Source: Isoptericola cucumis
GTDB lineage: Bacteria > Actinomycetota > Actinomycetes > Actinomycetales > Cellulomonadaceae
Length of the DNA stretch: 64,000 nucleotides
NCBI RefSeq assembly: GCF_014635665.1
Contig: NZ_BMDG01000002.1
Span: forward strand, 248,001 to 312,000
Direction: 5' to 3'
Below, in pieces: positions 1 through 64,000 of the stretch. Position numbers and translations under genes: made by a program. How positions within the stretch are numbered: the stretch's first letter is position 1; every line of letters begins with the position of its first letter. The notes under the pieces are model-generated. The model was not told where the DNA came from and did no database searches. It saw nothing but the letters and a program-made list of their open reading frames with translations.

Positions 1-19
1 GGCGCTCGCGGCCCGCTGA
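1..19 (+). CDS. C-terminal tail of an upstream gene (partial)
   Basis: One frame entering the window reads A-L-A-A-R and then TGA at 17-19, about 56 nt before the ABC ATPase gene. ATPases of this kind usually follow or precede an FtsX/MacB-like permease, so this may be the end of that permease. Only five codons are visible, so the reading is weak. Confidence 0.3.
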
Positions 20-75
20 GCCGCGTCACCACCCGCGTCACCACCGCACGTCACACCCACCGAAGGAGCAATCCC

Positions 76-771
76 GTGGACCTGCACCTGGAGCACGTCA
101 CCCTCGTCTACCCCGACGGCGACAGCACCCTGACGGCCGTCGACGACGTCGACCTGCACGTGGCCGCCGGCACGACGACCGCGCTGCTCGGCCCGTCGGG
201 CGCCGGCAAGTCGAGCCTGCTGGCGGTGGCCGCAGGGCTGACCCGTCCCACCGGCGGCACGGTGCGGATCGGCGACGACGTCGTGCTCACCCCCACCACG
301 ACCGTCGCGGCGTCCACCCGCGTGCGGCTCGAGAGCATCGGCATGGTCTTCCAGTCGCCGCAGCTGCTCGGCTCGCTCACCGCCCTCGAGCAGCTGGAGC
401 TGCACGCCCACCTGCGCGGCCGGCGGCCGGCGAGCGTGCGGGAGCGCGCCCTGGAGCTGCTCGACGCCGTCGGGGTGGCCGACCACGCGGGCAAGCGGCC
501 GGCGCAGCTGTCCGGCGGGCAGCGGCAGCGCGTCGCGATCGCGCGCGCCCTCGTCGGCCGGCCCGAGGTCCTGCTCGTCGACGAGCCGACGTCGGCGCTC
601 GACCACGAGCGCGGGACGCGGGTCGTCGAGCTCATCACCGGGCTGGCCCGCGAGACCGGGGCCGCGACGCTGCTCGTGTCGCACGACGCCTCCACCCTCG
701 CGACCGTCGACGCCACGGTGCGGATGCTCGACGCCCGGATCGAGGAGCCGGCGCCGCTCGCGGCGCGCTGA
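76..771 (+). CDS. ABC transporter ATP-binding protein (LolD/MacB-type)
   Basis: This is the ATP-hydrolysing subunit of an ABC exporter, 231 aa, acting on the inner face of the membrane. It has Walker A GPSGAGKSS at residues 39-47, a Q-loop VFQSP, the signature LSGGQRQR from residue 145, Walker B LLVDEPTSALD from 166 and an H-loop histidine near 203. The length and the sequence around the signature match the LolD/MacB/FtsE group, which pairs with FtsX-like permeases. The start is GTG at 76 because AAGGAG lies at 63-68. The permease is probably the gene whose tail ends at 19. The substrate cannot be told from sequence. A DUF2871 membrane protein follows 76 nt downstream and may be co-transcribed. 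Confidence 0.93.
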   Translation: MDLHLEHVTLVYPDGDSTLTAVDDVDLHVAAGTTTALLGPSGAGKSSLLAVAAGLTRPTGGTVRIGDDVVLTPTTTVAASTRVRLESIGMVFQSPQLLGSLTALEQLELHAHLRGRRPASVRERALELLDAVGVADHAGKRPAQLSGGQRQRVAIARALVGRPEVLLVDEPTSALDHERGTRVVELITGLARETGAATLLVSHDASTLATVDATVRMLDARIEEPAPLAAR

Positions 772-847
772 CCCGCCCGTCCCGTCACTGCCTGTCCCCG
801 TGCCTGTTTCCGGTTCCCCGTCCCGTCCTCGTCAGAAGGAGACCTTC

Positions 848-1273
848 GTGAAGAAGCTCTACGTCGCCGCGGCCGTCTACGCGACCCTCGGCCTGCTCGC
901 CGGCCTGTTCTACCGGACCTACACCGTCGCGCAGGACTTCACCGGGAGCACCCAGCTCGCGGTGACCCACACCCACCTGCTGGCGCTCGGCTTCATGGTG
1001 ATGCTGATCGTCCTCGCCCTCGACGCCACCCTGAAGATCTCCGGCTCCCGGTCGTTCTCGTGGTTCTTCGCCACCTACAACGCGGGGCTCCTGCTCACCG
1101 TCGGGGTCATGGTCTGGCACGGCATGCTGCAGGTGCAGGGCGAGACGGAGGTCAGCGGCGCCGTCCCCGGGATCGCCGGGCTCGGGCACATCCTGCTCAC
1201 CGTCGGGATGGTCGCGCTGCTGGTCTCCCTGCGGGCGCCGGTGCGCGACGCCGTCGCCCGCCGTCAGGCCTGA
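848..1273 (+). CDS. DUF2871 family membrane protein
   Basis: A 141-aa integral membrane protein with four predicted hydrophobic helices: residues about 5-20, 42-60, 74-92 and 108-125. The T-H-T-H motif before helix 2 and the overall pattern match the DUF2871 family of Firmicutes and Actinobacteria, whose function is unknown. I chose GTG 848 over the earlier in-frame start at 800 because AGAAGGAG lies just upstream (about 834-841) and the product then begins M-K-K-L-Y, a typical membrane-insertion start. The gene follows the ABC ATPase in the same direction. Its 3' end overlaps the convergent efflux-pump gene by 10 nt. Confidence 0.8.
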   Translation: MKKLYVAAAVYATLGLLAGLFYRTYTVAQDFTGSTQLAVTHTHLLALGFMVMLIVLALDATLKISGSRSFSWFFATYNAGLLLTVGVMVWHGMLQVQGETEVSGAVPGIAGLGHILLTVGMVALLVSLRAPVRDAVARRQA

Positions 1274-2946
1274 GGCCCGGGCGCCGGCCGTCGTGACGCC
1301 CGCACCACCGCGCCGGACGCGACCAGGCCGAGGACGAGGAACACCCCGGCCACGAGCAGCGAGCCGCGGGTGGCGTCCGCGAAGCCGGCCGACAGGGCGT
1401 CCACGACCGCCGGCCCCTGGTCGCCCAGGTCACCGTGGGTGCCCTGGGCCCGCAGGCCCGAGATGACGTTCCCCGCGGAGCCGCTCGTCGCGTCGGCGAG
1501 CCGGTCGACCTGGCCGGCGGGGAGACCCTGGCCGTCGAGCGCCGCCGGCACCGTCGTGGCGAGCGAGACGGCCAGGGCCGTCCCGACCAGGGCGGTGCCC
1601 AGCGCCGAGCCGACCTGACGCACCGTGGACTGCGTCGCCGAGCCCTGGCCGGACTGCGCGGGCGGCACCTGCGCGAGCGTGGTGCTCGTGAGCTGGGCGG
1701 ACGCGAGCCCCAGCCCCACCCCGTAGACGACGAGGACGCCGGCCAGCAGCCACGGCGAGACGGTCGGCGTGACGACGAACGCCACGGCCGCCACGCCCAC
1801 GACCTCGAGCACCAGGCCGATCACGACGACGAGCGGGGCGCCCACCCGCTCGGCGAGGTGGCGGGCGGAGGCCCCGGAGGCGAACGCGCCGATCGCCATC
1901 GCCGCGAGGACGAGCCCGGCACCCATCGTGGACAGGGCCAGCACGTTCACCAGGAAGAGCGGCAGCACGAAGATGATGCCGAACTCGCCCACGGCGACGG
2001 TCGTCGCGGCGACGTTGCCCCACCGGAACGTCGGGATGCGGAACAGGTCGAGGTCGAGCAGGGCCGACCGGCCCACGCGGGCCCGGTGCCGCTCCCACAC
2101 GACGAACAGGACCAGCAGGCCCAGCCCGAGCGCGATGAGCACCGGCACCGCCGAGACGGGCGCCGTCGCCGGCCACGTGAGGCCCAGGACCTCCAGGTCC
2201 GCCTCCGGCGCCCACCACCCCAGCGTCTGGCCCTCGATGAGGCCGAAGACCAGCGCGCCGAAACCCAGGCCCGACAGCAGCAGCCCGTCGACGTCCAGCC
2301 CGGGCACCGTCACGGTCGCGCGGGTCTCGGGGACCCACAGGTATGCGCCCACCACGACCAGCACGCCGATCGGCAGGTTCACGAGGAAGATCCACGGCCA
2401 GGTGAACGACGTCGTCAGCCAGCCGCCCGCCAGCGGGCCGATCGCCGCCGCCCCGGAGATCACCGCGCCCCACACGCCGAACGCGGCGGCGCGGTCCTTG
2501 CCCCGGAACGTCGCGTTCACCGTCGACAGCGTCGACGGCAGGATGGCGGCGGCCCCCAGGCCCTGCACCAGGCGTCCGCCGATCAGCGTGCCGCCGTCGT
2601 CGGCCGCGGCGGACAGCAGGGAGCCGACGAGGAACGCCGCCACGCCCACGACGAGCAGCCGGCGCCGCCCCAGCCGGTCGCCCAGGCGCCCGGCGGACAG
2701 CAGCAGCCCGGCGAGCACCACGGCGTACGACGCGCTCACCCACTGGGCGTCGCTCAGGCCGAGGTCGAGGTCCGCGACGATGTCGGGGATGGCGACGGCG
2801 ACGATCGTGCCGTCGATGACCACCATCGACAGCGCCACCGACAGCACCACCAGGGCGCGCCACCGGTGGTCGTGCGCGCGGTCGTCCACCTCGGGCTCCT
2901 CGTCGGGGCGCCCGCCCGCGGCGCCGGTCGTCGGATCAGCGTTCAT
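1264..2946 (-). CDS. MFS multidrug efflux transporter, DHA2 (EmrB/QacA) family
   Basis: A 560-aa proton-coupled drug exporter of the 14-helix DHA2 class. After a hydrophilic, acidic N-terminus (about 30 residues) the first helix is followed by an acidic V-I-D-G-T motif (motif D1). The cytoplasmic motif [12 protein letters not shown] and the antiporter motif C region (G-x8-G-P-x-x-G-G, from GVWGAVISG) are both present. The length agrees with QacA/LfrA-like pumps. The start is ATG 2946, preceded on the minus strand by a GAGGGACGAGGG purine run. It is divergent from the Ddn-like gene across 166 nt that could hold both promoters. No linked TetR regulator is visible. The substrate is unknown. Confidence 0.92.
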
Positions 2947-3112
2947 CCCTCGTCCCTCGTCGGCTGCGGTGCCCGGTGGTGCCGGTCCCGTGGCGTGATC
3001 GGGGCCTCCGGGTCGACCTGGCTGATATGACACCACGTCAGAAGCCTCGGGGCACCTGCGGCGGATCGGCCGCGGCGGGAATGCTCGGCCGCGGCTCGTC
3101 ATTGCAGCAGGC

Positions 3113-3553
3113 ATGCCGATCACCGGAGAGTACGCACCCAGCCCGTCCGCCCAGGCCGCCCGCCAGGTCGAGCTCTACGAGAGCTCCGGCGGCACGAAGG
3201 GCACGACCATGCGCGGCATGCCCGTCGTCATCCTCACGACCGTGGGCGCCAAGACCGGCAAGCTCCGCAAGGTCCCGCTCATGCGGGTCGAGCACGAGGG
3301 CGCGTACGCGGCCGTCGCCTCCCTCGGCGGCGCTCCGAAGCACCCGGTCTGGTACTTCAACGTGCTCGCGAACCCCCGCGTGGAACTGCAGGACGGCCCC
3401 CAGGTGCACGAGTACGTCGCCCGCGAGGTCACCGGCGACGAGAAGGCGCTGTGGTGGGAGCGGTGCGTCGCCGCGTACCCGGACTACGCCGACTACCAGA
3501 CGAGGACCGACCGCCAGATCCCCGTCTTCGTGCTGGAGCGCGCCGACGCCTGA
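3113..3553 (+). CDS. Deazaflavin (F420)-dependent nitroreductase family protein (Ddn-like)
   Basis: A 146-aa single-domain split-barrel flavin-type protein of the DUF385/Ddn family, which uses cofactor F420H2 for reductions in actinobacteria. Family marks are T-V-G-A-K-T-G-K-x-R-K-V-P-L-M near residues 44-58 and the [12 protein letters not shown] core near residues 79-90, which binds the deazaflavin in family structures. The length is typical. The start is ATG 3113. The physiological substrate is not predictable; mycobacterial members reduce quinones and nitro-drugs. An F420-type LLM oxidoreductase also occurs at 49167-50165, supporting the idea that the organism makes F420. A hairpin follows before gpmA. 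Confidence 0.85.
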
Positions 3554-3588
3554 TGCGACCCTCCGGCCCGGCGCCGGTCCGGGATCCG

Positions 3589-3612
3589 GCCCGGCGGTGC
3601 GACCCGCCGGGC
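3589..3612 (+). terminator. Hairpin between the Ddn-like gene and gpmA
   Basis: GCCCGGCGG at 3589-3597 pairs perfectly with CCGCCGGGC at 3604-3612 across a 6-nt loop. There is no U-run. It is a plausible GC-type intrinsic terminator, but it ends only 8 nt before the probable gpmA -10 box. Confidence 0.5.
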
Positions 3613-3632
3613 CGAGAAGGCAGGATGGACCC

Positions 3633-4373
3633 ATGACCTACACCCTCGTGCTGCTCCGCCACGGCGAGAGCGAGTGGAACGCGAAGAACCTCTTCACCGG
3701 CTGGGTGGACGTGCCGCTGTCCGAGAAGGGCACCGCGGAGGCGACGCGCGGTGGCGACCTGCTCAAGGAGGCCGGCGTCGCTCCTGACGTCGTGCACACC
3801 TCGCTGCTGCGCCGCGCCATCAACACGGCCAACCTGGCGCTCGACGCCGCGGACCTGCACTGGATCCCGGTCAAGCGCAGCTGGCGCCTCAACGAGCGCC
3901 ACTACGGCGCCCTGCAGGGCAAGGACAAGAAGCAGGTGCGCGACCAGTACGGCGAGGAGCAGTTCATGCTCTGGCGCCGCTCCTACGACGTGCCGCCGCC
4001 GGACATCGAGCTCGGCTCCGAGTTCTCGCAGGACGCCGACGTGCGCTACGCCGGCGAGCCGATCCCGCGCGCGGAGGCGCTCAAGCAGGTGCTCGACCGG
4101 GCGCTGCCGTACTGGGACGGGGAGATCGTGCCCGACCTGCAGGCCGGCAAGACCGTCCTCGTCGCCGCGCACGGCAACTCCCTGCGCGCCATCGTCAAGC
4201 ACCTCGACGGCGTCGACGACCAGACCATCGCCGGGCTGAACATCCCGACGGGCATCCCGCTGGTGTACGAGCTCGACACCGAGACGCTGAAGCCCACCAA
4301 CCCGGGCGGCACGTACCTCGACCCCGAGGCCGCGAAGGACGCCATCGCGGCCGTCGCCAACCAGGGCAAGTGA
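3633..4373 (+). CDS. gpmA: 2,3-bisphosphoglycerate-dependent phosphoglycerate mutase
   Basis: A cytoplasmic glycolytic enzyme interconverting 3- and 2-phosphoglycerate, 246 aa. The phosphohistidine motif L-L-R-H-G-E-S-x-W-N places the catalytic histidine at residue 10. The second histidine is in [10 protein letters not shown] near residue 180. The N-x-x-N-L-F-T-G-W-x-D-V-P-L-S segment is typical of the cofactor-dependent enzyme. The start is ATG 3633; CAGGAT at 3621-3626 sits 6 nt upstream and may be a -10 for a leaderless transcript. In mycobacteria gpm1 lies directly beside senX3-regX3. Here a DUF4037 gene and a polysaccharide lyase separate it from that block. A strong terminator follows. 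Confidence 0.98.
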
Positions 4374-4396
4374 CACCCGGCGCCTGACACCGACCG

Positions 4397-4426
4397 ACCC
4401 CGGGTCTCCGAAAAGAGGCCCGGGGT
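4397..4426 (+). terminator. Intrinsic terminator of gpmA
   Basis: A 12-bp stem, ACCCCGGGTCTC at 4397-4408 against GAGGCCCGGGGT at 4415-4426, with one G-T pair and the loop CGAAAA, lies 23 nt after the gpmA stop codon. It is followed by TTCGT rather than a full U-run. Confidence 0.85.
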
Positions 4427-4454
4427 TCGTCGTGCCTGCTGGCAGCATGGCCCC

Positions 4455-5477
4455 GTGCACACCGGGACCGGCCTCGCGCGGGCCTATTACGACGACGTCG
4501 TCCGCCCTCTCCTCGACGCGTGGCGGCCGGGCCTGCCGCACGCGGCCGCCCGGCTGGGCAGCGGGTCCGACGTGCTGGGGCTCGACGACGCGACGTCGCG
4601 CGACCACGACTGGGGCCTGCGGCTGACGCTGCTGGTCGACGCCGCCGACGTGGCGGACGTCGACGCGCACCTCGAGGCGGCGCTCCCGGCCGAGCACGCG
4701 GGGCTGCCCACCCGGTTCGCGACCACCTGGGATCCGGTGGTCCGCCAGCGGGCCGAGGTCGCGACGCCCGCCGGGTTCGCCCGGTCCCGGCTGGGTCTTG
4801 ACCCGACGACGGAGCTCGACGCGGTGGGCTGGCTGTCGCTCACCGGGCAGAGCGTCCTCGAGGTGACGGCGGGGCCGGTCTTCGCCGACGGCCCCGGCGA
4901 GATCACGGCGATCCGGGAGCACCTGCGCTGGTATCCCGACGACGTGTGGTTGCACGTGCTCGCTGCCGAGTGGGCGCGCGTCGGGCAGGAGCTGCCGTTC
5001 GTCGGGCGGACGGGCTCGCGCGGCGACGACCTGGGCTCGCGGGTCCTGGCGGGCCGCCTCGCCGGCTCGCTGATGCGCCTCGGGATGCTGGTGGAGCGGC
5101 GCTGGCCGCCGTACCCGAAGTGGCTGGGCACGATGGCGGCGGGCACGGCGGCGGGCGCCGCCGCGGGACCGCACCTCGCCGCCGCGCTCGCGGCACCCTC
5201 CTGGCAGGAGCGCGACGCGGCCCTCGGCCGGGCGTGCGACGCCCTGCACGAGCGGCAGCGCGAGCTGGGGCTGCCCGCCGTGGACGGCCCGGCCACCGAG
5301 GTGTTCTACGACCGCCCGTTCCGCGGGCTGCGCGGCATCCCGGAGGCGCTGCACGCCGCCGTGCCGGCCGGCGTGCGCCGGCTCCCGGCCGCCGTGGAGC
5401 AGTGGGTCGACGCGGTCGACGTCCTCATGGACCCGGAGCGCCGGGTCGCGGTCTCGAGGTCGGCGGCGCCCGGCTGA
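4455..5477 (+). CDS. DUF4037 domain protein, nucleotidyltransferase-like
   Basis: A 340-aa cytoplasmic protein. Near residues 35-53, G-S-G-S-D-V-L-G-L-D-D-x-x-S-x-D-H-D-W-G resembles the G-S/x-D-x-D core of the polymerase-beta nucleotidyltransferase fold, followed by helical sequence with R-E-H-L-x-W-Y-P-x-D-V-W and L-G-S-R-V-x-A-x-R-L, typical of DUF4037 proteins. The aspartates of the core suggest possible metal binding, but the activity of the family is not established. The start is GTG 4455; CAGCAT at 4443-4448 lies 6 nt upstream, suggesting a leaderless mRNA. It stands alone between the gpmA terminator and the lyase gene. Confidence 0.75.
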   Translation: MHTGTGLARAYYDDVVRPLLDAWRPGLPHAAARLGSGSDVLGLDDATSRDHDWGLRLTLLVDAADVADVDAHLEAALPAEHAGLPTRFATTWDPVVRQRAEVATPAGFARSRLGLDPTTELDAVGWLSLTGQSVLEVTAGPVFADGPGEITAIREHLRWYPDDVWLHVLAAEWARVGQELPFVGRTGSRGDDLGSRVLAGRLAGSLMRLGMLVERRWPPYPKWLGTMAAGTAAGAAAGPHLAAALAAPSWQERDAALGRACDALHERQRELGLPAVDGPATEVFYDRPFRGLRGIPEALHAAVPAGVRRLPAAVEQWVDAVDVLMDPERRVAVSRSAAPG

Positions 5478-5512
5478 GCGCCGGGGCGCACTGAGCGGTT
5501 CTGAGCGAAACC

Positions 5513-5541
5513 TTGTCGTACGGATCATTCCGGGCCACAGT
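5513..5541 (+). promoter_or_regulatory. Possible promoter of the polysaccharide lyase gene
   Basis: TTGTCG at 5513-5518 and CACAGT at 5536-5541 are separated by 17 nt, which fits a housekeeping-sigma promoter and would leave a leader of about 55 nt. Both boxes depart from consensus. Confidence 0.35.
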
Positions 5542-5604
5542 GGGCCGCGGGCATCCACGACGACGTGGGTGGCCGGGACCGCTTCGACGACGAGAGGGAC
5601 GCCC

Positions 5605-8061
5605 ATGCGAGCGCAGCACCCGACGGACCGTACCGGACCGGGCCTCACCCGCCGCCACCTGCTCCTGGCCGGGGCCGCGGTCCCCGTCGCGGCCGGGCTG
5701 CTCGGCTCGCCGTTCGGCGCCCCCGCCGCCCGAGCCGCTGCCCGAGCCGCCGGCAGCGTCGACGACCTGCGTGCCCGCTGGGCGGACTACCTCACCGGGG
5801 GCGCCGACCTGGACGTCGCGCACCCGCAGATCGCGGCGCAGCTCGCGGACCTGTCGACCGAGGCCGCGGACGCCCTGGCGAGCGCGGTGGCCACCCCCGC
5901 CGCCGGCGGCGACCTGTGGCCCGACCTGCCGATGGCCGGGCCGAAGGAGGGCAACATCTCCCTCACGTACTCCCGGATCCTGGTGGTCGCGACGGCCTGG
6001 GCCACGCGCGGCACCGACCAGCACGGCGACGCGGCCGTCGCCGAACGGCTCGCCGCCTGGTACCGCCACATGAGCGCGCACTGGTACAACCTGACCATCC
6101 GGAAGTCGGGCAACTGGTGGTTCTGGGAGATCGGCATCCCGCGCACCCTCGGCGACCTGTCCGTCCTCGTCGACGCGCTGCTCACCGACGCCGACCGCGC
6201 GGCCGCCGTCGCCGCCGTCCGGCGGTTCACCCCGAACCCGAACTACCGCGGCACCGGGACCTCGCCGGAGACCGGCGGCAACCGCGCCGACAAGGCGCTC
6301 GCCTGCCTGCTGCGCGGCATCACCGCCCGCGACGACGCGGACATGGTGCTGGCCCGCGACGCGCTCAGCGACGTCGCCGGCGGCGGTCGCCACAGCCTCT
6401 TCCGCTACGTCACGTCCGGGAACGGCTTCTACGCGGACGGCTCGTACATCGACCACTCGTACCTGCCGTACGTGGGCACCTACGGGAACGTGGCGCTCGC
6501 GGGCGTCGCGCGGTCGCTCATGCTGGTCGCGGGCAGCCCGTGGGACGTCACCGACCCGGACGTCGACGTCGTCCTCGACGCGCCCGAGCGGTCGTTCGCG
6601 CCGTTCGTCTGGAACGGCCGGATGCTGGAGACCGTCCGCGGCCGTGCCGTCTCGCGCGAGCACGAGCACGACTTCCACGACGGCTTCACGACGGCGGGCT
6701 CGCTGCTGCTGCTCGCCACCCAGATGCCCGCGCCCTACCGCGACACGTACCGCGCGCTGGCGAAGGGCTGGCTGTCGCGGTGCACCGAGGACTACACCGC
6801 GTCCGCCACGATCAGCGACCTCTCCCGTGCGCTGCCGCTGCTGGCCGACGACGGCGTCGCCGGAGCGCCGGAGCCGGTCGGCCACCGGCAGTTCGGCGCG
6901 CAGGAGCGGATGGTGCACCGCGGCGACGGCTGGGCGTACACCGTCGCGACGTCGTCGCGGCGGATCGGCCGCTACGAGTGGGGCAACGACGAGAACAACC
7001 TGGGCTGGCACCAGGGCGACGGCGCCGCGTACCTGTACGTCGACGGCGACCAGGGCCAGTTCGCGGACGACTACTGGCCCACCGTCGACCCCTACCGCCT
7101 GCCCGGTACGACGGCGTCGCTCACCACCCGCGAGTCCGGCGCCTCCGGCGCGGGCACCGGCATCCCGCGGGCCCAGAACGCGTGGGGCGGCGGCGTCGGC
7201 CTCGCGGGGCGGTGGGGCACCGCGGGCATGGACCTGACCAACAGCCTCGGCACCCTGACGGCGAGGAAGTCGTGGTTCCTGCTCGACGACGCGGTGGTGG
7301 CGCTGGGCTCGGGCGTGGACGTCACCGGCGACGACGCCGAGACCGTGGTGGAGAACCGCGCGTTCGCGCAACACGCCGACCCGGTGCTCGCGCTCGACGG
7401 CGCGCGCGTGACGACGCCCGTCGAGGGTGCGACGCCGTCGTGGGCGCACCTCGAGGGCGTGGCCGGGTACGTGCTGCTGGGCGGTGGCCAGGCGGTCCGC
7501 GCGGCCGTGGCCGACCGGTCCGGGTCCTGGTACGACGTGAACTCCGGCGCCGACACGGGCGGGTCCACCGACGTGCGCACCCGCCGGTACGCGACGGTGA
7601 GCGTCCAGCACCCGGCCGGGACCGCCGGCGGCCGGTACGGGTACGTGATCCTCCCCGGCGCGAGCGCCGAGCGGACCGCGGAGGCGGCGGCCGACCACGC
7701 CGAGGAGCTCGGCGTCGAGGTGCTGCGCCAGGACGCCACGGCGCACGTCGTGCGGGCCGTGCGGCAGGGCCGGTGGTTCCTGTTCGCGCACCTGTTCGCC
7801 GCGACCGACGAGGGGCCGGTGCGCGCGACCGGGCCCTGCGCGGTGCTCGTGTCGGGCACGGCGCGCACCGCCGACCTGGCCGTCTCGTCGCCGTCGAGGT
7901 CGCTCGAGCGCGCGACGGTCGAGATCGACCTCGACCGGCCGCTGCGCCGGGTGACGGCCGCCCACGAACGGCTGACCGTCACGGGCGGGAACGTCGTGCG
8001 GGTCGAGGCCGTGCTCTCGAACGCCGCCGGCGCGTCGTTCGAGGCCTCCCTGGCCGGCTGA
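5605..8061 (+). CDS. Secreted polysaccharide lyase family 8 (hyaluronate/chondroitin/xanthan lyase type)
   Basis: An 818-aa exported enzyme that should cleave a uronic-acid-containing polysaccharide by beta-elimination. A twin-arginine signal (T-R-R-H-L-L-L-A-G, then an Ala-rich stretch ending A-A-R-A) covers residues about 14-45. The alpha/alpha toroid domain holds N-W-W-x-W-E-I-G-x-P, Asn226 in T-G-G-N-R, and His284 and Tyr293 in D-G-S-Y-I-D-H-S-x8-Y-G-N, matching the family 8 Asn-His-Tyr catalytic triad. The beta-sandwich half follows. I chose ATG 5605 over GTG 5569 for the GAGAGGGA ribosome site and the intact Tat signal. The true substrate is unknown. It converges on phoU with a 6-nt gap and looks like an accessory gene inside a conserved block. 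Confidence 0.93.
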   Translation: MRAQHPTDRTGPGLTRRHLLLAGAAVPVAAGLLGSPFGAPAARAAARAAGSVDDLRARWADYLTGGADLDVAHPQIAAQLADLSTEAADALASAVATPAAGGDLWPDLPMAGPKEGNISLTYSRILVVATAWATRGTDQHGDAAVAERLAAWYRHMSAHWYNLTIRKSGNWWFWEIGIPRTLGDLSVLVDALLTDADRAAAVAAVRRFTPNPNYRGTGTSPETGGNRADKALACLLRGITARDDADMVLARDALSDVAGGGRHSLFRYVTSGNGFYADGSYIDHSYLPYVGTYGNVALAGVARSLMLVAGSPWDVTDPDVDVVLDAPERSFAPFVWNGRMLETVRGRAVSREHEHDFHDGFTTAGSLLLLATQMPAPYRDTYRALAKGWLSRCTEDYTASATISDLSRALPLLADDGVAGAPEPVGHRQFGAQERMVHRGDGWAYTVATSSRRIGRYEWGNDENNLGWHQGDGAAYLYVDGDQGQFADDYWPTVDPYRLPGTTASLTTRESGASGAGTGIPRAQNAWGGGVGLAGRWGTAGMDLTNSLGTLTARKSWFLLDDAVVALGSGVDVTGDDAETVVENRAFAQHADPVLALDGARVTTPVEGATPSWAHLEGVAGYVLLGGGQAVRAAVADRSGSWYDVNSGADTGGSTDVRTRRYATVSVQHPAGTAGGRYGYVILPGASAERTAEAAADHAEELGVEVLRQDATAHVVRAVRQGRWFLFAHLFAATDEGPVRATGPCAVLVSGTARTADLAVSSPSRSLERATVEIDLDRPLRRVTAAHERLTVTGGNVVRVEAVLSNAAGASFEASLAG

Positions 8062-8067
8062 CGGCGG

Positions 8068-8733
8068 TCAGACCTCGGGGCGGGCGTGCTCCGCCTCGAA
8101 GTCGCCCGTCACCAGGAACGTGATGCGGCGGGCCACGGACACGCCGTGGTCGCCGAAGCGCTCGTAGTACCGGCCCAGCAGGGTGACGTCGACGGTCTGC
8201 TGCGGCGTCCCGGTCCACTCGGGCGAGAGCGTCGCCGCGAACGTGTCCTGGTGCAGGGCGTCGAGCAGGTCGTCGTCCTGCTCCAGCTGGGCGGCGTCCT
8301 CGAGGTCGCGGGTGGCGAGGAGCGACGTCATGCGCTGCGCGACGTGGACCGCGGCGTCGTTCATCTTGACGAAGGTCTCGCGGGCGGACGGCGGCACCGC
8401 CTGGGCGGGGTAGCGGCCGCGCGCGATCTCGGCCACGTGCCGGGCCAGGTCGCCCATGCGCTCCATCGTGGCGCTGATCCGCAGCGCGGTGATGATGACG
8501 CGCAGGTCGGTGGCGACGGGCGCCTGCTGGGCGAGCAGGTGCACGCACCGCTCGTCGAGCGTGCTCTCGAGCCGGTCGATGGCGTGGTCGGAGGCGATGA
8601 CCTCCTGCGCGAGCTGGTGGTCGGCCTCCAGCAGCGCGGTCCCGGCCCGGGTGATGGCCGACTCGACGAGCCGGCTCATCTCGATGAGGTCGTCGCCGAC
8701 CTGGCGCAGCTCGGCCTCGAAGATCTCTCGCAT
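8068..8733 (-). CDS. phoU: Phosphate signalling regulator PhoU
   Basis: A 221-aa all-helical protein made of two PhoU repeats. The metal-binding E/D-x-x-x-D motifs are visible as M-E-R-M-G-D near residues 90-95 and Y-E-R-F-G-D-H near 189-195. PhoU links the Pst importer to the sensor kinase and lowers the phosphate response when phosphate is plentiful. The start is ATG 8733, with GAGAGGAC upstream on the minus strand. It is divergent from senX3-regX3. Its upstream region holds GTTCACC repeats oriented toward phoU and a CAACCT -10 candidate, so it is probably itself a Pho-regulon member. Confidence 0.96.
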   Translation of the reverse strand: MREIFEAELRQVGDDLIEMSRLVESAITRAGTALLEADHQLAQEVIASDHAIDRLESTLDERCVHLLAQQAPVATDLRVIITALRISATMERMGDLARHVAEIARGRYPAQAVPPSARETFVKMNDAAVHVAQRMTSLLATRDLEDAAQLEQDDDLLDALHQDTFAATLSPEWTGTPQQTVDVTLLGRYYERFGDHGVSVARRITFLVTGDFEAEHARPEV

Positions 8734-8767
8734 CAGGTGTCCTCTCAGGAAAGGCGGGTCTGCCCCC

Positions 8768-8833
8768 AGGTTGCCACGCGCCGGAGACGCGGCGTGGGCC
8801 GCAAGGTGAACTCGGAGCGCCCCGAAGGTGAAC
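8768..8833 (-). promoter_or_regulatory. PHO box and promoter of phoU
   Basis: On the minus strand GTTCACC occurs at 8833-8827 and at 8811-8805, exactly 22 nt (two 11-nt units) apart with a degenerate unit between. This is the direct-repeat pattern of the actinobacterial PhoP/RegX3 box. A -10 candidate CAACCT lies at 8773-8768. The gap between the last 11-nt unit and the -10 is 27 nt, the same as at pstS. Confidence 0.6.
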
Positions 8834-8905
8834 AGTGGACGACGGGTCGCTGAGCAGTTCGGATTCCCGACGGTTGCGGGGCGCGCGCCGACCTACCCTG
8901 AGGTC

Positions 8906-10201
8906 GTGGACGAAATCATCCAGGGCGTCACGGCGGTCCTCGCGGGCGTCCTCGGCGTCGTGGTGGGCGTGGTCGCGACCCTCGCCTTCCGCATCTCGGA
9001 ACGGGTGCAGCGCAAGCCCGCGGAGGCGCCGGCCGCCGAGCTCGACGAGGGGCTGGTGCGCGTGCTCGCCGTGCTGCGCTCCGCCGCCGTCGTGCTGGAC
9101 GCGGAGGACGACGTCGTGCGGGCCTCGCCGCCGGCCTACGCCCTGGGGGTGGTGCGCAACGACGCGCTCGCGCACCCGGCGATCGTCGACCTCGTGCGGC
9201 AGGTGCGCCGCGACGGCGTGATCCGCGAGGAGGAGCTCGAGCTGCCCCGCGGACCCATCGGGTCGGGCACCGTCCTGCTGCAGGTGCGCGTGGCCCCGGT
9301 GGGGCCCGACCAGCTGCTCGTCCTGGCGGAGGACCGCACCGAGGCCCGCCGGGTCGAGGCCATCCGCCGCGACTTCGTCGTCAACGTCTCGCACGAGCTC
9401 AAGACGCCGGTCGGCGCGCTGGCGCTGCTGGCCGAGACGGTGCAGGACGCGGCGGACGACCCCGTGGCCGTGCGGCGGTTCACCGAGCGCATGCAGGCGG
9501 AGGCCACGCGCCTGTCGGCGCTGGTGCAGGAGATCATCGAGCTCTCGCGGCTCCAGGTCGCGGGCGCGCTGCAGGAGGTCTCCGCCATCCCCGTGCGCGA
9601 CGTCGTCGACGAGGCCGTCGACCGGGCGCGCACCACCGCGAACGGAAAGAACATCGCGATCACGGTCGGGGGTGCGGCCGACTGCCTCGTCTACGGCGAC
9701 CACAACCTGCTCGTCACGGCCGTGCGCAACCTGCTGGACAACGCCGTGTCGTACTCCGAGGAGAACACGCGCGTGGGCGTGGGCGTGCGCGAGCGCGGCG
9801 GCCTGGTGGAGATCGACGTCGTCGACCAGGGCGTCGGCATCTCGGCCGACGAGCAGGACCGCGTCTTCGAGCGCTTCTACCGGGTGGACCCGGCGCGCTC
9901 CCGCGACACCGGGGGCACGGGCCTGGGCCTGAGCATCGTCAAGCACGTCGCGGCCGACCACGGCGGCGACGTGCGGATCTGGTCCGAGCCGGGCAAGGGC
10001 TCGACGTTCACCCTGCGCATCCCCGCGGCGGACCTGCCGCACGACGACCTGCCGGCCCTGCCCGGCACCGGCCCGCACCCCGGTCCCACCGGCGCGGGCA
10101 GCACGGACAGCACGGACAGCAGCATCCACAGCAGCCCGGCGGGGGGCGCGGGGACGGACCCGGCCCGCCACCGGACGACGGACGAGGAGGTAGGCGCGTG
10201 A
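8906..10201 (+). CDS. senX3: Phosphate-responsive sensor histidine kinase (SenX3-type)
   Basis: A 431-aa membrane kinase. One N-terminal hydrophobic helix (residues about 4-27) leads into a PAS-like segment, then the DHp domain with the phosphorylated His163 in V-S-H-E-L-K-T-P. The ATPase domain has the N-box N-L-L-D-N-A, G1 D-Q-G-V-G-I and G2 G-G-T-G-L-G-L. A low-complexity Pro/Gly/Ser tail of about 50 residues follows. The start is GTG 8906: TACCCT at 8894-8899 lies 6 nt upstream, pointing to a leaderless mRNA, and the product then begins directly before the membrane helix. The stop codon overlaps the regX3 start (GTGA), so the two are translationally coupled. Confidence 0.95.
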   Translation: MDEIIQGVTAVLAGVLGVVVGVVATLAFRISERVQRKPAEAPAAELDEGLVRVLAVLRSAAVVLDAEDDVVRASPPAYALGVVRNDALAHPAIVDLVRQVRRDGVIREEELELPRGPIGSGTVLLQVRVAPVGPDQLLVLAEDRTEARRVEAIRRDFVVNVSHELKTPVGALALLAETVQDAADDPVAVRRFTERMQAEATRLSALVQEIIELSRLQVAGALQEVSAIPVRDVVDEAVDRARTTANGKNIAITVGGAADCLVYGDHNLLVTAVRNLLDNAVSYSEENTRVGVGVRERGGLVEIDVVDQGVGISADEQDRVFERFYRVDPARSRDTGGTGLGLSIVKHVAADHGGDVRIWSEPGKGSTFTLRIPAADLPHDDLPALPGTGPHPGPTGAGSTDSTDSSIHSSPAGGAGTDPARHRTTDEEVGA

Positions 10202-10926
10202 CGCGCATCCTGGTGGTCGAGGACGAGGAGTCGTACCGCGACCCGCTGACGTATCAGCTCACCCGTGAGGGGTTCGAGGTCGTGGAGGCCTCGAACGGGG
10301 TCGATGCGCTGGCGGCGTTCGACGACGGCGGGGCGGACCTGGTGCTGCTCGACCTCATGCTCCCCGGCCTCAGCGGCACGGAGGTGTGCCGCGAGCTGCG
10401 CCAGCGCAGCGACGTCCCCGTCATCATGCTCACGGCGAAGGACTCCGAGATCGACAAGGTCGTGGGCCTGGAGCTCGGCGCCGACGACTACGTCACCAAG
10501 CCGTACTCGTTCCGCGAGCTGCTGGCGCGGATGCGGGCGGTCATGCGTCGTCGCGGCCCGGCGGCCGCCGAGGCGCCCACGAACGGGCACGACGACGACG
10601 GCGAGGCGGTCCTCGAGGTGGGCCCGGTGCGCATGGACGTGGAGCGGCACACGGTCTCCGTCGGCGGGGACACCGTGTCGCTGCCGCTCAAGGAGTTCGA
10701 CCTGCTGGAGCTGCTGCTGCGCAACGCGGGCCGCGTGCTGACCCGCGGCCAGCTCATCGACCGGGTGTGGGGCGCCGACTACGTGGGCGACACCAAGACG
10801 CTCGACGTCCACGTGAAGCGGATCCGCTCCAAGATCGAGGCCGACCCCGGCAGCCCGACGCTGCTCCTCACGGTGCGCGGCCTGGGGTACAAGCTCGCCG
10901 ACGACGAGGTCTCCCCGACGTCCTGA
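10198..10926 (+). CDS. regX3: Phosphate response regulator (RegX3/PhoB-type, OmpR family)
   Basis: A 242-aa transcription factor. The receiver domain (residues 1-118) has the acidic pocket E8-D9, phospho-acceptor Asp52 in V-L-L-D-L-M-L-P-G and the conserved lysine in V-T-K-P-Y-S near residue 101. A linker rich in Ala/Asp follows, then a winged-helix DNA-binding domain ending in V-R-G-L-G-Y-K-L. Its GTG start overlaps the senX3 stop by 4 nt. It is the obvious candidate to bind the GTTCACC repeats before pstS and phoU. Orthologues control phosphate uptake genes. Confidence 0.96.
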   Translation: MTRILVVEDEESYRDPLTYQLTREGFEVVEASNGVDALAAFDDGGADLVLLDLMLPGLSGTEVCRELRQRSDVPVIMLTAKDSEIDKVVGLELGADDYVTKPYSFRELLARMRAVMRRRGPAAAEAPTNGHDDDGEAVLEVGPVRMDVERHTVSVGGDTVSLPLKEFDLLELLLRNAGRVLTRGQLIDRVWGADYVGDTKTLDVHVKRIRSKIEADPGSPTLLLTVRGLGYKLADDEVSPTS

Positions 10927-10935
10927 CGGCGGGAC

Positions 10936-11006
10936 GAGGCGCTCACGACGAGGCGCTCGTGACGGGTCCGCACGGCGTGCCGTGACTGCCCCCGATCGAG
11001 CGCCTC
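10936..11006. repeat. Direct and inverted repeats after regX3
   Basis: GAGGCGCTC occurs at 10936-10944 and 10950-10958 and in inverse orientation, GAGCGCCTC, at 10998-11006. A small palindrome CACGGC-GT-GCCGTG sits between them at 10971-10984. The arms can fold into a hairpin that would end the regX3 transcript just before the pstS PHO box. A binding site is the alternative. Confidence 0.45.
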
Positions 11007-11011
11007 GCACT

Positions 11012-11066
11012 GTTCACCTGTCGTTCACCTGCTCCTGGGGCCCGGGCCACCTTGCCTCCTTAACGT
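11012..11066 (+). promoter_or_regulatory. PHO box and promoter of pstS
   Basis: Two exact direct repeats of GTTCACCTG start at 11012 and 11023, an 11-nt period that matches the PhoP/RegX3 box of actinobacteria. A -10 candidate TAACGT is at 11061-11066, 27 nt after the second 11-nt unit. This predicts strong induction of pstSCAB when phosphate is scarce. Confidence 0.75.
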
Positions 11067-11124
11067 TCCCAGCGAGGCCGGCGGTCGCCGGCTCGACCAA
11101 CGCGTGAACAGGATGGAACGACAC

Positions 11125-12234
11125 GTGAAGCTCAGCCGATTCACCCGTGCTGGATCCGTCGTCGCGGTAGGCGCTCTGGCTCTCTCGCTCGCAGCGTGCG
11201 GCTCGGACCCGGAGACGTCTGCGACAGAGGGCACCACCTCTCCCGACTCGGGCGAGTCGTCCCTGTCCGGTGAGCTCAGCGGTGGTGGCGCCTCGTCCCA
11301 GGAGGCCGCGATGGAGGCCTGGCGCGCCGGTTTCCAGCAGGCGAACCCCGACAGCACCGTCAACTACGACCCGGTCGGCTCGGGCGGCGGCCGCACCGGC
11401 TTCGGTGACGGCACCTACGCCTTCGCCGGCTCGGACGCGGCGCTCGAGGACGACGAGCTCGCCGCCGCCGAGGCCCAGTGCGGCGCCGGCGGGGTCATCG
11501 AGTTCCCCGGGTACGTGAGCCCGGTCGCCGTGGCCTTCAACCTGCCGGGCGTCGAGGAGCTCAACCTCAAGCCCGAGGTGATCGCCGGGATCTTCGCCGG
11601 CGACATCACCACGTGGGACGACGAGGCGATCGCGGCCGACAACCCGGACGCCGCGCTGCCCGCCACCGACATCACGGTGGTGCACCGTTCCGAGGAGTCC
11701 GGCACCACCGAGAACTTCCAGGAGTACCTGGCGGACACGGCCCCCGACGCCTGGACGCACGAGGCCTCGGGCGTCTGGCCGATCAAGGGCCAGGAGTCGG
11801 CCCAGGGCACCTCCGGGGTCGTCGCGGCCGCGCAGGCCGGCGAGGGCACGATCACGTACGCCGACGCGTCGCAGGTCAGCGGCCTCGGCACGGTCGCGGT
11901 GGGCGTGGGCGACGAGTTCGTCCCGTACAGCGCGGACGCCGCCGCCGAGGTCGTGGCCCAGTCGCCGCGCACCGAGGGCACCGCCGAGGGCATCTACTCC
12001 ATCGACCTGCAGCGCGACATCCCGGGCACGTACCCGATCGTGCTCGTGTCCTACTCGCTGGCCTGCGGCACGTACGAGGACGAGGCCACCGCCGAGCTGG
12101 TCAAGGGCTTCATGAGCTACCTGGTCAGCGAGGAGGGCCAGCAGGCCGCCGCGGACGCCGCGGGCTCGGCCCCGCTGTCCGCGGAGATCCGCGACGCGGT
12201 GCTGCCGTCGATCGAGGCGATCGCGGCGGGCTGA
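11125..12234 (+). CDS. pstS: Phosphate ABC transporter substrate-binding lipoprotein
   Basis: A 369-aa extracytoplasmic phosphate-binding protein. The lipoprotein signal ends L-S-L-A-A-C with the modified cysteine at residue 25. An acidic Ser/Thr/Glu linker follows to about residue 50. The mature fold has phosphate-binding motifs G-G-G-A-S-S near 53-58, F-A-G-S-D-A and the R-S-E-x-S-G-T-T-E-N-F loop. Three starts are in frame (GTG 11104, ATG 11113, GTG 11125). I chose 11125 because it gives a compact M-K-L-S-R-F signal peptide and AGGATGG precedes it. It is first in pstSCAB and preceded by a PHO box; a large hairpin separates it from pstC. Confidence 0.96.
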   Translation: MKLSRFTRAGSVVAVGALALSLAACGSDPETSATEGTTSPDSGESSLSGELSGGGASSQEAAMEAWRAGFQQANPDSTVNYDPVGSGGGRTGFGDGTYAFAGSDAALEDDELAAAEAQCGAGGVIEFPGYVSPVAVAFNLPGVEELNLKPEVIAGIFAGDITTWDDEAIAADNPDAALPATDITVVHRSEESGTTENFQEYLADTAPDAWTHEASGVWPIKGQESAQGTSGVVAAAQAGEGTITYADASQVSGLGTVAVGVGDEFVPYSADAAAEVVAQSPRTEGTAEGIYSIDLQRDIPGTYPIVLVSYSLACGTYEDEATAELVKGFMSYLVSEEGQQAAADAAGSAPLSAEIRDAVLPSIEAIAAG

Positions 12235-12265
12235 CCCCGATCGCACACGGACACCGACGCCGGAC

Positions 12266-12323
12266 AGTCCGCTGGTCGGGCCTGAGGAGACCGCAAGGTC
12301 TCGACAGGCCCGACCAGCGGATT
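12266..12323. repeat. Long REP-like hairpin with GCAA tetraloop between pstS and pstC
   Basis: CCGCTGGTCGGGCCTG at 12269-12284 pairs perfectly with CAGGCCCGACCAGCGG at 12305-12320. Inside lie an AG/GA mismatch, a second 6-bp stem (GAGACC/GGTCTC) and a GCAA loop at 12293-12296. Three further pairs, one of them G-T, extend the base to 12266 and 12323. No U-run follows, so it is not a classic terminator. It may limit read-through or protect the abundant pstS message. Confidence 0.8.
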
Positions 12324-12358
12324 CCGTCGGACCAGACAGGAAGCAACGAGGAGCACGA

Positions 12359-13351
12359 GTGACCACGACCGTCAGCCCACCGCCCGCCGAGGCGCCGGGG
12401 CGACGACGCACCCGCCGTCGCACGACCGACCGAGGGTTCAACCGGGTCTTCCGGTGGATCGCCGTCGGCGCCGGCGTCCTGATCCTGGCGGTCCTGGCCG
12501 CCGTCGCGCTGTTCCTGCTGCAGCAGGCGTGGCCGGCGCTGACCGCGGGCGAGGACGAGCTGGCGTCGGCGGTGCCGCGCTTCCCGGACGACACCTCGCT
12601 GCTGGAGTACGTCGGGCCGCTCGTGTTCGGCACCCTCCTGGCGGCGGCGCTGGCGCTCGCGATCGCCACCCCGCTGGCGATGGGGATCGCGCTGTTCATC
12701 TCGCACTACGCCCCGCGGCGGCTGTCCCAGCTGCTCGGCTACCTGGTGGACCTGCTGGCGGCCGTCCCGTCGGTCATCTACGGCCTGTGGGGGATCTACG
12801 TGCTCGGCCCGGCGGTCCAGCCGGTGTGGGCGTGGCTGAACGAGTACGTCGGCTGGTTCCCGCTGTTCGCGGGTCCGGTCTCGCCGACGTCGCGCGTGCT
12901 CGCGACGGTGTCCGTGGTGCTCGCCGTGATGATCCTGCCGATCATCACGGCCGTGGCGCGCGAGGTGTTCCTCCAGACGCCGAAGCTGCACGAGGAGGCG
13001 GCGCTGGCGCTGGGCGCCACCCGCTGGGAGGTGGTCCGCACCGCGGTGCTGCCGTTCGGCCGCTCGGGCGTGATCTCGGCGGCGATGCTCGGCCTGGGCC
13101 GCGCGCTCGGGGAGACGATGGCGGTGCTCATGATCCTGTCGCCCGGGTTCCTGTACTCGTTCCGGATCCTCGACAGCTCCCAGCACCAGACCATCGCCGC
13201 CTACATCGCGGCCGACTTCCCGGAGGCCAGCGGCCTCGCGGTGAACACGCTGATCGCCACCGGCCTCGTGCTGTTCGTCATCACGCTGGCCGTCAACATG
13301 GCCGCACGCGCCATCGTCGCGCGGCGCAAGGAATTCTCGGGGGCCAACTGA
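12359..13351 (+). CDS. pstC: Phosphate ABC transporter permease PstC
   Basis: A 330-aa inner-membrane permease with six predicted helices after an Arg-rich cytoplasmic N-terminus (residues 15-24). The EAA loop is recognisable as E-E-A-A-L-A-L-G-A-T-R-W-E-V near residues 212-225, the contact site for PstB. It forms the membrane channel with PstA. The start is GTG 12359. Its stop codon overlaps the pstA start (TGATG at 13349-13353), implying coupled translation and equal amounts of both permeases. Confidence 0.96.
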   Translation: MTTTVSPPPAEAPGRRRTRRRTTDRGFNRVFRWIAVGAGVLILAVLAAVALFLLQQAWPALTAGEDELASAVPRFPDDTSLLEYVGPLVFGTLLAAALALAIATPLAMGIALFISHYAPRRLSQLLGYLVDLLAAVPSVIYGLWGIYVLGPAVQPVWAWLNEYVGWFPLFAGPVSPTSRVLATVSVVLAVMILPIITAVAREVFLQTPKLHEEAALALGATRWEVVRTAVLPFGRSGVISAAMLGLGRALGETMAVLMILSPGFLYSFRILDSSQHQTIAAYIAADFPEASGLAVNTLIATGLVLFVITLAVNMAARAIVARRKEFSGAN

Positions 13352-14322
13352 TGAGCGCGACCGCACCCACCACCCCCACGACGGACGCCGCCGACTCCAC
13401 CGCCCGCACGCGGGCGCTCCTCACCGCGGCCGACCCGCGCCGCCGGCGCACCGACCGCACGATGCAGGTGCTGATCTGGGCGGCCTTCGCGGTGGCGATG
13501 GCCCCGCTCGTGTCGCTCATGTGGACCGTGGTGTCCAGCGGCATCGGGCGCATCAGCATGGACTTCCTCAGCCTGTCGATGCGCAACATCTTCGGCGGCG
13601 ACCCGAACGGCGGCATCTACCACGCCATCATGGGCACGCTGATCATCACGGGGCTGGCGACGCTCATCTCCGTGCCGATCGGCGTGCTGACCGCCATCTA
13701 CCTCGTCGAGTACGGCAAGGGCGCGCTGGCCCGGGCCGTGACGTTCTTCGTCGACGTCATGACCGGCATCCCCTCGATCGTGGCCGGGCTCTTCGCGATC
13801 TCGCTGTTCACCCTCATCCTCGGGCCCGGTGTGCGGATGGGGCTCATCGGAGCCGTCGCCCTGTCGGTGCTGATGATCCCCGTGGTGGTGCGCTCCTGCG
13901 AGGAGATGCTCAAGCTCGTGCCGAACGAGCTGCGCGAGGCGGCGTACGCCCTCGGCGTGCCGAAGTGGCTGACGATCATCAAGGTCGTGCTGCGCACGTC
14001 CGTGGCAGGCCTGACCACCGGCATCCTGCTCGCCGTCGCCCGCGTGATCGGCGAGACGGCGCCGCTGCTGGTCACCGTCGGGGTCACCGACTCGATCAAC
14101 TTCGACCCGTTCGAAGGGCGGATGATGACCCTGCCGGTGTTCGCCTACCGGCAGTACAGCCAGGGCGTGGCGCCCTGCCCGGGCGGCGAGTCGGCCTCCT
14201 GCGTCGCCGACATCGCGATCCAGAACGCCTGGGGCGCGGCGCTCGTGCTGATCGTGATCGTCCTCGCCCTCAACCTCATCGGACGCCTGGTGAACCGCTG
14301 GTTCTCCCCGAAGCTGCGCTGA
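13351..14322 (+). CDS. pstA: Phosphate ABC transporter permease PstA
   Basis: A 323-aa permease partner of PstC. It has a hydrophilic N-terminus of about 40 residues, then six helices and the EAA loop [12 protein letters not shown] near residues 200-211. The G-E-T-A-P-L-L segment near the C-terminus is typical of PstA. A periplasmic loop carries two cysteines ([11 protein letters not shown]) that could form a disulfide. The start ATG 13351 overlaps the pstC stop by one base. pstB follows after 49 nt. Confidence 0.96.
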
Positions 14323-14371
14323 CGCGCAGACGCACCTGCCCGCCGCAGCCTCCCCACGAAGGACACCCACG

Positions 14372-15151
14372 ATGGCACAGCGCATCGACACCAAGGACCT
14401 GAACATCTACTACGGCGACTTCCTCGCCGTGCAGGACGTCACCATGACGGTCGACCCCAAGTCCGTGACGGCCTTCATCGGCCCGTCCGGCTGCGGCAAG
14501 TCGACGTTCCTGCGCACCCTCAACCGCATGCACGAGGTGATCCCCGGCGCCCGCGTCGAGGGCTCCGTGGAGCTCGAGGGCGTCGACCTGTACGGCGACG
14601 ACGTCGACCCGGTGGCGGTCCGCCGCAACGTCGGCATGGTCTTCCAGCGCCCCAACCCGTTCCCCACGATGTCGATCAAGGACAACGTGCTCGCGGGCGT
14701 GAAGCTCAACAACCGGCGCATCAGCCGCTCGGACGCCGACGACCTCGTCGAGCGGTCCCTGCGCGGGGCGAACCTGTGGAACGAGGTCAAGGACCGGCTG
14801 GAGAAGCCAGGCTCAGGGCTGTCGGGCGGCCAGCAGCAGCGGCTGTGCATCGCCCGCGCCATCGCGGTGCGACCGCAGGTGCTCCTCATGGACGAGCCGT
14901 GCTCGGCCCTGGACCCGATCTCGACCCTCGCCATCGAGGACCTCATCGGCGAGCTGAAGCAGGAGTACACGATCGTCATCGTGACCCACAACATGCAGCA
15001 GGCGGCCCGCGTGAGCGACCGCACCGCGTTCTTCAACATCGCCGGCACGGGCAAGCCGGGACGCCTCATCGAGATGGACGACACGGCGACGATGTTCTCC
15101 TCGCCGTCGCAGCAGGCCACGGAGGACTACGTCTCCGGCCGCTTCGGATGA
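14372..15151 (+). CDS. pstB: Phosphate ABC transporter ATP-binding protein PstB
   Basis: A 259-aa ATPase that powers the PstCA channel. Walker [10 protein letters not shown] is at residues 37-45, the Q-loop is V-F-Q-R-P-N-P-F-P, the signature L-S-G-G-Q-Q-Q-R is near 150, Walker [12 protein letters not shown] near 170, and the H-loop histidine is in V-T-H-N-M. The Q-R-P-N-P-F-P-x-S/T-I motif and the D-E-P-C-S-A-L-D box are diagnostic for PstB. It is the last gene of the operon and is closed by a strong terminator. Confidence 0.98.
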
Positions 15152-15185
15152 CGCCGTCGAGCTGACGACCCTCGCCGGGACGACG

Positions 15186-15222
15186 AAGGGACGGACCGCC
15201 CGCGGGCGGTCCGTCCCTTTCT
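15186..15222 (+). terminator. Terminator of the pstSCAB operon
   Basis: A 34-nt perfect palindrome, with AAGGGACGGACCGCCCG at 15186-15202 and its exact complement at 15203-15219, ends in a short CCCTTTCT tract. It lies 34 nt after pstB and before the convergent lipoprotein gene, so it may work in both directions. Confidence 0.9.
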
Positions 15223-15272
15223 CGTCGCGGTGCGTGCCGCTCGCGTGCCGGCCTGCGGCCGGCTCGTGCGGC

Positions 15273-15770
15273 TCAGGAGCCGACGACGGCCTCGGGGACG
15301 AGGTCGGCGTACTCCGGCAGGGTGCCGTCGAAGACCGGCATGGGGAACTCCTCCTGCGCGCCGGCGCCGGACAGCGTGGTCTCCAGGTCTCCGCCCGGGA
15401 TGGCCGCGACCTCGTCGATCAGGGCCTCGAGCCCCTCGCCCTCGGGGAAGCCCCCGCCGAGGTAGACCGTCTCGCCGGCCGGGACGGACACGGTCAGCGG
15501 CGCCGCGCCCTCGGGGGCGAGCTCGAACTCGACGGTCTCTGCGGAGTCGTTGGCGAGCGCGCCCAGGATCGTGCCCGGCTCGCCCTCGGCCGCGGACACG
15601 ACCAGCAGGTTGAGCCCGCGCACGGTGTCGGTGAGGTTCACGCGCGCGCCGTCGGACGGGGCGTACGGCATCACCGTCGTGGTGGGGGAGCAGGCGGCCA
15701 GCAGCAGGGTGCCTGCCGCAGCGCTCGCGGCGACGACGACGGAACGTGCGGGACGGGCGGAGCGGGACAC
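15273..15770 (-). CDS. Putative surface lipoprotein of unknown function
   Basis: A 165-aa exported protein. The signal peptide has an Arg-rich start (R-S-A-R-P-A-R-S) and ends L-L-L-A-A-C, with the lipid-modified cysteine at residue 27. The remainder looks like a single beta-sandwich: a segment about N-L-L-V-V-S-A-A-E-G-E-P-G, then A-N-D-S-A-E-T-V-E-F and V-P-A-G-E-T-V-Y-L-G, reminiscent of copper-chaperone-like or DUF461-type lipoproteins, but without Met/His clusters. The start is GTG 15770 with AAGGAGAG just upstream; the earlier in-frame start would put residues before the signal. It converges on the pst terminator. The function is not recognised. Confidence 0.75.
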   Translation of the reverse strand: MSRSARPARSVVVAASAAAGTLLLAACSPTTTVMPYAPSDGARVNLTDTVRGLNLLVVSAAEGEPGTILGALANDSAETVEFELAPEGAAPLTVSVPAGETVYLGGGFPEGEGLEALIDEVAAIPGGDLETTLSGAGAQEEFPMPVFDGTLPEYADLVPEAVVGS

Positions 15771-15986
15771 GTGCTCTCCTTCGCAAGGCGTGGCCTGGCG
15801 CGCGGGCTTCACGACGCGCACACACGGCAAGTGGTGACTGAGCCCGCAGGGGGCCCCGGCTCATCGTACCGATGCCGTGCGCCGATCGCCCCATCGGTTG
15901 GCGATCATGCCTCTGACCTGCGAAAACACCGACCGGACCGGCGCGTGACGACGCCCCGGGCCCGCGGGGGCGTCAGGCCCGCATGG

Positions 15987-15992
15987 TAGGAT
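15987..15992 (+). promoter_or_regulatory. -10 element of carD
   Basis: TAGGAT at 15987-15992 lies 28 nt before the carD start, with a purine-rich ribosome site (GGGAAAGGGG, 16001-16010) between. No clear -35 is seen, as is common for CarD-dependent actinobacterial promoters. Confidence 0.6.
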
Positions 15993-16020
15993 CGTCGATT
16001 GGGAAAGGGGACATCTGCAG

Positions 16021-16503
16021 ATGACGTTCACAGTAGGCGAGACGGTTGTCTACCCGCATCACGGTGCCGCGCTGATCGAGGAGATCAAGACGCGCAAGAT
16101 CCGTGGCGAAGAGAAGATGTACCTCAAGCTCAAGGTCGCCCAGGGGGACCTGACCATCGAGGTCCCGGCGGAGAACGTCGACCTGGTCGGCGTGCGCGAC
16201 GTGGTCGACCAGCAGGGGCTGGACAAGGTGTTCGAGGTGCTGCGCGCCCCGTACACCGAGGAGCCGACCAACTGGTCGCGACGTTACAAGGCGAACCTCG
16301 AGAAGCTTGCCTCCGGCGACGTGATCAAGGTCGGCGAGGTCGTGCGCGACCTGTCGCGCCGCGACGCGGACCGTGGCCTGTCGGCCGGCGAGAAGCGGAT
16401 GCTGGCCAAGGCCCGCCAGATCCTCGAGTCCGAGGTCGCGCTCGCGGAGGGTGTCGACGAGGAGAAGGCCGGCGCGATCATCGACGAGGTCCTCGCCAGC
16501 TGA
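16021..16503 (+). CDS. carD: RNA polymerase-binding transcription factor CarD
   Basis: A 160-aa essential actinobacterial regulator that stabilises open promoter complexes at housekeeping and rRNA promoters. The N-terminal Tudor-like RNAP-beta-interacting domain ([13 protein letters not shown], residues 5-17) is followed by a helical DNA-binding domain. The conserved tryptophan that wedges at the -10 edge is in P-T-N-W-S-R-R near residue 85. The length equals the family norm. ATG 16021 begins M-T-F-T-V-G-E as in known CarD proteins. It is followed by its own terminator and then ispD-ispF, a common actinobacterial order. Confidence 0.98.
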
Positions 16504-16535
16504 CGGCCTCCTGATCGTTCCCGCTGCGGATCCTC

Positions 16536-16575
16536 GAGAGTCGCCGCGCACCGTCCTCGGTGCGCGGCGACACTC
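16536..16575 (+). terminator. Terminator of carD
   Basis: An 18-bp stem pairs 16536-16553 with 16558-16575 with one mismatch, closing a TCCT loop. It lies 33 nt after the carD stop and 117 nt before ispD. Confidence 0.85.
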
Positions 16576-16692
16576 ATGTCCGGAGCCTTCTCCGGAGCCT
16601 CGTCCGCAGCGACCTCCTGCCCCGCCCGCCACGACGCCCCGCCACCACGCCCCGTCCGCCGCCCCGTCCACCGAGCCGAAGGCCAGCCCCCG

Positions 16693-17436
16693 ATGACGAC
16701 GCTCGCGATCCTCACCGCCGCCGGTTCCGGCACCCGCCTCGGCCGCGACCTGCCGAAGGCGCTCGTGGACCTCGCCGGCTTCCCGCTGGTGCTGCACGCC
16801 GCCCGCCGCCTCGCGGCCTCCGGCGTCGTCGACTCCCTCGTCGTCACGTGCCCGCCCGGCCTCGCCGTCGAGGTCGGCGAGCTGGTGGCGCACGACCCGC
16901 AGGTCGGCCTGCCCGTGCGGGCGGTCGAGGGCGGGAGCACGCGGCAGGCGTCCGTCGCCGCCGGGCTCCGGCTCGCCGCAGCCGACGTCGACGTCGTCCT
17001 CGTGCACGACGCGGCCCGGCCGCTGGCGCCCCCCGGCCTCGTGCGCCGCGTGGTCGCCGCCGTGCGCCAGGGGCACGCCGCCGTCGTCCCCGGGCTGCCG
17101 GTCGTCGACACCGTCAAGCGCGTCGTCCCCACGTCGCCGGACACCGTCACGCGGGCCGAGGGGCCGCTGGCCGAGCGGGTCGTCGAGACCCCCGACCGCG
17201 GGCTCCTGCGCGCCGTGCAGACGCCGCAGGGTTTCGACCGCCCCGTCCTCGTGCGCGCGCACGAGGACGGGGCCCGGCGGGCGGACGCCGAGCACCTGGC
17301 CGCGACGGACGACGCCGGGCTGGTCGAGGCGCTGGGGCTGCCCGTGCACGTGGTCGCGGGCGACGACGCGGCGATGAAGATCACCACCGAGCGCGACCTG
17401 CTGGTCGCGGGCCTGCTGGCCGAGGAGGAGTCGTGA
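16693..17436 (+). CDS. ispD: 2-C-methyl-D-erythritol 4-phosphate cytidylyltransferase
   Basis: A 247-aa enzyme of the non-mevalonate isoprenoid pathway that joins CTP and MEP. The nucleotide loop A-A-G-S-G-T-R-L-G with the downstream lysine (residues 9-22) is intact. V-H-D-A-A-R-P near 99-105, the T-P-Q-G-F motif near 175, A-T-D-D-A near 205 and M-K-I-T-T-E-R-D-L near the end are all typical. The start is ATG 16693. The stop overlaps the ispF GTG by 4 nt (GTGA), coupling pathway steps 3 and 5. It is slightly longer than E. coli IspD because of a P-T-S-P-D-T insertion region. Confidence 0.96.
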
Positions 17437-17930
17437 GCACCGAGCACCGCCTGCCCCGCACCGGGATCGGCGTCGACGTCCACGCCTACGCCCCCGAGGG
17501 CGAGGACCGCGAGCTGTGGCTCGGCGGGCTGCACTGGCCGGGCGAGCGCGGCCTGGCCGGGCACTCCGACGCGGACGTCGCGGCGCACGCCGCCGCCGAC
17601 GCCCTCTTCTCCGCCGCCGGGATCGGCGACCTCGGCAGCCATTTCGGCACGAGCGAGCCGCAGTGGGCGGGCGCGGCCGGGACCGTCCTGCTCGCCGAGG
17701 CCGCGCGCCGGGTGCGGGACGCCGGGTTCGACGTCGGGAACGTCGCCGTCCAGGTGATCGGCAACCGGCCCAAGATCGGCCCTCGCCGCGACGAGGCCGC
17801 CGCCGCGCTGACCGCGGCCGCGGGAGCGCCGGTGTCGGTCACGGCCACCACGACCGACGGCCTCGGGCTGACCGGGCGCGGCGAGGGCGTCGCGGCGGTC
17901 GCGACCGCGCTCGTCGTCCCCCGCCCCTGA
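17433..17930 (+). CDS. ispF: 2-C-methyl-D-erythritol 2,4-cyclodiphosphate synthase
   Basis: A 165-aa trimeric zinc enzyme of isoprenoid synthesis. G-I-G-V-D-V-H (residues 11-17) supplies the zinc-binding Asp and His. G-H-S-D-A-D-V near 43-49 and [14 protein letters not shown] near the end are diagnostic. The start is GTG 17433, overlapping ispD. It is followed after 27 nt by the convergent FAD oxidase gene; a CCCCC-ACCAC-GGGGG hairpin (17944-17958) lies in the gap. Confidence 0.97.
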
Positions 17931-17957
17931 CGAGGCTGGTCGCCCCCACCACGGGGG

Positions 17958-19385
17958 TCAGCGGGGCGGGCCCAGGACCGTGTCGGTGTAGTCGTTGCGG
18001 AACACGCCGTCCGGGTCGACGACGCCGCGCACCCGGGCCACGTCGTCCAGCGGGTAGTGGTCGGCGAGGTCGTCGGCCGTCCGCGTGTGCAGCTTGCCCC
18101 AGTGGGGGCGCCCGCCGACGGCGGTGAAGACCTGCTCGGCGGCGTCGAAGTAGCGCCGGTGCGGCATCGGCGCGTACTGGTGCACCGCCACGTACGCCGT
18201 CTCGCGGTCGCGTGCCGTCGAGAGCCACACGTCGTCCGCGGCCGCGAAGCGCACCTCCACGGGGAACGGCACCGGCTCGCCAGAGCGGCGCAGCCAGCCG
18301 TCGAGCTCGGCGAGCGCCCCGCGCAGCTCGGCGCGGGGCAGCGCGTACTCCATCTCGGCGAACCGTACGCGGCGGGGATGGATGAAGACGTCGTGCGACG
18401 GCGCCACGTAGTCCCGCGCGCCGAGCGCCCGCGCGCTCACGGCGTTGAGCCGGGGCACCGCCCCGGGCGCCGCCAGGGCGATGCGGTTCACCACCCCGAA
18501 GGCGCCGTTGGACAGCACCTCGTCGTCGAGCAGGGCGCGCGCCCGGCCGGCCGCCGCGCGCAGCCTGCCGGCCGCGCCCGTGCGGCGCGCCGCCCAGGCG
18601 GCGACCTCGTCGGCGTCCGCGCGGTTGTTGCGCAGGGTCAGCGCGCGCCGGGTGCCGGGGAACCAGTAGAACTCGGCGTGGTCGTTGCCGTCGACGTAGT
18701 CCTCCAGGCCCTCCAGCACGCGGTCCAGGGGCCAGGGTTCCTCCCGGGCCCGGAGCCAGAAGGCGGGGACCACCTCGAGCGTCACGGCGGCCAGCACGCC
18801 CGCGGTGCCGAGCCCGAGGCGCGCGACCTCGAAGAGGTCCCGCTCGGGCGTTCCCGGTGCGGCGGCGTCGGTCGCCGTCCGGACGGTGCCGTCGGCGGTC
18901 ACGACGCGCACGCCGCGGACCTGGGTGGCGAGCCCGCCGAGCCGCACGCCCGTGCCGTGCGTGCCGGTGGAGATCGCGCCGGCGACCGACTGCCGGTCGA
19001 TGTCGCCAAGGTTGCGCATCGCGAGCCCCAGGACTGCCAGCAGCCGGTTCAGCGCGGACAGGCGGGTGCCGGCACGCACGGTGACGTGGGTGGTGCCGTC
19101 GGGCTGCGGCAGCACGGACTCGATGCCGCCGAGCCGGTCCAGGTCGAGGTGCAGCCCGTCGGTCACCGCGGCCGGGGTGAAGGAGTGCCCGGCGCCCATC
19201 GCGCGCACCCGCAGCCCCTCGGCGGACGCCGCCGCGACGGCCGCGGCGAGACCGGCCTCGTCGTGCGGGGCGACCCTCCGGGCCGGGGTCCACGTCACGG
19301 TGCGCCCCCACGTGCGCAGGGGGGTGCCGCCGCCGGCTGGTCCGGGGACGGCGGGTGGTGCGCTGGCGACGCTGCTCTGAGTCAC
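17958..19385 (-). CDS. FAD-linked D-arabinono-1,4-lactone / L-gulono-1,4-lactone oxidase family protein
   Basis: A 475-aa vanillyl-alcohol-oxidase-fold flavoprotein. The FAD-binding PP-loop domain shows G-A-G-H-S-F-T near residues 61-67, G-D-I-D-R-Q-S-V-A-G-A-I-S-T-G-T-H-G-T-G near 114-133 and G-L-G-T-A-G-V-L near 183. The C-terminal ALO domain ends with P-H-W-G-K-L-H and D-P-x-G-x-F-R-N-D-Y. The H-G-T-G motif without an upstream His suggests non-covalent FAD, but this is inference. The start is GTG 19385; CAGAGT lies 6 nt upstream on the minus strand. It is divergent from a PLP racemase-fold protein across a pair of 22-bp repeats. The pairing suggests a shared pathway; the substrate is unproven. 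Confidence 0.88.
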   Translation of the reverse strand: MTQSSVASAPPAVPGPAGGGTPLRTWGRTVTWTPARRVAPHDEAGLAAAVAAASAEGLRVRAMGAGHSFTPAAVTDGLHLDLDRLGGIESVLPQPDGTTHVTVRAGTRLSALNRLLAVLGLAMRNLGDIDRQSVAGAISTGTHGTGVRLGGLATQVRGVRVVTADGTVRTATDAAAPGTPERDLFEVARLGLGTAGVLAAVTLEVVPAFWLRAREEPWPLDRVLEGLEDYVDGNDHAEFYWFPGTRRALTLRNNRADADEVAAWAARRTGAAGRLRAAAGRARALLDDEVLSNGAFGVVNRIALAAPGAVPRLNAVSARALGARDYVAPSHDVFIHPRRVRFAEMEYALPRAELRGALAELDGWLRRSGEPVPFPVEVRFAAADDVWLSTARDRETAYVAVHQYAPMPHRRYFDAAEQVFTAVGGRPHWGKLHTRTADDLADHYPLDDVARVRGVVDPDGVFRNDYTDTVLGPPR

Positions 19386-19421
19386 GCGGACACTCTGCCA
19401 CGGCACCGCCGTGCTCCGGGA

Positions 19422-19465
19422 GGGCGGGTGGGCAGGTCGTCGCGGGCGGGTGGGCAGGTCGTCGC
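19422..19465. repeat. Two perfect 22-bp tandem repeats in a divergent promoter
   Basis: The 22-nt unit beginning GGGCGGGTGGGCAGGTC is present at 19422-19443 and identically at 19444-19465. It sits between the divergent starts at 19385 and 19507. The unit length is about two helical turns, so the copies face the same side of the DNA, as operator pairs do. A partial third copy (GGGCG) follows. Confidence 0.7.
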
Positions 19466-19506
19466 GGGCGTGGGGCGCGCGTCGCGCCGGGTGTACGGTG
19501 CGGGCC

Positions 19507-20697
19507 ATGACCCTCACGGACCGGTTGGGCCGTGCGACGGCGCGGGTCTCGGCGCCCGTCGCCGTCGTCGACCTGGACGCCTTCGACGCGAACGCCGCCG
19601 ACCTGCTGCGCCGGGCCTCGGGGACGCCGGTGCGGCTCGCCAGCAAGTCCGTCCGGGTGCGGGCGCTGGTCGGCCGGGCGCTGGACGCCGGGTTCACGGG
19701 TGTCATGGCGTTCTCGCTGGCCGAGGCGTTGTGGCTGGTGGGCACGGGGGTGCGCGACGTGCTGGTCGGCTACCCGAGCGTGGACCGGGACGCGCTGGCG
19801 CGCCTCGCCGGCGACGCGACCGCGCGCCGCGAGATCACGCTCATGGTCGACGACGTCGCGCAGCTGACGCTGCTGCGCGGCGCCCTCGAGCAGGGCCCCT
19901 CGGACCCGCTGTCGGACGTGCAGGTCTGCCTGGACGTGGACGCCTCCCTGCGGGTCGGCGTGGGGCCGCTGCAGGTGCACGTCGGCACACGACGCTCGCC
20001 GCTGCGCACTCCGGCGGAGGTGGGCACGCTCGCGGCGCGGGCGGAGGCGGTCCCCGGCGCCCGGCTGCGCGGGCTGATGCTGTACGAGGCGCAGGTCGCG
20101 GGACTGCCGGACACCAACCCGGCCGTCCGCCTCGCCAAGCGACTCTCCGTCGCGGACGTCGACGACCGGCGCGGCGACCTGCTCGCGGCCGCGGAGACCG
20201 CCGTCGGGCACCGCCTGGACCTGGTGAACTCGGGCGGCACGGGGTCCCTCGAGACCTCCAGCGCCGGGCCGCACGTCACCGAGGTGACCGCCGGTTCGGG
20301 ACTGTTCGTGCCCGGGCTGTTCGACGGCTACCGGTCGTTCCGGCCCCGACCGTCGGCGTTCTTCGGCCTGGACGTGGTCCGCGTGCCCGCCCCGGGGTGG
20401 GCCACGGCCTTCGGCGGCGGCTATCCGGCGTCCGGGCCTGGGGGCCGTGCGCGGCTGCCTCGCGTCGCCACCGCGGGCTGGGCGCTGACCGGCACGGAGG
20501 GCGCGGGGGAGGTCATGACCCCGCTGCGGCGTCGCTCGGCCGGCCAGCGCCCGCTGCGCGTGGGCGACCGGGTGTGGATGCGGCACGCCAAGGCGGGCGA
20601 GCTCATGGAGCGGTTCGACGCCGTGCACCTCGTGCGTGGCGACGAGGTCGTCGATGTCGTGCCCACGTACCGCGGCGAGGGGAAGACCTTCGGCTGA
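19507..20697 (+). CDS. PLP-dependent alanine racemase-fold protein (amino acid deaminase/aldolase type)
   Basis: A 396-aa fold-type III PLP enzyme. The PLP lysine is Lys47 in R-L-A-S-K-S-V-R. Phosphate-binding and D-threonine-aldolase-like signatures follow: N-S-G-G-T-G-S near residue 240 and T-A-G-S-G-L-F near 261, with a C-terminal beta domain carrying V-x-x-R-H-A-K-x-G-E-L-M-E-R-F. Related actinobacterial proteins are annotated as amino acid deaminase/aldolase. It could act on a D-amino or beta-hydroxy-amino acid. The start is ATG 19507 with TACGGT at 19494-19499. The divergent FAD oxidase is its likely functional partner. Confidence 0.82.
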   Translation: MTLTDRLGRATARVSAPVAVVDLDAFDANAADLLRRASGTPVRLASKSVRVRALVGRALDAGFTGVMAFSLAEALWLVGTGVRDVLVGYPSVDRDALARLAGDATARREITLMVDDVAQLTLLRGALEQGPSDPLSDVQVCLDVDASLRVGVGPLQVHVGTRRSPLRTPAEVGTLAARAEAVPGARLRGLMLYEAQVAGLPDTNPAVRLAKRLSVADVDDRRGDLLAAAETAVGHRLDLVNSGGTGSLETSSAGPHVTEVTAGSGLFVPGLFDGYRSFRPRPSAFFGLDVVRVPAPGWATAFGGGYPASGPGGRARLPRVATAGWALTGTEGAGEVMTPLRRRSAGQRPLRVGDRVWMRHAKAGELMERFDAVHLVRGDEVVDVVPTYRGEGKTFG

Positions 20698-20733
20698 GGC
20701 GCGCGCGGCCGGGTCGGTCGCCATGATGGGCGG

Positions 20734-22059
20734 ATGAACGACGTGAACCCCGCCGCGGGGCCGGCCGTGCCGGTGTCCCGGGTGCCGCGGGTGCGGCGGA
20801 TGTCCGGGCGCGACCCCGGTGACGCGCACCGGCCGTCCACGCCCCTGGAGCTGCTGTTCGACCTGGCGTTCGTCGTGGCGTTCGGCGTCGCAGGGGAGCA
20901 GGCCGCGCACCTGGTGGCCGAGGGGCACGTGGCCGCGGGCCTGACGGGCTTCGGCTTCGCGATGTTCGCGATCTGCTGGGCGTGGATCAACTTCTCCTGG
21001 TTCGCCTCCGCCTTCGACACCGACGACTGGGTCTACCGCCTCACGACGATGGTGCAGATGGTGGGCGTCGTCGTCCTCGCCCTCGGCCTGCCGGAGATGT
21101 TCCGCTCGATCGACCAGGGCCAGCGGGTGGACAACGAGGTCATGGTCGCCGGGTACGTCGTCATGCGGCTCGCGATGCTCGTGCAGTGGCTGCGCGCGTC
21201 CCGGCAGGCGCCGCGGTGCCGCGCGATCTGCCTCACCTACGTGCGGGCGCTCGTCGTGTCGCAGGTCGGGTGGGTCGTGCTGGCGGTCGCGCCGGTCTCG
21301 GTCGGCACGTTCTTCGCGGTGGGCGGGGTGCTGATCCTCGTGGAAACGGCGGGCCCCTGGGTCGCGGAGCGGCTCCCCGCGGGCCCCGACGGGCGGCGTG
21401 GCACGCCGTGGCACCCGCACCACATCGCGGAGCGGTACGGGCTCCTGGCGATCATCACCCTCGGCGAGGGGGTCATCGGCACGGTCGCGTCGCTGTCCGC
21501 CGTCGTCGAGACGCAGGGCTGGAGCGTCGACGCCGCGCTGGTGGCGCTCGCGGGCACCGGGCTGACGTTCGGCCTGTGGTGGACGTACTTCATCACCCCG
21601 GCCGGCGACCTGCTGGCGCGTCATCCGGAGCGGTCGTTCGGTTGGGGCTACGGGCACCTCGTGGTCTTCGCGGCGCTCGCCGGGGTGGGGGCGGGCCTGC
21701 ACGTGGTCGCCTACGACCTCGAAGGGCACTCGGCGCTCGGGCCGGTCGGCGCGCTGCTGGCCGTCGCGGTGCCGGTGCTGGTGTTCCTCGTCGCCGACTA
21801 CCTCATGTTCTGGACGCTGGCCCGCACCGTGGACCCGCTGCACCTGGCGCTGCTGGCCGGCGGGGTCGCGACGGTCGTGCTCGCGGTCGTCGTGGTCGCC
21901 GTGGGGGCGCCGACGTCGGTCGGGCTGCTGGTCGTCATGCTCGCCCCGGCGGTGACGGTCGTGGGCTACGAGACGCGCGGGCACCAGCACGTGGCGGCGC
22001 TGGTCGAGGGGGCCGGGCCGGGGCAGGAGCAGGGGCAGGGCTCGGGGGGCGGCCGGTAG
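20734..22059 (+). CDS. ltrA: Low temperature requirement protein A (LtrA) family membrane protein
   Basis: A 441-aa polytopic membrane protein with about 11-12 hydrophobic helices. The family signatures P-L-E-L-L-F-D-L-A-F-V-V-A-F near residues 37-50 and H-I-A-E-R-Y-G-L-L-A-I-I-T-L-G-E near 230-245 are both present, each with conserved charged residues inside membrane segments. LtrA was named from a Listeria mutant that fails to grow in the cold; the molecular role is unknown. The C-terminus is a Gly/Gln-rich tail. The start is ATG 20734, 6 nt after CATGAT. cysS starts only 9 nt after its stop but has its own -10. Confidence 0.9.
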   Translation: MNDVNPAAGPAVPVSRVPRVRRMSGRDPGDAHRPSTPLELLFDLAFVVAFGVAGEQAAHLVAEGHVAAGLTGFGFAMFAICWAWINFSWFASAFDTDDWVYRLTTMVQMVGVVVLALGLPEMFRSIDQGQRVDNEVMVAGYVVMRLAMLVQWLRASRQAPRCRAICLTYVRALVVSQVGWVVLAVAPVSVGTFFAVGGVLILVETAGPWVAERLPAGPDGRRGTPWHPHHIAERYGLLAIITLGEGVIGTVASLSAVVETQGWSVDAALVALAGTGLTFGLWWTYFITPAGDLLARHPERSFGWGYGHLVVFAALAGVGAGLHVVAYDLEGHSALGPVGALLAVAVPVLVFLVADYLMFWTLARTVDPLHLALLAGGVATVVLAVVVVAVGAPTSVGLLVVMLAPAVTVVGYETRGHQHVAALVEGAGPGQEQGQGSGGGR

Positions 22060-22068
22060 GCTGGACGG

Positions 22069-23502
22069 GTGACCCTCCGCCTGTACGACACCGCCACGCG
22101 CGACGTGCGCGACTTCGTCCCCCTGACCACGGGCGAGGTCGGCATCTACCTGTGTGGCGCCACCGTCCAGGCACCCCCGCACGTCGGTCACCTGCGTCCC
22201 GCGGTCGCGTTCGACGTGCTGCGCCGCTGGCTCGAGCGCCAGGGGTACCGCGTCACCCTGGTGCGCAACGTGACCGACATCGAGGACAAGATCCTCGCGA
22301 AGGCGGCGGCCGCGGGCGTCCCGTGGTGGGCGCACGCCGCGCGCTACGAGCGCGTGTTCACCCAGGCGTACGACGCGCTCGGCATCCTGCCGCCCACGTA
22401 CGAGCCGCGGGCCACCGGCCACGTGCCCGACATGGTGGCGCTCATGGAGCGCCTCGTCGAGCGCGGCCACGCCTACCCGACGGGGGACGGGGACGTCTGG
22501 TTCGACGTGCGGTCCTGGCCGGCGTACGGCGAGCTGACGCGCCAGCGCCTGGAGGACCTCAGCCCGGAGCCGACGGGCGACCCGGACGCCGCGGCGTCGA
22601 GCAAGAAGGACCCCCACGACTTCGCGCTGTGGAAGGCGCCGAAGCCGGGCGAGCCCGGCACGGCGTCGTGGGACACGCCGTTCGGCCGCGGCCGGCCGGG
22701 CTGGCACCTCGAGTGCTCGGCGATGGCGCAGCGCTACCTGGGCGAGTCGTTCGACATCCACGGCGGCGGCCTCGACCTGCGGTTCCCGCACCACGAGAAC
22801 GAGCAGGCGCAGTCGCGTGCCGCGGGGTACGGCTTCGCGCAGCGCTGGATGCACTGCGCGTGGGTGACGCAGCAGGGCGTGAAGATGAGCAAGTCGCTCG
22901 GCAACGGGCTGCTCGTCTCGGAGCTGCTCGCGCAGGCGCCCGCGCCGGTCGTCCGCTACGCGCTCGCTGCGGTGCAGTACCGCTCGATGCTGGAGTGGAC
23001 CCCGGACACGCTCGACGAGGCGGGCGCCACCTGGGAGCGCCTCACGGGCTTCGTGGAGCGCGCACGGGAGCGGGTCGGCGAGGTCTCCGACCAGGAGGTG
23101 GCCAAGGTCGAGCTGCCGGCGGACTTCGTCGCGGCGATGGACGACGACCTCAACGTCCCGGCCGCGCTCGCGGTCGTGCACGAGCACCTACGGGCGGGGA
23201 ACTCCGCGCTGGCGTCGCGTGACGACGCCGCGGCGCGCGACGAGCTGGTCGCGCTCCGTGGGATGCTCGACGTGCTCGGCCTCGACCCGGGGTCGCCGCA
23301 GTGGGCCGGCGGCGCGGACCGCGGGTCGTCGCGGGCCCGTGCGGCGCTGGACTCCCTCGTCGCCGCCGAGCTCACGGCGCGGGCCGAGGCGCGTGCCGCG
23401 AAGGACTGGGCCACGAGCGACGCGATCCGCGACCGCCTGGCCGCGGCCGGCGTCGTGGTGCAGGACTCCGCGGACGGCGCCCGCTGGACGCTCACCGACT
23501 GA
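22069..23502 (+). CDS. cysS: Cysteinyl-tRNA synthetase
   Basis: A 477-aa class I aminoacyl-tRNA synthetase that charges tRNA-Cys. The HIGH motif is H-V-G-H near residues 38-41 and the KMSKS loop is K-M-S-K-S near 272-276. Zinc ligands are Cys29 of Y-L-C-G-A-T-V-Q, the Cys of H-L-E-C-S-A and the H-H-E-N motif. The start is GTG 22069; TAGGCT at 22057-22062 lies 6 nt upstream, so the mRNA is probably leaderless. The last codons and the stop (23500-23502) fall inside the first copy of an 82-bp tandem repeat. Confidence 0.98.
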
Positions 23503-23665
23503 GCCGGAGGTGAAGCAGAGGGTGAGGGCCGAGGAACGAGGCACTCGCCCGCCGCGGAACCGCATGCTCAGGCGGCAAAGAACCCGACTGAGCCGGAGGT
23601 GAAGCAGAGGGTGAGGGCCGAGGAACGAGGCACTCGCCCGCCGCGGAACCCCATGCTCAGGCGGC
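23495..23665. repeat. 82-bp tandem duplication with inverted ends after cysS
   Basis: 23495-23576 and 23584-23665 are identical except for one base (G at 23562, C at 23651), a period of 89. Each unit begins CCGACTGAGC and ends GCTCAGGCGG, which are inverse complements with one mismatch, so each copy can fold like a small MITE or REP element. Copy 1 overlaps the cysS stop and copy 2 ends 42 nt before rlmB. Confidence 0.9.
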
Positions 23666-23707
23666 CGTTACTCAGACTGAACCTGAACCGCTGAGAAGAG
23701 AGACACG

Positions 23708-24697
23708 ATGGCAGGCAACTCGAAGCGTCCCGGCGCGGTGCGCAAGGACGGCAGCAAGAAGGGCGCCCGCGTCGGTACCGGCGGCCACAGTCGCAAGTCC
23801 CTGGAGGGCAGGGGACCGACGCCGAAGGCGGAGGACCGCACGTACCACGCCGCGCACAAGCGGAAGGTGGAGGCCGAGAAGCGCAAGACGTCGCAGGCCG
23901 GCAAGGGCGCGGCCAAGGGCGTGGTGCGCGGCACGCGGCGGGCCACGGGCGGCGCGGAGGTCGTCGCGGGTCGTAACGCGGTGCTCGAGGCGCTGCGGAC
24001 CGACGTCCCGATGACGGCGGTGCACCTGGCGTCGCGCATCGACCACGACGACCGCACGCGCGAGATCCTGGAGCTGGCGTCGGTGCGCGGGCTCCAGCTC
24101 CTCGAGGTGAGCCGCACGGAGCTCGACCACCTCACGGAGGGGTCGGTCCACCAGGGTGTCGCGGCGCAGGTGCCGCCGTACGCGTACCGGGACGTGGAGG
24201 ACCTGCTCGACGCGGCCGCCGAGGCGGGCGTCCCGCCGCTGCTGGTCGCGCTCGACGGTGTCACGGACCCCCGCAACCTCGGGGCGGTGCTGCGTTCCGC
24301 GGGCGCGTTCGGGGCGCACGGCGTGATCGTGCCGTCGCGGCGTTCGGCGGGCGTGACGGCGTCGGCGTGGAAGACGTCGGCGGGCGCCGCCGCCCGCGTG
24401 CCGGTGGCGAAGGTGACCAACCTGTCGCGGACGCTGGCCGACCTGAAGAAGTCGGGCCTGTTCGCCGTGGGGCTCGACGCGGGCGGGGACGCCGAGGTGC
24501 ACACGCTCGCGTTCGCGACCGACCCGGTCGTGATCGTCGTCGGCTCGGAGGGCAAGGGGCTGTCCCGCCTGGTGCGCGAGTCGTGCGACGCCGTGGCGTC
24601 GATCCCCATCTCGTCGGACGTCGAGTCGCTCAACGCGGGCGTGGCCGCCGGCATCACCCTGTACGAGGTGGCGCAGGCCCGCCGCTCGGCGGGGTAG
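23708..24697 (+). CDS. rlmB: 23S rRNA (guanosine-2'-O)-methyltransferase RlmB/TrmH family
   Basis: A 329-aa SPOUT methyltransferase. A Lys/Arg/Gly-rich extension (residues 1-80) probably binds RNA. The substrate-binding domain (V-A-G-R-N-A-V-L-E-A-L) follows. The SPOUT core has motif 1 L-D-G-V-T-D-P-R-N-L-G-A-V-L-R-S-A near 181-197, motif 2 V-V-G-S-E-G-K-G-L near 278-286 and motif 3 S-L-N-A-G-V-A-A-G near 306-314, forming the knotted SAM site. ATG 23708 follows a GAGAAGAGAG purine run. The cysS-rlmB order is conserved in actinobacteria. Confidence 0.95.
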   Translation: MAGNSKRPGAVRKDGSKKGARVGTGGHSRKSLEGRGPTPKAEDRTYHAAHKRKVEAEKRKTSQAGKGAAKGVVRGTRRATGGAEVVAGRNAVLEALRTDVPMTAVHLASRIDHDDRTREILELASVRGLQLLEVSRTELDHLTEGSVHQGVAAQVPPYAYRDVEDLLDAAAEAGVPPLLVALDGVTDPRNLGAVLRSAGAFGAHGVIVPSRRSAGVTASAWKTSAGAAARVPVAKVTNLSRTLADLKKSGLFAVGLDAGGDAEVHTLAFATDPVVIVVGSEGKGLSRLVRESCDAVASIPISSDVESLNAGVAAGITLYEVAQARRSAG

Positions 24698-24706
24698 CCC
24701 GCCCGC

Positions 24707-24744
24707 GGGTGGTGCGTGCCTGCGTGCGGCAGGGCGCACCGCCC
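24707..24744. terminator. Bidirectional hairpin between rlmB and the DUF4032 gene
   Basis: GGGTGGTGCG at 24707-24716 pairs with CGCACCGCCC at 24735-24744 with one G-T pair, and a shorter GC-rich inner stem closes the loop. It occupies the 52-nt space between convergent genes and could end both transcripts. Confidence 0.6.
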
Positions 24745-24749
24745 CGGCG

Positions 24750-26087
24750 TCAGGTCGACAGGTGGAAGTGGTCGTCCTCGGGGTCGCCGGGCTCGGCGAC
24801 GTCGTCCGGGTCCTCCTCGCCCGGGGCGAGCCCCAGGATCGCCTTCTCGTCCGGCCGGTGCCGCAGCACGTGCTCGACGTACGACCGCGTCGTCTCGGGC
24901 ATGGGGACGTCGTGCCCGGCCTGCTCGGAGATGAACCACCGGTGGTCGAGGATCTCGTGGAAGAGCTGCGCCGGCTCCAGCTTGCGCCGCAGGTCGCGGG
25001 GCACGGCGCGGACGGTGGGGTGGAACACGTTCTGCAGCCAGTCGTGCGCGACGAGCTGCGGGTCCTCCTCCTGCCGCTCGGTCGCCGCCTGGTAGGAGTC
25101 GAGGTCGTTGAGCAGGCGCCGCGCCTGGTTGTCCTGCACGTCCAGCCCGGTGAGGCGGAACAGGCGGCGCGAGTGGTGACCGGCGTCGACCACCTGCGGC
25201 TGGATGCGCACGGTGGTGCCGTCGATGTCGGTGGTGATGGACAGCTCGCCGACATCGAAGCCCAGGTCGTTGAGCCGCTCGATGCGGGCGGCCACGCGCC
25301 AGCGCTCGTCGGAGGCGAACGACTCCACCCCGGTGAGCGCCTCCCACAGCTCGGAGTACCGCGCGATGAGGGCGTCGCCGATGCCGACCTCGTCGACCTC
25401 GTCGTCGAGCAGCTCGCCCGCGGCGAGGTCCATGAGCTCGCCGATGATGTTGGTCCGGGCCAGGTCGAGGTCGTACTCGCGCTGGCCCTGCGACAGGGTG
25501 CGGTGCAGGTCGCCCGTCTCGGCGTCCACGAGGTAGGCCGCGAACTGGTGGGCGTCGCGCCGGAACAGCGTGTTCGACAGGGAGACGTCGCCCCAGTAGA
25601 AGCCGACGAGGTGCAGGCGGACCAGGAGCACCGCCAGCGCGTCGATGAGCCGGGTGGCGGTCGCGGGCCGCAGCGCCTGGCTGAACACGGCGCGGTACGG
25701 CAGGGAGAACGCGAGGTGCTCGGTGACGAGCGCGGCCTCCAGCGGCTCCCCGTCGTCGTCGCGGCGCCCGGTGACGACGCCCAGCGGCACGACGCCGGGG
25801 ATCTCGAGCTTGCGCAGCTGGCGCAGCAGCCCGTACTCGCGGAACGCGACCGACTCGCTGATCTCCTTGATCGCGAGCACGCGCCCGTCGAGCCGCACGA
25901 AACGCACCACGTGCCGCGAGATGCCGCGGGGCAGCGCGGCGAGCACGTCGGTGGGCCAGTCGGCGAGGGGCAGCCGCCACGGCAGGTCGAGCAGCGCCGA
26001 GTCCGGCGTCGCCGAGGTGATCTGCAGCTGCTCGGTCTCCACGGTCGCCCCCACCTCCTCGGTCGCTCGCCCTCGGTCGCTCGCCAT
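24750..26087 (-). CDS. DUF4032 protein with kinase-like fold
   Basis: A 445-aa protein. The N-terminal half looks like an RIO/APH-type kinase: a lysine in L-A-I-K-E-I-S near residue 70, Y-W-G-D-V-S-L-S-N-T resembling the catalytic loop, and V-D-A-E-T-G-D resembling the metal-binding DFG region. The C-terminal half is the DUF4032 domain, found mainly in actinobacteria, ending in an acidic tail. Whether it phosphorylates anything is unknown. ATG 26087 is preferred; GTG 26093 (two codons longer) is possible. It is transcribed in the same direction as the upstream sugar ATPase gene, 106 nt away. Confidence 0.78.
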   Translation of the reverse strand: MASDRGRATEEVGATVETEQLQITSATPDSALLDLPWRLPLADWPTDVLAALPRGISRHVVRFVRLDGRVLAIKEISESVAFREYGLLRQLRKLEIPGVVPLGVVTGRRDDDGEPLEAALVTEHLAFSLPYRAVFSQALRPATATRLIDALAVLLVRLHLVGFYWGDVSLSNTLFRRDAHQFAAYLVDAETGDLHRTLSQGQREYDLDLARTNIIGELMDLAAGELLDDEVDEVGIGDALIARYSELWEALTGVESFASDERWRVAARIERLNDLGFDVGELSITTDIDGTTVRIQPQVVDAGHHSRRLFRLTGLDVQDNQARRLLNDLDSYQAATERQEEDPQLVAHDWLQNVFHPTVRAVPRDLRRKLEPAQLFHEILDHRWFISEQAGHDVPMPETTRSYVEHVLRHRPDEKAILGLAPGEEDPDDVAEPGDPEDDHFHLST

Positions 26088-26193
26088 GGTCACGACGACG
26101 GCAGGTCGCGACGAAGATCGGACGCCAGCGTAGACGAAGGGCGGGCCCGGCAGCAGCCGGACCCGCCCCTCGTGCGACGACGTCGGTGGAACG

Positions 26194-27318
<1,125 letters not shown>

Positions 27319-27552
27319 GATGTGCTTCCCTCCACCGGCAGGTACGTGCCGGACGATCCGTTGTGGGTGGGTGCCGTTGCGCTCTCACGACTGGCGTGTC
27401 GGCGGTGACACATTCTGTTGTCGTGCGCGCCCGGCCAGGGACGTCACCGTGCTCCGGCCGGGTCGTGCGGGATGATCGTACATGCCTGTGACGAGTGTCT
27501 CGTCCAGCCGCTGGTGGCGGCCGGTAACGGCCGCCGCACGGCGCGGGTCCGG

Positions 27553-28428
27553 TCAGTGCTCCAGGCGGTCCGCGAGCGTCCTCAGCAGCGCGGCGAGCGC
27601 GTCGGCGTCGGCCACGCGGTGCGCCGCGAGGGTGGGGCCCGGCCCGACCTTGACGCCGAGGTCGCCGGGCCGGAGCACCGCGAACGCGGCCTCGTCGGTG
27701 GTGTCGTCGCCGGCGTAGAGCAGCAGGGTGCGCAGGCCGGTGTCCTCCTCGGTCTCCTCGCGCAGCCGTTCGACGGCGATCCCCTTGGACGTGGGCACGA
27801 CGGCGACCTCGACGACGTCCTTGCCGTGCATGGCGTGCAGGCCCAGGCGCGACGCGACGGCGTCGGCAGCGGCCACCGCCGCCTCGGCGTCGGGTGCGGG
27901 GGACAGGCGGGTGTGCAGGACGGCGGCGCTCGGCTTGTCCTGCACCCACGCGCCGCGGCGGCCCGCGGCGGCGTCGGCCATCCCCGCCCGCAGGGCGGCG
28001 AGCGTCGCGTCCTGCTCGGGGCTCAGGTGGAGGTCGGCAGCGTCCACGCCGTGGGAGGTGACCCGCCCGGTCTCGGCGCCGTGGCTCCCGACGAGCCAGG
28101 TGCCGGCGGGCGCGGCCGACCGGGCCGCGAGGTCGGTGAGGTTGCGGCCCGAGACGAGCGCGAGCCGCAGCACGTCGCCGGACGGCGGCACGGGGCGGGC
28201 GGCGAGCGCGGCGAGCCGGTCGACCGCGGCCCGCGCGGCGGGCGTCATCGTCGCGGCCGACGGGACGTCGACCAGCGGCGCGAGCGTGCCGTCGAAGTCG
28301 AGCGCGACCAGCCGCGCGCAGCGCGCGGTCGCCGGGTCGGGCGGGTCGACACGGTCGGGCGGGTCGACACGGTCGGGCGGGCCGGCGAAGCGGAGCGCCG
28401 CGACCGCGGCGTCGTCCGTCGGCGTCAC
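27553..28428 (-). CDS. otsB: Trehalose-6-phosphate phosphatase
   Basis: A 291-aa HAD-family enzyme releasing trehalose from trehalose-6-phosphate. HAD motif I L-D-F-D-G-T-L-A-P is near residues 44-52, motif II S-G-R-N near 94, motif III lysine in T-S-K-G near 215, and motif IV G-D-D-T-T-D-E near 240. The start GTG 28428 overlaps the otsA stop codon by 3 nt (GTGA), so the pair is translationally coupled. The N-terminus carries a short tandem repeat of P-P-D-R-V-D encoded by two near-identical 18-nt units (28343-28378). Confidence 0.94.
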   Translation of the reverse strand: MTPTDDAAVAALRFAGPPDRVDPPDRVDPPDPATARCARLVALDFDGTLAPLVDVPSAATMTPAARAAVDRLAALAARPVPPSGDVLRLALVSGRNLTDLAARSAAPAGTWLVGSHGAETGRVTSHGVDAADLHLSPEQDATLAALRAGMADAAAGRRGAWVQDKPSAAVLHTRLSPAPDAEAAVAAADAVASRLGLHAMHGKDVVEVAVVPTSKGIAVERLREETEEDTGLRTLLLYAGDDTTDEAAFAVLRPGDLGVKVGPGPTLAAHRVADADALAALLRTLADRLEH

Positions 28429-29900
28429 ACGTGGCTCGTTCGGGGCGGCATGGCGGTGAGGACGCCGAGGAAGCTCTGCGACCACTTCGCCACGTCGTCC
28501 GCCATGACCTTGCGTCGCAGCCGGCGCATGCGGCGGCGCTGCTCCCGGGGCTCCATGCGCGCCGCCGTGACGATGATGTCCTTCATCCCGTCGATGTCGT
28601 GCGGGTTGACCAGCAGCGGTCCGGGGGCGAGCTCGTCGGCCGCGCCGGTGAACTCGCTCAGCACCAGCACCCCCTGCTCGTCGGAGCGGGCGGCGATGTA
28701 CTCCTTCGCCACGAGGTTCATGCCGTCGCGCAGCGACGTGACGAGCATGACGTCGGCGGCCAGGTAGAGCGCCGCCATCTCCTCGGCCGGGTACGAGTGG
28801 TGCAGGTAGTGGATGGCGGAGTGGCCGAGCTCGCCGAACTCGCCGTTGATGCGGCCGACGAGCCCCTCGACGTGCTCGCGCAGGTCCTGGTAGGCGCCCA
28901 CGTTCTCGCGGCTGGGGCTCGCGACCTGCACCAGCGTGCAGTGCTCGACGTCGAGGCGGCCGTCCTGCAGCAGCTCGCCGTAGGCCTTGATGCGGTGCCG
29001 GATCCCCTTGGTGTAGTCCAGGCGGTCCACGCCCAGCATCATCACCTTCGGGTTGCCCAGGTCCGCGCGGATCTCCTTGGCCCGCGCCTGCACCTCGGGG
29101 GTGCGGGCCAGCTCGTCGAAGTGCTGGGAGTCGATGGAGATGGGGAACGCCGCGGCGCGCACGTGCCGGCCGGGCTTCCCGTCGGCGTCCGCCACCGTGA
29201 TGATCGGGCCGCGGGTGGTGTGCTTCGTGAGCCGCCGCACCGACCGCACGAAGTTCGAGGCGTCGCCGCCGCGCTGGAAGCCGATGAGGTCGGCGCCGAG
29301 CATCCCCTCGACGATCTGGGTGCGCCACGGGAGCTGCTGGAAGAGCTCGACCGCGGGGAACGGGATGTGGTCGAAGAAGCCGATCCGCAGGTCGGGGCGC
29401 AGCTCGCGCAGCATCGCCGGGACCAGCTGGAGCTGGTAGTCGTGCACCCACACGACGGCGCCGGGTGCCGCCTGGGCGGCGGCCGCCTCGGCGAAGCGGC
29501 GGTTCACGCGGCGGTAGGCGTCCCACCACTGCCGGTGGTAGGTGGGCGGCGAGATGACGTCGTGGTACAGCGGCCACAGGGTGTCGTTCGCGAAGCCCTC
29601 GTAGTAGCGCTCGATGTCGGACCGGCTGAGCGTGACGGGCACCAGCAGCATGCCGTCGGCCTCGAAGGGCTCGTGCTCGACGTCGGGGGCGCCGGACCAG
29701 CCCACCCAGGCGCCCTCGGCCTCCCGGGTCACCGGCTCGAGGGCCGTGACCAGGCCGCCCGGAGAGCGGTGCCACTCGACGTGGCCGTCCTCGTCCGTGG
29801 TGAAGTCGACGGGGAGCCGGTTGGCCACGACGACGAGGTCGGACCGGCCCTTGTCGTTGCTCTTGGCGCCGGACTTCTTTGACGATCCTTGACCTGTCAA
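28425..29900 (-). CDS. otsA: Trehalose-6-phosphate synthase
   Basis: A 491-aa GT20 retaining glycosyltransferase making trehalose-6-phosphate from UDP-glucose and glucose-6-phosphate. N-R-L-P-V near residue 28, H-D-Y-Q-L near 151, R-L-D-Y-T-K-G-I near 290 and the C-terminal D-G-M-N-L-V-A-K-E-Y nucleotide-sugar motif near 387 are all present. Start: TTG 29900 has a well-placed GGGGAG (29913-29908, 7-nt spacing), whereas TTG 29915 has no ribosome site; no ATG or GTG is available before the conserved region. It is first in an otsA-otsB operon. Its probable -10 TACCCT lies inside a palindrome at 29935-29949. Trehalose serves as an osmolyte and stress protectant. Confidence 0.93.
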   Translation of the reverse strand: MTGQGSSKKSGAKSNDKGRSDLVVVANRLPVDFTTDEDGHVEWHRSPGGLVTALEPVTREAEGAWVGWSGAPDVEHEPFEADGMLLVPVTLSRSDIERYYEGFANDTLWPLYHDVISPPTYHRQWWDAYRRVNRRFAEAAAAQAAPGAVVWVHDYQLQLVPAMLRELRPDLRIGFFDHIPFPAVELFQQLPWRTQIVEGMLGADLIGFQRGGDASNFVRSVRRLTKHTTRGPIITVADADGKPGRHVRAAAFPISIDSQHFDELARTPEVQARAKEIRADLGNPKVMMLGVDRLDYTKGIRHRIKAYGELLQDGRLDVEHCTLVQVASPSRENVGAYQDLREHVEGLVGRINGEFGELGHSAIHYLHHSYPAEEMAALYLAADVMLVTSLRDGMNLVAKEYIAARSDEQGVLVLSEFTGAADELAPGPLLVNPHDIDGMKDIIVTAARMEPREQRRRMRRLRRKVMADDVAKWSQSFLGVLTAMPPRTSHV

Positions 29901-29934
29901 CGGAGATCTCCCCAAGCGTTGTTGGACGACTTCC

Positions 29935-29986
29935 TACCCTGGCAGGGTACGAGACGCCCTGCGCACACCCTAGCCACGGGTGTGCG
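29935..29986. promoter_or_regulatory. Two palindromes in the divergent otsA / kinase promoter
   Basis: TACCCT-GGC-AGGGTA at 29935-29949 is a perfect 6-3-6 palindrome that contains the candidate -10 of otsA. CGCACACCC at 29962-29970 pairs with GGGTGTGCG at 29978-29986 across 7 nt. Either could be an operator. The second ends 42 nt before the kinase -10 TACGGT (30028-30033). Confidence 0.5.
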
Positions 29987-30039
29987 TGCATGCCCTCGCA
30001 GCGCGCGCCCGCAGGTGCGGGGGCGACTACGGTGTGCGC

Positions 30040-31986
30040 ATGGGTGAGGTCGACGCGGTGCAGGTCCCGGGGCCGGGTCGTCCCTCGGTCGCCCCCGCCG
30101 TCGGTCACCGCGGCGGCAGCGGCACCGACGGCGGCGACGGCGCCGAGGGCAGCGCGGTCGTGCGGGCGGGCACGCCCCCGGAGGTGCCCCGCGACGGCGG
30201 GCTCGCCCCCGGCGCGGAGGTCGGCGGCTACACCGTCGTGCGCCCCCTGGGGCGCGGCGCGATGGGCGCCGTGTACGAGGCCGTCGACGGCGGCGGAGAC
30301 TCCGTCGCGCTCAAGGTGCTGCACGCCCACGTCGACGCGGACCCCGCCGGGCGGGAACGGCTGCGCCGGGAGGCCGCGGCCCTGCAGCGCCTGCGCCACC
30401 CGGCCGTCGCGCAGGTGCTCGACGCCGAGCTGGACGGCCCCTACGCGTTCGTCGTCACCGAGCTGGTCGACGGCGTGACCCTCGAGGAGGAGGTCGACTC
30501 CCGCGGCCCGCTGGACGCCGCCGACCTGTACTCCCTGGCGGACCAGCTCGCCGACGCCCTCGAGTCCGTGCACGACGCCGGCGTCGTGCACCGCGACCTC
30601 AAGCCGTCGAACGTCATGATCACCACGGCGGGCCCCGTGCTCATCGACTTCGGTATCGCCCAGGGGCCGGGGGACACGCGGACCACCTCGGTGGGGTTCG
30701 TCATGGGCACCCCCGGCTACATCGCGCCCGAGCTGCTGGACGGCGCCGCGCCCGTCGCCGAGTCCGACTGGTGGAGCTGGGCCGCGCTGCTCGCCTTCGC
30801 CGCCACGGGGCGCTCGCCGTTCGGCGTGCGGCCCACCGAGCTCGTGCTGCGCCGCTCCCGGGAGGGGCGGCCGGACCTCGTCGGCCTCCCGTCGCGCACC
30901 ACGCGGTCGCTCGCCGGCGCGCTGCAGGCCGACCCGCACCGGCGCTGGGGGCCCACCGAGGTGGTGCGCGCCATGCGCCGCGACCTGGACGACGCACTCG
31001 GCGTCGCCGCCGCGCCGGCCGAGGACCACGGCGGGACGCAGCGGATCGTGCAGGGCTTCGAGACGCAGCGCCTGGGGGTGCCCACGCAGGCCGTGGGTCC
31101 CGCCGCGGCGGGCGCCGCGGCTGCCGCCGCGTCGACGCCGCCTCCTCCGCCGCCGCCGAGCGTGCCGCCCACCGGCAGCGTGGGCAGCGTCGTCGTCGAC
31201 CCCCAGGACACCGGCCAGACCATGACCGCGCTCGAACGGGACCGCCTGCAGGCGCAGGACGGCGGGACGCAGGCGATCCCGGTCGGTGACGCGCGCTACA
31301 AGGGTTACGACCAGCTGATCACCGAGCTGCCCGTCGAGCCGCAGCCGTACGAGCGGCCCGTGCACCCGCGGCGGCCGGGGGCCGCCGTCGCCCTCGCGGT
31401 GCCGCTGGTCGTGCTGGCCGCGACCCGCCCGCTGATCGGGTTCGGGCTGCTCCTGGCGATCGTCGTGCTGTCCCGCGTCGTGGCGACGTCGGGCGACGCG
31501 CTGCACCACCGCCGCGAGCGCAAGGGCGTGCGCGGCTCCGACGGGGTCGTGGGCACGCTCCTGTTCCCGTGGCACGCGCTGGTCGGGACGCTGGGCGTTA
31601 TCCCCGCGGCACTGGTCGGGGCGTGCGCCGGCGTGCTGTGCGTCGTGGCGGGCTGGTGGTTCTTCGGTGCCGGCCACGTCGTGATCCTGCCGCGCGCCGA
31701 CGTCGAGGCGCGGTCGGTCGGCGGGATGAATGAGGAGATCGTCTTCAACGGGGTGCTGGCCGGGTCGATGGTCGTGGCGCTGCTGGCCACCTGGTTCGGC
31801 CCGGCCGGGCGCACGGCCCGTGAGGGCGGGCGCACGCTCCTCGCCCGCGTCGCGCCCGGACGCTGGGGGCCGGTGGTCTTCGTCGCGGTGTGCCTGGTGG
31901 CCGCCGCGCTGCTCGCGCAGCCGCTCCTCGACCAGCCGCCGCTCATCGACTGGTGGCCGATGAGCGGCGCCCCCGACCTGCTCTGA
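30040..31986 (+). CDS. Membrane-anchored serine/threonine protein kinase
   Basis: A 648-aa Hanks-type kinase. After a disordered Gly/Pro-rich start (1-60), the kinase domain (63-325) has the Gly loop G-R-G-A-M-G-A-V, Lys92, catalytic H184-R-D-L-K-P-S-N, D203-F-G and the activation segment G-T-P-G-Y-I-A-P-E, all intact. A linker of about 120 residues follows, containing poly-Ala and eight prolines in a row. The C-terminal third has about five hydrophobic helices and no PASTA repeats. ATG 30040 is chosen because TACGGT at 30028-30033 lies 6 nt upstream. The polytopic C-terminus suggests signalling from within the membrane. The target is unknown; otsAB is divergent. Confidence 0.9.
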   Translation: MGEVDAVQVPGPGRPSVAPAVGHRGGSGTDGGDGAEGSAVVRAGTPPEVPRDGGLAPGAEVGGYTVVRPLGRGAMGAVYEAVDGGGDSVALKVLHAHVDADPAGRERLRREAAALQRLRHPAVAQVLDAELDGPYAFVVTELVDGVTLEEEVDSRGPLDAADLYSLADQLADALESVHDAGVVHRDLKPSNVMITTAGPVLIDFGIAQGPGDTRTTSVGFVMGTPGYIAPELLDGAAPVAESDWWSWAALLAFAATGRSPFGVRPTELVLRRSREGRPDLVGLPSRTTRSLAGALQADPHRRWGPTEVVRAMRRDLDDALGVAAAPAEDHGGTQRIVQGFETQRLGVPTQAVGPAAAGAAAAAASTPPPPPPPSVPPTGSVGSVVVDPQDTGQTMTALERDRLQAQDGGTQAIPVGDARYKGYDQLITELPVEPQPYERPVHPRRPGAAVALAVPLVVLAATRPLIGFGLLLAIVVLSRVVATSGDALHHRRERKGVRGSDGVVGTLLFPWHALVGTLGVIPAALVGACAGVLCVVAGWWFFGAGHVVILPRADVEARSVGGMNEEIVFNGVLAGSMVVALLATWFGPAGRTAREGGRTLLARVAPGRWGPVVFVAVCLVAAALLAQPLLDQPPLIDWWPMSGAPDLL

Positions 31987-32015
31987 GCCCGCTCCGGCGC
32001 GGCCCCCGGCGCAGG

Positions 32016-32021
32016 TAGTCT
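32016..32021 (+). promoter_or_regulatory. -10 element of the DsbA-like gene
   Basis: TAGTCT at 32016-32021 would start a transcript near 32028 and leave a leader of about 70 nt. AAGGGA and GAGGAC precede the ATG at 32101. Confidence 0.5.
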
Positions 32022-32100
32022 GGACCGCGTCCCGCCTCTCGCTCGACGCGGCCGGGGGGCCGCCTGTCTCGCACTGCCCGAAGGGATCCCCGAGGACACG

Positions 32101-32919
32101 ATGTCGAACAACAACCCGAACATGACCAAGGCACAGCGCCGTGAGGCGGCGCGCGCCGAGGCGCTCGCGCTGCGCGAGAAGGAGCAGCAGCGCGACAAGC
32201 GCAACCGGGTCATCACCCTCTCGGTGCTGGCCGTCGCCCTCGTCGCCCTCGGCGTGGTCGTGTGGATGATCCTGCAGCAGGGACAGAAGAACAGCGTCGA
32301 CGACGTTCCCCTGGCGGACGTGACGCGGCCCGCGGCGGCGCAGGAGGACGGCGGCATCCCGGTCGGCGCGGACGGCGCGGCCGGCACGTCGAACGAGGGG
32401 GCGCCGGTGATCGACGTCTACCTCGACTACATGTGCCCCGTCTGCGGCCAGTTCGAGCAGGTCAACGCCGCGAGCATCGACGAGCTGGTCGGCGCCGGTG
32501 ACGCGACCGTCGTCTACCACCCGATCTCGATCCTCGACCGGCTGTCCGCCGGGACCGACTACTCGACGCGCTCGGGCGCCGCGGCCGCATGGGTCGCGGA
32601 CAAGGCGCCCGAGGCGTTCCCCGCGTTCCACCAGGCGCTGTTCGCCAACCAGCCCGCGGAGAACAGCGAGGGCCTCACGGACGAGCAGCTCGCGTCGTTC
32701 GCCGAGGAGGCGGGCGCGCCCGCGGACGTCGCCGCCGGCATCTCCGACGGCACCGCCCGGGAGACCTTCGGTCAGTACGTCCACTCGGCCACGATGGAGA
32801 TCCAGGAGACCGAGGGCTTCACCGGCACGCCGTACGTGCTGGTGGACGGCGAGGTCGTGCAGAACTGGAACGACCCCGCGGCCCTGCAGGACGCCGTCAC
32901 GGCTGCCGCCGGCGGCTGA
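32101..32919 (+). CDS. Membrane-anchored DsbA-like thiol-disulfide oxidoreductase
   Basis: A 272-aa protein. A highly charged cytoplasmic segment (T-K-A-Q-R-R-E-A-A-R-A-E-A, residues 9-35) precedes one membrane helix (37-58). A linker leads to the thioredoxin-like domain with active site C112-P-V-C115 and the cis-proline loop G-T-P-Y-V near residue 242. The family is DSBA/thioredoxin_4, which forms or shuffles disulfides in exported actinobacterial proteins. The C-x-x-C dipeptide P-V differs from the P-H of E. coli DsbA and may tune redox potential (inference). The monocistronic gene is followed by tRNA-Thr. Confidence 0.9.
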   Translation: MSNNNPNMTKAQRREAARAEALALREKEQQRDKRNRVITLSVLAVALVALGVVVWMILQQGQKNSVDDVPLADVTRPAAAQEDGGIPVGADGAAGTSNEGAPVIDVYLDYMCPVCGQFEQVNAASIDELVGAGDATVVYHPISILDRLSAGTDYSTRSGAAAAWVADKAPEAFPAFHQALFANQPAENSEGLTDEQLASFAEEAGAPADVAAGISDGTARETFGQYVHSATMEIQETEGFTGTPYVLVDGEVVQNWNDPAALQDAVTAAAGG

Positions 32920-32964
32920 CCGGCAGCCGATCAGGTAGCGCGGCACGGCCCCGGCCCCGGCCGG

Positions 32965-32970
32965 TAGGCT
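32965..32970 (+). promoter_or_regulatory. -10 element of tRNA-Thr
   Basis: TAGGCT at 32965-32970 lies 13 nt before the mature tRNA 5' end, consistent with a start about 7 nt upstream of the tRNA. Confidence 0.6.
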
Positions 32971-32983
32971 GTGTCGCGCTCCC

Positions 32984-33059
32984 GCCGCCTTAGCTCAGCT
33001 GGTAGAGCTCCCGTCTTGTAAACGGAAGGTCGTCGGTTCGAACCCGACAGGCGGCTCCA
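32984..33059 (+). tRNA. tRNA-Thr (anticodon TGT)
   Basis: A full cloverleaf: acceptor GCCGCCT at 32984-32990 pairs with AGGCGGC at 33049-33055. The D-arm holds AGCTCAGCTGGTAGAGC, the anticodon loop is C-T-TGT-A-A with the anticodon at 33017-33019, and the T-arm has GTTCGAA. The terminal CCA is encoded (33057-33059). It reads ACA codons and, by wobble, ACG. Confidence 0.97.
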
Positions 33060-33120
33060 CGCTCCGCACCACCTCGCGGGCCACCTCGCGGGCCACGTCG
33101 CGGCACCCGCCGCCCCGGAA

Positions 33121-34038
33121 CTAGCGCGCGGACTCCTGGACGGCCTCGGCGTCGGGGGCCGGCCACGCCGCGGTCGGTGTCGGCCACTTCGGCTCGCGCC
33201 CGTCGCCGCTGGACGTGTGCTTGATACGGCGCTGCACCCATGGCACGACGTGCGTGCGCGCCCACTGCGCGTTCGCGCGGGCACGCTCGACGAACGCCTG
33301 CGGCGGCAGCGGGTCGAGCTGGGCGGCGTAGGCGGCGTCGTCGGGCGACAGGCCGAGGCCGACGAGGGCGGCGTCCGCGACGCGGCGGTGCCCCTCGGGC
33401 GTCAGGTGGATCCGGTCGTCGGACCACATCCGCAGGTCGAACAGCGGGTTGAGGCCCCACAGGTCCAGCACGTGCGCGCCGTGCTTGCGGGCGATCGACC
33501 AGATGTTCGCGTTGTACTGCCCCACCCGGCCGCGCGTCCAGCTCAGCCCGGCGCCCGCCTTGAAGCCCGTGCCGAGCAGGACGTCGGCGCCCGTGGCGCG
33601 GATCGCGGACACGCTCTGCTCGAGGTGCGCGGACAGCACGTCCACGTCGGCCTGCGGTCGCAGGATGTCGTTGCCGCCGCCGACCACCGAGACGAGGTCG
33701 GGCCCGGCCTCGAGCGCCACGTCGACCTGCTCGGCGAGGACCTGCCGCAGCAGCCGGCCGCGGATGGCGAGGTTGGCGTACTCGAGCGGGGCCTGCCCGG
33801 CGGCGGCGCGCCGCGCGGAGAGCGCGTCGGCGAGCCGGTCCGCCCAGCCGCGCTGCTTCGCGTCCGACTCGGTGCCGGCGGGGGCGGGGGACCCGTCGGC
33901 GAACGGGTACGGGTCCCACAGGCCTTCCGTGAACGAGTCGCCGACGGCGACGTAGCGCGACCAGCGGGGCGCGCCGCCGACGGCGGCCTCGGTGGCCGGG
34001 CTGTCTGTCCTGAGGCTGTCGATGGGCTCGGAAGTCAC
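33121..34038 (-). CDS. SGNH/GDSL family hydrolase
   Basis: A 305-aa serine esterase-fold protein. Block I G-D-S-F-T-E-G near residues 33-39 supplies the catalytic serine, block II glycine is in A-I-R-G-R, block III is G-G-G-N-D-I near 120-125, and block V is D-R-I-H-L-T-P-E-G-H with the catalytic Asp and His near 205-214. There is no signal peptide, so it is cytoplasmic. The substrate is probably an acyl ester, unknown. The start is GTG 34038; CAGAAT lies 6 nt upstream on the minus strand. The C-terminal 60 residues are a basic, Trp-rich extension beyond the SGNH domain. Confidence 0.9.
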   Translation of the reverse strand: MTSEPIDSLRTDSPATEAAVGGAPRWSRYVAVGDSFTEGLWDPYPFADGSPAPAGTESDAKQRGWADRLADALSARRAAAGQAPLEYANLAIRGRLLRQVLAEQVDVALEAGPDLVSVVGGGNDILRPQADVDVLSAHLEQSVSAIRATGADVLLGTGFKAGAGLSWTRGRVGQYNANIWSIARKHGAHVLDLWGLNPLFDLRMWSDDRIHLTPEGHRRVADAALVGLGLSPDDAAYAAQLDPLPPQAFVERARANAQWARTHVVPWVQRRIKHTSSGDGREPKWPTPTAAWPAPDAEAVQESAR

Positions 34039-34093
34039 CCGGTCATTCTGCCCCCGCCGACGGGCGGGGTGCTCGCGGTCGCGGTCGCGGGCG

Positions 34094-34792
34094 TCAGACC
34101 AGGCGCCAGTCGACGGGCGCCGCCCCCTGGCTCTCCAGGAGCGCGTTGACCCGGGAGAACGGCCGGGAGCCGAAGAACCCGCGGTACGCCGACAGGGGGC
34201 TGGGGTGCGGGCTCTGGACGCTGGGCACGTCGCCGAGCCACGGCTCGAGCGACGCGGCGTCGCGCCCCCACAGGAGGGCGACCAGGGGCCCGCCGCGGGC
34301 GACGAGCGCCTTGATCGCCGCCTCCGTGACCTGCTCCCAGCCCTTGCCGCGGTGCGACGCGGGCGCGCCGGGGCGGACGGTCAGCACCCGGTTGAGCAGC
34401 ATCACGCCCTGGTCCGCCCAGGGCCGCAGGTCGCCGTTCGGCGGCGGCGGGGCGCCGACGTCGTCGGCCAGCTCCGTGTAGATGTTGACGAGCGACTTCG
34501 GGACGGGCCGCACGTGCGGCTGCACGGAGAAGGACAGCCCCATCGGGTGGCCGGGCGTGGGGTACGGGTCCTGCCCGACGACAAGCACGCGCACGTCCGC
34601 CATCGGGCGCGCGAACGCCGCGAAGACGTCGCGGCCCTCGGGCAGGTACGTGCGCCCGGCCGCGACCTCCGCGCGCAGGAAGTCGCCCATGGCGTGGATC
34701 TGCGGCTCGACCGGCGCGAGCACCTCGGCCCAGTCCGGGGCCATCACCTGATCGAGGGGCGGGCGGGCGCTCGTCGTCGTCGCGGTGTCCAC
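34094..34792 (-). CDS. ung: Uracil-DNA glycosylase
   Basis: A 232-aa family 1 enzyme that removes uracil from DNA in base-excision repair. The water-activating motif [10 protein letters not shown] places the catalytic Asp at residue 75. L-L-N-R-V-L-T-V near 137 and the leucine-loop [13 protein letters not shown] near 198-210 are complete. The start is GTG 34792 because TAGCGT sits 7 nt upstream on the minus strand; the longer frame would run into the divergent DUF3263 promoter. Uracil repair matters in a GC-rich genome with frequent cytosine deamination. Confidence 0.96.
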
Positions 34793-34881
34793 GTCGTCGA
34801 CGCTAGCGCACCGTCGCGGGGGTGCGACGCGCGGGGCGAGGTCGACGGTCGGGGGCCGTGGGCGCGCCATACTGGGACGCC

Positions 34882-35220
34882 ATGAGCGAGATGACGGTCC
34901 AGCAGGTGCCCGGGGTCCCCGAGGCGTCGGGGACGACGGCGGACGCGCCCGCCGTCGCGGCGGAGAGCGAGCTCTCCGACCGTGACCGCGAGATCCTCGC
35001 CTTCGAGCGGCAGTGGTGGAAGTACGCCGGCGCGAAGGAGCAGGCCGTCCGCGAGCTCTTCGACCTCTCGGCGACGCGCTACTACCAGGTGCTCAACGCC
35101 CTCATCGACTCGCCCGCCGCGCTCGCGCACGACCCGATGCTGGTCAAGCGGCTGCGGCGGATGCGCTCGACGCGGCAGCGCGCCCGCTCCGCCCGGCGCC
35201 TTTCGGACGCCCAGGGCTGA
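34882..35220 (+). CDS. DUF3263 domain protein
   Basis: A 112-aa cytoplasmic protein. Residues about 32-90 form the DUF3263 domain: [18 protein letters not shown], then E[19 protein letters not shown], which looks like a helix-turn-helix DNA-binding unit, with a strongly basic C-terminus. The family is nearly confined to actinobacteria and its role is unknown. The start is ATG 34882 (TACTGG lies 6 nt upstream). The order ung / DUF3263 / LytR_C protein / csp recurs in related genera as far as I know. Confidence 0.85.
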
Positions 35221-35283
35221 TCCCGGAGGGTTCTTGTGAAGCGGCTGGACGGCTCGCACCGGCGAGCGGATACCCTGTCCGCC

Positions 35284-35970
35284 GTGAGCAAGAGCCAGTA
35301 CTCCTACCCGCCAGACGAGTTCGACGTCCGCGGGCCCGAGGGCTCGCCGGTCGGCGTGCACCGCGAGCCGCGCAGCGGGTGGAGCTCGGTGTGGCCGTTC
35401 CTCCTGGTCGCCGTGGTGTGCGGCGGCATCGCCGTGGGCGCCGTGACGTTCCTGTCCGACGACAAGGAGCCCAGCTCGCCCCCCGCCGCGGAGCAGTCCG
35501 AGGGCGGAGCCGCCGAGGGGGACGCCGAGGGCACCGAGGAGGCGCCCACCGACGAGGAGTCGGACGCGGCCACCGAGCCCGAGGACGAGGCGGCCGAGGG
35601 GGAGGGCGAGGAGTCCGGCGAGGAGGAGCCCGCCGACGTCGACGCGCTGTTCGCCTCGGCCGACCCGACGGCGCCCATCCGCGTCGTGAACTCGTCCGCG
35701 TACGCGGGCGAGGCGGTCGCCGGTCTCGCGGGCAAGGGTGCCGGGGCGCTGGAGGCCCAGGGCTTCACCGACGTCACGCCCGCCGACGCCGAGTCGAGCG
35801 ACATCACCACCGTCAACACCGTCTACTACGTGGGCGACCGCGCCGAGACAGCCGCCGCCGTCGCCGGGGTGCTGGGCATCCCCGCCGAGAACACGCAGCA
35901 GGTCGACGCGCTGGCCAACGAGGCCGAGGTGACCGCCGTGCTCGGCGAGGACATCGACGCCGCTCCCTGA
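35284..35970 (+). CDS. LytR C-terminal domain envelope protein
   Basis: A 228-aa membrane protein. A cytoplasmic segment (1-34) and one membrane helix (35-57) lead to a very acidic linker of about 65 residues (runs of Glu, Asp, Ala). The LytR_C domain covers residues about 135-225 (I-R-V-V-N-S-S-A-Y-A-G-E-A...). Such domains also occur at the end of LytR-CpsA-Psr wall-polymer ligases and as stand-alone cell-surface proteins of uncertain function. GTG 35284 is chosen because TACCCT at 35271-35276 lies 7 nt upstream. It follows DUF3263 directly. Confidence 0.85.
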   Translation: MSKSQYSYPPDEFDVRGPEGSPVGVHREPRSGWSSVWPFLLVAVVCGGIAVGAVTFLSDDKEPSSPPAAEQSEGGAAEGDAEGTEEAPTDEESDAATEPEDEAAEGEGEESGEEEPADVDALFASADPTAPIRVVNSSAYAGEAVAGLAGKGAGALEAQGFTDVTPADAESSDITTVNTVYYVGDRAETAAAVAGVLGIPAENTQQVDALANEAEVTAVLGEDIDAAP

Positions 35971-36081
35971 CACCGACGTGTCGGGGACGGGCCGGGACGC
36001 GCCCCCGCCCGCCCGGCAGGCGATCGTCTCGGTCAACGAAATCGTGGTCGCCGGTGCTTCCCTCGTCGTGAGGTGCGCCAC

Positions 36082-36087
36082 TAGGCT
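36082..36087 (+). promoter_or_regulatory. -10 element of the short cold-shock gene
   Basis: TAGGCT at 36082-36087 predicts a start near 36094 and a 5' leader of about 50 nt, which is longer than for most genes here and could carry cold-responsive structure. AAGGAGAAG at 36132-36140 is a strong ribosome site. Confidence 0.6.
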
Positions 36088-36143
36088 CGCTCTCACCGTG
36101 GGGCGCCGGCCTTGCGGCCCGAGGGAAGCACAAGGAGAAGTAC

Positions 36144-36347
36144 ATGGCCCAGGGCACCGTCAAGTGGTTCAACGCGGAGAAGGGGTACGGGTTCATCACC
36201 CCGACCGCAGGCGGGCAGGACCTGTTCGTCCACTACAGCGCCATCCAGAGCGACGGCTACCGGAGCCTCGACGAGGGGCAGCCGGTCGAGTTCGAGGTCG
36301 GGCAGGGTCAGAAGGGGCCGCAGGCCGAGCAGGTCCGCCCGCTCTGA
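36144..36347 (+). CDS. cspA: Cold-shock protein (CspA family)
   Basis: A 67-aa single-domain OB-fold RNA chaperone. RNP1 K-G-Y-G-F-I near residues 16-21 and RNP2 L-F-V-H-Y near 31-35 are present; the usual F-V-H-F/Y is kept. G-T-V-K-W-F-N at the N-terminus is diagnostic. The length is standard. A hairpin with a 17-bp stem follows, then the groL regulatory region, so it is monocistronic. Confidence 0.97.
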
Positions 36348-36364
36348 CCTCTCCCCGCACCGCC

Positions 36365-36417
36365 CCGGAGGCCGGCACCCGACGACGCACGGACGCGTCC
36401 CGGGTGCCGGCCTCCGG
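36365..36417 (+). terminator. Hairpin after cspA
   Basis: CCGGAGGCCGGCACCCG at 36365-36381 pairs perfectly with 36401-36417 across a 19-nt loop, beginning 17 nt after the cspA stop. There is no U-run. The rest of the 358-nt space up to groL holds the CIRCE operators and the groL leader. Confidence 0.75.
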
Positions 36418-36490
36418 CGTCTCCGCCGGGCGTGGGCGGAAGGACGCGGGCGCGCCGTCGGGCCATGTCCTCCACGCCCTGGGCGAACGT

Positions 36491-38331
<1,841 letters not shown>

Positions 38332-38377
38332 TCGACAGCTGATCCGAGGTCCGCTGCAGCCTGGCGCTGACGCGAAC

Positions 38378-38419
38378 GACGGCGGCCGGTCACCCCTCGC
38401 GGGGTGGCCGGCCGCCGTC
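38378..38419 (+). terminator. Terminator of groL
   Basis: A 19-bp stem pairs 38378-38396 with 38401-38419 (one G-T pair) closing a TCGC loop, 46 nt after groL. It may also serve the convergent gene ending at 38545. Confidence 0.85.
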
Positions 38420-38544
38420 GTCGTCGCTGCGGGAGGTGTGCCGGGGCGCCGTGGCTCAGCCGGGCTGTCTGTCGGCCGAGTCTGCGGCTCCGCTACGGGC
38501 GCGTGCCTCGTCCCTCGGCCCCCACCCTGCGCTGCACCTTCGCC

Positions 38545-38949
38545 TCAGCCGCAGTCGTCGCAGACGCCCGTCGCCGGGAGCGTCATCGAACAGGTCGGGC
38601 AGATGGCCGGCTCCGGTTCGGGGACCGCGTTCTGCCGCTGGGGCGCCGGTCGCTTGCGCGCCGTCGGCGTGCTCGGCCGCGGGGCCGCCTCGAAGCCGCA
38701 CTTGCGCAGGATCTTGCCGGTGTCGACCTTGCCGCCCGTCAGCTCCTCGGTGGTCGCGGCCCTGCCGGTGGCGTACCGGTGCGCGACGCCGAGGACCGCC
38801 TTGGTGTCGTAGGTCCGGCCCTCGTGGGCGAAGGTGTCGCGGGACGCCGCGAAGCCGTAGACGCCCAGGAGGTTCTCGGCACCGCGGGAGTCGTACTCGG
38901 TGATCGCCTGGAGGATGTGTTGCCGGGTCACGGCGGAGAAGGTAGCCAC
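38545..38949 (-). CDS. Stand-alone ScoMcrA-head-like domain with C-terminal zinc ribbon
   Basis: A 134-aa cytoplasmic protein. Residues about 5-88 (R-Q-H-I-L-Q-A-I-x-E-Y-D-x-x-G, L-L-G-V-Y-G-F, H-E-G-R-T-Y-D-T-K-A-V-L-G-V-A-H-R-Y-A-T-G, G-K-I-L-R-K-C-G-F) resemble the N-terminal head of the Streptomyces modified-DNA endonuclease ScoMcrA. No SRA, sulfur-binding or HNH nuclease part is present. A basic Pro-rich linker leads to C-P-T-C-x11-C-D-D-C, a rubredoxin-like zinc ribbon. It might recognise nucleic acid, but the function is unknown. The start is GTG 38949 (TACTCT lies 6 nt upstream on the minus strand). Confidence 0.72.
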   Translation of the reverse strand: MATFSAVTRQHILQAITEYDSRGAENLLGVYGFAASRDTFAHEGRTYDTKAVLGVAHRYATGRAATTEELTGGKVDTGKILRKCGFEAAPRPSTPTARKRPAPQRQNAVPEPEPAICPTCSMTLPATGVCDDCG

Positions 38950-39061
38950 ACCACGAGAGTAGGCGCACCGGGAGCACCTCCCTGCCGCTCGGGCTTGCCC
39001 AGGGGCGTGAACCGCGACACGCGGCGCGGCCCGGCCGTCAGGGACCGGACCGCGCCGGGGG

Positions 39062-39349
39062 TCAGCGCGCGAACAGGCGGGACGCCTGGGCCTCCGCGTC
39101 CGCGTAGGTGCGCGACGCCGAGGACAGCGCCGCGGTCACCGCGTCGAGCGCCGCCTCGACCTGCGTCTGCGTGGTCTGCCACTGCCCCATGACGCCCGCG
39201 AAGGACGTCGCGGCGCTGCCGTGCCAGCTCGACTGCAGGTCCTGCAGGTGGCGCATCATGGCGCCCACCTCCGAGCGGATCGCCCCGACGGACCCGTTGA
39301 CCGCGGCGCTCGCCTGCGCCACCCGCTCGCTGTCGACCTCGTACCGCAC
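39062..39349 (-). CDS. WXG100 family protein (EsxA/EsxB-like)
   Basis: A 95-aa helical hairpin protein. The W-x-G turn is W-H-G near residue 43 (S-S-W-H-G-S-A-A), with amphipathic helices on both sides and no signal peptide, as for substrates of type VII secretion. The start is GTG 39349 because GAAGGAGGAG lies 3 nt upstream on the minus strand. No EccC/EssC-type ATPase, EccD or partner Esx gene is linked in this window, so the secretion machinery must be elsewhere. Confidence 0.88.
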   Translation of the reverse strand: MRYEVDSERVAQASAAVNGSVGAIRSEVGAMMRHLQDLQSSWHGSAATSFAGVMGQWQTTQTQVEAALDAVTAALSSASRTYADAEAQASRLFAR

Positions 39350-39478
39350 GTGCTCCTCCTTCGTCGTCCCACCCGTGCTCGGGCTGCCGACGACGACGCT
39401 AGGCGGAACGCGACCCTGCCGGCGGCCGTCCTCCACAGCCTGTGGACGACGGTGCCGGGCGAGCGGTGCGGGGTCGCT

Positions 39479-40249
39479 TCAGGAGCGCTCGGGGCCCGCG
39501 GGCGTCTCGGCCTCGAGCCGGGAGCGTTCCTTGAGCAGCCGGTGCAGCTCCGCGTCGACGTTCTGGCGGGCCGGCTCCTCCCACGCGGCGCCGAGCGGGC
39601 TCCAGTACAGCGACGGGCGCTTGAGCAGCTTGGTCAGCACGCGGATGCGGGCGTCGAGAAAGTCCGGCAGGGGGATGTGGGCGTACTCCGCGCGCACGTC
39701 GGCGATGTACTCGCGGTAGCGCTGGGGCTCGGCCGCGAGCATCCCCAGGTCGGCGTCGTTGAGGACGGCGGAGTCGACGTCACCCGCGAGCGGCTTGTGC
39801 CGGGCGAGCGAGTCGACCAGCTGCGCCACCCGCTCCGCGGAGGCGGCGGGCACGCCGAGCCCCGTGAGCTGGGAGCGCGCCAGCTCGGCGCTGACGGTGG
39901 TCTGCTCGCCGCCCTGCGTGGCATAGGCGACCTTGCGCGCCGCGTCGAACACGGCCCCGTGGTACCAGGCGGCGAGCCGGACGAGGTCGGGCTCGTGCGT
40001 CTCCTCGGACAGCTCGTCGACCCGGTGCAGGACGTCGGCGAGGTGGCGCAGGTTGTGGAACCGCCGGTCGGGGGCCGACCACCGGCCCACCAGGTCCCCT
40101 CCCACCTCGCGGACCGCGTCCACGTCGGCGGTGGCGCCGGCGCCGCGAGCGGCCCGGACGAACGCGGAGAGGAACCAGGCAGGTGCGTCGGCGCTGATCA
40201 CGCCCATCGCTATCAGGCTTTCGGTCGTCGGGTGGTGCGGCTCGTGCAT
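39479..40249 (-). CDS. HD-like predicted metal-dependent phosphohydrolase
   Basis: A 256-aa protein similar to the COG4339-type predicted HD-superfamily proteins. Candidate metal ligands are F-H-N-L-R-H-L near residues 64-70 and W-Y-H-G-A-V-F-D near 94-101; the classic adjacent H-D pair is replaced by H-G followed by D four residues later, as in that group. The remainder is helical with a charged C-terminus. The substrate is unknown. It begins at ATG 40249, 17 nt after the sensor kinase gene on the same strand, and may be the last gene of that operon. A second ATG at 40207 is possible. Confidence 0.7.
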   Translation of the reverse strand: MHEPHHPTTESLIAMGVISADAPAWFLSAFVRAARGAGATADVDAVREVGGDLVGRWSAPDRRFHNLRHLADVLHRVDELSEETHEPDLVRLAAWYHGAVFDAARKVAYATQGGEQTTVSAELARSQLTGLGVPAASAERVAQLVDSLARHKPLAGDVDSAVLNDADLGMLAAEPQRYREYIADVRAEYAHIPLPDFLDARIRVLTKLLKRPSLYWSPLGAAWEEPARQNVDAELHRLLKERSRLEAETPAGPERS

Positions 40250-40265
40250 TCTGCCGCACCTGCCG

Positions 40266-41792
40266 TCAGGTTACGACCACCGGGGGCAGCGCGACACGGA
40301 CCGTGAGCCCGCCGCCCGGCGTGTCGGCGACGGACACGTGCCCGTCGTGGGCGCCCACGATGGCGGCGACGATCGCCATGCCCAGCCCGGAGCCGCCCGA
40401 GGTGCGGTTGCGCGACGAGTCGGCGCGGTAGAACCGCTCGAAGATCCGGGCCGCCTGCTCGGGGGCGATGCCGGGCCCGTGGTCGCGCACCTCGACCACC
40501 GCGCCGCCGTCGGGCGCCGTGCCGACCGCGAGCTCGGCGGGCGAGCCGGCGGGGGTGTGCCGGGCGACGTTCCCGACCAGGTTGGTGAGCACCTGGCGCA
40601 GCCGGTCCGGGTCGCCGGTGGCGGGCACGGCCGTGGGCGGGGCGCCGTCGTGCAGGCCGACCACGGCGACCTCGCGCGACGGGTCGAGGGCGTGCAGGTC
40701 CTGCACCGCGTCGCGGGCCATCGCGGCGAGGTCGACCTCCTCGCGGCGCAGGGGGCGGCCCTCGTCGAGGCGGGCGAGCACGAGCAGGTCGTTCACGAGC
40801 GTGCTCATCCGCCGCGCGGAGTCCTCGATGCGGCCCATCGTGTCGTCGACCTTCGCGGGCGTGTCGAGCGCGCCCATCCGGTACAGCTCGCCGTAGCCCT
40901 TGACGGTGGCCAGCGGCGTGCGCAGCTCGTGGCTCGCGTCGGAGACGAACCGGCGCATGCGCCGCTCCGACTCCTCCTGGGCGGAGAACGCCCGCTCGAT
41001 GTGCGCGAGCATCGTGTTCAGCGACCGGGACAGCGAGCCGACCTCCGTCGTCGGTGGCAGGTCGGGGACGCGCTGGGAGAGGTCGCCGTCCGCGATCTCT
41101 GCGGCCGTCGCCTCGATGCGGCGCAGCGGGCGCAGGGACCGGTGCACGAGCAGCAGCGCCGTCCCGCCGCCGAGCAGCACGATGCCGAGGCTGGAGATCA
41201 TCAGGGACCGGGTGAGGAACGAGATCGTCTCGTCCACACCGACCAGGGGCAGGGAGACGTACGCGGAGCCGACCGGCTCGCCGCCCGAGGTGTACACGAA
41301 CGGCACCACCCGCCACTGCGCGTCGTCCTGGCCGCCCGTCGAGGAGACCGTGAACGGCTCGCCCTCGTGGGCGGAGACCTCGTCGAGCGTCTCGCGCGGG
41401 ATGTTCGGCGTGCCGAGGAGCTCCTCGGTCTGCGGCCAGGCGATCGTCCTGCCGACGCCGTTCGCGTCGCGGATCGTCACGGCGTAGTCGGTGGGGATCT
41501 GGGGGGAGGGGGAGTCGGGCGCGCGGAACGTGATGTTGGCGACCGCCGTCGCCGACTGCTTGAGCTGCTGGTCCACCTGCCGCACGAGGTAGTCGGAGAC
41601 CACGGTGCGGGTCACCGCCGCCGCCAGGATGAGGCCCGCCGTCAGCAGCAGCACCGTGACGGCGACGAGGCGCGTGCGCAGCGGCACGCGCTGCAGCCAG
41701 CCCGGCCGGGCGTCGTCGGACACCGGCTTCCCGGTGGCCGACGCCTCGGTCACGGGCTCCTCGGGCGTGCCGGGCGGCGGGAGCGCGCTCAT
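40266..41792 (-). CDS. HAMP-containing sensor histidine kinase
   Basis: A 508-aa membrane sensor. There is a cytoplasmic N-terminus (1-38), helix 1 (40-62), an extracellular sensor region of about 120 residues, helix 2 (about 185-206), a HAMP domain (about 207-265), the DHp domain with His288 in D-A-S-H-E-L-R-T-P, and the ATPase domain with N-L-V-G-N-V-A-R-H, D-H-G-P-G-I and G-G-S-G-L-G-M. It resembles mycobacterial TcrY/PrrB-type kinases. The start ATG 41792 overlaps the response regulator stop (ATGA). The signal is unknown; the extracellular domain has no recognisable motif. Confidence 0.93.
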   Translation of the reverse strand: MSALPPPGTPEEPVTEASATGKPVSDDARPGWLQRVPLRTRLVAVTVLLLTAGLILAAAVTRTVVSDYLVRQVDQQLKQSATAVANITFRAPDSPSPQIPTDYAVTIRDANGVGRTIAWPQTEELLGTPNIPRETLDEVSAHEGEPFTVSSTGGQDDAQWRVVPFVYTSGGEPVGSAYVSLPLVGVDETISFLTRSLMISSLGIVLLGGGTALLLVHRSLRPLRRIEATAAEIADGDLSQRVPDLPPTTEVGSLSRSLNTMLAHIERAFSAQEESERRMRRFVSDASHELRTPLATVKGYGELYRMGALDTPAKVDDTMGRIEDSARRMSTLVNDLLVLARLDEGRPLRREEVDLAAMARDAVQDLHALDPSREVAVVGLHDGAPPTAVPATGDPDRLRQVLTNLVGNVARHTPAGSPAELAVGTAPDGGAVVEVRDHGPGIAPEQAARIFERFYRADSSRNRTSGGSGLGMAIVAAIVGAHDGHVSVADTPGGGLTVRVALPPVVVT

Positions 41793-42523
41793 CGCGCCTG
41801 CGGCGCCCGCAGGAGGTAGCCCACGCCCCGCTTGGTGTGGATCAGTGCGGGCAGCGTGACGTCCTCGCCGTCGGGCCCGGTGACGGTGAGGTGGTCGATC
41901 TTGCGGCGCAGGTAGGAGATGTACGACTCGACGATGTTGGCGTCGCCGCCCCAGTCGTACTGCCACACGTGGTCGAGGATCTGCGCCTTGGACAGCACGC
42001 GGCCGGCGTTGAGCATGAGGTAGCGCAGCAGCTTGAACTCGGTGGGGGACAGCTCGACCTCGACCCCGGCGCGCCGCACCTCGTGCGAGTCCTCGTCGAG
42101 CTCGAGGTCGCCGACGCGCAGGACGGCCTCGTCCTCCGGCTCGCCCGCGTGCGTGCGGCGCAGGACGGCGCGGATGCGGGCCACGACCTCCTCCAGGCTG
42201 AAGGGCTTGGTGACGTAGTCGTCGCCGCCCACGGTGAGCCCCTGCACCTTGTCCTGCGTGTCGTCGCGGGCGGTGAGGAAGAGCACGGGCGTGTGCCGGC
42301 CGGTGGAGCGCATGCGGCGTGTCACGGTGAAGCCGTCCATGTCGGGCAGCATCACGTCGAGCACCACGAGGTCGGGCTCGACGTCGCGGACCAGCTGCAG
42401 CGCCCCGTTCCCGTCGGCGGCCGCGTGCACCTCGAACCCCGCGAACCGCAGGGAGGTGGACAGCAGCTCGCGGATGTTGGGCTCGTCGTCGACGACGACG
42501 AGGCGTGCCTCGGGTGCGCTCAT
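41789..42523 (-). CDS. OmpR-family response regulator
   Basis: A 244-aa regulator paired with the kinase that follows. The receiver domain has D12-D13, phospho-acceptor Asp56 in V-V-L-D-V-M-L-P, the switch Thr in F-L-T-A-R and the Lys in V-T-K-P-F-S. The winged helix ends T-K-R-G-V-G-Y-L-L. ATG 42523 (M-S-A-P-E-A-R) is preferred; ATG 42532 is three codons longer. It is divergent from the AlkZ-related gene. Targets are unknown. Confidence 0.94.
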   Translation of the reverse strand: MSAPEARLVVVDDEPNIRELLSTSLRFAGFEVHAAADGNGALQLVRDVEPDLVVLDVMLPDMDGFTVTRRMRSTGRHTPVLFLTARDDTQDKVQGLTVGGDDYVTKPFSLEEVVARIRAVLRRTHAGEPEDEAVLRVGDLELDEDSHEVRRAGVEVELSPTEFKLLRYLMLNAGRVLSKAQILDHVWQYDWGGDANIVESYISYLRRKIDHLTVTGPDGEDVTLPALIHTKRGVGYLLRAPQAR

Positions 42524-42671
42524 GCTCCCCATGGTGCGTCCGGTTCCTGGAGGATGCCTGGGAACGTGCTTGGACCCACCCGGTCGTCCCGGGGCCGGTA
42601 CCGCGCCGGCCCCACGCGCGGCCCCGCGCGTGGGGCCGCGGGTGTCGGTGGCCTCCGCGAGGATGGGGGCC

Positions 42672-43919
42672 GTGCGGATCACGGGGGACCAGCGGCGACG
42701 GCGGCTCGTCGCGCATCAGCTCGCGCTCGGCGTCGACCGGCCGGGGCTGCCCGCGGCCAGGTCGCCCGAGGACGTCACGCGGCGCCTGGTCGCGCTGCAC
42801 GCCACCGACGCGCCCAGCGTGCACCTCGCCGTCCTGGCCCGGGTGCCCGGCCTGACGCTCGACGACGTGCGCGACGCGCTCTTCGAGCGGCGCGACCTCG
42901 TGCGGGTGCTCGGCATGCGCCGCACGATGTTCGTGGTGCGCCGGGAGATGGTGCCCGTGGTGCACGCGGGGGCGGCGACGGCCGTGGCGGGGCGCCTGCG
43001 CGCCCGGCTGCTCAAGGAGCTCGCCACGCTGCCCACCGACCCGCCGGTCGCCGACCCCGAGGCGCTCCTCGCGGCGGCGGAATACCAGGTGCACGCGGCC
43101 CTCGTGGAGCACGGGCCGCTCGACGGCGCGCAGCTCTCGCGGGCGGCGCCGCTGCTGCGCACCGCGTTCCTGCCCACCACCGACAAGGCCTGGGACGTGC
43201 GCCGCACCATGACGTCGCCCCTGCTCGCCGTGCTGTCGGCCGAGGGCAGCGTCGTGCGGGGCGAGCCGCGCGGGGCGTGGACGTCGCCCCGGCACGTGTG
43301 GGAGCTCATGACCGACTGGTTCCCGGACGGCATCCCCGCGCTCGACGAGGACGCCGCGCGCGTCGAGCTCGCGCGCGCCTGGCTGGAGGCCTTCGGCCCG
43401 GCGACGGTGGCCGACCTGAAGTGGTGGACCGGGTGGAACCTCGGTCAGGCCCGCCGCGCGGTCGCGGCGCTCGACGTGCGCGAGGTGGAGGTCGAGGTGG
43501 GCGCGCCCGGCGCGGACGTCCAGGTCGCCGACGGCGTGATGCTGCGCTCCACCGACCTCGACGGCCTCGGCCCGGCAGGCCCGGCCGACGACGTCGCGCA
43601 GGGCCACGCGGCCCTGCTGCCGACGCTCGACCCGACGACGATGGGGTGGACCGCCCGGGACTGGTACCTGGGCCCGCACCGCCCGTTGCTGTTCGACAGC
43701 GCGGGCAACGCGGGCGCGACCGTCTGGTGGCAGGGGCGGGTGGTCGGCGCCTGGACGGCCCGGCCGGACGGCGAGGTCGTGTGGCGGCTGCTCGAGGACG
43801 TCGGCCCCGAGGGCGAGGCGGCCGTCGCCGCCGAGGCCGCGCGCATCGGCGCGCTGCTCGGCGGCGTCGGGTTCACGCCGGGGTACGTGACGCCGCTGTA
43901 CCGCGAGCTGCGGGCCTGA
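42672..43919 (+). CDS. Winged-helix DNA-binding protein, HTH_42 (AlkZ/YcaQ-related)
   Basis: A 415-aa protein of tandem winged helices (PF06224). The AlkZ and YcaQ branches of this superfamily are DNA glycosylases that unhook crosslinks or bulky adducts. At the place where AlkZ has its catalytic Q-x-Q motif, this protein reads L-H43-A-T45-D, so the chemistry may differ or be absent. R-R-T-M-F-V-V-R near residue 79 and D-L-K-W-W-T-G-W near 248 are other conserved segments. The start is GTG 42672, 7 nt after GAGGAT. A repair or regulatory role is inferred. Confidence 0.8.
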   Translation: MRITGDQRRRRLVAHQLALGVDRPGLPAARSPEDVTRRLVALHATDAPSVHLAVLARVPGLTLDDVRDALFERRDLVRVLGMRRTMFVVRREMVPVVHAGAATAVAGRLRARLLKELATLPTDPPVADPEALLAAAEYQVHAALVEHGPLDGAQLSRAAPLLRTAFLPTTDKAWDVRRTMTSPLLAVLSAEGSVVRGEPRGAWTSPRHVWELMTDWFPDGIPALDEDAARVELARAWLEAFGPATVADLKWWTGWNLGQARRAVAALDVREVEVEVGAPGADVQVADGVMLRSTDLDGLGPAGPADDVAQGHAALLPTLDPTTMGWTARDWYLGPHRPLLFDSAGNAGATVWWQGRVVGAWTARPDGEVVWRLLEDVGPEGEAAVAAEAARIGALLGGVGFTPGYVTPLYRELRA

Positions 43920-43928
43920 GCCCGCCGG

Positions 43929-44558
43929 TCAGAGGTAGCGCAGCGGGTCGAACTCGTCGAGCGGGATGATCCGCACGCGCGGCAGCGGGGCGGTGAACGC
44001 GTCGGCGTCGCCCTCCAGGTCGAAGGTCTCGAGACCCTTCTCGACGAGCGGGGTGAACTGCGCGTTGACGAACTCGCGGAACGCGAGCAGCCCGACCCGG
44101 CGGTCGGTGCCGAGCAGGGCCTCCATCTGCGGCAGGAAGTCGCCGTCGTGGCTCGCCAGGAGCACGTCGCCGTCGCGGTCGGCGAGCGCCTCCAGCGTGC
44201 GCTGGATACCGACGTCCACGACCTTCTCCGTGCCGGACGACGCCAGCGGGATGGGCTTGTAGCCCATCGCGAGCAGCGCCTGCACGAACGCCATGGGCAT
44301 CTGCCCGCTGCTGGCGTTGAGGAAGAAGAGGGGGACGACCTCCTGGTCCCAGACCCGGTGCGCGAAGGAGGAGACGCGGTCCCAGCGCGGGCGCTCCTCC
44401 GGGTTCGGGCGCCTGCTCAGCACGTTCATGCCGAGGGTGGCGTCGATGTTCTCCCCGTCCACCAGGAGGTACGTGCGGCGGGCGGGAGCCTCTGCGGGCG
44501 CGGACGGCGTGGAGGAGGGCGCAGCCGTCGGCGTCGGGCCTGCGAAGGAGGGGGACAT
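43929..44558 (-). CDS. NYN domain (PIN-like) ribonuclease-type protein
   Basis: A 209-aa protein. After a Pro/Ser/Ala-rich start, the NYN fold shows the first acidic site L-L-V-D-G-E-N-I-D near residues 31-39, K-V-V-D-V-G-I-Q-R-T-L near 118, and S-H-D-G-D-F-L-P-Q near 139, giving the cluster of Asp residues expected for metal-dependent RNA cleavage in LabA/DUF88 proteins. The start is ATG 44558; TACGCT lies 6 nt upstream on the minus strand. It lies between the pspA terminator and the convergent AlkZ-related gene. The RNA target is unknown. Confidence 0.85.
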   Translation of the reverse strand: MSPSFAGPTPTAAPSSTPSAPAEAPARRTYLLVDGENIDATLGMNVLSRRPNPEERPRWDRVSSFAHRVWDQEVVPLFFLNASSGQMPMAFVQALLAMGYKPIPLASSGTEKVVDVGIQRTLEALADRDGDVLLASHDGDFLPQMEALLGTDRRVGLLAFREFVNAQFTPLVEKGLETFDLEGDADAFTAPLPRVRIIPLDEFDPLRYL

Positions 44559-44606
44559 GGGCCCAGCGTATCCGCCCGCCCCCCTGCGCGACGCGGCGCG
44601 GACGGT

Positions 44607-44638
44607 GCCGGGGCGGTGCGGACCCGCACCGCCCCGGC
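44607..44638 (-). terminator. Terminator of pspA
   Basis: A perfect 15-bp stem, 44607-44621 against 44624-44638, lies 7 nt beyond the end of pspA in its direction of transcription. It has only two unpaired bases at the tip, so the top pairs must open to form a loop. Confidence 0.75.
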
Positions 44639-44644
44639 GGCGGC

Positions 44645-45400
44645 TCAGGCCTGGTCGGAGCCGGTGCCGATCTGCGGCGCGGGCGAGCCGCCCGACTTCA
44701 GCGCGGCGAGGCGCGCCTCGAGCTCCAGCTCCGCGCCCGCGTCCTCGAGCTCCGAGAACTGCGCGTCGAGCGACGACGCCGCGATCTCGGCCTGGCCCAT
44801 CGCCATGGCCTCCTCGCGGCGCACGGTCTCCTCGAAGCGGGACAGCTCGCTGGTCGGGTCCAGCACGTTGATGGAGCTGATCGCGCCCTGCACGGTCTGC
44901 TGCGCCTCGGCGGCCTTCTGCCGCGCGACGAGCTGGTCGCGGCGCGACTTGAGGTCGACGAGCTTGTCCTTCATCGCCGCCAGGCCCGTCTTGAGCTTCT
45001 CGACGGTCACCCGCTGCTGCTCGATCATGGGCTGCGCCTGCTTGACCTCGGACTCCGCGTCCATCTGCTTGCGCAGCGCGACCTTCGTCAGCTGGTCGAA
45101 GCGGTCCGCCTCGCCGGCGTTGCCCGCGGCGCGGTACTCCTCGGCCTTGCGCGACGCCGCGAGGGCCTTCGTGCCCCACTCGCGGACGGCGGTGACGTCC
45201 TCCTGGTAGTCCTGCTCCGCGAGGCGGAGGTTCCCGATCGTCTGCGCGATCGCCTGCTCGGCCTCGGCGATGTTGTTGGTGTAGTCGCGCACGAGCTGGT
45301 CCAGCATCTTCTGCGGGTCCTCGGCCCGGTCCAGCAGCGAGTTGATGTTCGCCTTCGCGAGCTGGCTGATGCGTCCGAGGATGCTCTGCTTCTGGGTCAT
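44645..45400 (-). CDS. pspA: PspA/IM30 (ESCRT-III-like) membrane-stress protein
   Basis: A 251-aa coiled-coil protein that coats damaged membranes. It starts M-T-Q-K-Q-S-I-L-G-R-I-S-Q-L-A-K-A-N-I with an amphipathic helix, followed by D-R-A-E-D-P-Q-K-M-L-D-Q-L and long heptad helices rich in Glu, Ala, Lys and Gln to about residue 225, then an acidic/Gly-Pro tail. ATG 45400 follows GGAAGG. It sits directly after the TPM-domain gene on the same strand (82 nt), a pairing that suggests a joint envelope-stress unit. Confidence 0.92.
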   Translation of the reverse strand: MTQKQSILGRISQLAKANINSLLDRAEDPQKMLDQLVRDYTNNIAEAEQAIAQTIGNLRLAEQDYQEDVTAVREWGTKALAASRKAEEYRAAGNAGEADRFDQLTKVALRKQMDAESEVKQAQPMIEQQRVTVEKLKTGLAAMKDKLVDLKSRRDQLVARQKAAEAQQTVQGAISSINVLDPTSELSRFEETVRREEAMAMGQAEIAASSLDAQFSELEDAGAELELEARLAALKSGGSPAPQIGTGSDQA

Positions 45401-45482
45401 CGTCGTGCTTCCTTCCGCCTGGTCCGTCACTGTCCGTGGCACTCGCGCCCGGAGGCCTCGGGGGTCGTCGTCGGAGCGTTCG

Positions 45483-47648
45483 TCAGAACCGTCCACCACG
45501 GGAACGTCCGCCACGGCCTCCGCGGTTCCCGCCCGCGCGGCCTGCGCCCCGGCGGCTGCGCCCGCCGCCGCCGAAACCGGCGCCGCCGAAGCCTCTGCCG
45601 ACGCCGCCGGACCGGCCGCCGAGGCCGCCCGCCCGGCCGCCGAAGCCCCCGAACCCGCCACCGAGCCCGCCGGGCCGGGCGCGCCGGCCGCCGGAGCCGC
45701 GCAGCACCTCGCCGAGCAGGATCCCGCCCAGCACCATGCCGGCGGAGCCGGAGCCCGAGCCACCCTGGCCCGGGCCCTGGTTCATGCCCCAGCCGTCGGT
45801 GTCCTCGCGGGCGAGGCGGGCCGCGTCCTGCGCGCGCGACTCGGCGCGGTGGGCCGCGTCCAGGGCCGCCGACGGGTCGGTCCGCTGCAGGGAGCGGGCC
45901 TCGTCGGCGAGCCGCGCGGCCTCGGCGAGCCGGGTGCGTGCCTGCGGGCCGACGGCGCCGCGGCGGGTCGCGACGTAGTCCTGCGTCGCCGCGACCTGCG
46001 CGTCCACCCGGGCGAGCACGTCACGCAGGAGCGCGTTCGCCCGCGCGTCGGTCTCGGCCTGCTGGCGCGCGCCCGCGAGTGCCGCGTCCAGCGCCGCCTC
46101 GGCCGCGGTGATCCGCCGCAGCGCCGCGAGCGGGTCGCCGCCCGACCGGGCGTCGCGCGCCTGGTCGACCGCGGCCCGCGCCTCGGTGACGGCGGCGCCG
46201 ACGGCCGGGTCGCCGGGGGCGAGGCGCTCGGCGTCGGACACGTCCTGGGTGATCGACGCGATGCCCTTGTCGAGGTCGGCGCTCGCCGTCGCGAGGGCGG
46301 TGCCCGCCGTCTCGACCGCCTCCAGGAGGGTGCCGGCCTGGCCCAGCGCGTTCTGGGCGGCGCGCAGGTGCCCCACGGCGGAGTTCCGGGTGCGCTCGGT
46401 GAGCGCCTCCTGCCCTGTGGCCACCGCGTCGCGGGCGTTGGCCACGAGGGCGGCCGCCTGGTCGGGGTTCTCGCGCACCGACGCGAGCGCGGACGCGGGG
46501 TAGGTGGTGGTCAGCCCGGCCAGCGTCTGGCGGGCGACGTCGACGCGGGAGTCGAGCTCGTCGGCGCGCTGCGCCGTCTCCGTGAGCAGCTCGGGTGCCC
46601 GGGCGTGCAGGTCGCGCAGCTCGTCGAACGCGTCGGTCTGGGCGTCCAGGGCTGCCGCCGCACGCTCGCAGCGGGCCAGGACGTCGAGCAGGATCCCGCG
46701 ACGCTGCGCCTCGTCCTCGGGCGTCTCGTCGTCGAGCTCCTGCTGGCGGCGGAACGCGCCCGTGACGTCGCCGCGGGCGGTCTCGAGGGCGGCGGCGAAC
46801 TCGCGGGTCGCCTCCACGCCGAACTCGGCCTGGGCGAAGCCGAGCTCCTGCTCGCTGGTGCGCAGGGCGTCGTCGACCTCGACGAGCGCCGCCCCGGCCC
46901 GCCGCTCCAGCTCGTCGGTGTCGAGGCCCGCCAGCGCGGCCTCACCGGGCACCGGGGTCCCGTGCCGCCCGATCGTCGTCGCACCCTGCGTCGCGGACCG
47001 CCGGCGCGACCGGAACCAGAACCAGCCCGCGACGGCGAGGAGCCCCACGACCAGGACCACGGGGACGACGCCCCACGCCGACCCGCCGCCGGAGCCCGGG
47101 GCACCGTCCAGCACGGTGTCCGCCGCGGCGATCGCGGCGTCCGCCCAGGCGCCGTCGCGCAGCTCGTCCTCGGCGGCCGACTCGACGGCGTCCAGCCGCT
47201 CGTCGCTCAGCGCGATGCTGCTGTCCACGGACAGGCCGTACGCGCCGTCCTCGGTGGCGACGGCGAGCAGCAGGTCGTCGACGCCGAGCGCGGCGTTCGT
47301 GGCGGTGGCGTTGGCCCAGTCCCTGCCGGCGACGCCGTCGAACGAGTCCACGTAGACGACGAAGAGCTGGTAGGGCGTCTCGTCCGCGAGCCGGTCCAGC
47401 GACTCCTGGACCTCGGCGGCGTCGTCGCCGAGCACCCCCGCCGGGTCGGTGATCTCGTCCTCCAGCTCCGTCAGCGGGGGGACGGCGTGGGCGGCGGGCG
47501 CGGCCGCGCCCGCGAGCCCGAGCGCGCCGGCGAGCGACAGCAGCACGGTCAGCAGGACGGTCAGCGACCCCGGCGGCAGCAGGGGCAACGGTCGGGAGGT
47601 GCTGGTCGTCGCCGCACGACGTGGAACGGCTGGTCGGGCGGGATTCAC
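45483..47648 (-). CDS. TPM-domain membrane protein with coiled coil and Arg/Gly-rich tail
   Basis: A 721-aa envelope protein. The N-terminal signal sequence ends about residue 47 (A-A-H-A). A TPM (YgcG/TLP18.3-like) domain spans about 53-175 with I-T-D-P-A-G-V-L and D-D-L-L-L-A-V-A. One membrane helix follows near 185-205, then about 400 residues of Ala/Glu/Asp-rich helix in the cytoplasm and a tail of about 90 residues dominated by Gly with many Arg. The basic Gly/Arg tail is unlike the usual Gly/Ser end of TPM proteins and may touch acidic lipids, RNA or PspA. The start is GTG 47648 (CACGAT lies 6 nt upstream on the minus strand). Confidence 0.88.
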   Translation of the reverse strand: MNPARPAVPRRAATTSTSRPLPLLPPGSLTVLLTVLLSLAGALGLAGAAAPAAHAVPPLTELEDEITDPAGVLGDDAAEVQESLDRLADETPYQLFVVYVDSFDGVAGRDWANATATNAALGVDDLLLAVATEDGAYGLSVDSSIALSDERLDAVESAAEDELRDGAWADAAIAAADTVLDGAPGSGGGSAWGVVPVVLVVGLLAVAGWFWFRSRRRSATQGATTIGRHGTPVPGEAALAGLDTDELERRAGAALVEVDDALRTSEQELGFAQAEFGVEATREFAAALETARGDVTGAFRRQQELDDETPEDEAQRRGILLDVLARCERAAAALDAQTDAFDELRDLHARAPELLTETAQRADELDSRVDVARQTLAGLTTTYPASALASVRENPDQAAALVANARDAVATGQEALTERTRNSAVGHLRAAQNALGQAGTLLEAVETAGTALATASADLDKGIASITQDVSDAERLAPGDPAVGAAVTEARAAVDQARDARSGGDPLAALRRITAAEAALDAALAGARQQAETDARANALLRDVLARVDAQVAATQDYVATRRGAVGPQARTRLAEAARLADEARSLQRTDPSAALDAAHRAESRAQDAARLAREDTDGWGMNQGPGQGGSGSGSAGMVLGGILLGEVLRGSGGRRARPGGLGGGFGGFGGRAGGLGGRSGGVGRGFGGAGFGGGGRSRRGAGRAGGNRGGRGGRSRGGRF

Positions 47649-47701
47649 GCCCTGATCGTGACGCGGGGCGGGCCCCGACGCAATCGCGCCCGGCGCCGCG
47701 T

Positions 47702-47746
47702 CGGTCACACCGCGGCCGGTCACACCCCGGCCGGTCGCGACGCGGC
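47702..47746. repeat. Three 15-bp tandem units upstream of the TPM gene
   Basis: CGGTCACACCGCGGC (47702), CGGTCACACCCCGGC (47717) and CGGTCGCGACGCGGC (47732) follow each other without gap. They lie 54-98 nt upstream of the TPM start, where an activator or repressor array could bind. Confidence 0.5.
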
Positions 47747-47796
47747 GGTGCGCCTGCCGTGCGCCTGCTGCGCTTGTGCCCCGTGTCTCCGGAGCG

Positions 47797-49065
47797 TCAG
47801 CCGTGCGGCGGCTGCCGGTCCTCGCCCTCGCGCCGCTCGTCGACGGCCCGCGCGGCCTCGCGGGCGGCGCGACGGTTGGCGCGGCGCCGGCGCGACGTCC
47901 CGCCCGTGGCGTCGTCGGCCTCGCTGGTCTCGCCGGCCTCGGTGGTCTCGGCGCCACCGGTGCGCTCGGGGTCGGACAGCAGGTGCGACTCGACGAGCTC
48001 GTAGCGGTGCAGGTAGGTGTTGCCCACCGCCTGGATGGTCGCGGCGATCGGCAGGGCGAGGAACGCGCCGAGAGGCCCGAAGACGGCGCCGAAGGCGAGC
48101 ACCGCGACGAAGCTCACGGCGGGGTTCATCTCGAGCGCGCGCGCCGAGACCTTGGGGGAGAAGACGAGGTTCTCGAGCTGCTGGTAGGCGATGACGAACA
48201 CCAGCACCCCTACGGCCTGCGGCAGGCCCTGGGAGGTGAGCGCGACGGCGACGGGCAGCGCCCCCGCGAGGTAGGTGCCGATGGTCGGCACGAACTGCGA
48301 GACGACGCCGGTGAAGACCGACAGCGGCAGCGCGTACGGCGTGTCGATGATCAGCAGGAAGACGAACGTGAACGCCGCCGACAGCGCCGCGAGCACGATG
48401 CGGGAGTTGATGAAGTCCGACACCTTCAGCTGCGTGATCTCCCACATCCGCAGCACGTCGGTCTGCCGGTTCGGCGTGAGCCACCGGCACACCGACGCCC
48501 GGAACTGCGGCCCGGCCGCGAGCAGGTAGTACGTGACCAGCAGGATCGTCAGCGCGGCGAACACCACCCCGACGATCGTGGTGCCGATGAGGAGGGTGCC
48601 CGTCGCCACGTCGGTGCCGAACTGGTCGACCGCCTGACGCAGCAGCGCGTCCGACTCCGGCAGCGTCGCCCCCCACGTGCCCTGGGCGTAGTCGCGCAGC
48701 TGCGCGTACAGCTCCGGCAGCGACTCCACGAGCTGGATCAGCTGCTGCACGAACAGGTTCCCGAACAGCGCCATCACGACGAGCACCACGACCAGCGACC
48801 CGATGAGCGACACGAAGGCCGCCAGCCCCCGCCGCCAGCCGTGCCGCACCAGCCACAGGACGATCGGCTCGAGCGCGAGGCCCACGAAGAACGCGATGAC
48901 GAGGTTGACGATCAGCCCGCGCAGCTGCCCCAGCGCGTACCCGACGGCGAGCGCCGCGAACACGGCGACGGTGGCCATGAGCAGGGCGCGCGGCACCCAG
49001 CGCGGCGGGCGGCGGGAGTCGTGCAGCACGGGCGGCTGCGCTGCGTCCTCGGGCGCACGTGTCAT
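47797..49065 (-). CDS. AI-2E family transporter (UPF0118)
   Basis: A 422-aa permease with about eight helices. The characteristic segments are P-x-V-S-Q-F-V-P-T-I-G-T-Y near residue 256 and the C-terminal F-G-x-L-G-A-F-L-A-L-P-I-A-A near 330-345. The family name comes from TqsA; many members export other small solutes or act as Na+/H+ antiporters, so the autoinducer role is not implied. A cytoplasmic C-terminal tail of about 60 residues is rich in Arg, Glu and Thr. The start is ATG 49065 (TACGTT lies 7 nt upstream on the minus strand). Confidence 0.9.
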   Translation of the reverse strand: MTRAPEDAAQPPVLHDSRRPPRWVPRALLMATVAVFAALAVGYALGQLRGLIVNLVIAFFVGLALEPIVLWLVRHGWRRGLAAFVSLIGSLVVVLVVMALFGNLFVQQLIQLVESLPELYAQLRDYAQGTWGATLPESDALLRQAVDQFGTDVATGTLLIGTTIVGVVFAALTILLVTYYLLAAGPQFRASVCRWLTPNRQTDVLRMWEITQLKVSDFINSRIVLAALSAAFTFVFLLIIDTPYALPLSVFTGVVSQFVPTIGTYLAGALPVAVALTSQGLPQAVGVLVFVIAYQQLENLVFSPKVSARALEMNPAVSFVAVLAFGAVFGPLGAFLALPIAATIQAVGNTYLHRYELVESHLLSDPERTGGAETTEAGETSEADDATGGTSRRRRANRRAAREAARAVDERREGEDRQPPHG

Positions 49066-49166
49066 GGGAGCGAACGTAGCCTCCGTGGGCCGTCGGGGCG
49101 CGTCACGACGCGGGGGGAGGCCGGCCCGCGTGCCCGGGGGCCGGCCGTCCGGCGGTCACTCCACGG

Positions 49167-50165
49167 TCATCCCTCGGCGCCCGAGGGTGCCGCCTCCCGC
49201 AGCCTGGCGAGCAGCGGGCCCGCCGCCTCGTCGAGGAACTGCTGCTGCTTCTCGTCGCCGATCTGCACCAGTGCGAGATCGGTGAACCCCGCCTCCCAGA
49301 ACGCCGACGCGGCCTCCACGACGCCGTCGAGATCGGGGCCGCAGGGGATCGACGAGGCGACGTCCTCGGGCCGCACGTACGCGGTCGCGCGGTCGAACGC
49401 CTCCGTGGTGGGAAGGTTGGCGTTCACCGGCCAGCCGAGGCCGAACCAGCGGAACTGGTCGTGGGCGCGCGCGACCGCGGCGTCGCGGTCGGGGTCCCAC
49501 GAGATCGGCAGCTGCCCGATCTTGCGGGAGGCGGGCAGGCCCGGTTCGGCTCGCGCCGCGTCCCACTGCTGCAGCAGCTCGGCCTTCGGCTCGGTCGCGA
49601 CGAGGTGGTCGACCTGCGGCGCGAACTGCTCCACCGACCGGCCGCCGGACACGGCGACGGCGAGCTCGACCGGCTCGTCGGGCAGGTCCCACAGGCGTGC
49701 CGAGTCCACCTGGAAGTGGTCGCCGCGGTAGCTGATGAGGTCGCCGGCCAGCAGGGCGCCGATGATCTCGACGGCCTCGGCGAGCAGCTCGTGCCGCTCG
49801 TCCACCGCGGGCCAGCGCTCGCCGGCGACGTGCTCGTTGAGGTTCTCGCCCGCCCCCAGGCCCAGCACGAAGCGCCCGTCGGACAGCAGGCCCGTCGTCG
49901 CCGCCTTCTGCGCGACGACGGCGGGGTGGTAGCGGACGGTCGGGCACGTCACGTACGTCATGAGCCCGACGCGCTCCGTCGCCTGCGCCACGGCGCCCAG
50001 GACGCTCCAGGCGTACGGCGCGTGCCCCTGCGCCCGGAGCCACGGGAAGTAGTGGTCGCTGCAGACCTCGAAGTCGAAGCCGGTGCGCTCCGCGGCCGCC
50101 GCGTACCGCACCAGCTCCCGGGGGCCGGACTGCTCGGTCATGAGGGTGTAGCCGAATCGGGTCAT
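49167..50165 (-). CDS. LLM-class F420-dependent oxidoreductase
   Basis: A 332-aa TIM-barrel enzyme of the bacterial luciferase-like group, close to F420-dependent glucose-6-phosphate dehydrogenase-like proteins. Visible features are F-E-V-C-S-D-H-Y-F-P-W near residues 31-41, T-Y-V-T-C-P-T-V-R-Y-H-P near 70, and G-L-G-A-G-E-N-L-N-E-H near 100-110, which binds the deazaflavin in the family. ATG 50165 begins M-T-R-F-G-Y-T-L. The substrate is not predictable. With the Ddn-like protein it indicates F420 use. Confidence 0.88.
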   Translation of the reverse strand: MTRFGYTLMTEQSGPRELVRYAAAAERTGFDFEVCSDHYFPWLRAQGHAPYAWSVLGAVAQATERVGLMTYVTCPTVRYHPAVVAQKAATTGLLSDGRFVLGLGAGENLNEHVAGERWPAVDERHELLAEAVEIIGALLAGDLISYRGDHFQVDSARLWDLPDEPVELAVAVSGGRSVEQFAPQVDHLVATEPKAELLQQWDAARAEPGLPASRKIGQLPISWDPDRDAAVARAHDQFRWFGLGWPVNANLPTTEAFDRATAYVRPEDVASSIPCGPDLDGVVEAASAFWEAGFTDLALVQIGDEKQQQFLDEAAGPLLARLREAAPSGAEG

Positions 50166-50219
50166 GCGGCCACCGTGCGGCGGCGCCCGGATGCCCGCAC
50201 CCGGGGCGGCGGACCGCCC

Positions 50220-50282
50220 GGTAGTGCCCTCCGCGCTCCGGTAGGGCCCGCCGGGCACGACCGGAGCGCGGGCGGCACTACC
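50220..50282 (-). terminator. Long hairpin at the end of the XPB gene
   Basis: GGTAGTGCC/GGCACTACC and CCGCGCTCCGG/CCGGAGCGCGG form two stacked stems (9 and 11 bp) separated by a 2-nt mismatch on each side, with a 19-nt loop. The right arm overlaps the XPB stop codon, so the gene ends inside its own terminator. Confidence 0.75.
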
Positions 50283-51966
50283 TCGCGGTGTCGGTGGCTC
50301 CCAGGTCCTCCGCGTCGACGATGCGGTAGGCGTACCCCTGCTCGGCGAGGAACCGCTGGCGGTGCGCGGCGAAGTCCTGGTCGACGGTGTCGCGCGCGAC
50401 GACGGCGTAGAAGTGCGCCGTCCGCCCGTCGGCCTTGGGCCGCATGACACGCCCGAGGCGCTGTGCCTCCTCCTGCCGCGACCCGAACGACCCGGACACC
50501 TGCACCGCGACCGACGCCTCCGGCAGGTCGATGGAAAAGTTCGCGACCTTCGACACCACGAGCCGGGAGATCTCGCCCTCGCGGAACGCGGCGAACAGCT
50601 TCTGGCGCTCGCGGACCGTCGTCGCCCCGGTGATGAGCGGCGCGTCCAGGTGCTCGCTCAGCTCCTGCAGCTGGTCGAGGTACTGGCCGATGACGAGCAC
50701 CTGGTCGTCCGGGTGGGAGGCGACGATCTGCTCGACGACGCGGTTCTTGCCCGGCGCGCACGCGGCGAGGCGGTACTTGTCCTCCGGCTCCGCCGTCGCG
50801 TACAGCATCCGCTCGTGCTCGGGCAGCGTGAGGCGCACCTCGACGCAGTCGGCGGGAGCGATGTAGCCCTGCGCCTCGATGTCCTTCCACGGGGCGTCGT
50901 ACCGCTTGGGCCCGATGAGGCTGAACACCTCGTCCTCGCGCCCGTCCTCGCGCACGAGCGTGGCGGTGAGGCCGAGGCGGCGGCGCGCCTGCAGGTCCGC
51001 CGTCATGCGGAAGATGGGCGCCGGCAGCAGGTGCACCTCGTCGTAGAGGATGAGACCCCAGTCGCGGGCGTCGAGCAGCTCGAGGTGGCTGTACACGCCC
51101 TTCCGCTTGGTCGTGAGCACCTGGTACGTGGCGATCGTGACCGGCTTGATCTCCTTGCGGGAGCCCGAGTACTCGCCGATCTCGTCCTCGGTGAGAGTGG
51201 TGCGGCGCACCAGCTCGTCGCGCCACTGCCGGGCGCTGACGGTGTTGGTCACGAGGATGAGCGTCGTGGTGCCGGAGCGCGCCATCGCCCCCGCGCCGAC
51301 GATCGTCTTGCCCGCCCCGCAGGGCAGCACGACGACGCCGGAGCCGCCGTGGAAGAACCCGTCCACCGCCTGCGCCTGGTAGGGGCGCATCTCCCAGGTG
51401 TGGGGCTCCTCGGTCGGGGTGCGCGGGGTGGTGGGGGAGGCCAGGTCGATCGGGTGCTTCTCGCCGTCGACGTACCCGGCCAGGTCCTCCGCGGGCCAGC
51501 CCAGCTTGACCAGCACCTGCTTGAGGTGGCCCCGCTCGGACGGGTGCACGACGACGGTCTCGTCGTCCACGCGCTCGCCCACCAGGCCGGCGGTGCGCTT
51601 CGACTTGAGCACCTCCGCGAGCACGGCGCGGTCGGTGGCCTGCAGCACCAGACCGTGCGTGGGGTGCGTGGCGAGCGTGAGGCGCCCGTACCGACCCATC
51701 GTCTCCGCGAGGTCGACCAGCAGCGCGTGCGGCACGGGGTAGCGCGAGTACTCGAGCAGCGTGTCCACCACCTGCTCGGCGTCGTGGCCGGCGGCACGCG
51801 CGTTCCACAGCCCGAGGCTGGTGAGCCGGTAGGTGTGGATGTGCTCGGGTGCCCGCTCCAGCTCGGCGAACGGGGCGATGGCGCGGCGGGCGTCGTCGGC
51901 GCGCGGGTGGTCCACCTCGAGCAGGATGGACTTGTCGCTCTGGACGATGAGCGGGCCGTCGGGCAT
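50278..51966 (-). CDS. XPB/Ssl2-type DNA repair helicase
   Basis: A 562-aa superfamily 2 helicase. An N-terminal damage-recognition-like domain covers about 1-180, then the RecA-like domains: motif I P-C-G-A-G-K-T near 210-216, motif II D-E-V-H (the XPB form of DExH), motif III T-A-T, and motif VI Q-R-L-G-R-V-M-R-P near 485-493. Actinobacterial XPB unwinds DNA 3' to 5', probably in nucleotide excision or transcription-coupled repair. ATG 51966 follows GAGAGGAA. The helicase-associated protein gene lies 134 nt upstream on the same strand and is its usual partner. Confidence 0.94.
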   Translation of the reverse strand: MPDGPLIVQSDKSILLEVDHPRADDARRAIAPFAELERAPEHIHTYRLTSLGLWNARAAGHDAEQVVDTLLEYSRYPVPHALLVDLAETMGRYGRLTLATHPTHGLVLQATDRAVLAEVLKSKRTAGLVGERVDDETVVVHPSERGHLKQVLVKLGWPAEDLAGYVDGEKHPIDLASPTTPRTPTEEPHTWEMRPYQAQAVDGFFHGGSGVVVLPCGAGKTIVGAGAMARSGTTTLILVTNTVSARQWRDELVRRTTLTEDEIGEYSGSRKEIKPVTIATYQVLTTKRKGVYSHLELLDARDWGLILYDEVHLLPAPIFRMTADLQARRRLGLTATLVREDGREDEVFSLIGPKRYDAPWKDIEAQGYIAPADCVEVRLTLPEHERMLYATAEPEDKYRLAACAPGKNRVVEQIVASHPDDQVLVIGQYLDQLQELSEHLDAPLITGATTVRERQKLFAAFREGEISRLVVSKVANFSIDLPEASVAVQVSGSFGSRQEEAQRLGRVMRPKADGRTAHFYAVVARDTVDQDFAAHRQRFLAEQGYAYRIVDAEDLGATDTAR

Positions 51967-52100
51967 GCGGTTCCTCTCGGTGCGCCGGACGTGGGGACGG
52001 ACGCCGGGGTGCGGACGTCCAGCATGCCAACACCACGTGCCGGCCGCGTGTTCCGGGGTGGCTGGCCGTCCGTGGCGCAAGCAGAGGGAGCCTCGGCCGG

Positions 52101-54638
52101 TCAGCCGTCGGCGGGCTCGACCCCGGCGATGCGGTGCACGGCCACCGTGAGCTCGGCCTCGCGGACGGGGTCGAGGGCGCGCAGCCGGCCGCCGTCGAGC
52201 CGCAGGGGCTTGAGCTCCCGGCGCTCCAGGGCGCCGCGGGGGCCGACCATCTCGATCCACACGCTGCGACCGTCGCGCAGGGCGTCGTGCAGCACGGCCA
52301 TCGTGTCGCCGGGCAGCGGCCCGCCGTGGCGCGGTCGCGAGGTGCCGGCGCGCGGGGCGGACCGTCCGGGCCCGGCGTCGGCCTCCGGGCCAAGGGCGTG
52401 GGAGGGCCGTGCGGCGGCACGGGCGGCGAGCCGGTCGACCGCGGTCTCCTCGCCGCGGTCGGTGGCCCGCAGCCGGGCGACGAGCGCGGCGCGGGCCTCG
52501 TCCGAGGTGTCCCCGGACTCGACGCGTGCGGTGTCGACGCGCGCGACGGGGCCCCGGCGGCGCGGGTCGGCGTCCCGCTCCAGGCGGGGCGGGCGCCGCC
52601 ACCGCGCGCTGAGCACGCGGCCGTCCGGCCCCTCCAGCGCGGACAGCAGCCCGCGGGTGCGCAGGGCCTCGTGCAGCTCGCCGGCGGGCACGGAGGAGGC
52701 GAGGACCGTCGGGGCGAGGCGCACCAGGCCGAGGTGGGCGAGCCGCGGGTCCTCGGCCAGGCCGGCGAGCGTCGTCGGGTCCGCCGACCGCACGTACGAT
52801 CCGGCCGCACCCACGCGCACCGCCTCGTGCCGCCGCGCCGTGTCCCGCACCAGGTAGGCGAGCGGCTGCGGCACGGGGACCCGCGAGCGGTGCGCGAGGT
52901 CCGCGAGCAGCTCGTCCGCCGTGGTGCCGTGGTCCAGCGCACGCGTGACGGACGCCGTCGAGAACCGGACCGTCGTCGCCGCGCCGCGGGACTCGGTCTC
53001 CGCCGAGCGCTCGAGCAGCCGCGCCAGCGACTGCGACGGGCGCCCCGGCACGATGCCGGTGAGGTCGCCCTGCAGCAACACCTCGTCCACCTCGTCGGGC
53101 AGCGCTGCGCGCATCGCCCCCGCGAGGCCGCCGGCCGCCGGGAGGGGCGCGGCGCCGGGGGCGGCGTCCGGGTCCGGCTGCGCGAGCAGCGCCCGCCCCG
53201 GCCCGGACAGCGCGCCCGCGCCCGTGACGCCCAGCAGCGCGGCCTCGGCGAGCAGCCCGCCGACCGCCTGCTCCGGCGGCACGGTGCGCGGGGTGCGCCA
53301 GCGCAGCACGGCCATGACCGCGTCGAGGTCCAGCGCCGTGCCGGGCTGCGCGGCCAGCACGCCGAGCACGTGGCGGCGCAGCCGCGGCACCCACGCGCGG
53401 TGCAGGTCGGGGGCCAGGGCCGCGCGCACGGTGCCCTTCTCGTCGCGCGACCCGACGAGCCACGGCGTGCGGCGCGACGGCAGCCACGCCGCCGCGAGCA
53501 GCGCCCAGCGGTCGGCGTCGTCCAGGTCGTCCCACGTGTCGGCGACGGTCGTGGGCCGGTACGACGGCGGGGCGTCGCCGTCGTCGGCCACCACCCCGGC
53601 CGTCGCGGCGAGCTCCACGACGAACGCCGCGACCGGCTCGTCGCAGCCCAGCGCCTGCGCGGTGCGGCGCAGCTCGCGCACCCCGAGCCCGCCGCTGCGC
53701 AGCACGGACGGCGGCGTCTCCTCCCAGGCCGCGACGAGCAGATCGACGTACCGCACGAGGTCGAGGGCGGCGCTCGCGGACTCGGTGTCGGCGGTCTCGG
53801 CGCCGATCGCCCGCCCCGCGGGGCGCGGGGGCGCGAGCTCGGGGGAGCGGTGCGTGCGGCCGCCGCGCAGGGCCAGCCCGAGGTCGCGCGGCAGCACGAC
53901 GTGCCGGGCGTCCGTGCGCTGCAGCAGCCCGGTGCCCACCAGCGCGTCGACGGCGGCGCGGGCCGGGGTGCCGGGGGCCGGGACGACGCCGACCGGCGGG
54001 CCCCACGCCAGCGCCTCGAGGACCTCGCGGCCGCCGCGGGGCAGGTCGTCGAGGCGCGGGCCCGCCGCGCGAGCGTCGGGCACGCCCGACGGGTCGGGAC
54101 GCGCGCCGGGGTCACGACGAGGGCCGAGACCCGCGGGGTAGGGGCCGAGCGCGTCGTCGAGGCCGGGGCACACGCGCAGGTCGGGGCGGGCGGGGGTGCC
54201 GGCGTCCCACAGGAGGCCGGCGGCGAGCGCGTCGTCGACCACCTGCGCGACCGCGGCGCGGGCGTCGGGTCGGTCGGAGCCCTCAGGGCCGCCGGGCGGG
54301 TCGACGTCGTCGGCCCCGACCGCCCGTGCGACCTCCGGCGCGCCGACCGGCCCGGCGTCGGCGAGCGCGAGCACCGCCTCCAGGACCTGCAGCGTCCGGG
54401 CGTCGGCGTGCGCGAGCGCGCGCTCGAGGCTGGTGCGGCTCGACGCGCGGGCGGCGAGGGAGCGCAGCGTGGAGGGCGACGGCGTCGCCAGGTCGGGGCG
54501 GGCCCGCAGCAGCGCGACGAGGCCGGCGTCGTCACGGGATCGCAGCGACTCGGTGAACGTGAGGGGGCCCGCCGGGGCACCGGCGCCGTCGGGGACGTCG
54601 GCCACCGCCGTGGGGCTCCCGGGCGACGTGCTGGCCAT
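52101..54638 (-). CDS. Helicase-associated domain protein (XPB partner)
   Basis: An 845-aa protein seen beside XPB in actinobacteria and annotated there as a helicase C-terminal/associated domain protein. It is mostly helical, with leucine-rich segments (L-V-A-L-L-R-A-R-P-D-L, residues 40-50) resembling winged-helix repeats. Near residues 510-525, L-L-Q-G-D-L-T-G-I-V-P-G-R-P-S is the most conserved family stretch. The C-terminus is a small WYL-like beta domain (R-E-L-K-P-L-R-L-D-G-G-R-L-R-A-L-D). It lacks Walker motifs, so it is probably a regulator or DNA adaptor for the helicase. The start is ATG 54638 (TAGCAT lies 7 nt upstream on the minus strand). Confidence 0.85.
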   Translation of the reverse strand: MASTSPGSPTAVADVPDGAGAPAGPLTFTESLRSRDDAGLVALLRARPDLATPSPSTLRSLAARASSRTSLERALAHADARTLQVLEAVLALADAGPVGAPEVARAVGADDVDPPGGPEGSDRPDARAAVAQVVDDALAAGLLWDAGTPARPDLRVCPGLDDALGPYPAGLGPRRDPGARPDPSGVPDARAAGPRLDDLPRGGREVLEALAWGPPVGVVPAPGTPARAAVDALVGTGLLQRTDARHVVLPRDLGLALRGGRTHRSPELAPPRPAGRAIGAETADTESASAALDLVRYVDLLVAAWEETPPSVLRSGGLGVRELRRTAQALGCDEPVAAFVVELAATAGVVADDGDAPPSYRPTTVADTWDDLDDADRWALLAAAWLPSRRTPWLVGSRDEKGTVRAALAPDLHRAWVPRLRRHVLGVLAAQPGTALDLDAVMAVLRWRTPRTVPPEQAVGGLLAEAALLGVTGAGALSGPGRALLAQPDPDAAPGAAPLPAAGGLAGAMRAALPDEVDEVLLQGDLTGIVPGRPSQSLARLLERSAETESRGAATTVRFSTASVTRALDHGTTADELLADLAHRSRVPVPQPLAYLVRDTARRHEAVRVGAAGSYVRSADPTTLAGLAEDPRLAHLGLVRLAPTVLASSVPAGELHEALRTRGLLSALEGPDGRVLSARWRRPPRLERDADPRRRGPVARVDTARVESGDTSDEARAALVARLRATDRGEETAVDRLAARAAARPSHALGPEADAGPGRSAPRAGTSRPRHGGPLPGDTMAVLHDALRDGRSVWIEMVGPRGALERRELKPLRLDGGRLRALDPVREAELTVAVHRIAGVEPADG

Positions 54639-54677
54639 CTGATCGATGCTACGCGCCCCGCTGTCACTGCCGCGCCG

Positions 54678-55601
54678 TCACTGCCGGGCCGTGCGGCGGC
54701 AGACCTCCTCCCAGGGGGTCGGGGCGATGCCGAACTGCTGCTGCGCGGCGGTGGAGTCCATGACGTACGGGCGCTCGAACTGGTAGGCGAGCTCGCGCAG
54801 CTCCCGCATCAGGGGAGAGACCAGCCCGGCCGCCCGCAGGGCGGGCCCGCGCAGCGAGCCGACACGCACCGGCGGGCGGCCGGCGGCGGCGAGCACGTCG
54901 GCCAGCGCCCGGGCCTGGGTGCGCGGGGCGTTGCTGGGCACGTGCCAGGTGCGTCCGTGCGACGCCGGGTCGTCGGCCGCGGCGACGAGGGTGCGGGCGA
55001 CGTCGCCGACGTCGGTGAAGGAGTGCGGCAGGTCGGTGCGGCCGATCATGGTCACGCGCCGGCCCGCCAGGGCGGCCGGCAGCACCCGGGACACGTGGCC
55101 GTTGGCGCCCACGCCCGGGCCCAGGTAGTCCGCGGCGCGCACCTCGACCGCGCCGCGCAGCCGGCCGGCCTCGGACGCCGCGCGGGCGTCGGCCCACATG
55201 CGGGTGCGCAGGCGCGCCTTGGGGCCGGTGGCGGCGTCGGGGAGGTCCTCGGTCATCGGGCCGTCGACGGGGCCGTAGGGGTAGAGGTTGCCTGTGATGG
55301 CGTAGACGGCGCCGGCGCGCTCGGCCGCGGTCAGCAGCGCGGCGGCGAGCGGCGGCCAGGCGCGCTGCCACTGCGTGTAGTCGCCGGGGTTGGCGCAGTT
55401 GTGCAGGACGTCGACGCCGTCGGCCGCGCGGGACAGGGCGTCCGCGTCCGTGGCGTCGAGGGCGACGTGGGTGACGCCGTGGACGCCGGTGTCCCGCCCC
55501 GAGCGGGTGACGACGGTGACCTGCGAGCCGCGGGCCGCGAGGAGGGTCGCGACGTGGCGGCCGACGGGCCCGGCGCCGACGACGAGGTGGCGGTCGGTCA
55601 T
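54678..55601 (-). CDS. NAD-dependent epimerase/dehydratase family protein
   Basis: A 307-aa Rossmann-fold protein with the dinucleotide loop G-A-G-P-V-G-R-H near residues 9-16. It keeps an extended-SDR layout, but the usual Y-x-x-x-K is not obvious (Y-P-Y-G-P is found near 109), so it may be an atypical or NmrA-like redox sensor/reductase. ATG 55601 is used; GAGCAT lies 5 nt upstream on the minus strand. It is divergent from a TetR gene, and one of two matching palindromes covers its promoter, so TetR probably represses it. Confidence 0.85.
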   Translation of the reverse strand: MTDRHLVVGAGPVGRHVATLLAARGSQVTVVTRSGRDTGVHGVTHVALDATDADALSRAADGVDVLHNCANPGDYTQWQRAWPPLAAALLTAAERAGAVYAITGNLYPYGPVDGPMTEDLPDAATGPKARLRTRMWADARAASEAGRLRGAVEVRAADYLGPGVGANGHVSRVLPAALAGRRVTMIGRTDLPHSFTDVGDVARTLVAAADDPASHGRTWHVPSNAPRTQARALADVLAAAGRPPVRVGSLRGPALRAAGLVSPLMRELRELAYQFERPYVMDSTAAQQQFGIAPTPWEEVCRRTARQ

Positions 55602-55618
55602 GGCTGATGCTCCAATCC

Positions 55619-55683
55619 GAGAGCGGTGCTCTCTGTCGGGTCGAGCATGACAGGGCGCCAGCGGTCTGACAAGAGCGGTGCTC
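55619..55683. promoter_or_regulatory. Twin TetR operators between epimerase and tetR genes
   Basis: GAGAGC-GGT-GCTCTC at 55619-55633 is a perfect 15-nt palindrome. GAGC-GGT-GCTC at 55673-55683 repeats its core, and AGAGCGGTGCTC is shared by both. The centres are 52 nt apart, close to five helical turns. The first lies over the epimerase promoter, the second beside the expected tetR -35. Confidence 0.8.
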
Positions 55684-55723
55684 GCGTTTGTGGTCGGTGA
55701 TCTCGGCGTGGCATCCTCGGACG

Positions 55724-56572
55724 GTGACCCCCGAGACCCACGAGCCCGCTGTCACCGGTGGCGCCCCCCGCACTGCGCGCGCGCTCGCCCGCGCCACGAT
55801 CACGCGCGAGATCCTCGCGGCCGCCCGCGCGCGGCTCGCCACGGAGGGCGCGGCCGGCCTGTCGCTGCGCGCCGTCGCCCGCGACGTGGGCATGGTCTCG
55901 TCCGCGGTCTACCGCTACTTCCCGAGCCGCGACGCCCTGCTCACCGCGCTGATCGTCGAGTGCTACGACGAGCTCGGCGCCGCCGTCGAGCAGGCCGAGG
56001 CCGGCGCCCGGCGGGACGAGGACGACGTGGCGGCGCGCTGGCTCGCGGCCTGCCGGGCCCTGCGCGCCTGGAGCGTGGCCCACCCGGCGGAGTTCGCCCT
56101 GCTGTACGGCACGCCCGTGCCCGGGTATGCGGCTCCGCGGGACACGGTCGGGCCCGCGACGCGGGTCGTGCGGGTGCTCGTGGCGGTGGTGCTGGACGCC
56201 CACGTCCGCGGCGCCCGGCCGGTGGGGGCGCCCGCGGGGCCGGCCGCCGAGGCTGACGGGGCCGTCGGGACCGGCGAGGGCGACCTCGTCGCCGCGGCGC
56301 GGGAGTTCGTCGTCGAGCGCGGGCTGTGGCGCGGGCGCGCGGCCGACGTGCCCACGGAGCCGGTGGTGCGCACGATCATGGCGTGGACGACGCTGTTCGG
56401 CACGGTGTCGTTCGAGCTGTTCGGGCACCTCGTGGGATCCGTCACGGACACGGCGCGCTGGTTCGACCTCGTCGCGGGGCGGCTGGGCGCCGACCTCGGC
56501 ATCGTCGCAGGTGGCGACGTCGCCGGCGGGGGCGACGGGACGGATGCGACGTCGCCCGCCGGCGGCCGGTAA
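55724..56572 (+). CDS. TetR family transcriptional regulator
   Basis: A 282-aa regulator. The helix-turn-helix is at residues about 29-75: I-T-R-E-I-L-A-A-A-R, then L-S-L-R-A-V-A-R-D-V-G-M-V-S-S-A-V-Y-R-Y-F-P-S-R-D-A-L-L, typical of TetR. The C-terminal ligand domain (TetR_C_13-like, with W-x-x-x-H-P-A-E-F-A-L-L-Y-G-T-P-V-P-G-Y) follows, then a Gly/Asp tail. GTG 55724 is chosen because CATCCT at 55712-55717 lies 6 nt upstream. It likely binds the two palindromes in the divergent region. The ligand is unknown. Confidence 0.92.
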   Translation: MTPETHEPAVTGGAPRTARALARATITREILAAARARLATEGAAGLSLRAVARDVGMVSSAVYRYFPSRDALLTALIVECYDELGAAVEQAEAGARRDEDDVAARWLAACRALRAWSVAHPAEFALLYGTPVPGYAAPRDTVGPATRVVRVLVAVVLDAHVRGARPVGAPAGPAAEADGAVGTGEGDLVAAAREFVVERGLWRGRAADVPTEPVVRTIMAWTTLFGTVSFELFGHLVGSVTDTARWFDLVAGRLGADLGIVAGGDVAGGGDGTDATSPAGGR

Positions 56573-56575
56573 CCT
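56570..56575 (+). promoter_or_regulatory. -10 element of the long cold-shock gene
   Basis: TAACCT at 56570-56575 overlaps the tetR stop codon TAA. It predicts a leader of about 60 nt before GTG 56642, where GAAGAGGTTGAG provides the ribosome site. Confidence 0.55.
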
Positions 56576-56641
56576 GGGACCTTCCGGCCCCGGGCACCTG
56601 CGCCCGCGGCCGTCACATCCGACGAGCACGAAGAGGTTGAG

Positions 56642-57022
56642 GTGCCCACCGGCAAGGTCAAGTGGTACGACGCGGAGCGCGGGTTCGGCTTCATCGCGGG
56701 CGACGACGTCGGCGAGGTCTTCCTGCACGCCTCGGCGCTGCCCCCGGACGCGAACCCGAAGCCCGGCACGCGCGTGGAGTTCGGTGTCGCCGACGGCCGC
56801 CGCGGACCCTCCGCCCTCTCGGTGACGGTCCTCGACCCGGCACCGTCGGTGGCCAAGGCGAAGCGCAAGGCCCCGTCGGAGATGGCGGGCATCGTCGAGG
56901 ACCTCATCACGGTGCTCGACCGTGTCGGCGACCAGCTGAAGCGCGGCAAGTACCCTGAGGCCGCGACCGGCAAGCGCGTGGCGACGCTGCTGCGCGCCGT
57001 CGCCGACGACCTCGACAGCTGA
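56642..57022 (+). CDS. Cold-shock domain protein with helical extension
   Basis: A 126-aa protein. Residues 1-65 are a cold-shock domain (G-K-V-K-W-Y-D, RNP1 R-G-F-G-F-I, RNP2 V-F-L-H-A). About 60 extra residues follow, basic at first (K-A-K-R-K-A) and then helical (I-V-E-D-L-I-T-V-L-D-R-V-G-D-Q-L-K-R-G-K-Y). This longer CspB-like type is found in actinobacteria next to DUF3027, as here (34 nt). The start is GTG 56642. Confidence 0.92.
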   Translation: MPTGKVKWYDAERGFGFIAGDDVGEVFLHASALPPDANPKPGTRVEFGVADGRRGPSALSVTVLDPAPSVAKAKRKAPSEMAGIVEDLITVLDRVGDQLKRGKYPEAATGKRVATLLRAVADDLDS

Positions 57023-57056
57023 CGAGAACCCGAGACAGAGACCCGCGAGAGGGAAC

Positions 57057-57866
57057 ATGGTGACTGCTGCCGCTCCGGCGCCCGCGCGCACACCGCGGGT
57101 CAGCGCCCGCGCACGGAACGACGCCGTGCTGCTGGCCGCTGCCGACCAGGCGCGCGAGGCCGCGCAGGAGGTGGCCTCGTCGCCGTCCGACGTGGGGGAG
57201 CACCTCGGGACGGTGGCCGAGGGCGAGCGCCTCATGTCGCACCGCTTCGCCGCGACGATGAAGGGCTACCGCGGGTGGCACTGGACCGTGACCCTGGCCC
57301 GCGTGCCGCGCGGGCGCGTCGCGACGGTGTGCGAGGTCGAGCTGCTGCCGGGCGACGAGGCCGTCCTCGCGCCGGAGTGGCTGCCGTGGTCGGAGCGCCT
57401 GCGCCCCGGCGACATCGGCCCGGGGGACACGCTGCCGTTCCGGGCGGACGACCCGCGCCTCGAGCCCGGGTGGACGCCCACCGGCGACGAGGAGCTGGAC
57501 TCCGTCGCGATCGACGAGCTGGCCCTCGCCCGTGCGCGCGTGCTGTCGCCGCAGGGTCGTGACGAGGCGGCCGAGCGCTGGTACCGCGGCTCCCGCGGGC
57601 CCACGTCGCGCGGCGCGGTGGCGTCGAAGGCCGAGTGCGGCACCTGCGCGTTCCTCGTCCCGCTGGCCGGCCCGCTCGGTCAGCTCTTCGCGGTCTGCGC
57701 CAACGAGTGGTCGCCGGACGACGGCAAGGTCGTCTCGCTCGACCACGGCTGCGGCGCGCACTCCGAGACGGACGTCGAGCCGTCCGGCACGGACTGGCCG
57801 GCGGACGCCCCGCTCATCGACGAGGTGAGCGTCGAACGGATCGATCCCGCCGACGACAGGCGGTGA
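57057..57866 (+). CDS. DUF3027 protein with C-terminal cysteine cluster
   Basis: A 269-aa cytoplasmic protein. The central block H-R-F-A-A-x-M-x-G-Y-x-G-W-H-W-T-V-T-L-A-R near residues 62-82 and L-P-G-D-E-A-V-L-A-P-x-W-L-P-W near 97-111 define DUF3027, a family confined to actinobacteria. The C-terminus has C-G-T-C (near 197), C-A-N-E-W-S near 218 and D-H-G-C-G-A-H-S-E-T-D near 233-243, a probable metal site. The function is unknown. ATG 57057 follows GAGAGGGA. It lies between csp and the sacsin-like ATPase gene, with only 8 nt to the latter. Confidence 0.85.
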   Translation: MVTAAAPAPARTPRVSARARNDAVLLAAADQAREAAQEVASSPSDVGEHLGTVAEGERLMSHRFAATMKGYRGWHWTVTLARVPRGRVATVCEVELLPGDEAVLAPEWLPWSERLRPGDIGPGDTLPFRADDPRLEPGWTPTGDEELDSVAIDELALARARVLSPQGRDEAAERWYRGSRGPTSRGAVASKAECGTCAFLVPLAGPLGQLFAVCANEWSPDDGKVVSLDHGCGAHSETDVEPSGTDWPADAPLIDEVSVERIDPADDRR

Positions 57867-57874
57867 GGGCGACG

Positions 57875-57918
57875 GTGGTCGCACATCGACAGGCTCAGGG
57901 GCCGCCCGTCGCGACCAC
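57875..57918. repeat. REP-like inverted repeat at the start of the sacsin-like gene
   Basis: GTGGTCGC at 57875-57882 pairs with GCGACCAC at 57911-57918 and encloses ATCGACAGGCTCAGGGG. TCGACAGGC is shared with the hairpin between pstS and pstC. If the start at 57875 is right, the element encodes the first residues of the protein. Confidence 0.55.
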
Positions 57919-60900
57919 TGAGCCGGACACCGACGCACGCACGAAGGGTCCGGCCGGCGCGACGCCGGACCCCTTCGGCGCCGCCGCGCTGCGGGACGCC
58001 GTGGTTGCGGCGTGGCTCGCCTCCGGCACCCGCTTCCGGGAGGACGCGAACGCGGAGGAGGACCACGCCCGCGGCTACTACCGCGACCGGGTGGTCGTCG
58101 AGCTCGCCCAGAACGCGGCCGACGCCGCCGCGCGCGCCGACGCCCGGGGGCGCCTGCGCCTGAGCCTCGAGCGCGTCCCGGAGGGCGGCTGGCGGCTCGT
58201 GGCGGCCAACACGGGCGCCCCCCTGGACGCCGACGGCGTCGCGTCGCTGGCCTCGCTGCGCGCGTCGGCGAAGGTGTCCGGCCCGGCGGACGAGCCCGCC
58301 GCCGGGAGCGGCCCGGTCGGCCGGTTCGGGGTCGGCTTCGCCGCCACCCGGTCGGTGTCGGACGACGTCGCGGTGCGCTCGACGACCGGCGGCGTGCGCT
58401 TCTCCCTGCGCCGCACCCGGGAGCTGCTCGACGCCGTCACCGCCCCCGCCGAGGGCGCGGGCGAGGGTGCCGAGCGCCTGCGGCGCGCGGTCGCCGAGCG
58501 GGGCGACGACCTGCCGGTGCTGCGGCTGCCGTTCGAGGCGCCGGCGCTGGCCGACGCCGCCCTCGACGCCCCCTCCGACGCCCCGGAATGGGCGGTCACC
58601 GTCGTCGAGCTCGCGCTGCGCGACGACGCCGTGGACGCCGTGCGCGACCAGCTCGCCGCCGTCGACGACGCGCTCCTGCTCGCCCTGCCCGCCCTCGCGG
58701 AGATCGTCGTCGAGCTGCCGGACACGGACGGCGAGACCCGGCGCACCACGGTGCGCGACGTCGCCGAGCGGTGGGCGGTGCGCCGCCGCGCGGGGGTCGT
58801 GGACGCCGACGACGTGGCCGACCTGCCGCGCGAGCAGCGGCGCACCGCGTGGTCCGTCACCTGGGCGCTGCCGCGGGAGGAGCCCGCGCGCGCCGGCGTG
58901 CTGCACGCGCCCACGCCCACGGACGTCCCGCTGACGCTGCCGGGCCTGCTGGTCGCGTCGTTCCCGGTCGACCCGGGTCGCCGGCAGGTGCTGCCGGGCG
59001 CGGTCACGGACCGGCTGGCGGCGGAGGCGGGGACGGCGTTCGCCGAGGTGCTCACCGACCTGGCCGCCGGGGAGTCGGGCCTGCACGGTGCGGCGGTCCT
59101 CGACCTCGTGCCCGCCGACCTGCCCGCGGGCGAGCTGGACGCCGCGGTCCGGGAGGCGGCCACCGACGCGCTGCGCACGGCGCCGCTGCTGCCGGCGGGG
59201 CCCGGCCCGGACGGCTCGGGCCCGGACGGCTCGGGCGCAGGTTCGCGGGTGGCCCCCGAGGACGCCACCGTGCTCGCCGGGCCGGCGGGCGAGGACGAGG
59301 CGCTCGTCGCCGCGCTCGCGGGGGTCGTCCCGGGGCTGGTCGCGCTCGCGCCGTCCCGCCAGGGCGTCGCCCGCCGGCTGGGCGCCACGACCGTGCAGCT
59401 CGCCGACGTCGTCGCCGAGCTGCCCGCGGCCCTGCCGCCCGCCGGCTGGTGGACGCTGTGCGAGGCGCTCGAGCCGCACGTCTCGGACGCCGGGGTGCTG
59501 GAGGCGCTGGCGGGCGCGCACGTGCCGCTCGTCGACGGGCGCCGGGCGTCGGGCGTGCGCGGCACGGTCGTGCTGCCGGAGGACGACGACGACCCCGCGC
59601 TGGTGGCGATCGCGCGCACCCTCGCCGTGCGCGTGGTGCACCCCGACGCGGCGCACCCGCTGCTGGTGCGCGCCGGGGCCACGCCGACCGACGCCCGCGC
59701 GCTGCTCGACGACGACGGGGTGCGCGCGCTCGCGCTCGCCGCGTCGGAGGCGCTGCTGGACGGGGCCGCCGAGGTGCCGCCGGTGGCGGACTGGCCGGCA
59801 CCGACGACGCTCGTCGGGCCGGTCGACGCGCGACCGCGGGAGGTCGTGGAGACGGCGCTGGCGCTGGCGCGGCTGGCGCTGCCGGCGGGCGCGGAGGGCT
59901 TCCCGTTCTGGCTCGGCGAGCTGCCGCTGCCGACGGCCGACGGCGAGCTGGCTCCCGCGCGCGAGACGTCGGTGCCGGGCTCGTGGGCCGCCGACGCGAT
60001 GGACGGCCTGGCGCCGGTGACGCGGGCGGCGATGGCCCGGCACGGGGCCGAGCTGCTGCGCGCGGTCGGCGCCCGCGCCGACCTCGCGGTGTACCGCGTC
60101 CCCGACGTGCTCACCCCCGACGCCGACGACCCCGAGCCGGAGCACGGCCCGGACGACCCGGCGGGCTGGCTGGCCGGGTGGGCCGACTACCTGCGCTTCC
60201 TCGGCGAGCGGCTGGGGCCCGGGGTGGACCTGGGCGACGTGCTCGCCGTGGCCGACCTGGACGCCGTCTCCGTCCCGGAGGCGGCGGACGGCGTGCCCGA
60301 GGACGACCGGGCCGACGACGACCCGGCCGACGACGACCGGTGGGCCGAGGTCCTGGCCCACCTGGCCGCCGACCCGGACGCGCGCCGCGCGCTCGTCACG
60401 CCGGTCTCCGGCGCGCCGTCGTACACCGCGTGGTGGCTGCGCCGCGCCCTGGGCGCGCCGTTCGCGCGCCACGCCGGCGTCCCGCTGCTGCCCCTGCTGC
60501 CGGAGGCGATGGCGGGGCTGGACGACGAGGTGCAGCGGGCGCTCGGCGCCGTCGACGGGCTCGGGGCGCTCGCGGCGGGGGACTGGCCGGCCGCGCTGGA
60601 GCGCCTTCCCGGCGTCGGCGAGGCGCTCCCGCTGCCCGTCGCCCTCGGCGTCTGGCGCGGTCTGGCCGGGCTGGCGGTGCGGCTCGGCCGGGCGGCGCGC
60701 GCCGCGGCCCTGGACCCGCTGCCCGACAGGCTTCCTGCGCTCGACGCGAGCGACGTCGTCGTGCGGCGGGCCGACGACGTGGAGGTGGCGGGCACCGCGC
60801 GCTGGGCCGTGCTCGGGCCGGTGCTCCCGGTGCCGGAGGTCGAGGTCGAGGCCGTCGCCGACCTGCTGGACCTGCCGGTCGTGGGAGAGGACGGGCTGCC

Positions 60901-61186
60901 CTCACCCGACGGTCAAGGGCAGGAGCAGCCGCTCGACCCGCGCGTCGTCGCGCTCGACCCGCGCCTGCCGGAGACCTGGCACTCCCACGAGCGTCTCTCC
61001 GTCGCCGGGGCGCCTGTGCCGTGGTGGGTGGACGCCGACGGCCGGGTGCACGCCACCGACCGGGCGGGGCTCGCGGCCGCGCTGGCCGACCGGCTGGGGC
61101 GTCCGGACCGTGCCGCGCTCCTCGCGACCGTGCTCGCCGCCCCCGAGCGGGCCACCGAGCTGTGGGTCACCACCGCCTGGGGCTGA
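57875..61186 (+). CDS. Sacsin-like GHKL ATPase-domain protein
   Basis: A 1103-aa protein of the group annotated as sacsin N-terminal ATP-binding-like. The Hsp90-type ATP fold is at residues about 65-330: V-E-L-A-Q-N80-A-A-D83-A is the N-box, N-T-G near 113 and V-G-R-F-G-V-G-F near 148-155 the glycine boxes. The remaining 770 residues are Leu/Ala/Asp-rich, mostly helical, with no known catalytic motif. GTG 57875 has GAGGG 5 nt upstream; GTG 57863, which overlaps the DUF3027 stop (GTGA), is an alternative. The role is unknown; a chaperone or nucleic-acid-linked ATPase is possible. It is the downstream member of csp-DUF3027-sacsin. Confidence 0.82.
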   Translation: MVAHRQAQGPPVATTEPDTDARTKGPAGATPDPFGAAALRDAVVAAWLASGTRFREDANAEEDHARGYYRDRVVVELAQNAADAAARADARGRLRLSLERVPEGGWRLVAANTGAPLDADGVASLASLRASAKVSGPADEPAAGSGPVGRFGVGFAATRSVSDDVAVRSTTGGVRFSLRRTRELLDAVTAPAEGAGEGAERLRRAVAERGDDLPVLRLPFEAPALADAALDAPSDAPEWAVTVVELALRDDAVDAVRDQLAAVDDALLLALPALAEIVVELPDTDGETRRTTVRDVAERWAVRRRAGVVDADDVADLPREQRRTAWSVTWALPREEPARAGVLHAPTPTDVPLTLPGLLVASFPVDPGRRQVLPGAVTDRLAAEAGTAFAEVLTDLAAGESGLHGAAVLDLVPADLPAGELDAAVREAATDALRTAPLLPAGPGPDGSGPDGSGAGSRVAPEDATVLAGPAGEDEALVAALAGVVPGLVALAPSRQGVARRLGATTVQLADVVAELPAALPPAGWWTLCEALEPHVSDAGVLEALAGAHVPLVDGRRASGVRGTVVLPEDDDDPALVAIARTLAVRVVHPDAAHPLLVRAGATPTDARALLDDDGVRALALAASEALLDGAAEVPPVADWPAPTTLVGPVDARPREVVETALALARLALPAGAEGFPFWLGELPLPTADGELAPARETSVPGSWAADAMDGLAPVTRAAMARHGAELLRAVGARADLAVYRVPDVLTPDADDPEPEHGPDDPAGWLAGWADYLRFLGERLGPGVDLGDVLAVADLDAVSVPEAADGVPEDDRADDDPADDDRWAEVLAHLAADPDARRALVTPVSGAPSYTAWWLRRALGAPFARHAGVPLLPLLPEAMAGLDDEVQRALGAVDGLGALAAGDWPAALERLPGVGEALPLPVALGVWRGLAGLAVRLGRAARAAALDPLPDRLPALDASDVVVRRADDVEVAGTARWAVLGPVLPVPEVEVEAVADLLDLPVVGEDGLPSPDGQGQEQPLDPRVVALDPRLPETWHSHERLSVAGAPVPWWVDADGRVHATDRAGLAAALADRLGRPDRAALLATVLAAPERATELWVTTAWG

Positions 61187-61189
61187 GGA

Positions 61190-61447
61190 TCAGTCCTCGC
61201 CGCGGTAGGCGCGCCGGTTGCGCCGCTCCCACAGCAGCCCCAGGCCGCCGAGCAGGACGCCGACGGCGCAGGTGACGACGACCTCCGGCGTCGCGCGCCC
61301 GAGGGCGAGCAGCACCACGGTCACCACCAGGACAACGGCCCAGGCTGCGATGCCGGCGAGGAGCACCCGGCGCAGGTCCACCCGCAGCGGCGGGGGCCCG
61401 GGACGACGACGCTCCGGGTGGAGCAGCAGGCTCATGATCGACGGCAC
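61190..61447 (-). CDS. DUF2530 small membrane protein
   Basis: An 85-aa protein with two hydrophobic helices (about 28-48 and 57-74) and a basic N-terminus. P-P-L-R-V-D-L-R-R-V-L-L-A-G-I-A-A-W and the second-helix T-C-A-V-G-V-L-L-G-G-L-G-L-L-W match DUF2530, an actinobacterial family of unknown function. The start is GTG 61447 because TAGACT lies 6 nt upstream on the minus strand; ATG 61435 is also in frame. It converges with the sacsin-like gene with a 3-nt gap. Confidence 0.82.
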   Translation of the reverse strand: MPSIMSLLLHPERRRPGPPPLRVDLRRVLLAGIAAWAVVLVVTVVLLALGRATPEVVVTCAVGVLLGGLGLLWERRNRRAYRGED

Positions 61448-61517
61448 GAGGTCAGTCTAGGCGGGCGGGCGCCCGTGCGGCGCCCCGTGCGGCGGCCGGG
61501 AGTCAAGGATGAAGGCC

Positions 61518-61583
61518 GGGTGACAGCGCTGGTCAGCGCCGTTTTCACCCCCGGGTGAAGCACGGGTGAAAGCCTGGGTGAAA
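61518..61583. promoter_or_regulatory. GGGTGAA half-site array before the exopolysaccharide transferase
   Basis: GGGTGAA occurs at 61553, 61564 and 61576, and GGGTGAC at 61518. TTCACCC at 61544-61550 forms a palindrome with the copy at 61553 across 2 nt. Copies are spaced 11-12 nt, so they lie on one face of the helix. TACTGT at 61622-61627 is a possible -10 downstream. The unit resembles, but is not identical to, the GTTCACC PHO unit of this genome. Confidence 0.7.
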
Positions 61584-61664
61584 GGACCACGAGAACGTCC
61601 TCCGCGCCGACATGGCGCTCCTACTGTGGTGATCGACCCGGCCGCACGAGAGGGAGGAGCCGCC

Positions 61665-63173
61665 GTGATCACCATCCCCGTCAACGGCCAGGCTCCGCGC
61701 TCGCGCCGGGCCGCCGTCCGTGCCGCGCAGCTCCGCGAGGTGCGGGACTCGTTCCGCGGGGAGCCGTGGCAGGCCGTGTACCGCCGCCGGCTGATCCGCA
61801 CGGACGTGGCCGTCGTCCTCGCGACCGCGGTGCTGGCCGCCTGGGTGCGCGGCCTGGCCGTGCCGCAGAGCGTGACGCCGTGGGTCGTCCTCGACCAGCT
61901 GATCCTCGCCGTGGTGCTCGCAGCGGCGTGGTGCTGCAGCCTCGCGCTGGGCCGGGCCTACGACGTGCGGGTCTTCGCATCCGGGCCGGCCGAGTACCAG
62001 CGCGTCTTCTCCGCGTCGTGGAAGCTCGTCACCCCGCTGGCGCTGCTGGCGCTCCTCCTGTCGTGGCCGGGGGCGAGCTGGTTCCTGCTGGTCGCGGTGC
62101 CGACCGGGATCGGGCTGCTGCTCGCCGGCCGCTGGGCGAGCCGCACGTGGCTGCACCGGCAGCGCCGGGCGGGCGGATGCGTGACGCTCGTCCTCGCCGT
62201 CGGGCTGCGGGACCAGGTGGAACGGCTCGTCCACGAGCTCAACGAGCGCCCGTCCGGCTACCGGGTGGTCGGGGTGTGCGTACCCGTGACCGACGACGTG
62301 CGGCCGGGGGAGGAGATCCTGGGCGTGCCGATCGTGGGAGACCTGCGCACCGCCGGCACGATGGCGACGGCGGTCGGCGCCGACTGCGTGGCCGTGAGCG
62401 GGTCGGACTGCGTCACGGCCGACGTCGTGCGCCGCCTCGGCTGGGAGCTCGAGCCCGTGGGCGTCGACCTCATGCTGACCGCCGAGCTGGCCGACGTCGC
62501 CGGCCCGCGCATCACCGTCACCCCCGAGCAGTCCGTGTCGCTGCTGCACGTGGACGCCCCGCGGTTCACCGGGCCGCGGTACGTGCTGAAGTCCGTCGTG
62601 GACTGGATCGGGGCGGCCGTCATCACGCTCGTGCTGCTGCCGGTGCTGGTGGTCGTCGCGGTCGCCGTCAAGCTCACCAGCCCGGGGAAGGTCCTCTTCC
62701 GCCAGGACCGGGTCGGGCGCGACGGGCGCACGTTCCGGATGCTGAAGTTCCGCTCCATGCGCGAGGGCGCCGACCGTGAGACCGCCGTGCTCGCCGGCCC
62801 CAGCGACGGCGCCGGCGTGCTGTTCAAGCTGCGCGACGACCCCCGCGTGACGCCGCTGGGCCGCGTGCTGCGACGCTGCTCGCTGGACGAGCTGCCCCAG
62901 CTGTTCAACGTGCTCGCCGGCCAGATGTCGCTGGTCGGGCCGCGACCGCCCCTGCAGGCGGAGGTGTCGAAGTACGAGGCGCGCATGCGCCGCCGGCTGC
63001 GCGTGAAGCCGGGCATCACCGGGCTGTGGCAGGTGGCCGGGCGCTCCAGCCTCTCCTGGGAGGAGGCCGTGCGGCTGGACGTCTACTACGCGGAGAACTG
63101 GACGCTGATCGGCGACTTCCTCATCCTGCTGCGCACCGCCAAGGCCGTCGTCACCGGCTCCGGCGCGTACTGA
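61665..63173 (+). CDS. Exopolysaccharide initiating sugar-1-phosphate transferase (WbaP/CpsE type)
   Basis: A 502-aa polyisoprenyl-phosphate hexose-1-phosphate transferase. Four N-terminal helices (about 46-155) precede a CoA-binding-like domain (165-290), a fifth membrane segment (about 303-333) and the catalytic domain with K-F-R-S-M-R, L-R-R-C-S-L-D-E-L-P-Q-L-x-N-V-L near 405-420, S-L-V-G-P-R-P-P near 426, and K-P-G-I-T-G-L-W-Q-V-A-G-R near 447-459. It loads the first sugar onto undecaprenyl phosphate for a surface polysaccharide. GTG 61665 follows GAGGGAGGA. A repeat array lies just upstream. Confidence 0.95.
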   Translation: MITIPVNGQAPRSRRAAVRAAQLREVRDSFRGEPWQAVYRRRLIRTDVAVVLATAVLAAWVRGLAVPQSVTPWVVLDQLILAVVLAAAWCCSLALGRAYDVRVFASGPAEYQRVFSASWKLVTPLALLALLLSWPGASWFLLVAVPTGIGLLLAGRWASRTWLHRQRRAGGCVTLVLAVGLRDQVERLVHELNERPSGYRVVGVCVPVTDDVRPGEEILGVPIVGDLRTAGTMATAVGADCVAVSGSDCVTADVVRRLGWELEPVGVDLMLTAELADVAGPRITVTPEQSVSLLHVDAPRFTGPRYVLKSVVDWIGAAVITLVLLPVLVVVAVAVKLTSPGKVLFRQDRVGRDGRTFRMLKFRSMREGADRETAVLAGPSDGAGVLFKLRDDPRVTPLGRVLRRCSLDELPQLFNVLAGQMSLVGPRPPLQAEVSKYEARMRRRLRVKPGITGLWQVAGRSSLSWEEAVRLDVYYAENWTLIGDFLILLRTAKAVVTGSGAY

Positions 63174-63200
63174 GCGTCGCCCTTCCGCCCGTCGCCGTGG

Positions 63201-63785
63201 TCACCGGGGCCGGGGCGTGCCGACCGCGCCCGCGCCGCCGTGCAACGAGGTCACCAGACGACCCACCTGACGTCGGAGCCAGGCGTACGACCGCCAGTAC
63301 TCGTCGTCGGGACGCCCGTAGGGGTCGCGGATGTCGTCGTCGCCGTCCTGCCCGAGGAACCGGGGACGGAGCGCGAGCGCGGCGGGCACCAGGGCGGCGA
63401 GACGTTCGGCGTCGGTGGCGCCCTGCACGCTCCCGCCGGGGAGCTCTGCCGCGAGGCGGGACAGCTCGCCGAGCGTGACCGTGTGCCGCACGGCGGAGGG
63501 GTGGAGCGCGAGCGCCGACGCCCGGTGCGCCGCGGTGACCGTGAGGACCAGGTCGGCGCCCGCCATCATCTCCCCCGTCAGAGGGCGGGACCGGAACGGG
63601 CCGAGCTCCACGCCGTCGTCCCTCAGGTGGGCGGCCATCCGCTCGTCGACCGGCCAGCCGGGCAGGCCACGGGTGCCGGCGCTCGAGACGGCGACGCTGT
63701 CGTCCAGCGCGCGGTCGAGCAGGTGCTGCGCCGCGGGCGAGCGGCAGATGTTGCCCGTGCACACGACCAGCACCGAGTACGTCAT
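63201..63785 (-). CDS. Low-molecular-weight protein tyrosine phosphatase
   Basis: A 194-aa phosphatase. The P-loop C9-T-G-N-I-C-R15-S lies at the N-terminus, and the catalytic aspartate is in D-I-R-D-P-Y-G near residues 156-162. It carries about 40 residues more than the E. coli Wzb length, in the middle and at the C-terminus. Such enzymes often reverse BY-kinase phosphorylation in exopolysaccharide export, fitting the neighbouring transferase. ATG 63785 (M-T-Y-S-V-L-V-V-C-T-G-N) has GGAGGAGG upstream on the minus strand; the earlier in-frame start lacks support. Confidence 0.93.
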   Translation of the reverse strand: MTYSVLVVCTGNICRSPAAQHLLDRALDDSVAVSSAGTRGLPGWPVDERMAAHLRDDGVELGPFRSRPLTGEMMAGADLVLTVTAAHRASALALHPSAVRHTVTLGELSRLAAELPGGSVQGATDAERLAALVPAALALRPRFLGQDGDDDIRDPYGRPDDEYWRSYAWLRRQVGRLVTSLHGGAGAVGTPRPR

Positions 63786-63889
63786 GCCACCTCCTCCACG
63801 GAAAGGCTCCACCGAGCCGGGCTCGGGCGCCGCGGGTAGCGTGACGGCGATCGACCGCTGCCCGAACCCAGCAGACGACGGGAGAGCTC

Positions 63890-64000
63890 ATGACGCATCC
63901 CGGATGGGGCGAGCGGTGGGCGAACGCCCCGACACCGATGGTCGACATGGACGAGGACAGGGCGCCTTCCGGGCACGGACGCCCCCGCCGGCCCCGGACC
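63890..64000 (+). CDS. Start of an exopolysaccharide-locus gene, truncated by the window edge
   Basis: ATG 63890 opens a frame that has no stop before the end of the window (37 codons). GGGAGAG is just upstream, and TAGCGT at 63837-63842 is a possible -10. The visible sequence (M-T-H-P-G-W-G-E-R-W-A-N, then M-V-D-M-D-E-D, then a Pro/Arg-rich stretch) is a hydrophilic N-terminus that I do not recognise. Codon use fits a real gene. It is divergent from the phosphatase gene. Confidence 0.55.
   Translation, partial: MTHPGWGERWANAPTPMVDMDEDRAPSGHGRPRRPRT

What the first reader, a model, noticed from the sequence alone, without database searches (positions are those of the whole stretch)
56642..61186. 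csp-DUF3027-sacsin-like ATPase: a compact module of unknown function
An extended cold-shock protein, a cysteine-cluster DUF3027 protein and a 1103-aa GHKL ATPase lie in one direction with 34-nt and 8-nt gaps, closed by a convergent DUF2530 gene. An RNA chaperone, a possible metal protein and an Hsp90-like ATPase together suggest an undescribed RNA- or protein-quality system. To my knowledge the neighbourhood recurs in actinobacteria without an assigned function.
Basis: partly seen in the sequence, partly recalled or inferred. Interest (0 to 1): 0.75.

Follow-up and report, generated by a model that had tools for sequence, protein, structure and literature searches.

The report
Linked cold-shock protein and DUF3027
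A distinctive cold-shock (probably RNA-binding) protein gene and a gene of unknown function stay close together on the chromosome across the actinomycetes sampled, and about half of these bacteria also carry a large chaperone-like ATPase, usually right behind them; the joint function is unknown and can now be tested.

Summary
In detail: the three genes, their families, gaps and the quoted N80/D83 are there. The ATPase can also start at GTG 57863, overlapping the DUF3027 stop by 4 nt, as in 15 of 31 relatives. A survey shifts the emphasis. The extended Csp (its 60-aa C-terminal extension) occurs in 216 of 216 sampled genomes of the class, DUF3027 in 214; in 296 genomes of the phylum the same 26 hold both. 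Where both lie on one contig (200 genomes) they are within 10 kb, in four arrangements; two flanking controls are less constant. The sacsin/Hsp90-like ATPase is an optional third part (111 of 216), directly downstream of DUF3027 in 85 of 111. DUF2530 is a convergent neighbour. I infer an RNA-binding Csp, an adaptor (DUF3027) and, in half the class, an ATP-driven clamp. No interaction, RNA binding or ATPase activity is shown. Against an obligate complex: three genomes lost DUF3027 but kept the Csp. DUF3027 is in print as an actinobacterial signature protein (SCO4330); my searches found no description of the module.

The parts
56642..57022 (+). extended cold-shock protein (CspB type), 126 aa
   Evidence: PF00313 57 bits; match over residues 2-125 to a solved 134-aa CspB, PDB 9xw3, E 6e-33
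56834..57019 (+). C-terminal extension of the Csp (profile A6)
   Evidence: conserved in the 19 aligned proteins; found in 216 of 216 class genomes
57057..57866 (+). DUF3027 protein, 269 aa
   Evidence: PF11228 E 7e-86
57636..57761 (+). Cys/His cluster of DUF3027: C194, C197, C214, C232, H235
   Evidence: invariant in 47 of 47 aligned proteins and in the 19
57863..57866 (+). GTGA overlap: alternative in-frame start of the ATPase over the DUF3027 stop
   Evidence: sequence; -4 nt in 15 of 31 relatives
57875..61186 (+). sacsin/Hsp90-like GHKL ATPase, 1103 aa from this start
57980..58762 (+). GHKL ATP-binding domain (about residues 36-296); E76, N80, D83 and GRFGVGF 149-155
   Evidence: these residues invariant in 27 of 27 aligned proteins, except F151 in 26 of 27
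58979..58984 (+). R369-R370, candidate catalytic-loop arginines
   Evidence: invariant in 27 of 27; compare sacsin Arg 474 and Hsp90 Arg 380 (PMC9880540, passages); equivalence inferred, not superposed
61190..61447 (-). DUF2530 small protein, convergent neighbour
   Evidence: PF10745 30 bits; not claimed as part of the module

Best explanation
The extended Csp and DUF3027 are a conserved, co-selected pair of the class. The Csp binds single-stranded RNA through its cold-shock domain, and its helical tail serves as a docking site. DUF3027 is an adaptor: its N-terminal alpha/beta domain (cystatin-like in the model) works with the Csp, and its Cys/His half holds a metal-stabilised fold. In about half the class the adaptor also serves a sacsin/Hsp90-type ATPase that closes and opens on ATP to remodel the bound ribonucleoprotein or client. 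Shown: gene identities, co-distribution, closeness, frequent operon-like overlap, intact ATP-site motifs, predicted fold of the ATPase N-terminal part. Inferred: RNA binding, docking, helical tail, metal, adaptor role, ATPase activity and a role in stress or development.
For: Nested distribution in 216 class genomes: extended Csp 216, DUF3027 214, ATPase 114 raw, 111 after three weak or paralogous hits were dropped; no DUF3027 without the Csp among these 216, and only one ATPase genome, G391 (82% complete), without DUF3027. The same 26 of 296 phylum genomes hold both. Closeness within 10 kb in 200 of 200; in 80 genomes 80 of 80, against 49 of 76 for csp to Helicase_C_3 and 38 of 79 for DUF3027 to SerC. 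Flipped order with close adjacency in 17 genomes of family f94, mostly 1.2-1.5 Mb. In family f87 the block broke between DUF3027 and the ATPase: the ATPase stayed 10-24 kb from SerC in five genomes checked, DUF3027 stayed with csp. ATPase directly downstream of DUF3027 in 85 of 111. The 11 genomes whose DUF3027 match stops before the Cys half all lack the ATPase and keep the Csp within 310 nt. ATP-site and candidate Arg-loop residues invariant. In S. coelicolor SCO4330 had more than five insertions among mutants with lowered or abolished actinorhodin (PMC6585502, passage).
Against: DUF3027 is gone and the Csp kept in three genomes of genus g283 (G629, G695, G717), and their extension scores lie within the range of g283 genomes that keep DUF3027. 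About 93 genomes keep a long DUF3027 match without the ATPase (my arithmetic). In named Micromonospora loci csp and DUF3027 are 3.6-5.9 kb apart and in genus g9 3.4-8.3 kb, so they are no operon there. Much of the closeness may be inherited regional synteny: the controls lie more than 100 kb away or on another contig in only one family (Helicase_C_3, f94) and three families (SerC: f9, f86, f87); the other cases are 25-50 kb. The RNP2 histidine (motif recalled) is replaced in 5 of 19 extended Csps. The Cys half of the model has pLDDT under 50.
Confidence: 0.3

Rival explanations
1. Passive synteny: an ancient block (XPB, Helicase_C_3, extended csp, MFS, DUF3027, ATPase, DUF2530, permease, MarR, SerC and more) that has been little shuffled; the proteins work separately.
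For: The block is recognisable across families; csp and DUF3027 are often separated by other genes (MFS, Mqn-type). Counted as moves of over 100 kb or to another contig, Helicase_C_3 broke away in one family and SerC in three, so few independent breaks were available to be survived.
Against: csp-DUF3027 stays within 10 kb in 80 of 80, csp-Helicase_C_3 in 49 of 76 and DUF3027-SerC in 38 of 79 (SerC starts out farther away, so Helicase_C_3 is the fairer control). Order and strand changed while closeness stayed. In f94 and f87 the block broke on one side and the pair stayed together.
Confidence: 0.34
2. DUF3027 and the ATPase form a proteostasis pair (Hsp90-like clamp plus co-chaperone); the Csp is only a neighbour.
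For: Start-stop overlaps, 85 of 111 directly downstream, sacsin/Hsp90 fold; groEL lies upstream near the pair on the same strand in some small genomes.
Against: About half of the class genomes have DUF3027 without the ATPase; where the Cys half and the ATPase are missing, the Csp stays beside the DUF3027 remnant; in f87 the ATPase left DUF3027 and the Csp did not.
Confidence: 0.2
3. The ATPase belongs to an anti-phage or conflict system.
For: PADLOC TmtA profiles match residues 46-442 at E 4.5e-32; HEPN domains, one of them in animal sacsin, are discussed in conflict and stress systems (PMC3710099, passages).
Against: Fixed place beside DUF3027 in 85 of 111; the ATPase has no PHROGs match. Longer sacsin-like frames elsewhere in some genomes may be the defence members; this was not tested.
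Confidence: 0.08
4. Csp and DUF3027 act on transcription or mRNA of their block (MFS, MarR, permease) as local regulators.
For: Closeness to these genes in many families.
Against: In the five f94 loci read (about 11 kb each) the pair is kept and no XanUra or MarR gene is found.
Confidence: 0.08

Closest known systems
Sacsin (SR1/SIRPT Hsp90-like repeats)
   Different: One ATPase unit in 1103 aa; no ubiquitin-like, DnaJ or HEPN domain matched in Pfam
HtpG/Hsp90/TRAP1
   Different: HSP90 family model 16.1 bits against a cut-off of 455
CspB of Streptomyces (SCO4325) and PDB 9xw3
   Same: Match along nearly the whole protein, extension included, to 9xw3; SCO4325 is called CspB in PMC9739823 (passage) and its number lies five before SCO4330; that it is the same gene is inferred
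   Different: The passages seen say nothing of DUF3027 or a partner
DUF3027 actinobacterial signature protein (SCO4330, ML2142; Rv0877)
   Same: Same Pfam family; listed among actinobacterial signature genes (PMC4255298, passage); Rv0877 named DUF3027 in PMC7781554 (passage)
   Different: Function and link to the extended Csp and the ATPase are not in the passages seen

Membership tests
PF00313 cold-shock domain | domain score over cut-off | tested here: met
   57 against 27 bits
Canonical CspA/CspE/CspD | NCBIfam equivalog or subfamily cut-offs | tested here: not met
   best 49.4 against 120
PF11228 DUF3027 | score over cut-off, full length | tested here: met
   287.5 bits, profile 1-192 of 193
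Sacsin-type ATP-binding domain (NF047352) | score over cut-off | tested here: met
   63.1 against 50
GHKL ATPase | E/N/D of the N box and glycine-rich lid motif | tested here: met
   E76, N80, D83, G149, G152, G154 invariant in 27; Pfam HATPase_c below cut-off; motif names recalled
GHKL ATPase | Asp of the DxGxG motif | tested here: inconclusive
   the family reads N112-x-G114 there, invariant in 27
Hsp90 (HtpG) | HSP90 family model | tested here: not met
   16.1 against 455 bits
Sacsin protein | three SIRPT repeats, UbL, DnaJ, HEPN | tested here: not met
   1103 aa with one ATPase region; Pfam at E 0.1 lists none of these domains
PADLOC TmtA | full-length profile and partner genes | tested here: inconclusive
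   profile 23-402 of 1538 only; partner genes not examined
Active ATPase | ATP turnover | not testable with these tools
   needs an assay
Zinc or metal protein (DUF3027) | bound metal | not testable with these tools
   C194, C197, C214, C232, H235 invariant in 47; model there below pLDDT 50

The most novel reading that the evidence does not exclude
The class shares a core ribonucleoprotein, extended CspB plus DUF3027, inherited by nearly all members including 1.2 Mb genomes, on which an ancestral sacsin/Hsp90-like ATPase acted as a dedicated ATP-driven remodeller: a chaperone-coupled cold-shock system with no counterpart known to me elsewhere.
Probability: 0.17. Interest if true: 0.85.

Novelty: new variant of a known kind. 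Interest (0 to 1): 0.57.

Why it matters
A nearly universal, mostly single-copy gene pair of a large bacterial class, Streptomyces and mycobacteria included, has no assigned joint function. Closeness and nested distribution give a concrete candidate partner for DUF3027 and a genomic context for a bacterial sacsin-like ATPase, a fold of medical interest whose ATPase mechanism is debated in print (PMC9880540, passages).

Full report
Observation. The Csp carries about 60 residues beyond the cold-shock domain. DUF3027 carries C194, C197, C214, C232 and H235. The ATPase has E76, N80 and D83. A GTG at 57863, in frame with the ATPase, overlaps the DUF3027 stop by 4 nt; relatives have the same overlap in 15 of 31 called cases.

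Named relatives. The one scan of named genomes with the DUF3027 alignment A1 kept the best 80 loci of 554 confirmed; the nearest are two Isoptericola (80-84% identity), and records very near the window may be left out. In these 80 a Csp of this type was found in 76: within 500 nt upstream on the same strand in 51, 0.5-2.5 kb in 11, 2.5-6.5 kb in 13, one otherwise placed; the 4 without it have 0.75-3.8 kb of upstream sequence. The ATPase was found in 34, downstream on the same strand in 33; of the 46 without a match, 42 have more than 3 kb downstream. A DUF2530-like ORF was found in 43. A best-80 list leans to near relatives.

Class and phylum. In 296 genomes of the phylum DUF3027 is in 26 and the Csp extension in the same 26. 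In 216 genomes of the class the extension is in 216 (one match each except G328 with two) and DUF3027 in 214 (two matches in G323, G364 and G468); the two misses, G315 and G391, are 80-82% complete. The ATPase profile matches 114 of 216; three weak or paralogous cases were dropped, leaving 111.

Linkage. Distances are between profile matches, not gene ends. Csp extension and DUF3027 lie on one contig in 200 genomes and are within 10 kb in all 200 (largest 9.4 kb); 14 more have them on different contigs and 2 lack DUF3027. Arrangements: csp first on the same strand 166, DUF3027 first 18 (17 of them family f94), divergent 10, convergent 6. As a control I placed two block neighbours in 80 of the 216 genomes, chosen by hand for few contigs: csp-DUF3027 within 10 kb 80 of 80; csp-Helicase_C_3 49 of 76 within 10 kb and 59 of 76 within 25 kb; DUF3027-Helicase_C_3 37 and 61 of 76; DUF3027-SerC 38 and 58 of 79. 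The Helicase_C_3 listing was cut and I entered mainly the best copy per genome. The control is weaker than these counts suggest: of 17 genomes with Helicase_C_3 beyond 25 kb, 11 are family f94 (over 250 kb or another contig) and 6 are 25-50 kb; of 21 with SerC beyond 25 kb, 16 in families f9, f86 and f87 are over 100 kb or on another contig and 5 are 27-39 kb. Some other-contig cases are drafts. So clear breaks are few: one family on one side, three on the other, none between csp and DUF3027. Five genomes have both neighbours beyond 25 kb or on another contig and keep the pair. On checking this I lowered the best explanation from 0.33 to 0.30, raised passive synteny from 0.30 to 0.34, and trimmed the novel case, the local-regulator rival and the interest by 0.01 each.

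Small genomes. In family f94 (17 genomes, mostly 1.2-1.5 Mb, up to 2.2 Mb) DUF3027 comes before csp on one strand; in the five loci read a convergent DUF2530-like ORF follows, and the MFS gene in four. In L147 DUF3027 ends at 5817 and csp starts at 5975. A groEL gene (named by eye) lies upstream on the same strand in all five f94 loci, 72 nt from DUF3027 in L147, and near the pair in one f100 and one f103 locus; in two Bifidobacteriaceae MAGs it is about 6 kb from csp. That is 9 of 109 loci scanned, plus a fragment in L064; most loci do not reach far enough. In the window groEL is 18 kb upstream on the same strand, so this may be collapse of the block.

DUF3027 halves. In ten genomes of family f5 and in G008 (f2) the match covers only the first 70-104 positions. 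I read four of these 11 proteins: none has the Cys cluster, and three end in acidic tails. None of the 11 genomes has an ATPase match; all 11 keep the Csp extension within 310 nt. About 93 genomes keep a long DUF3027 match without the ATPase, so the coupling is one-way at best, and the 11 are few lineages.

Counter-evidence. In 251 genomes of family f7 DUF3027 is in 246. Of the five misses, G535 is a contig end, G514 has neither gene, and G629, G695 and G717 keep the Csp while no DUF3027 is found in 17-18 kb around it. The tool's 14 control genomes, which include Corynebacterium glutamicum (named), show no DUF3027.

Literature, passages only. DUF3027 is listed among actinobacterial signature genes, SCO4330/ML2142 (PMC4255298). 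SCO4330 had more than five insertions among mutants with lowered or abolished actinorhodin (PMC6585502). Rv0877 is called DUF3027 and is frameshifted in one BCG isolate (PMC7781554). SCO4325 is called CspB and is highly expressed under phosphate limitation in S. lividans (PMC9739823). None of these passages describes the module. The library holds open-licence papers only.

Verdict. A real, conserved arrangement of known families with an unexpectedly strict Csp-DUF3027 closeness and an optional sacsin/Hsp90-like ATPase. The adaptor-and-clamp mechanism is my best guess at about three chances in ten, with passive synteny as a serious rival.

Noticed in passing
L147-L151 (family f94), L154 (f103), L157 (f100); also L052, L069: groEL (named by eye) lies upstream of the csp/DUF3027 pair on the same strand in small genomes, 72 nt from DUF3027 in L147.
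   Followed up: partly
G629, G695, G717, G514 (genus g283): No DUF3027 around the retained Csp in three genomes; a fourth has no match to either profile.
   Followed up: partly
G182:C19, G278:C3, G368:C33, G431:C1, G478:C53, G485:C8, G381:C1: Other sacsin-like ATPase matches in long open frames (about 1,565-1,780 aa stop to stop), possibly PADLOC TmtA-like.
   Followed up: no
Family f87 genomes (e.g. G327, G369, G378, G386, G402): The ATPase lies away from DUF3027 but 10-24 kb from SerC; its open frame is often longer, about 1,240-1,380 aa stop to stop.
   Followed up: partly
window 50278-54605 and relatives: An XPB helicase and a Helicase_C_3 protein recur near the pair in many families: a wider conserved block of unknown reason.
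   Followed up: partly
L023-L026 (families f2, f5): DUF3027 reduced to its N-terminal half; three of the four end in long acidic tails.
   Followed up: partly
window 56642-57022: A solved structure of a relative with the extension exists (PDB 9xw3, CspB); its coordinates were not examined.
   Followed up: no
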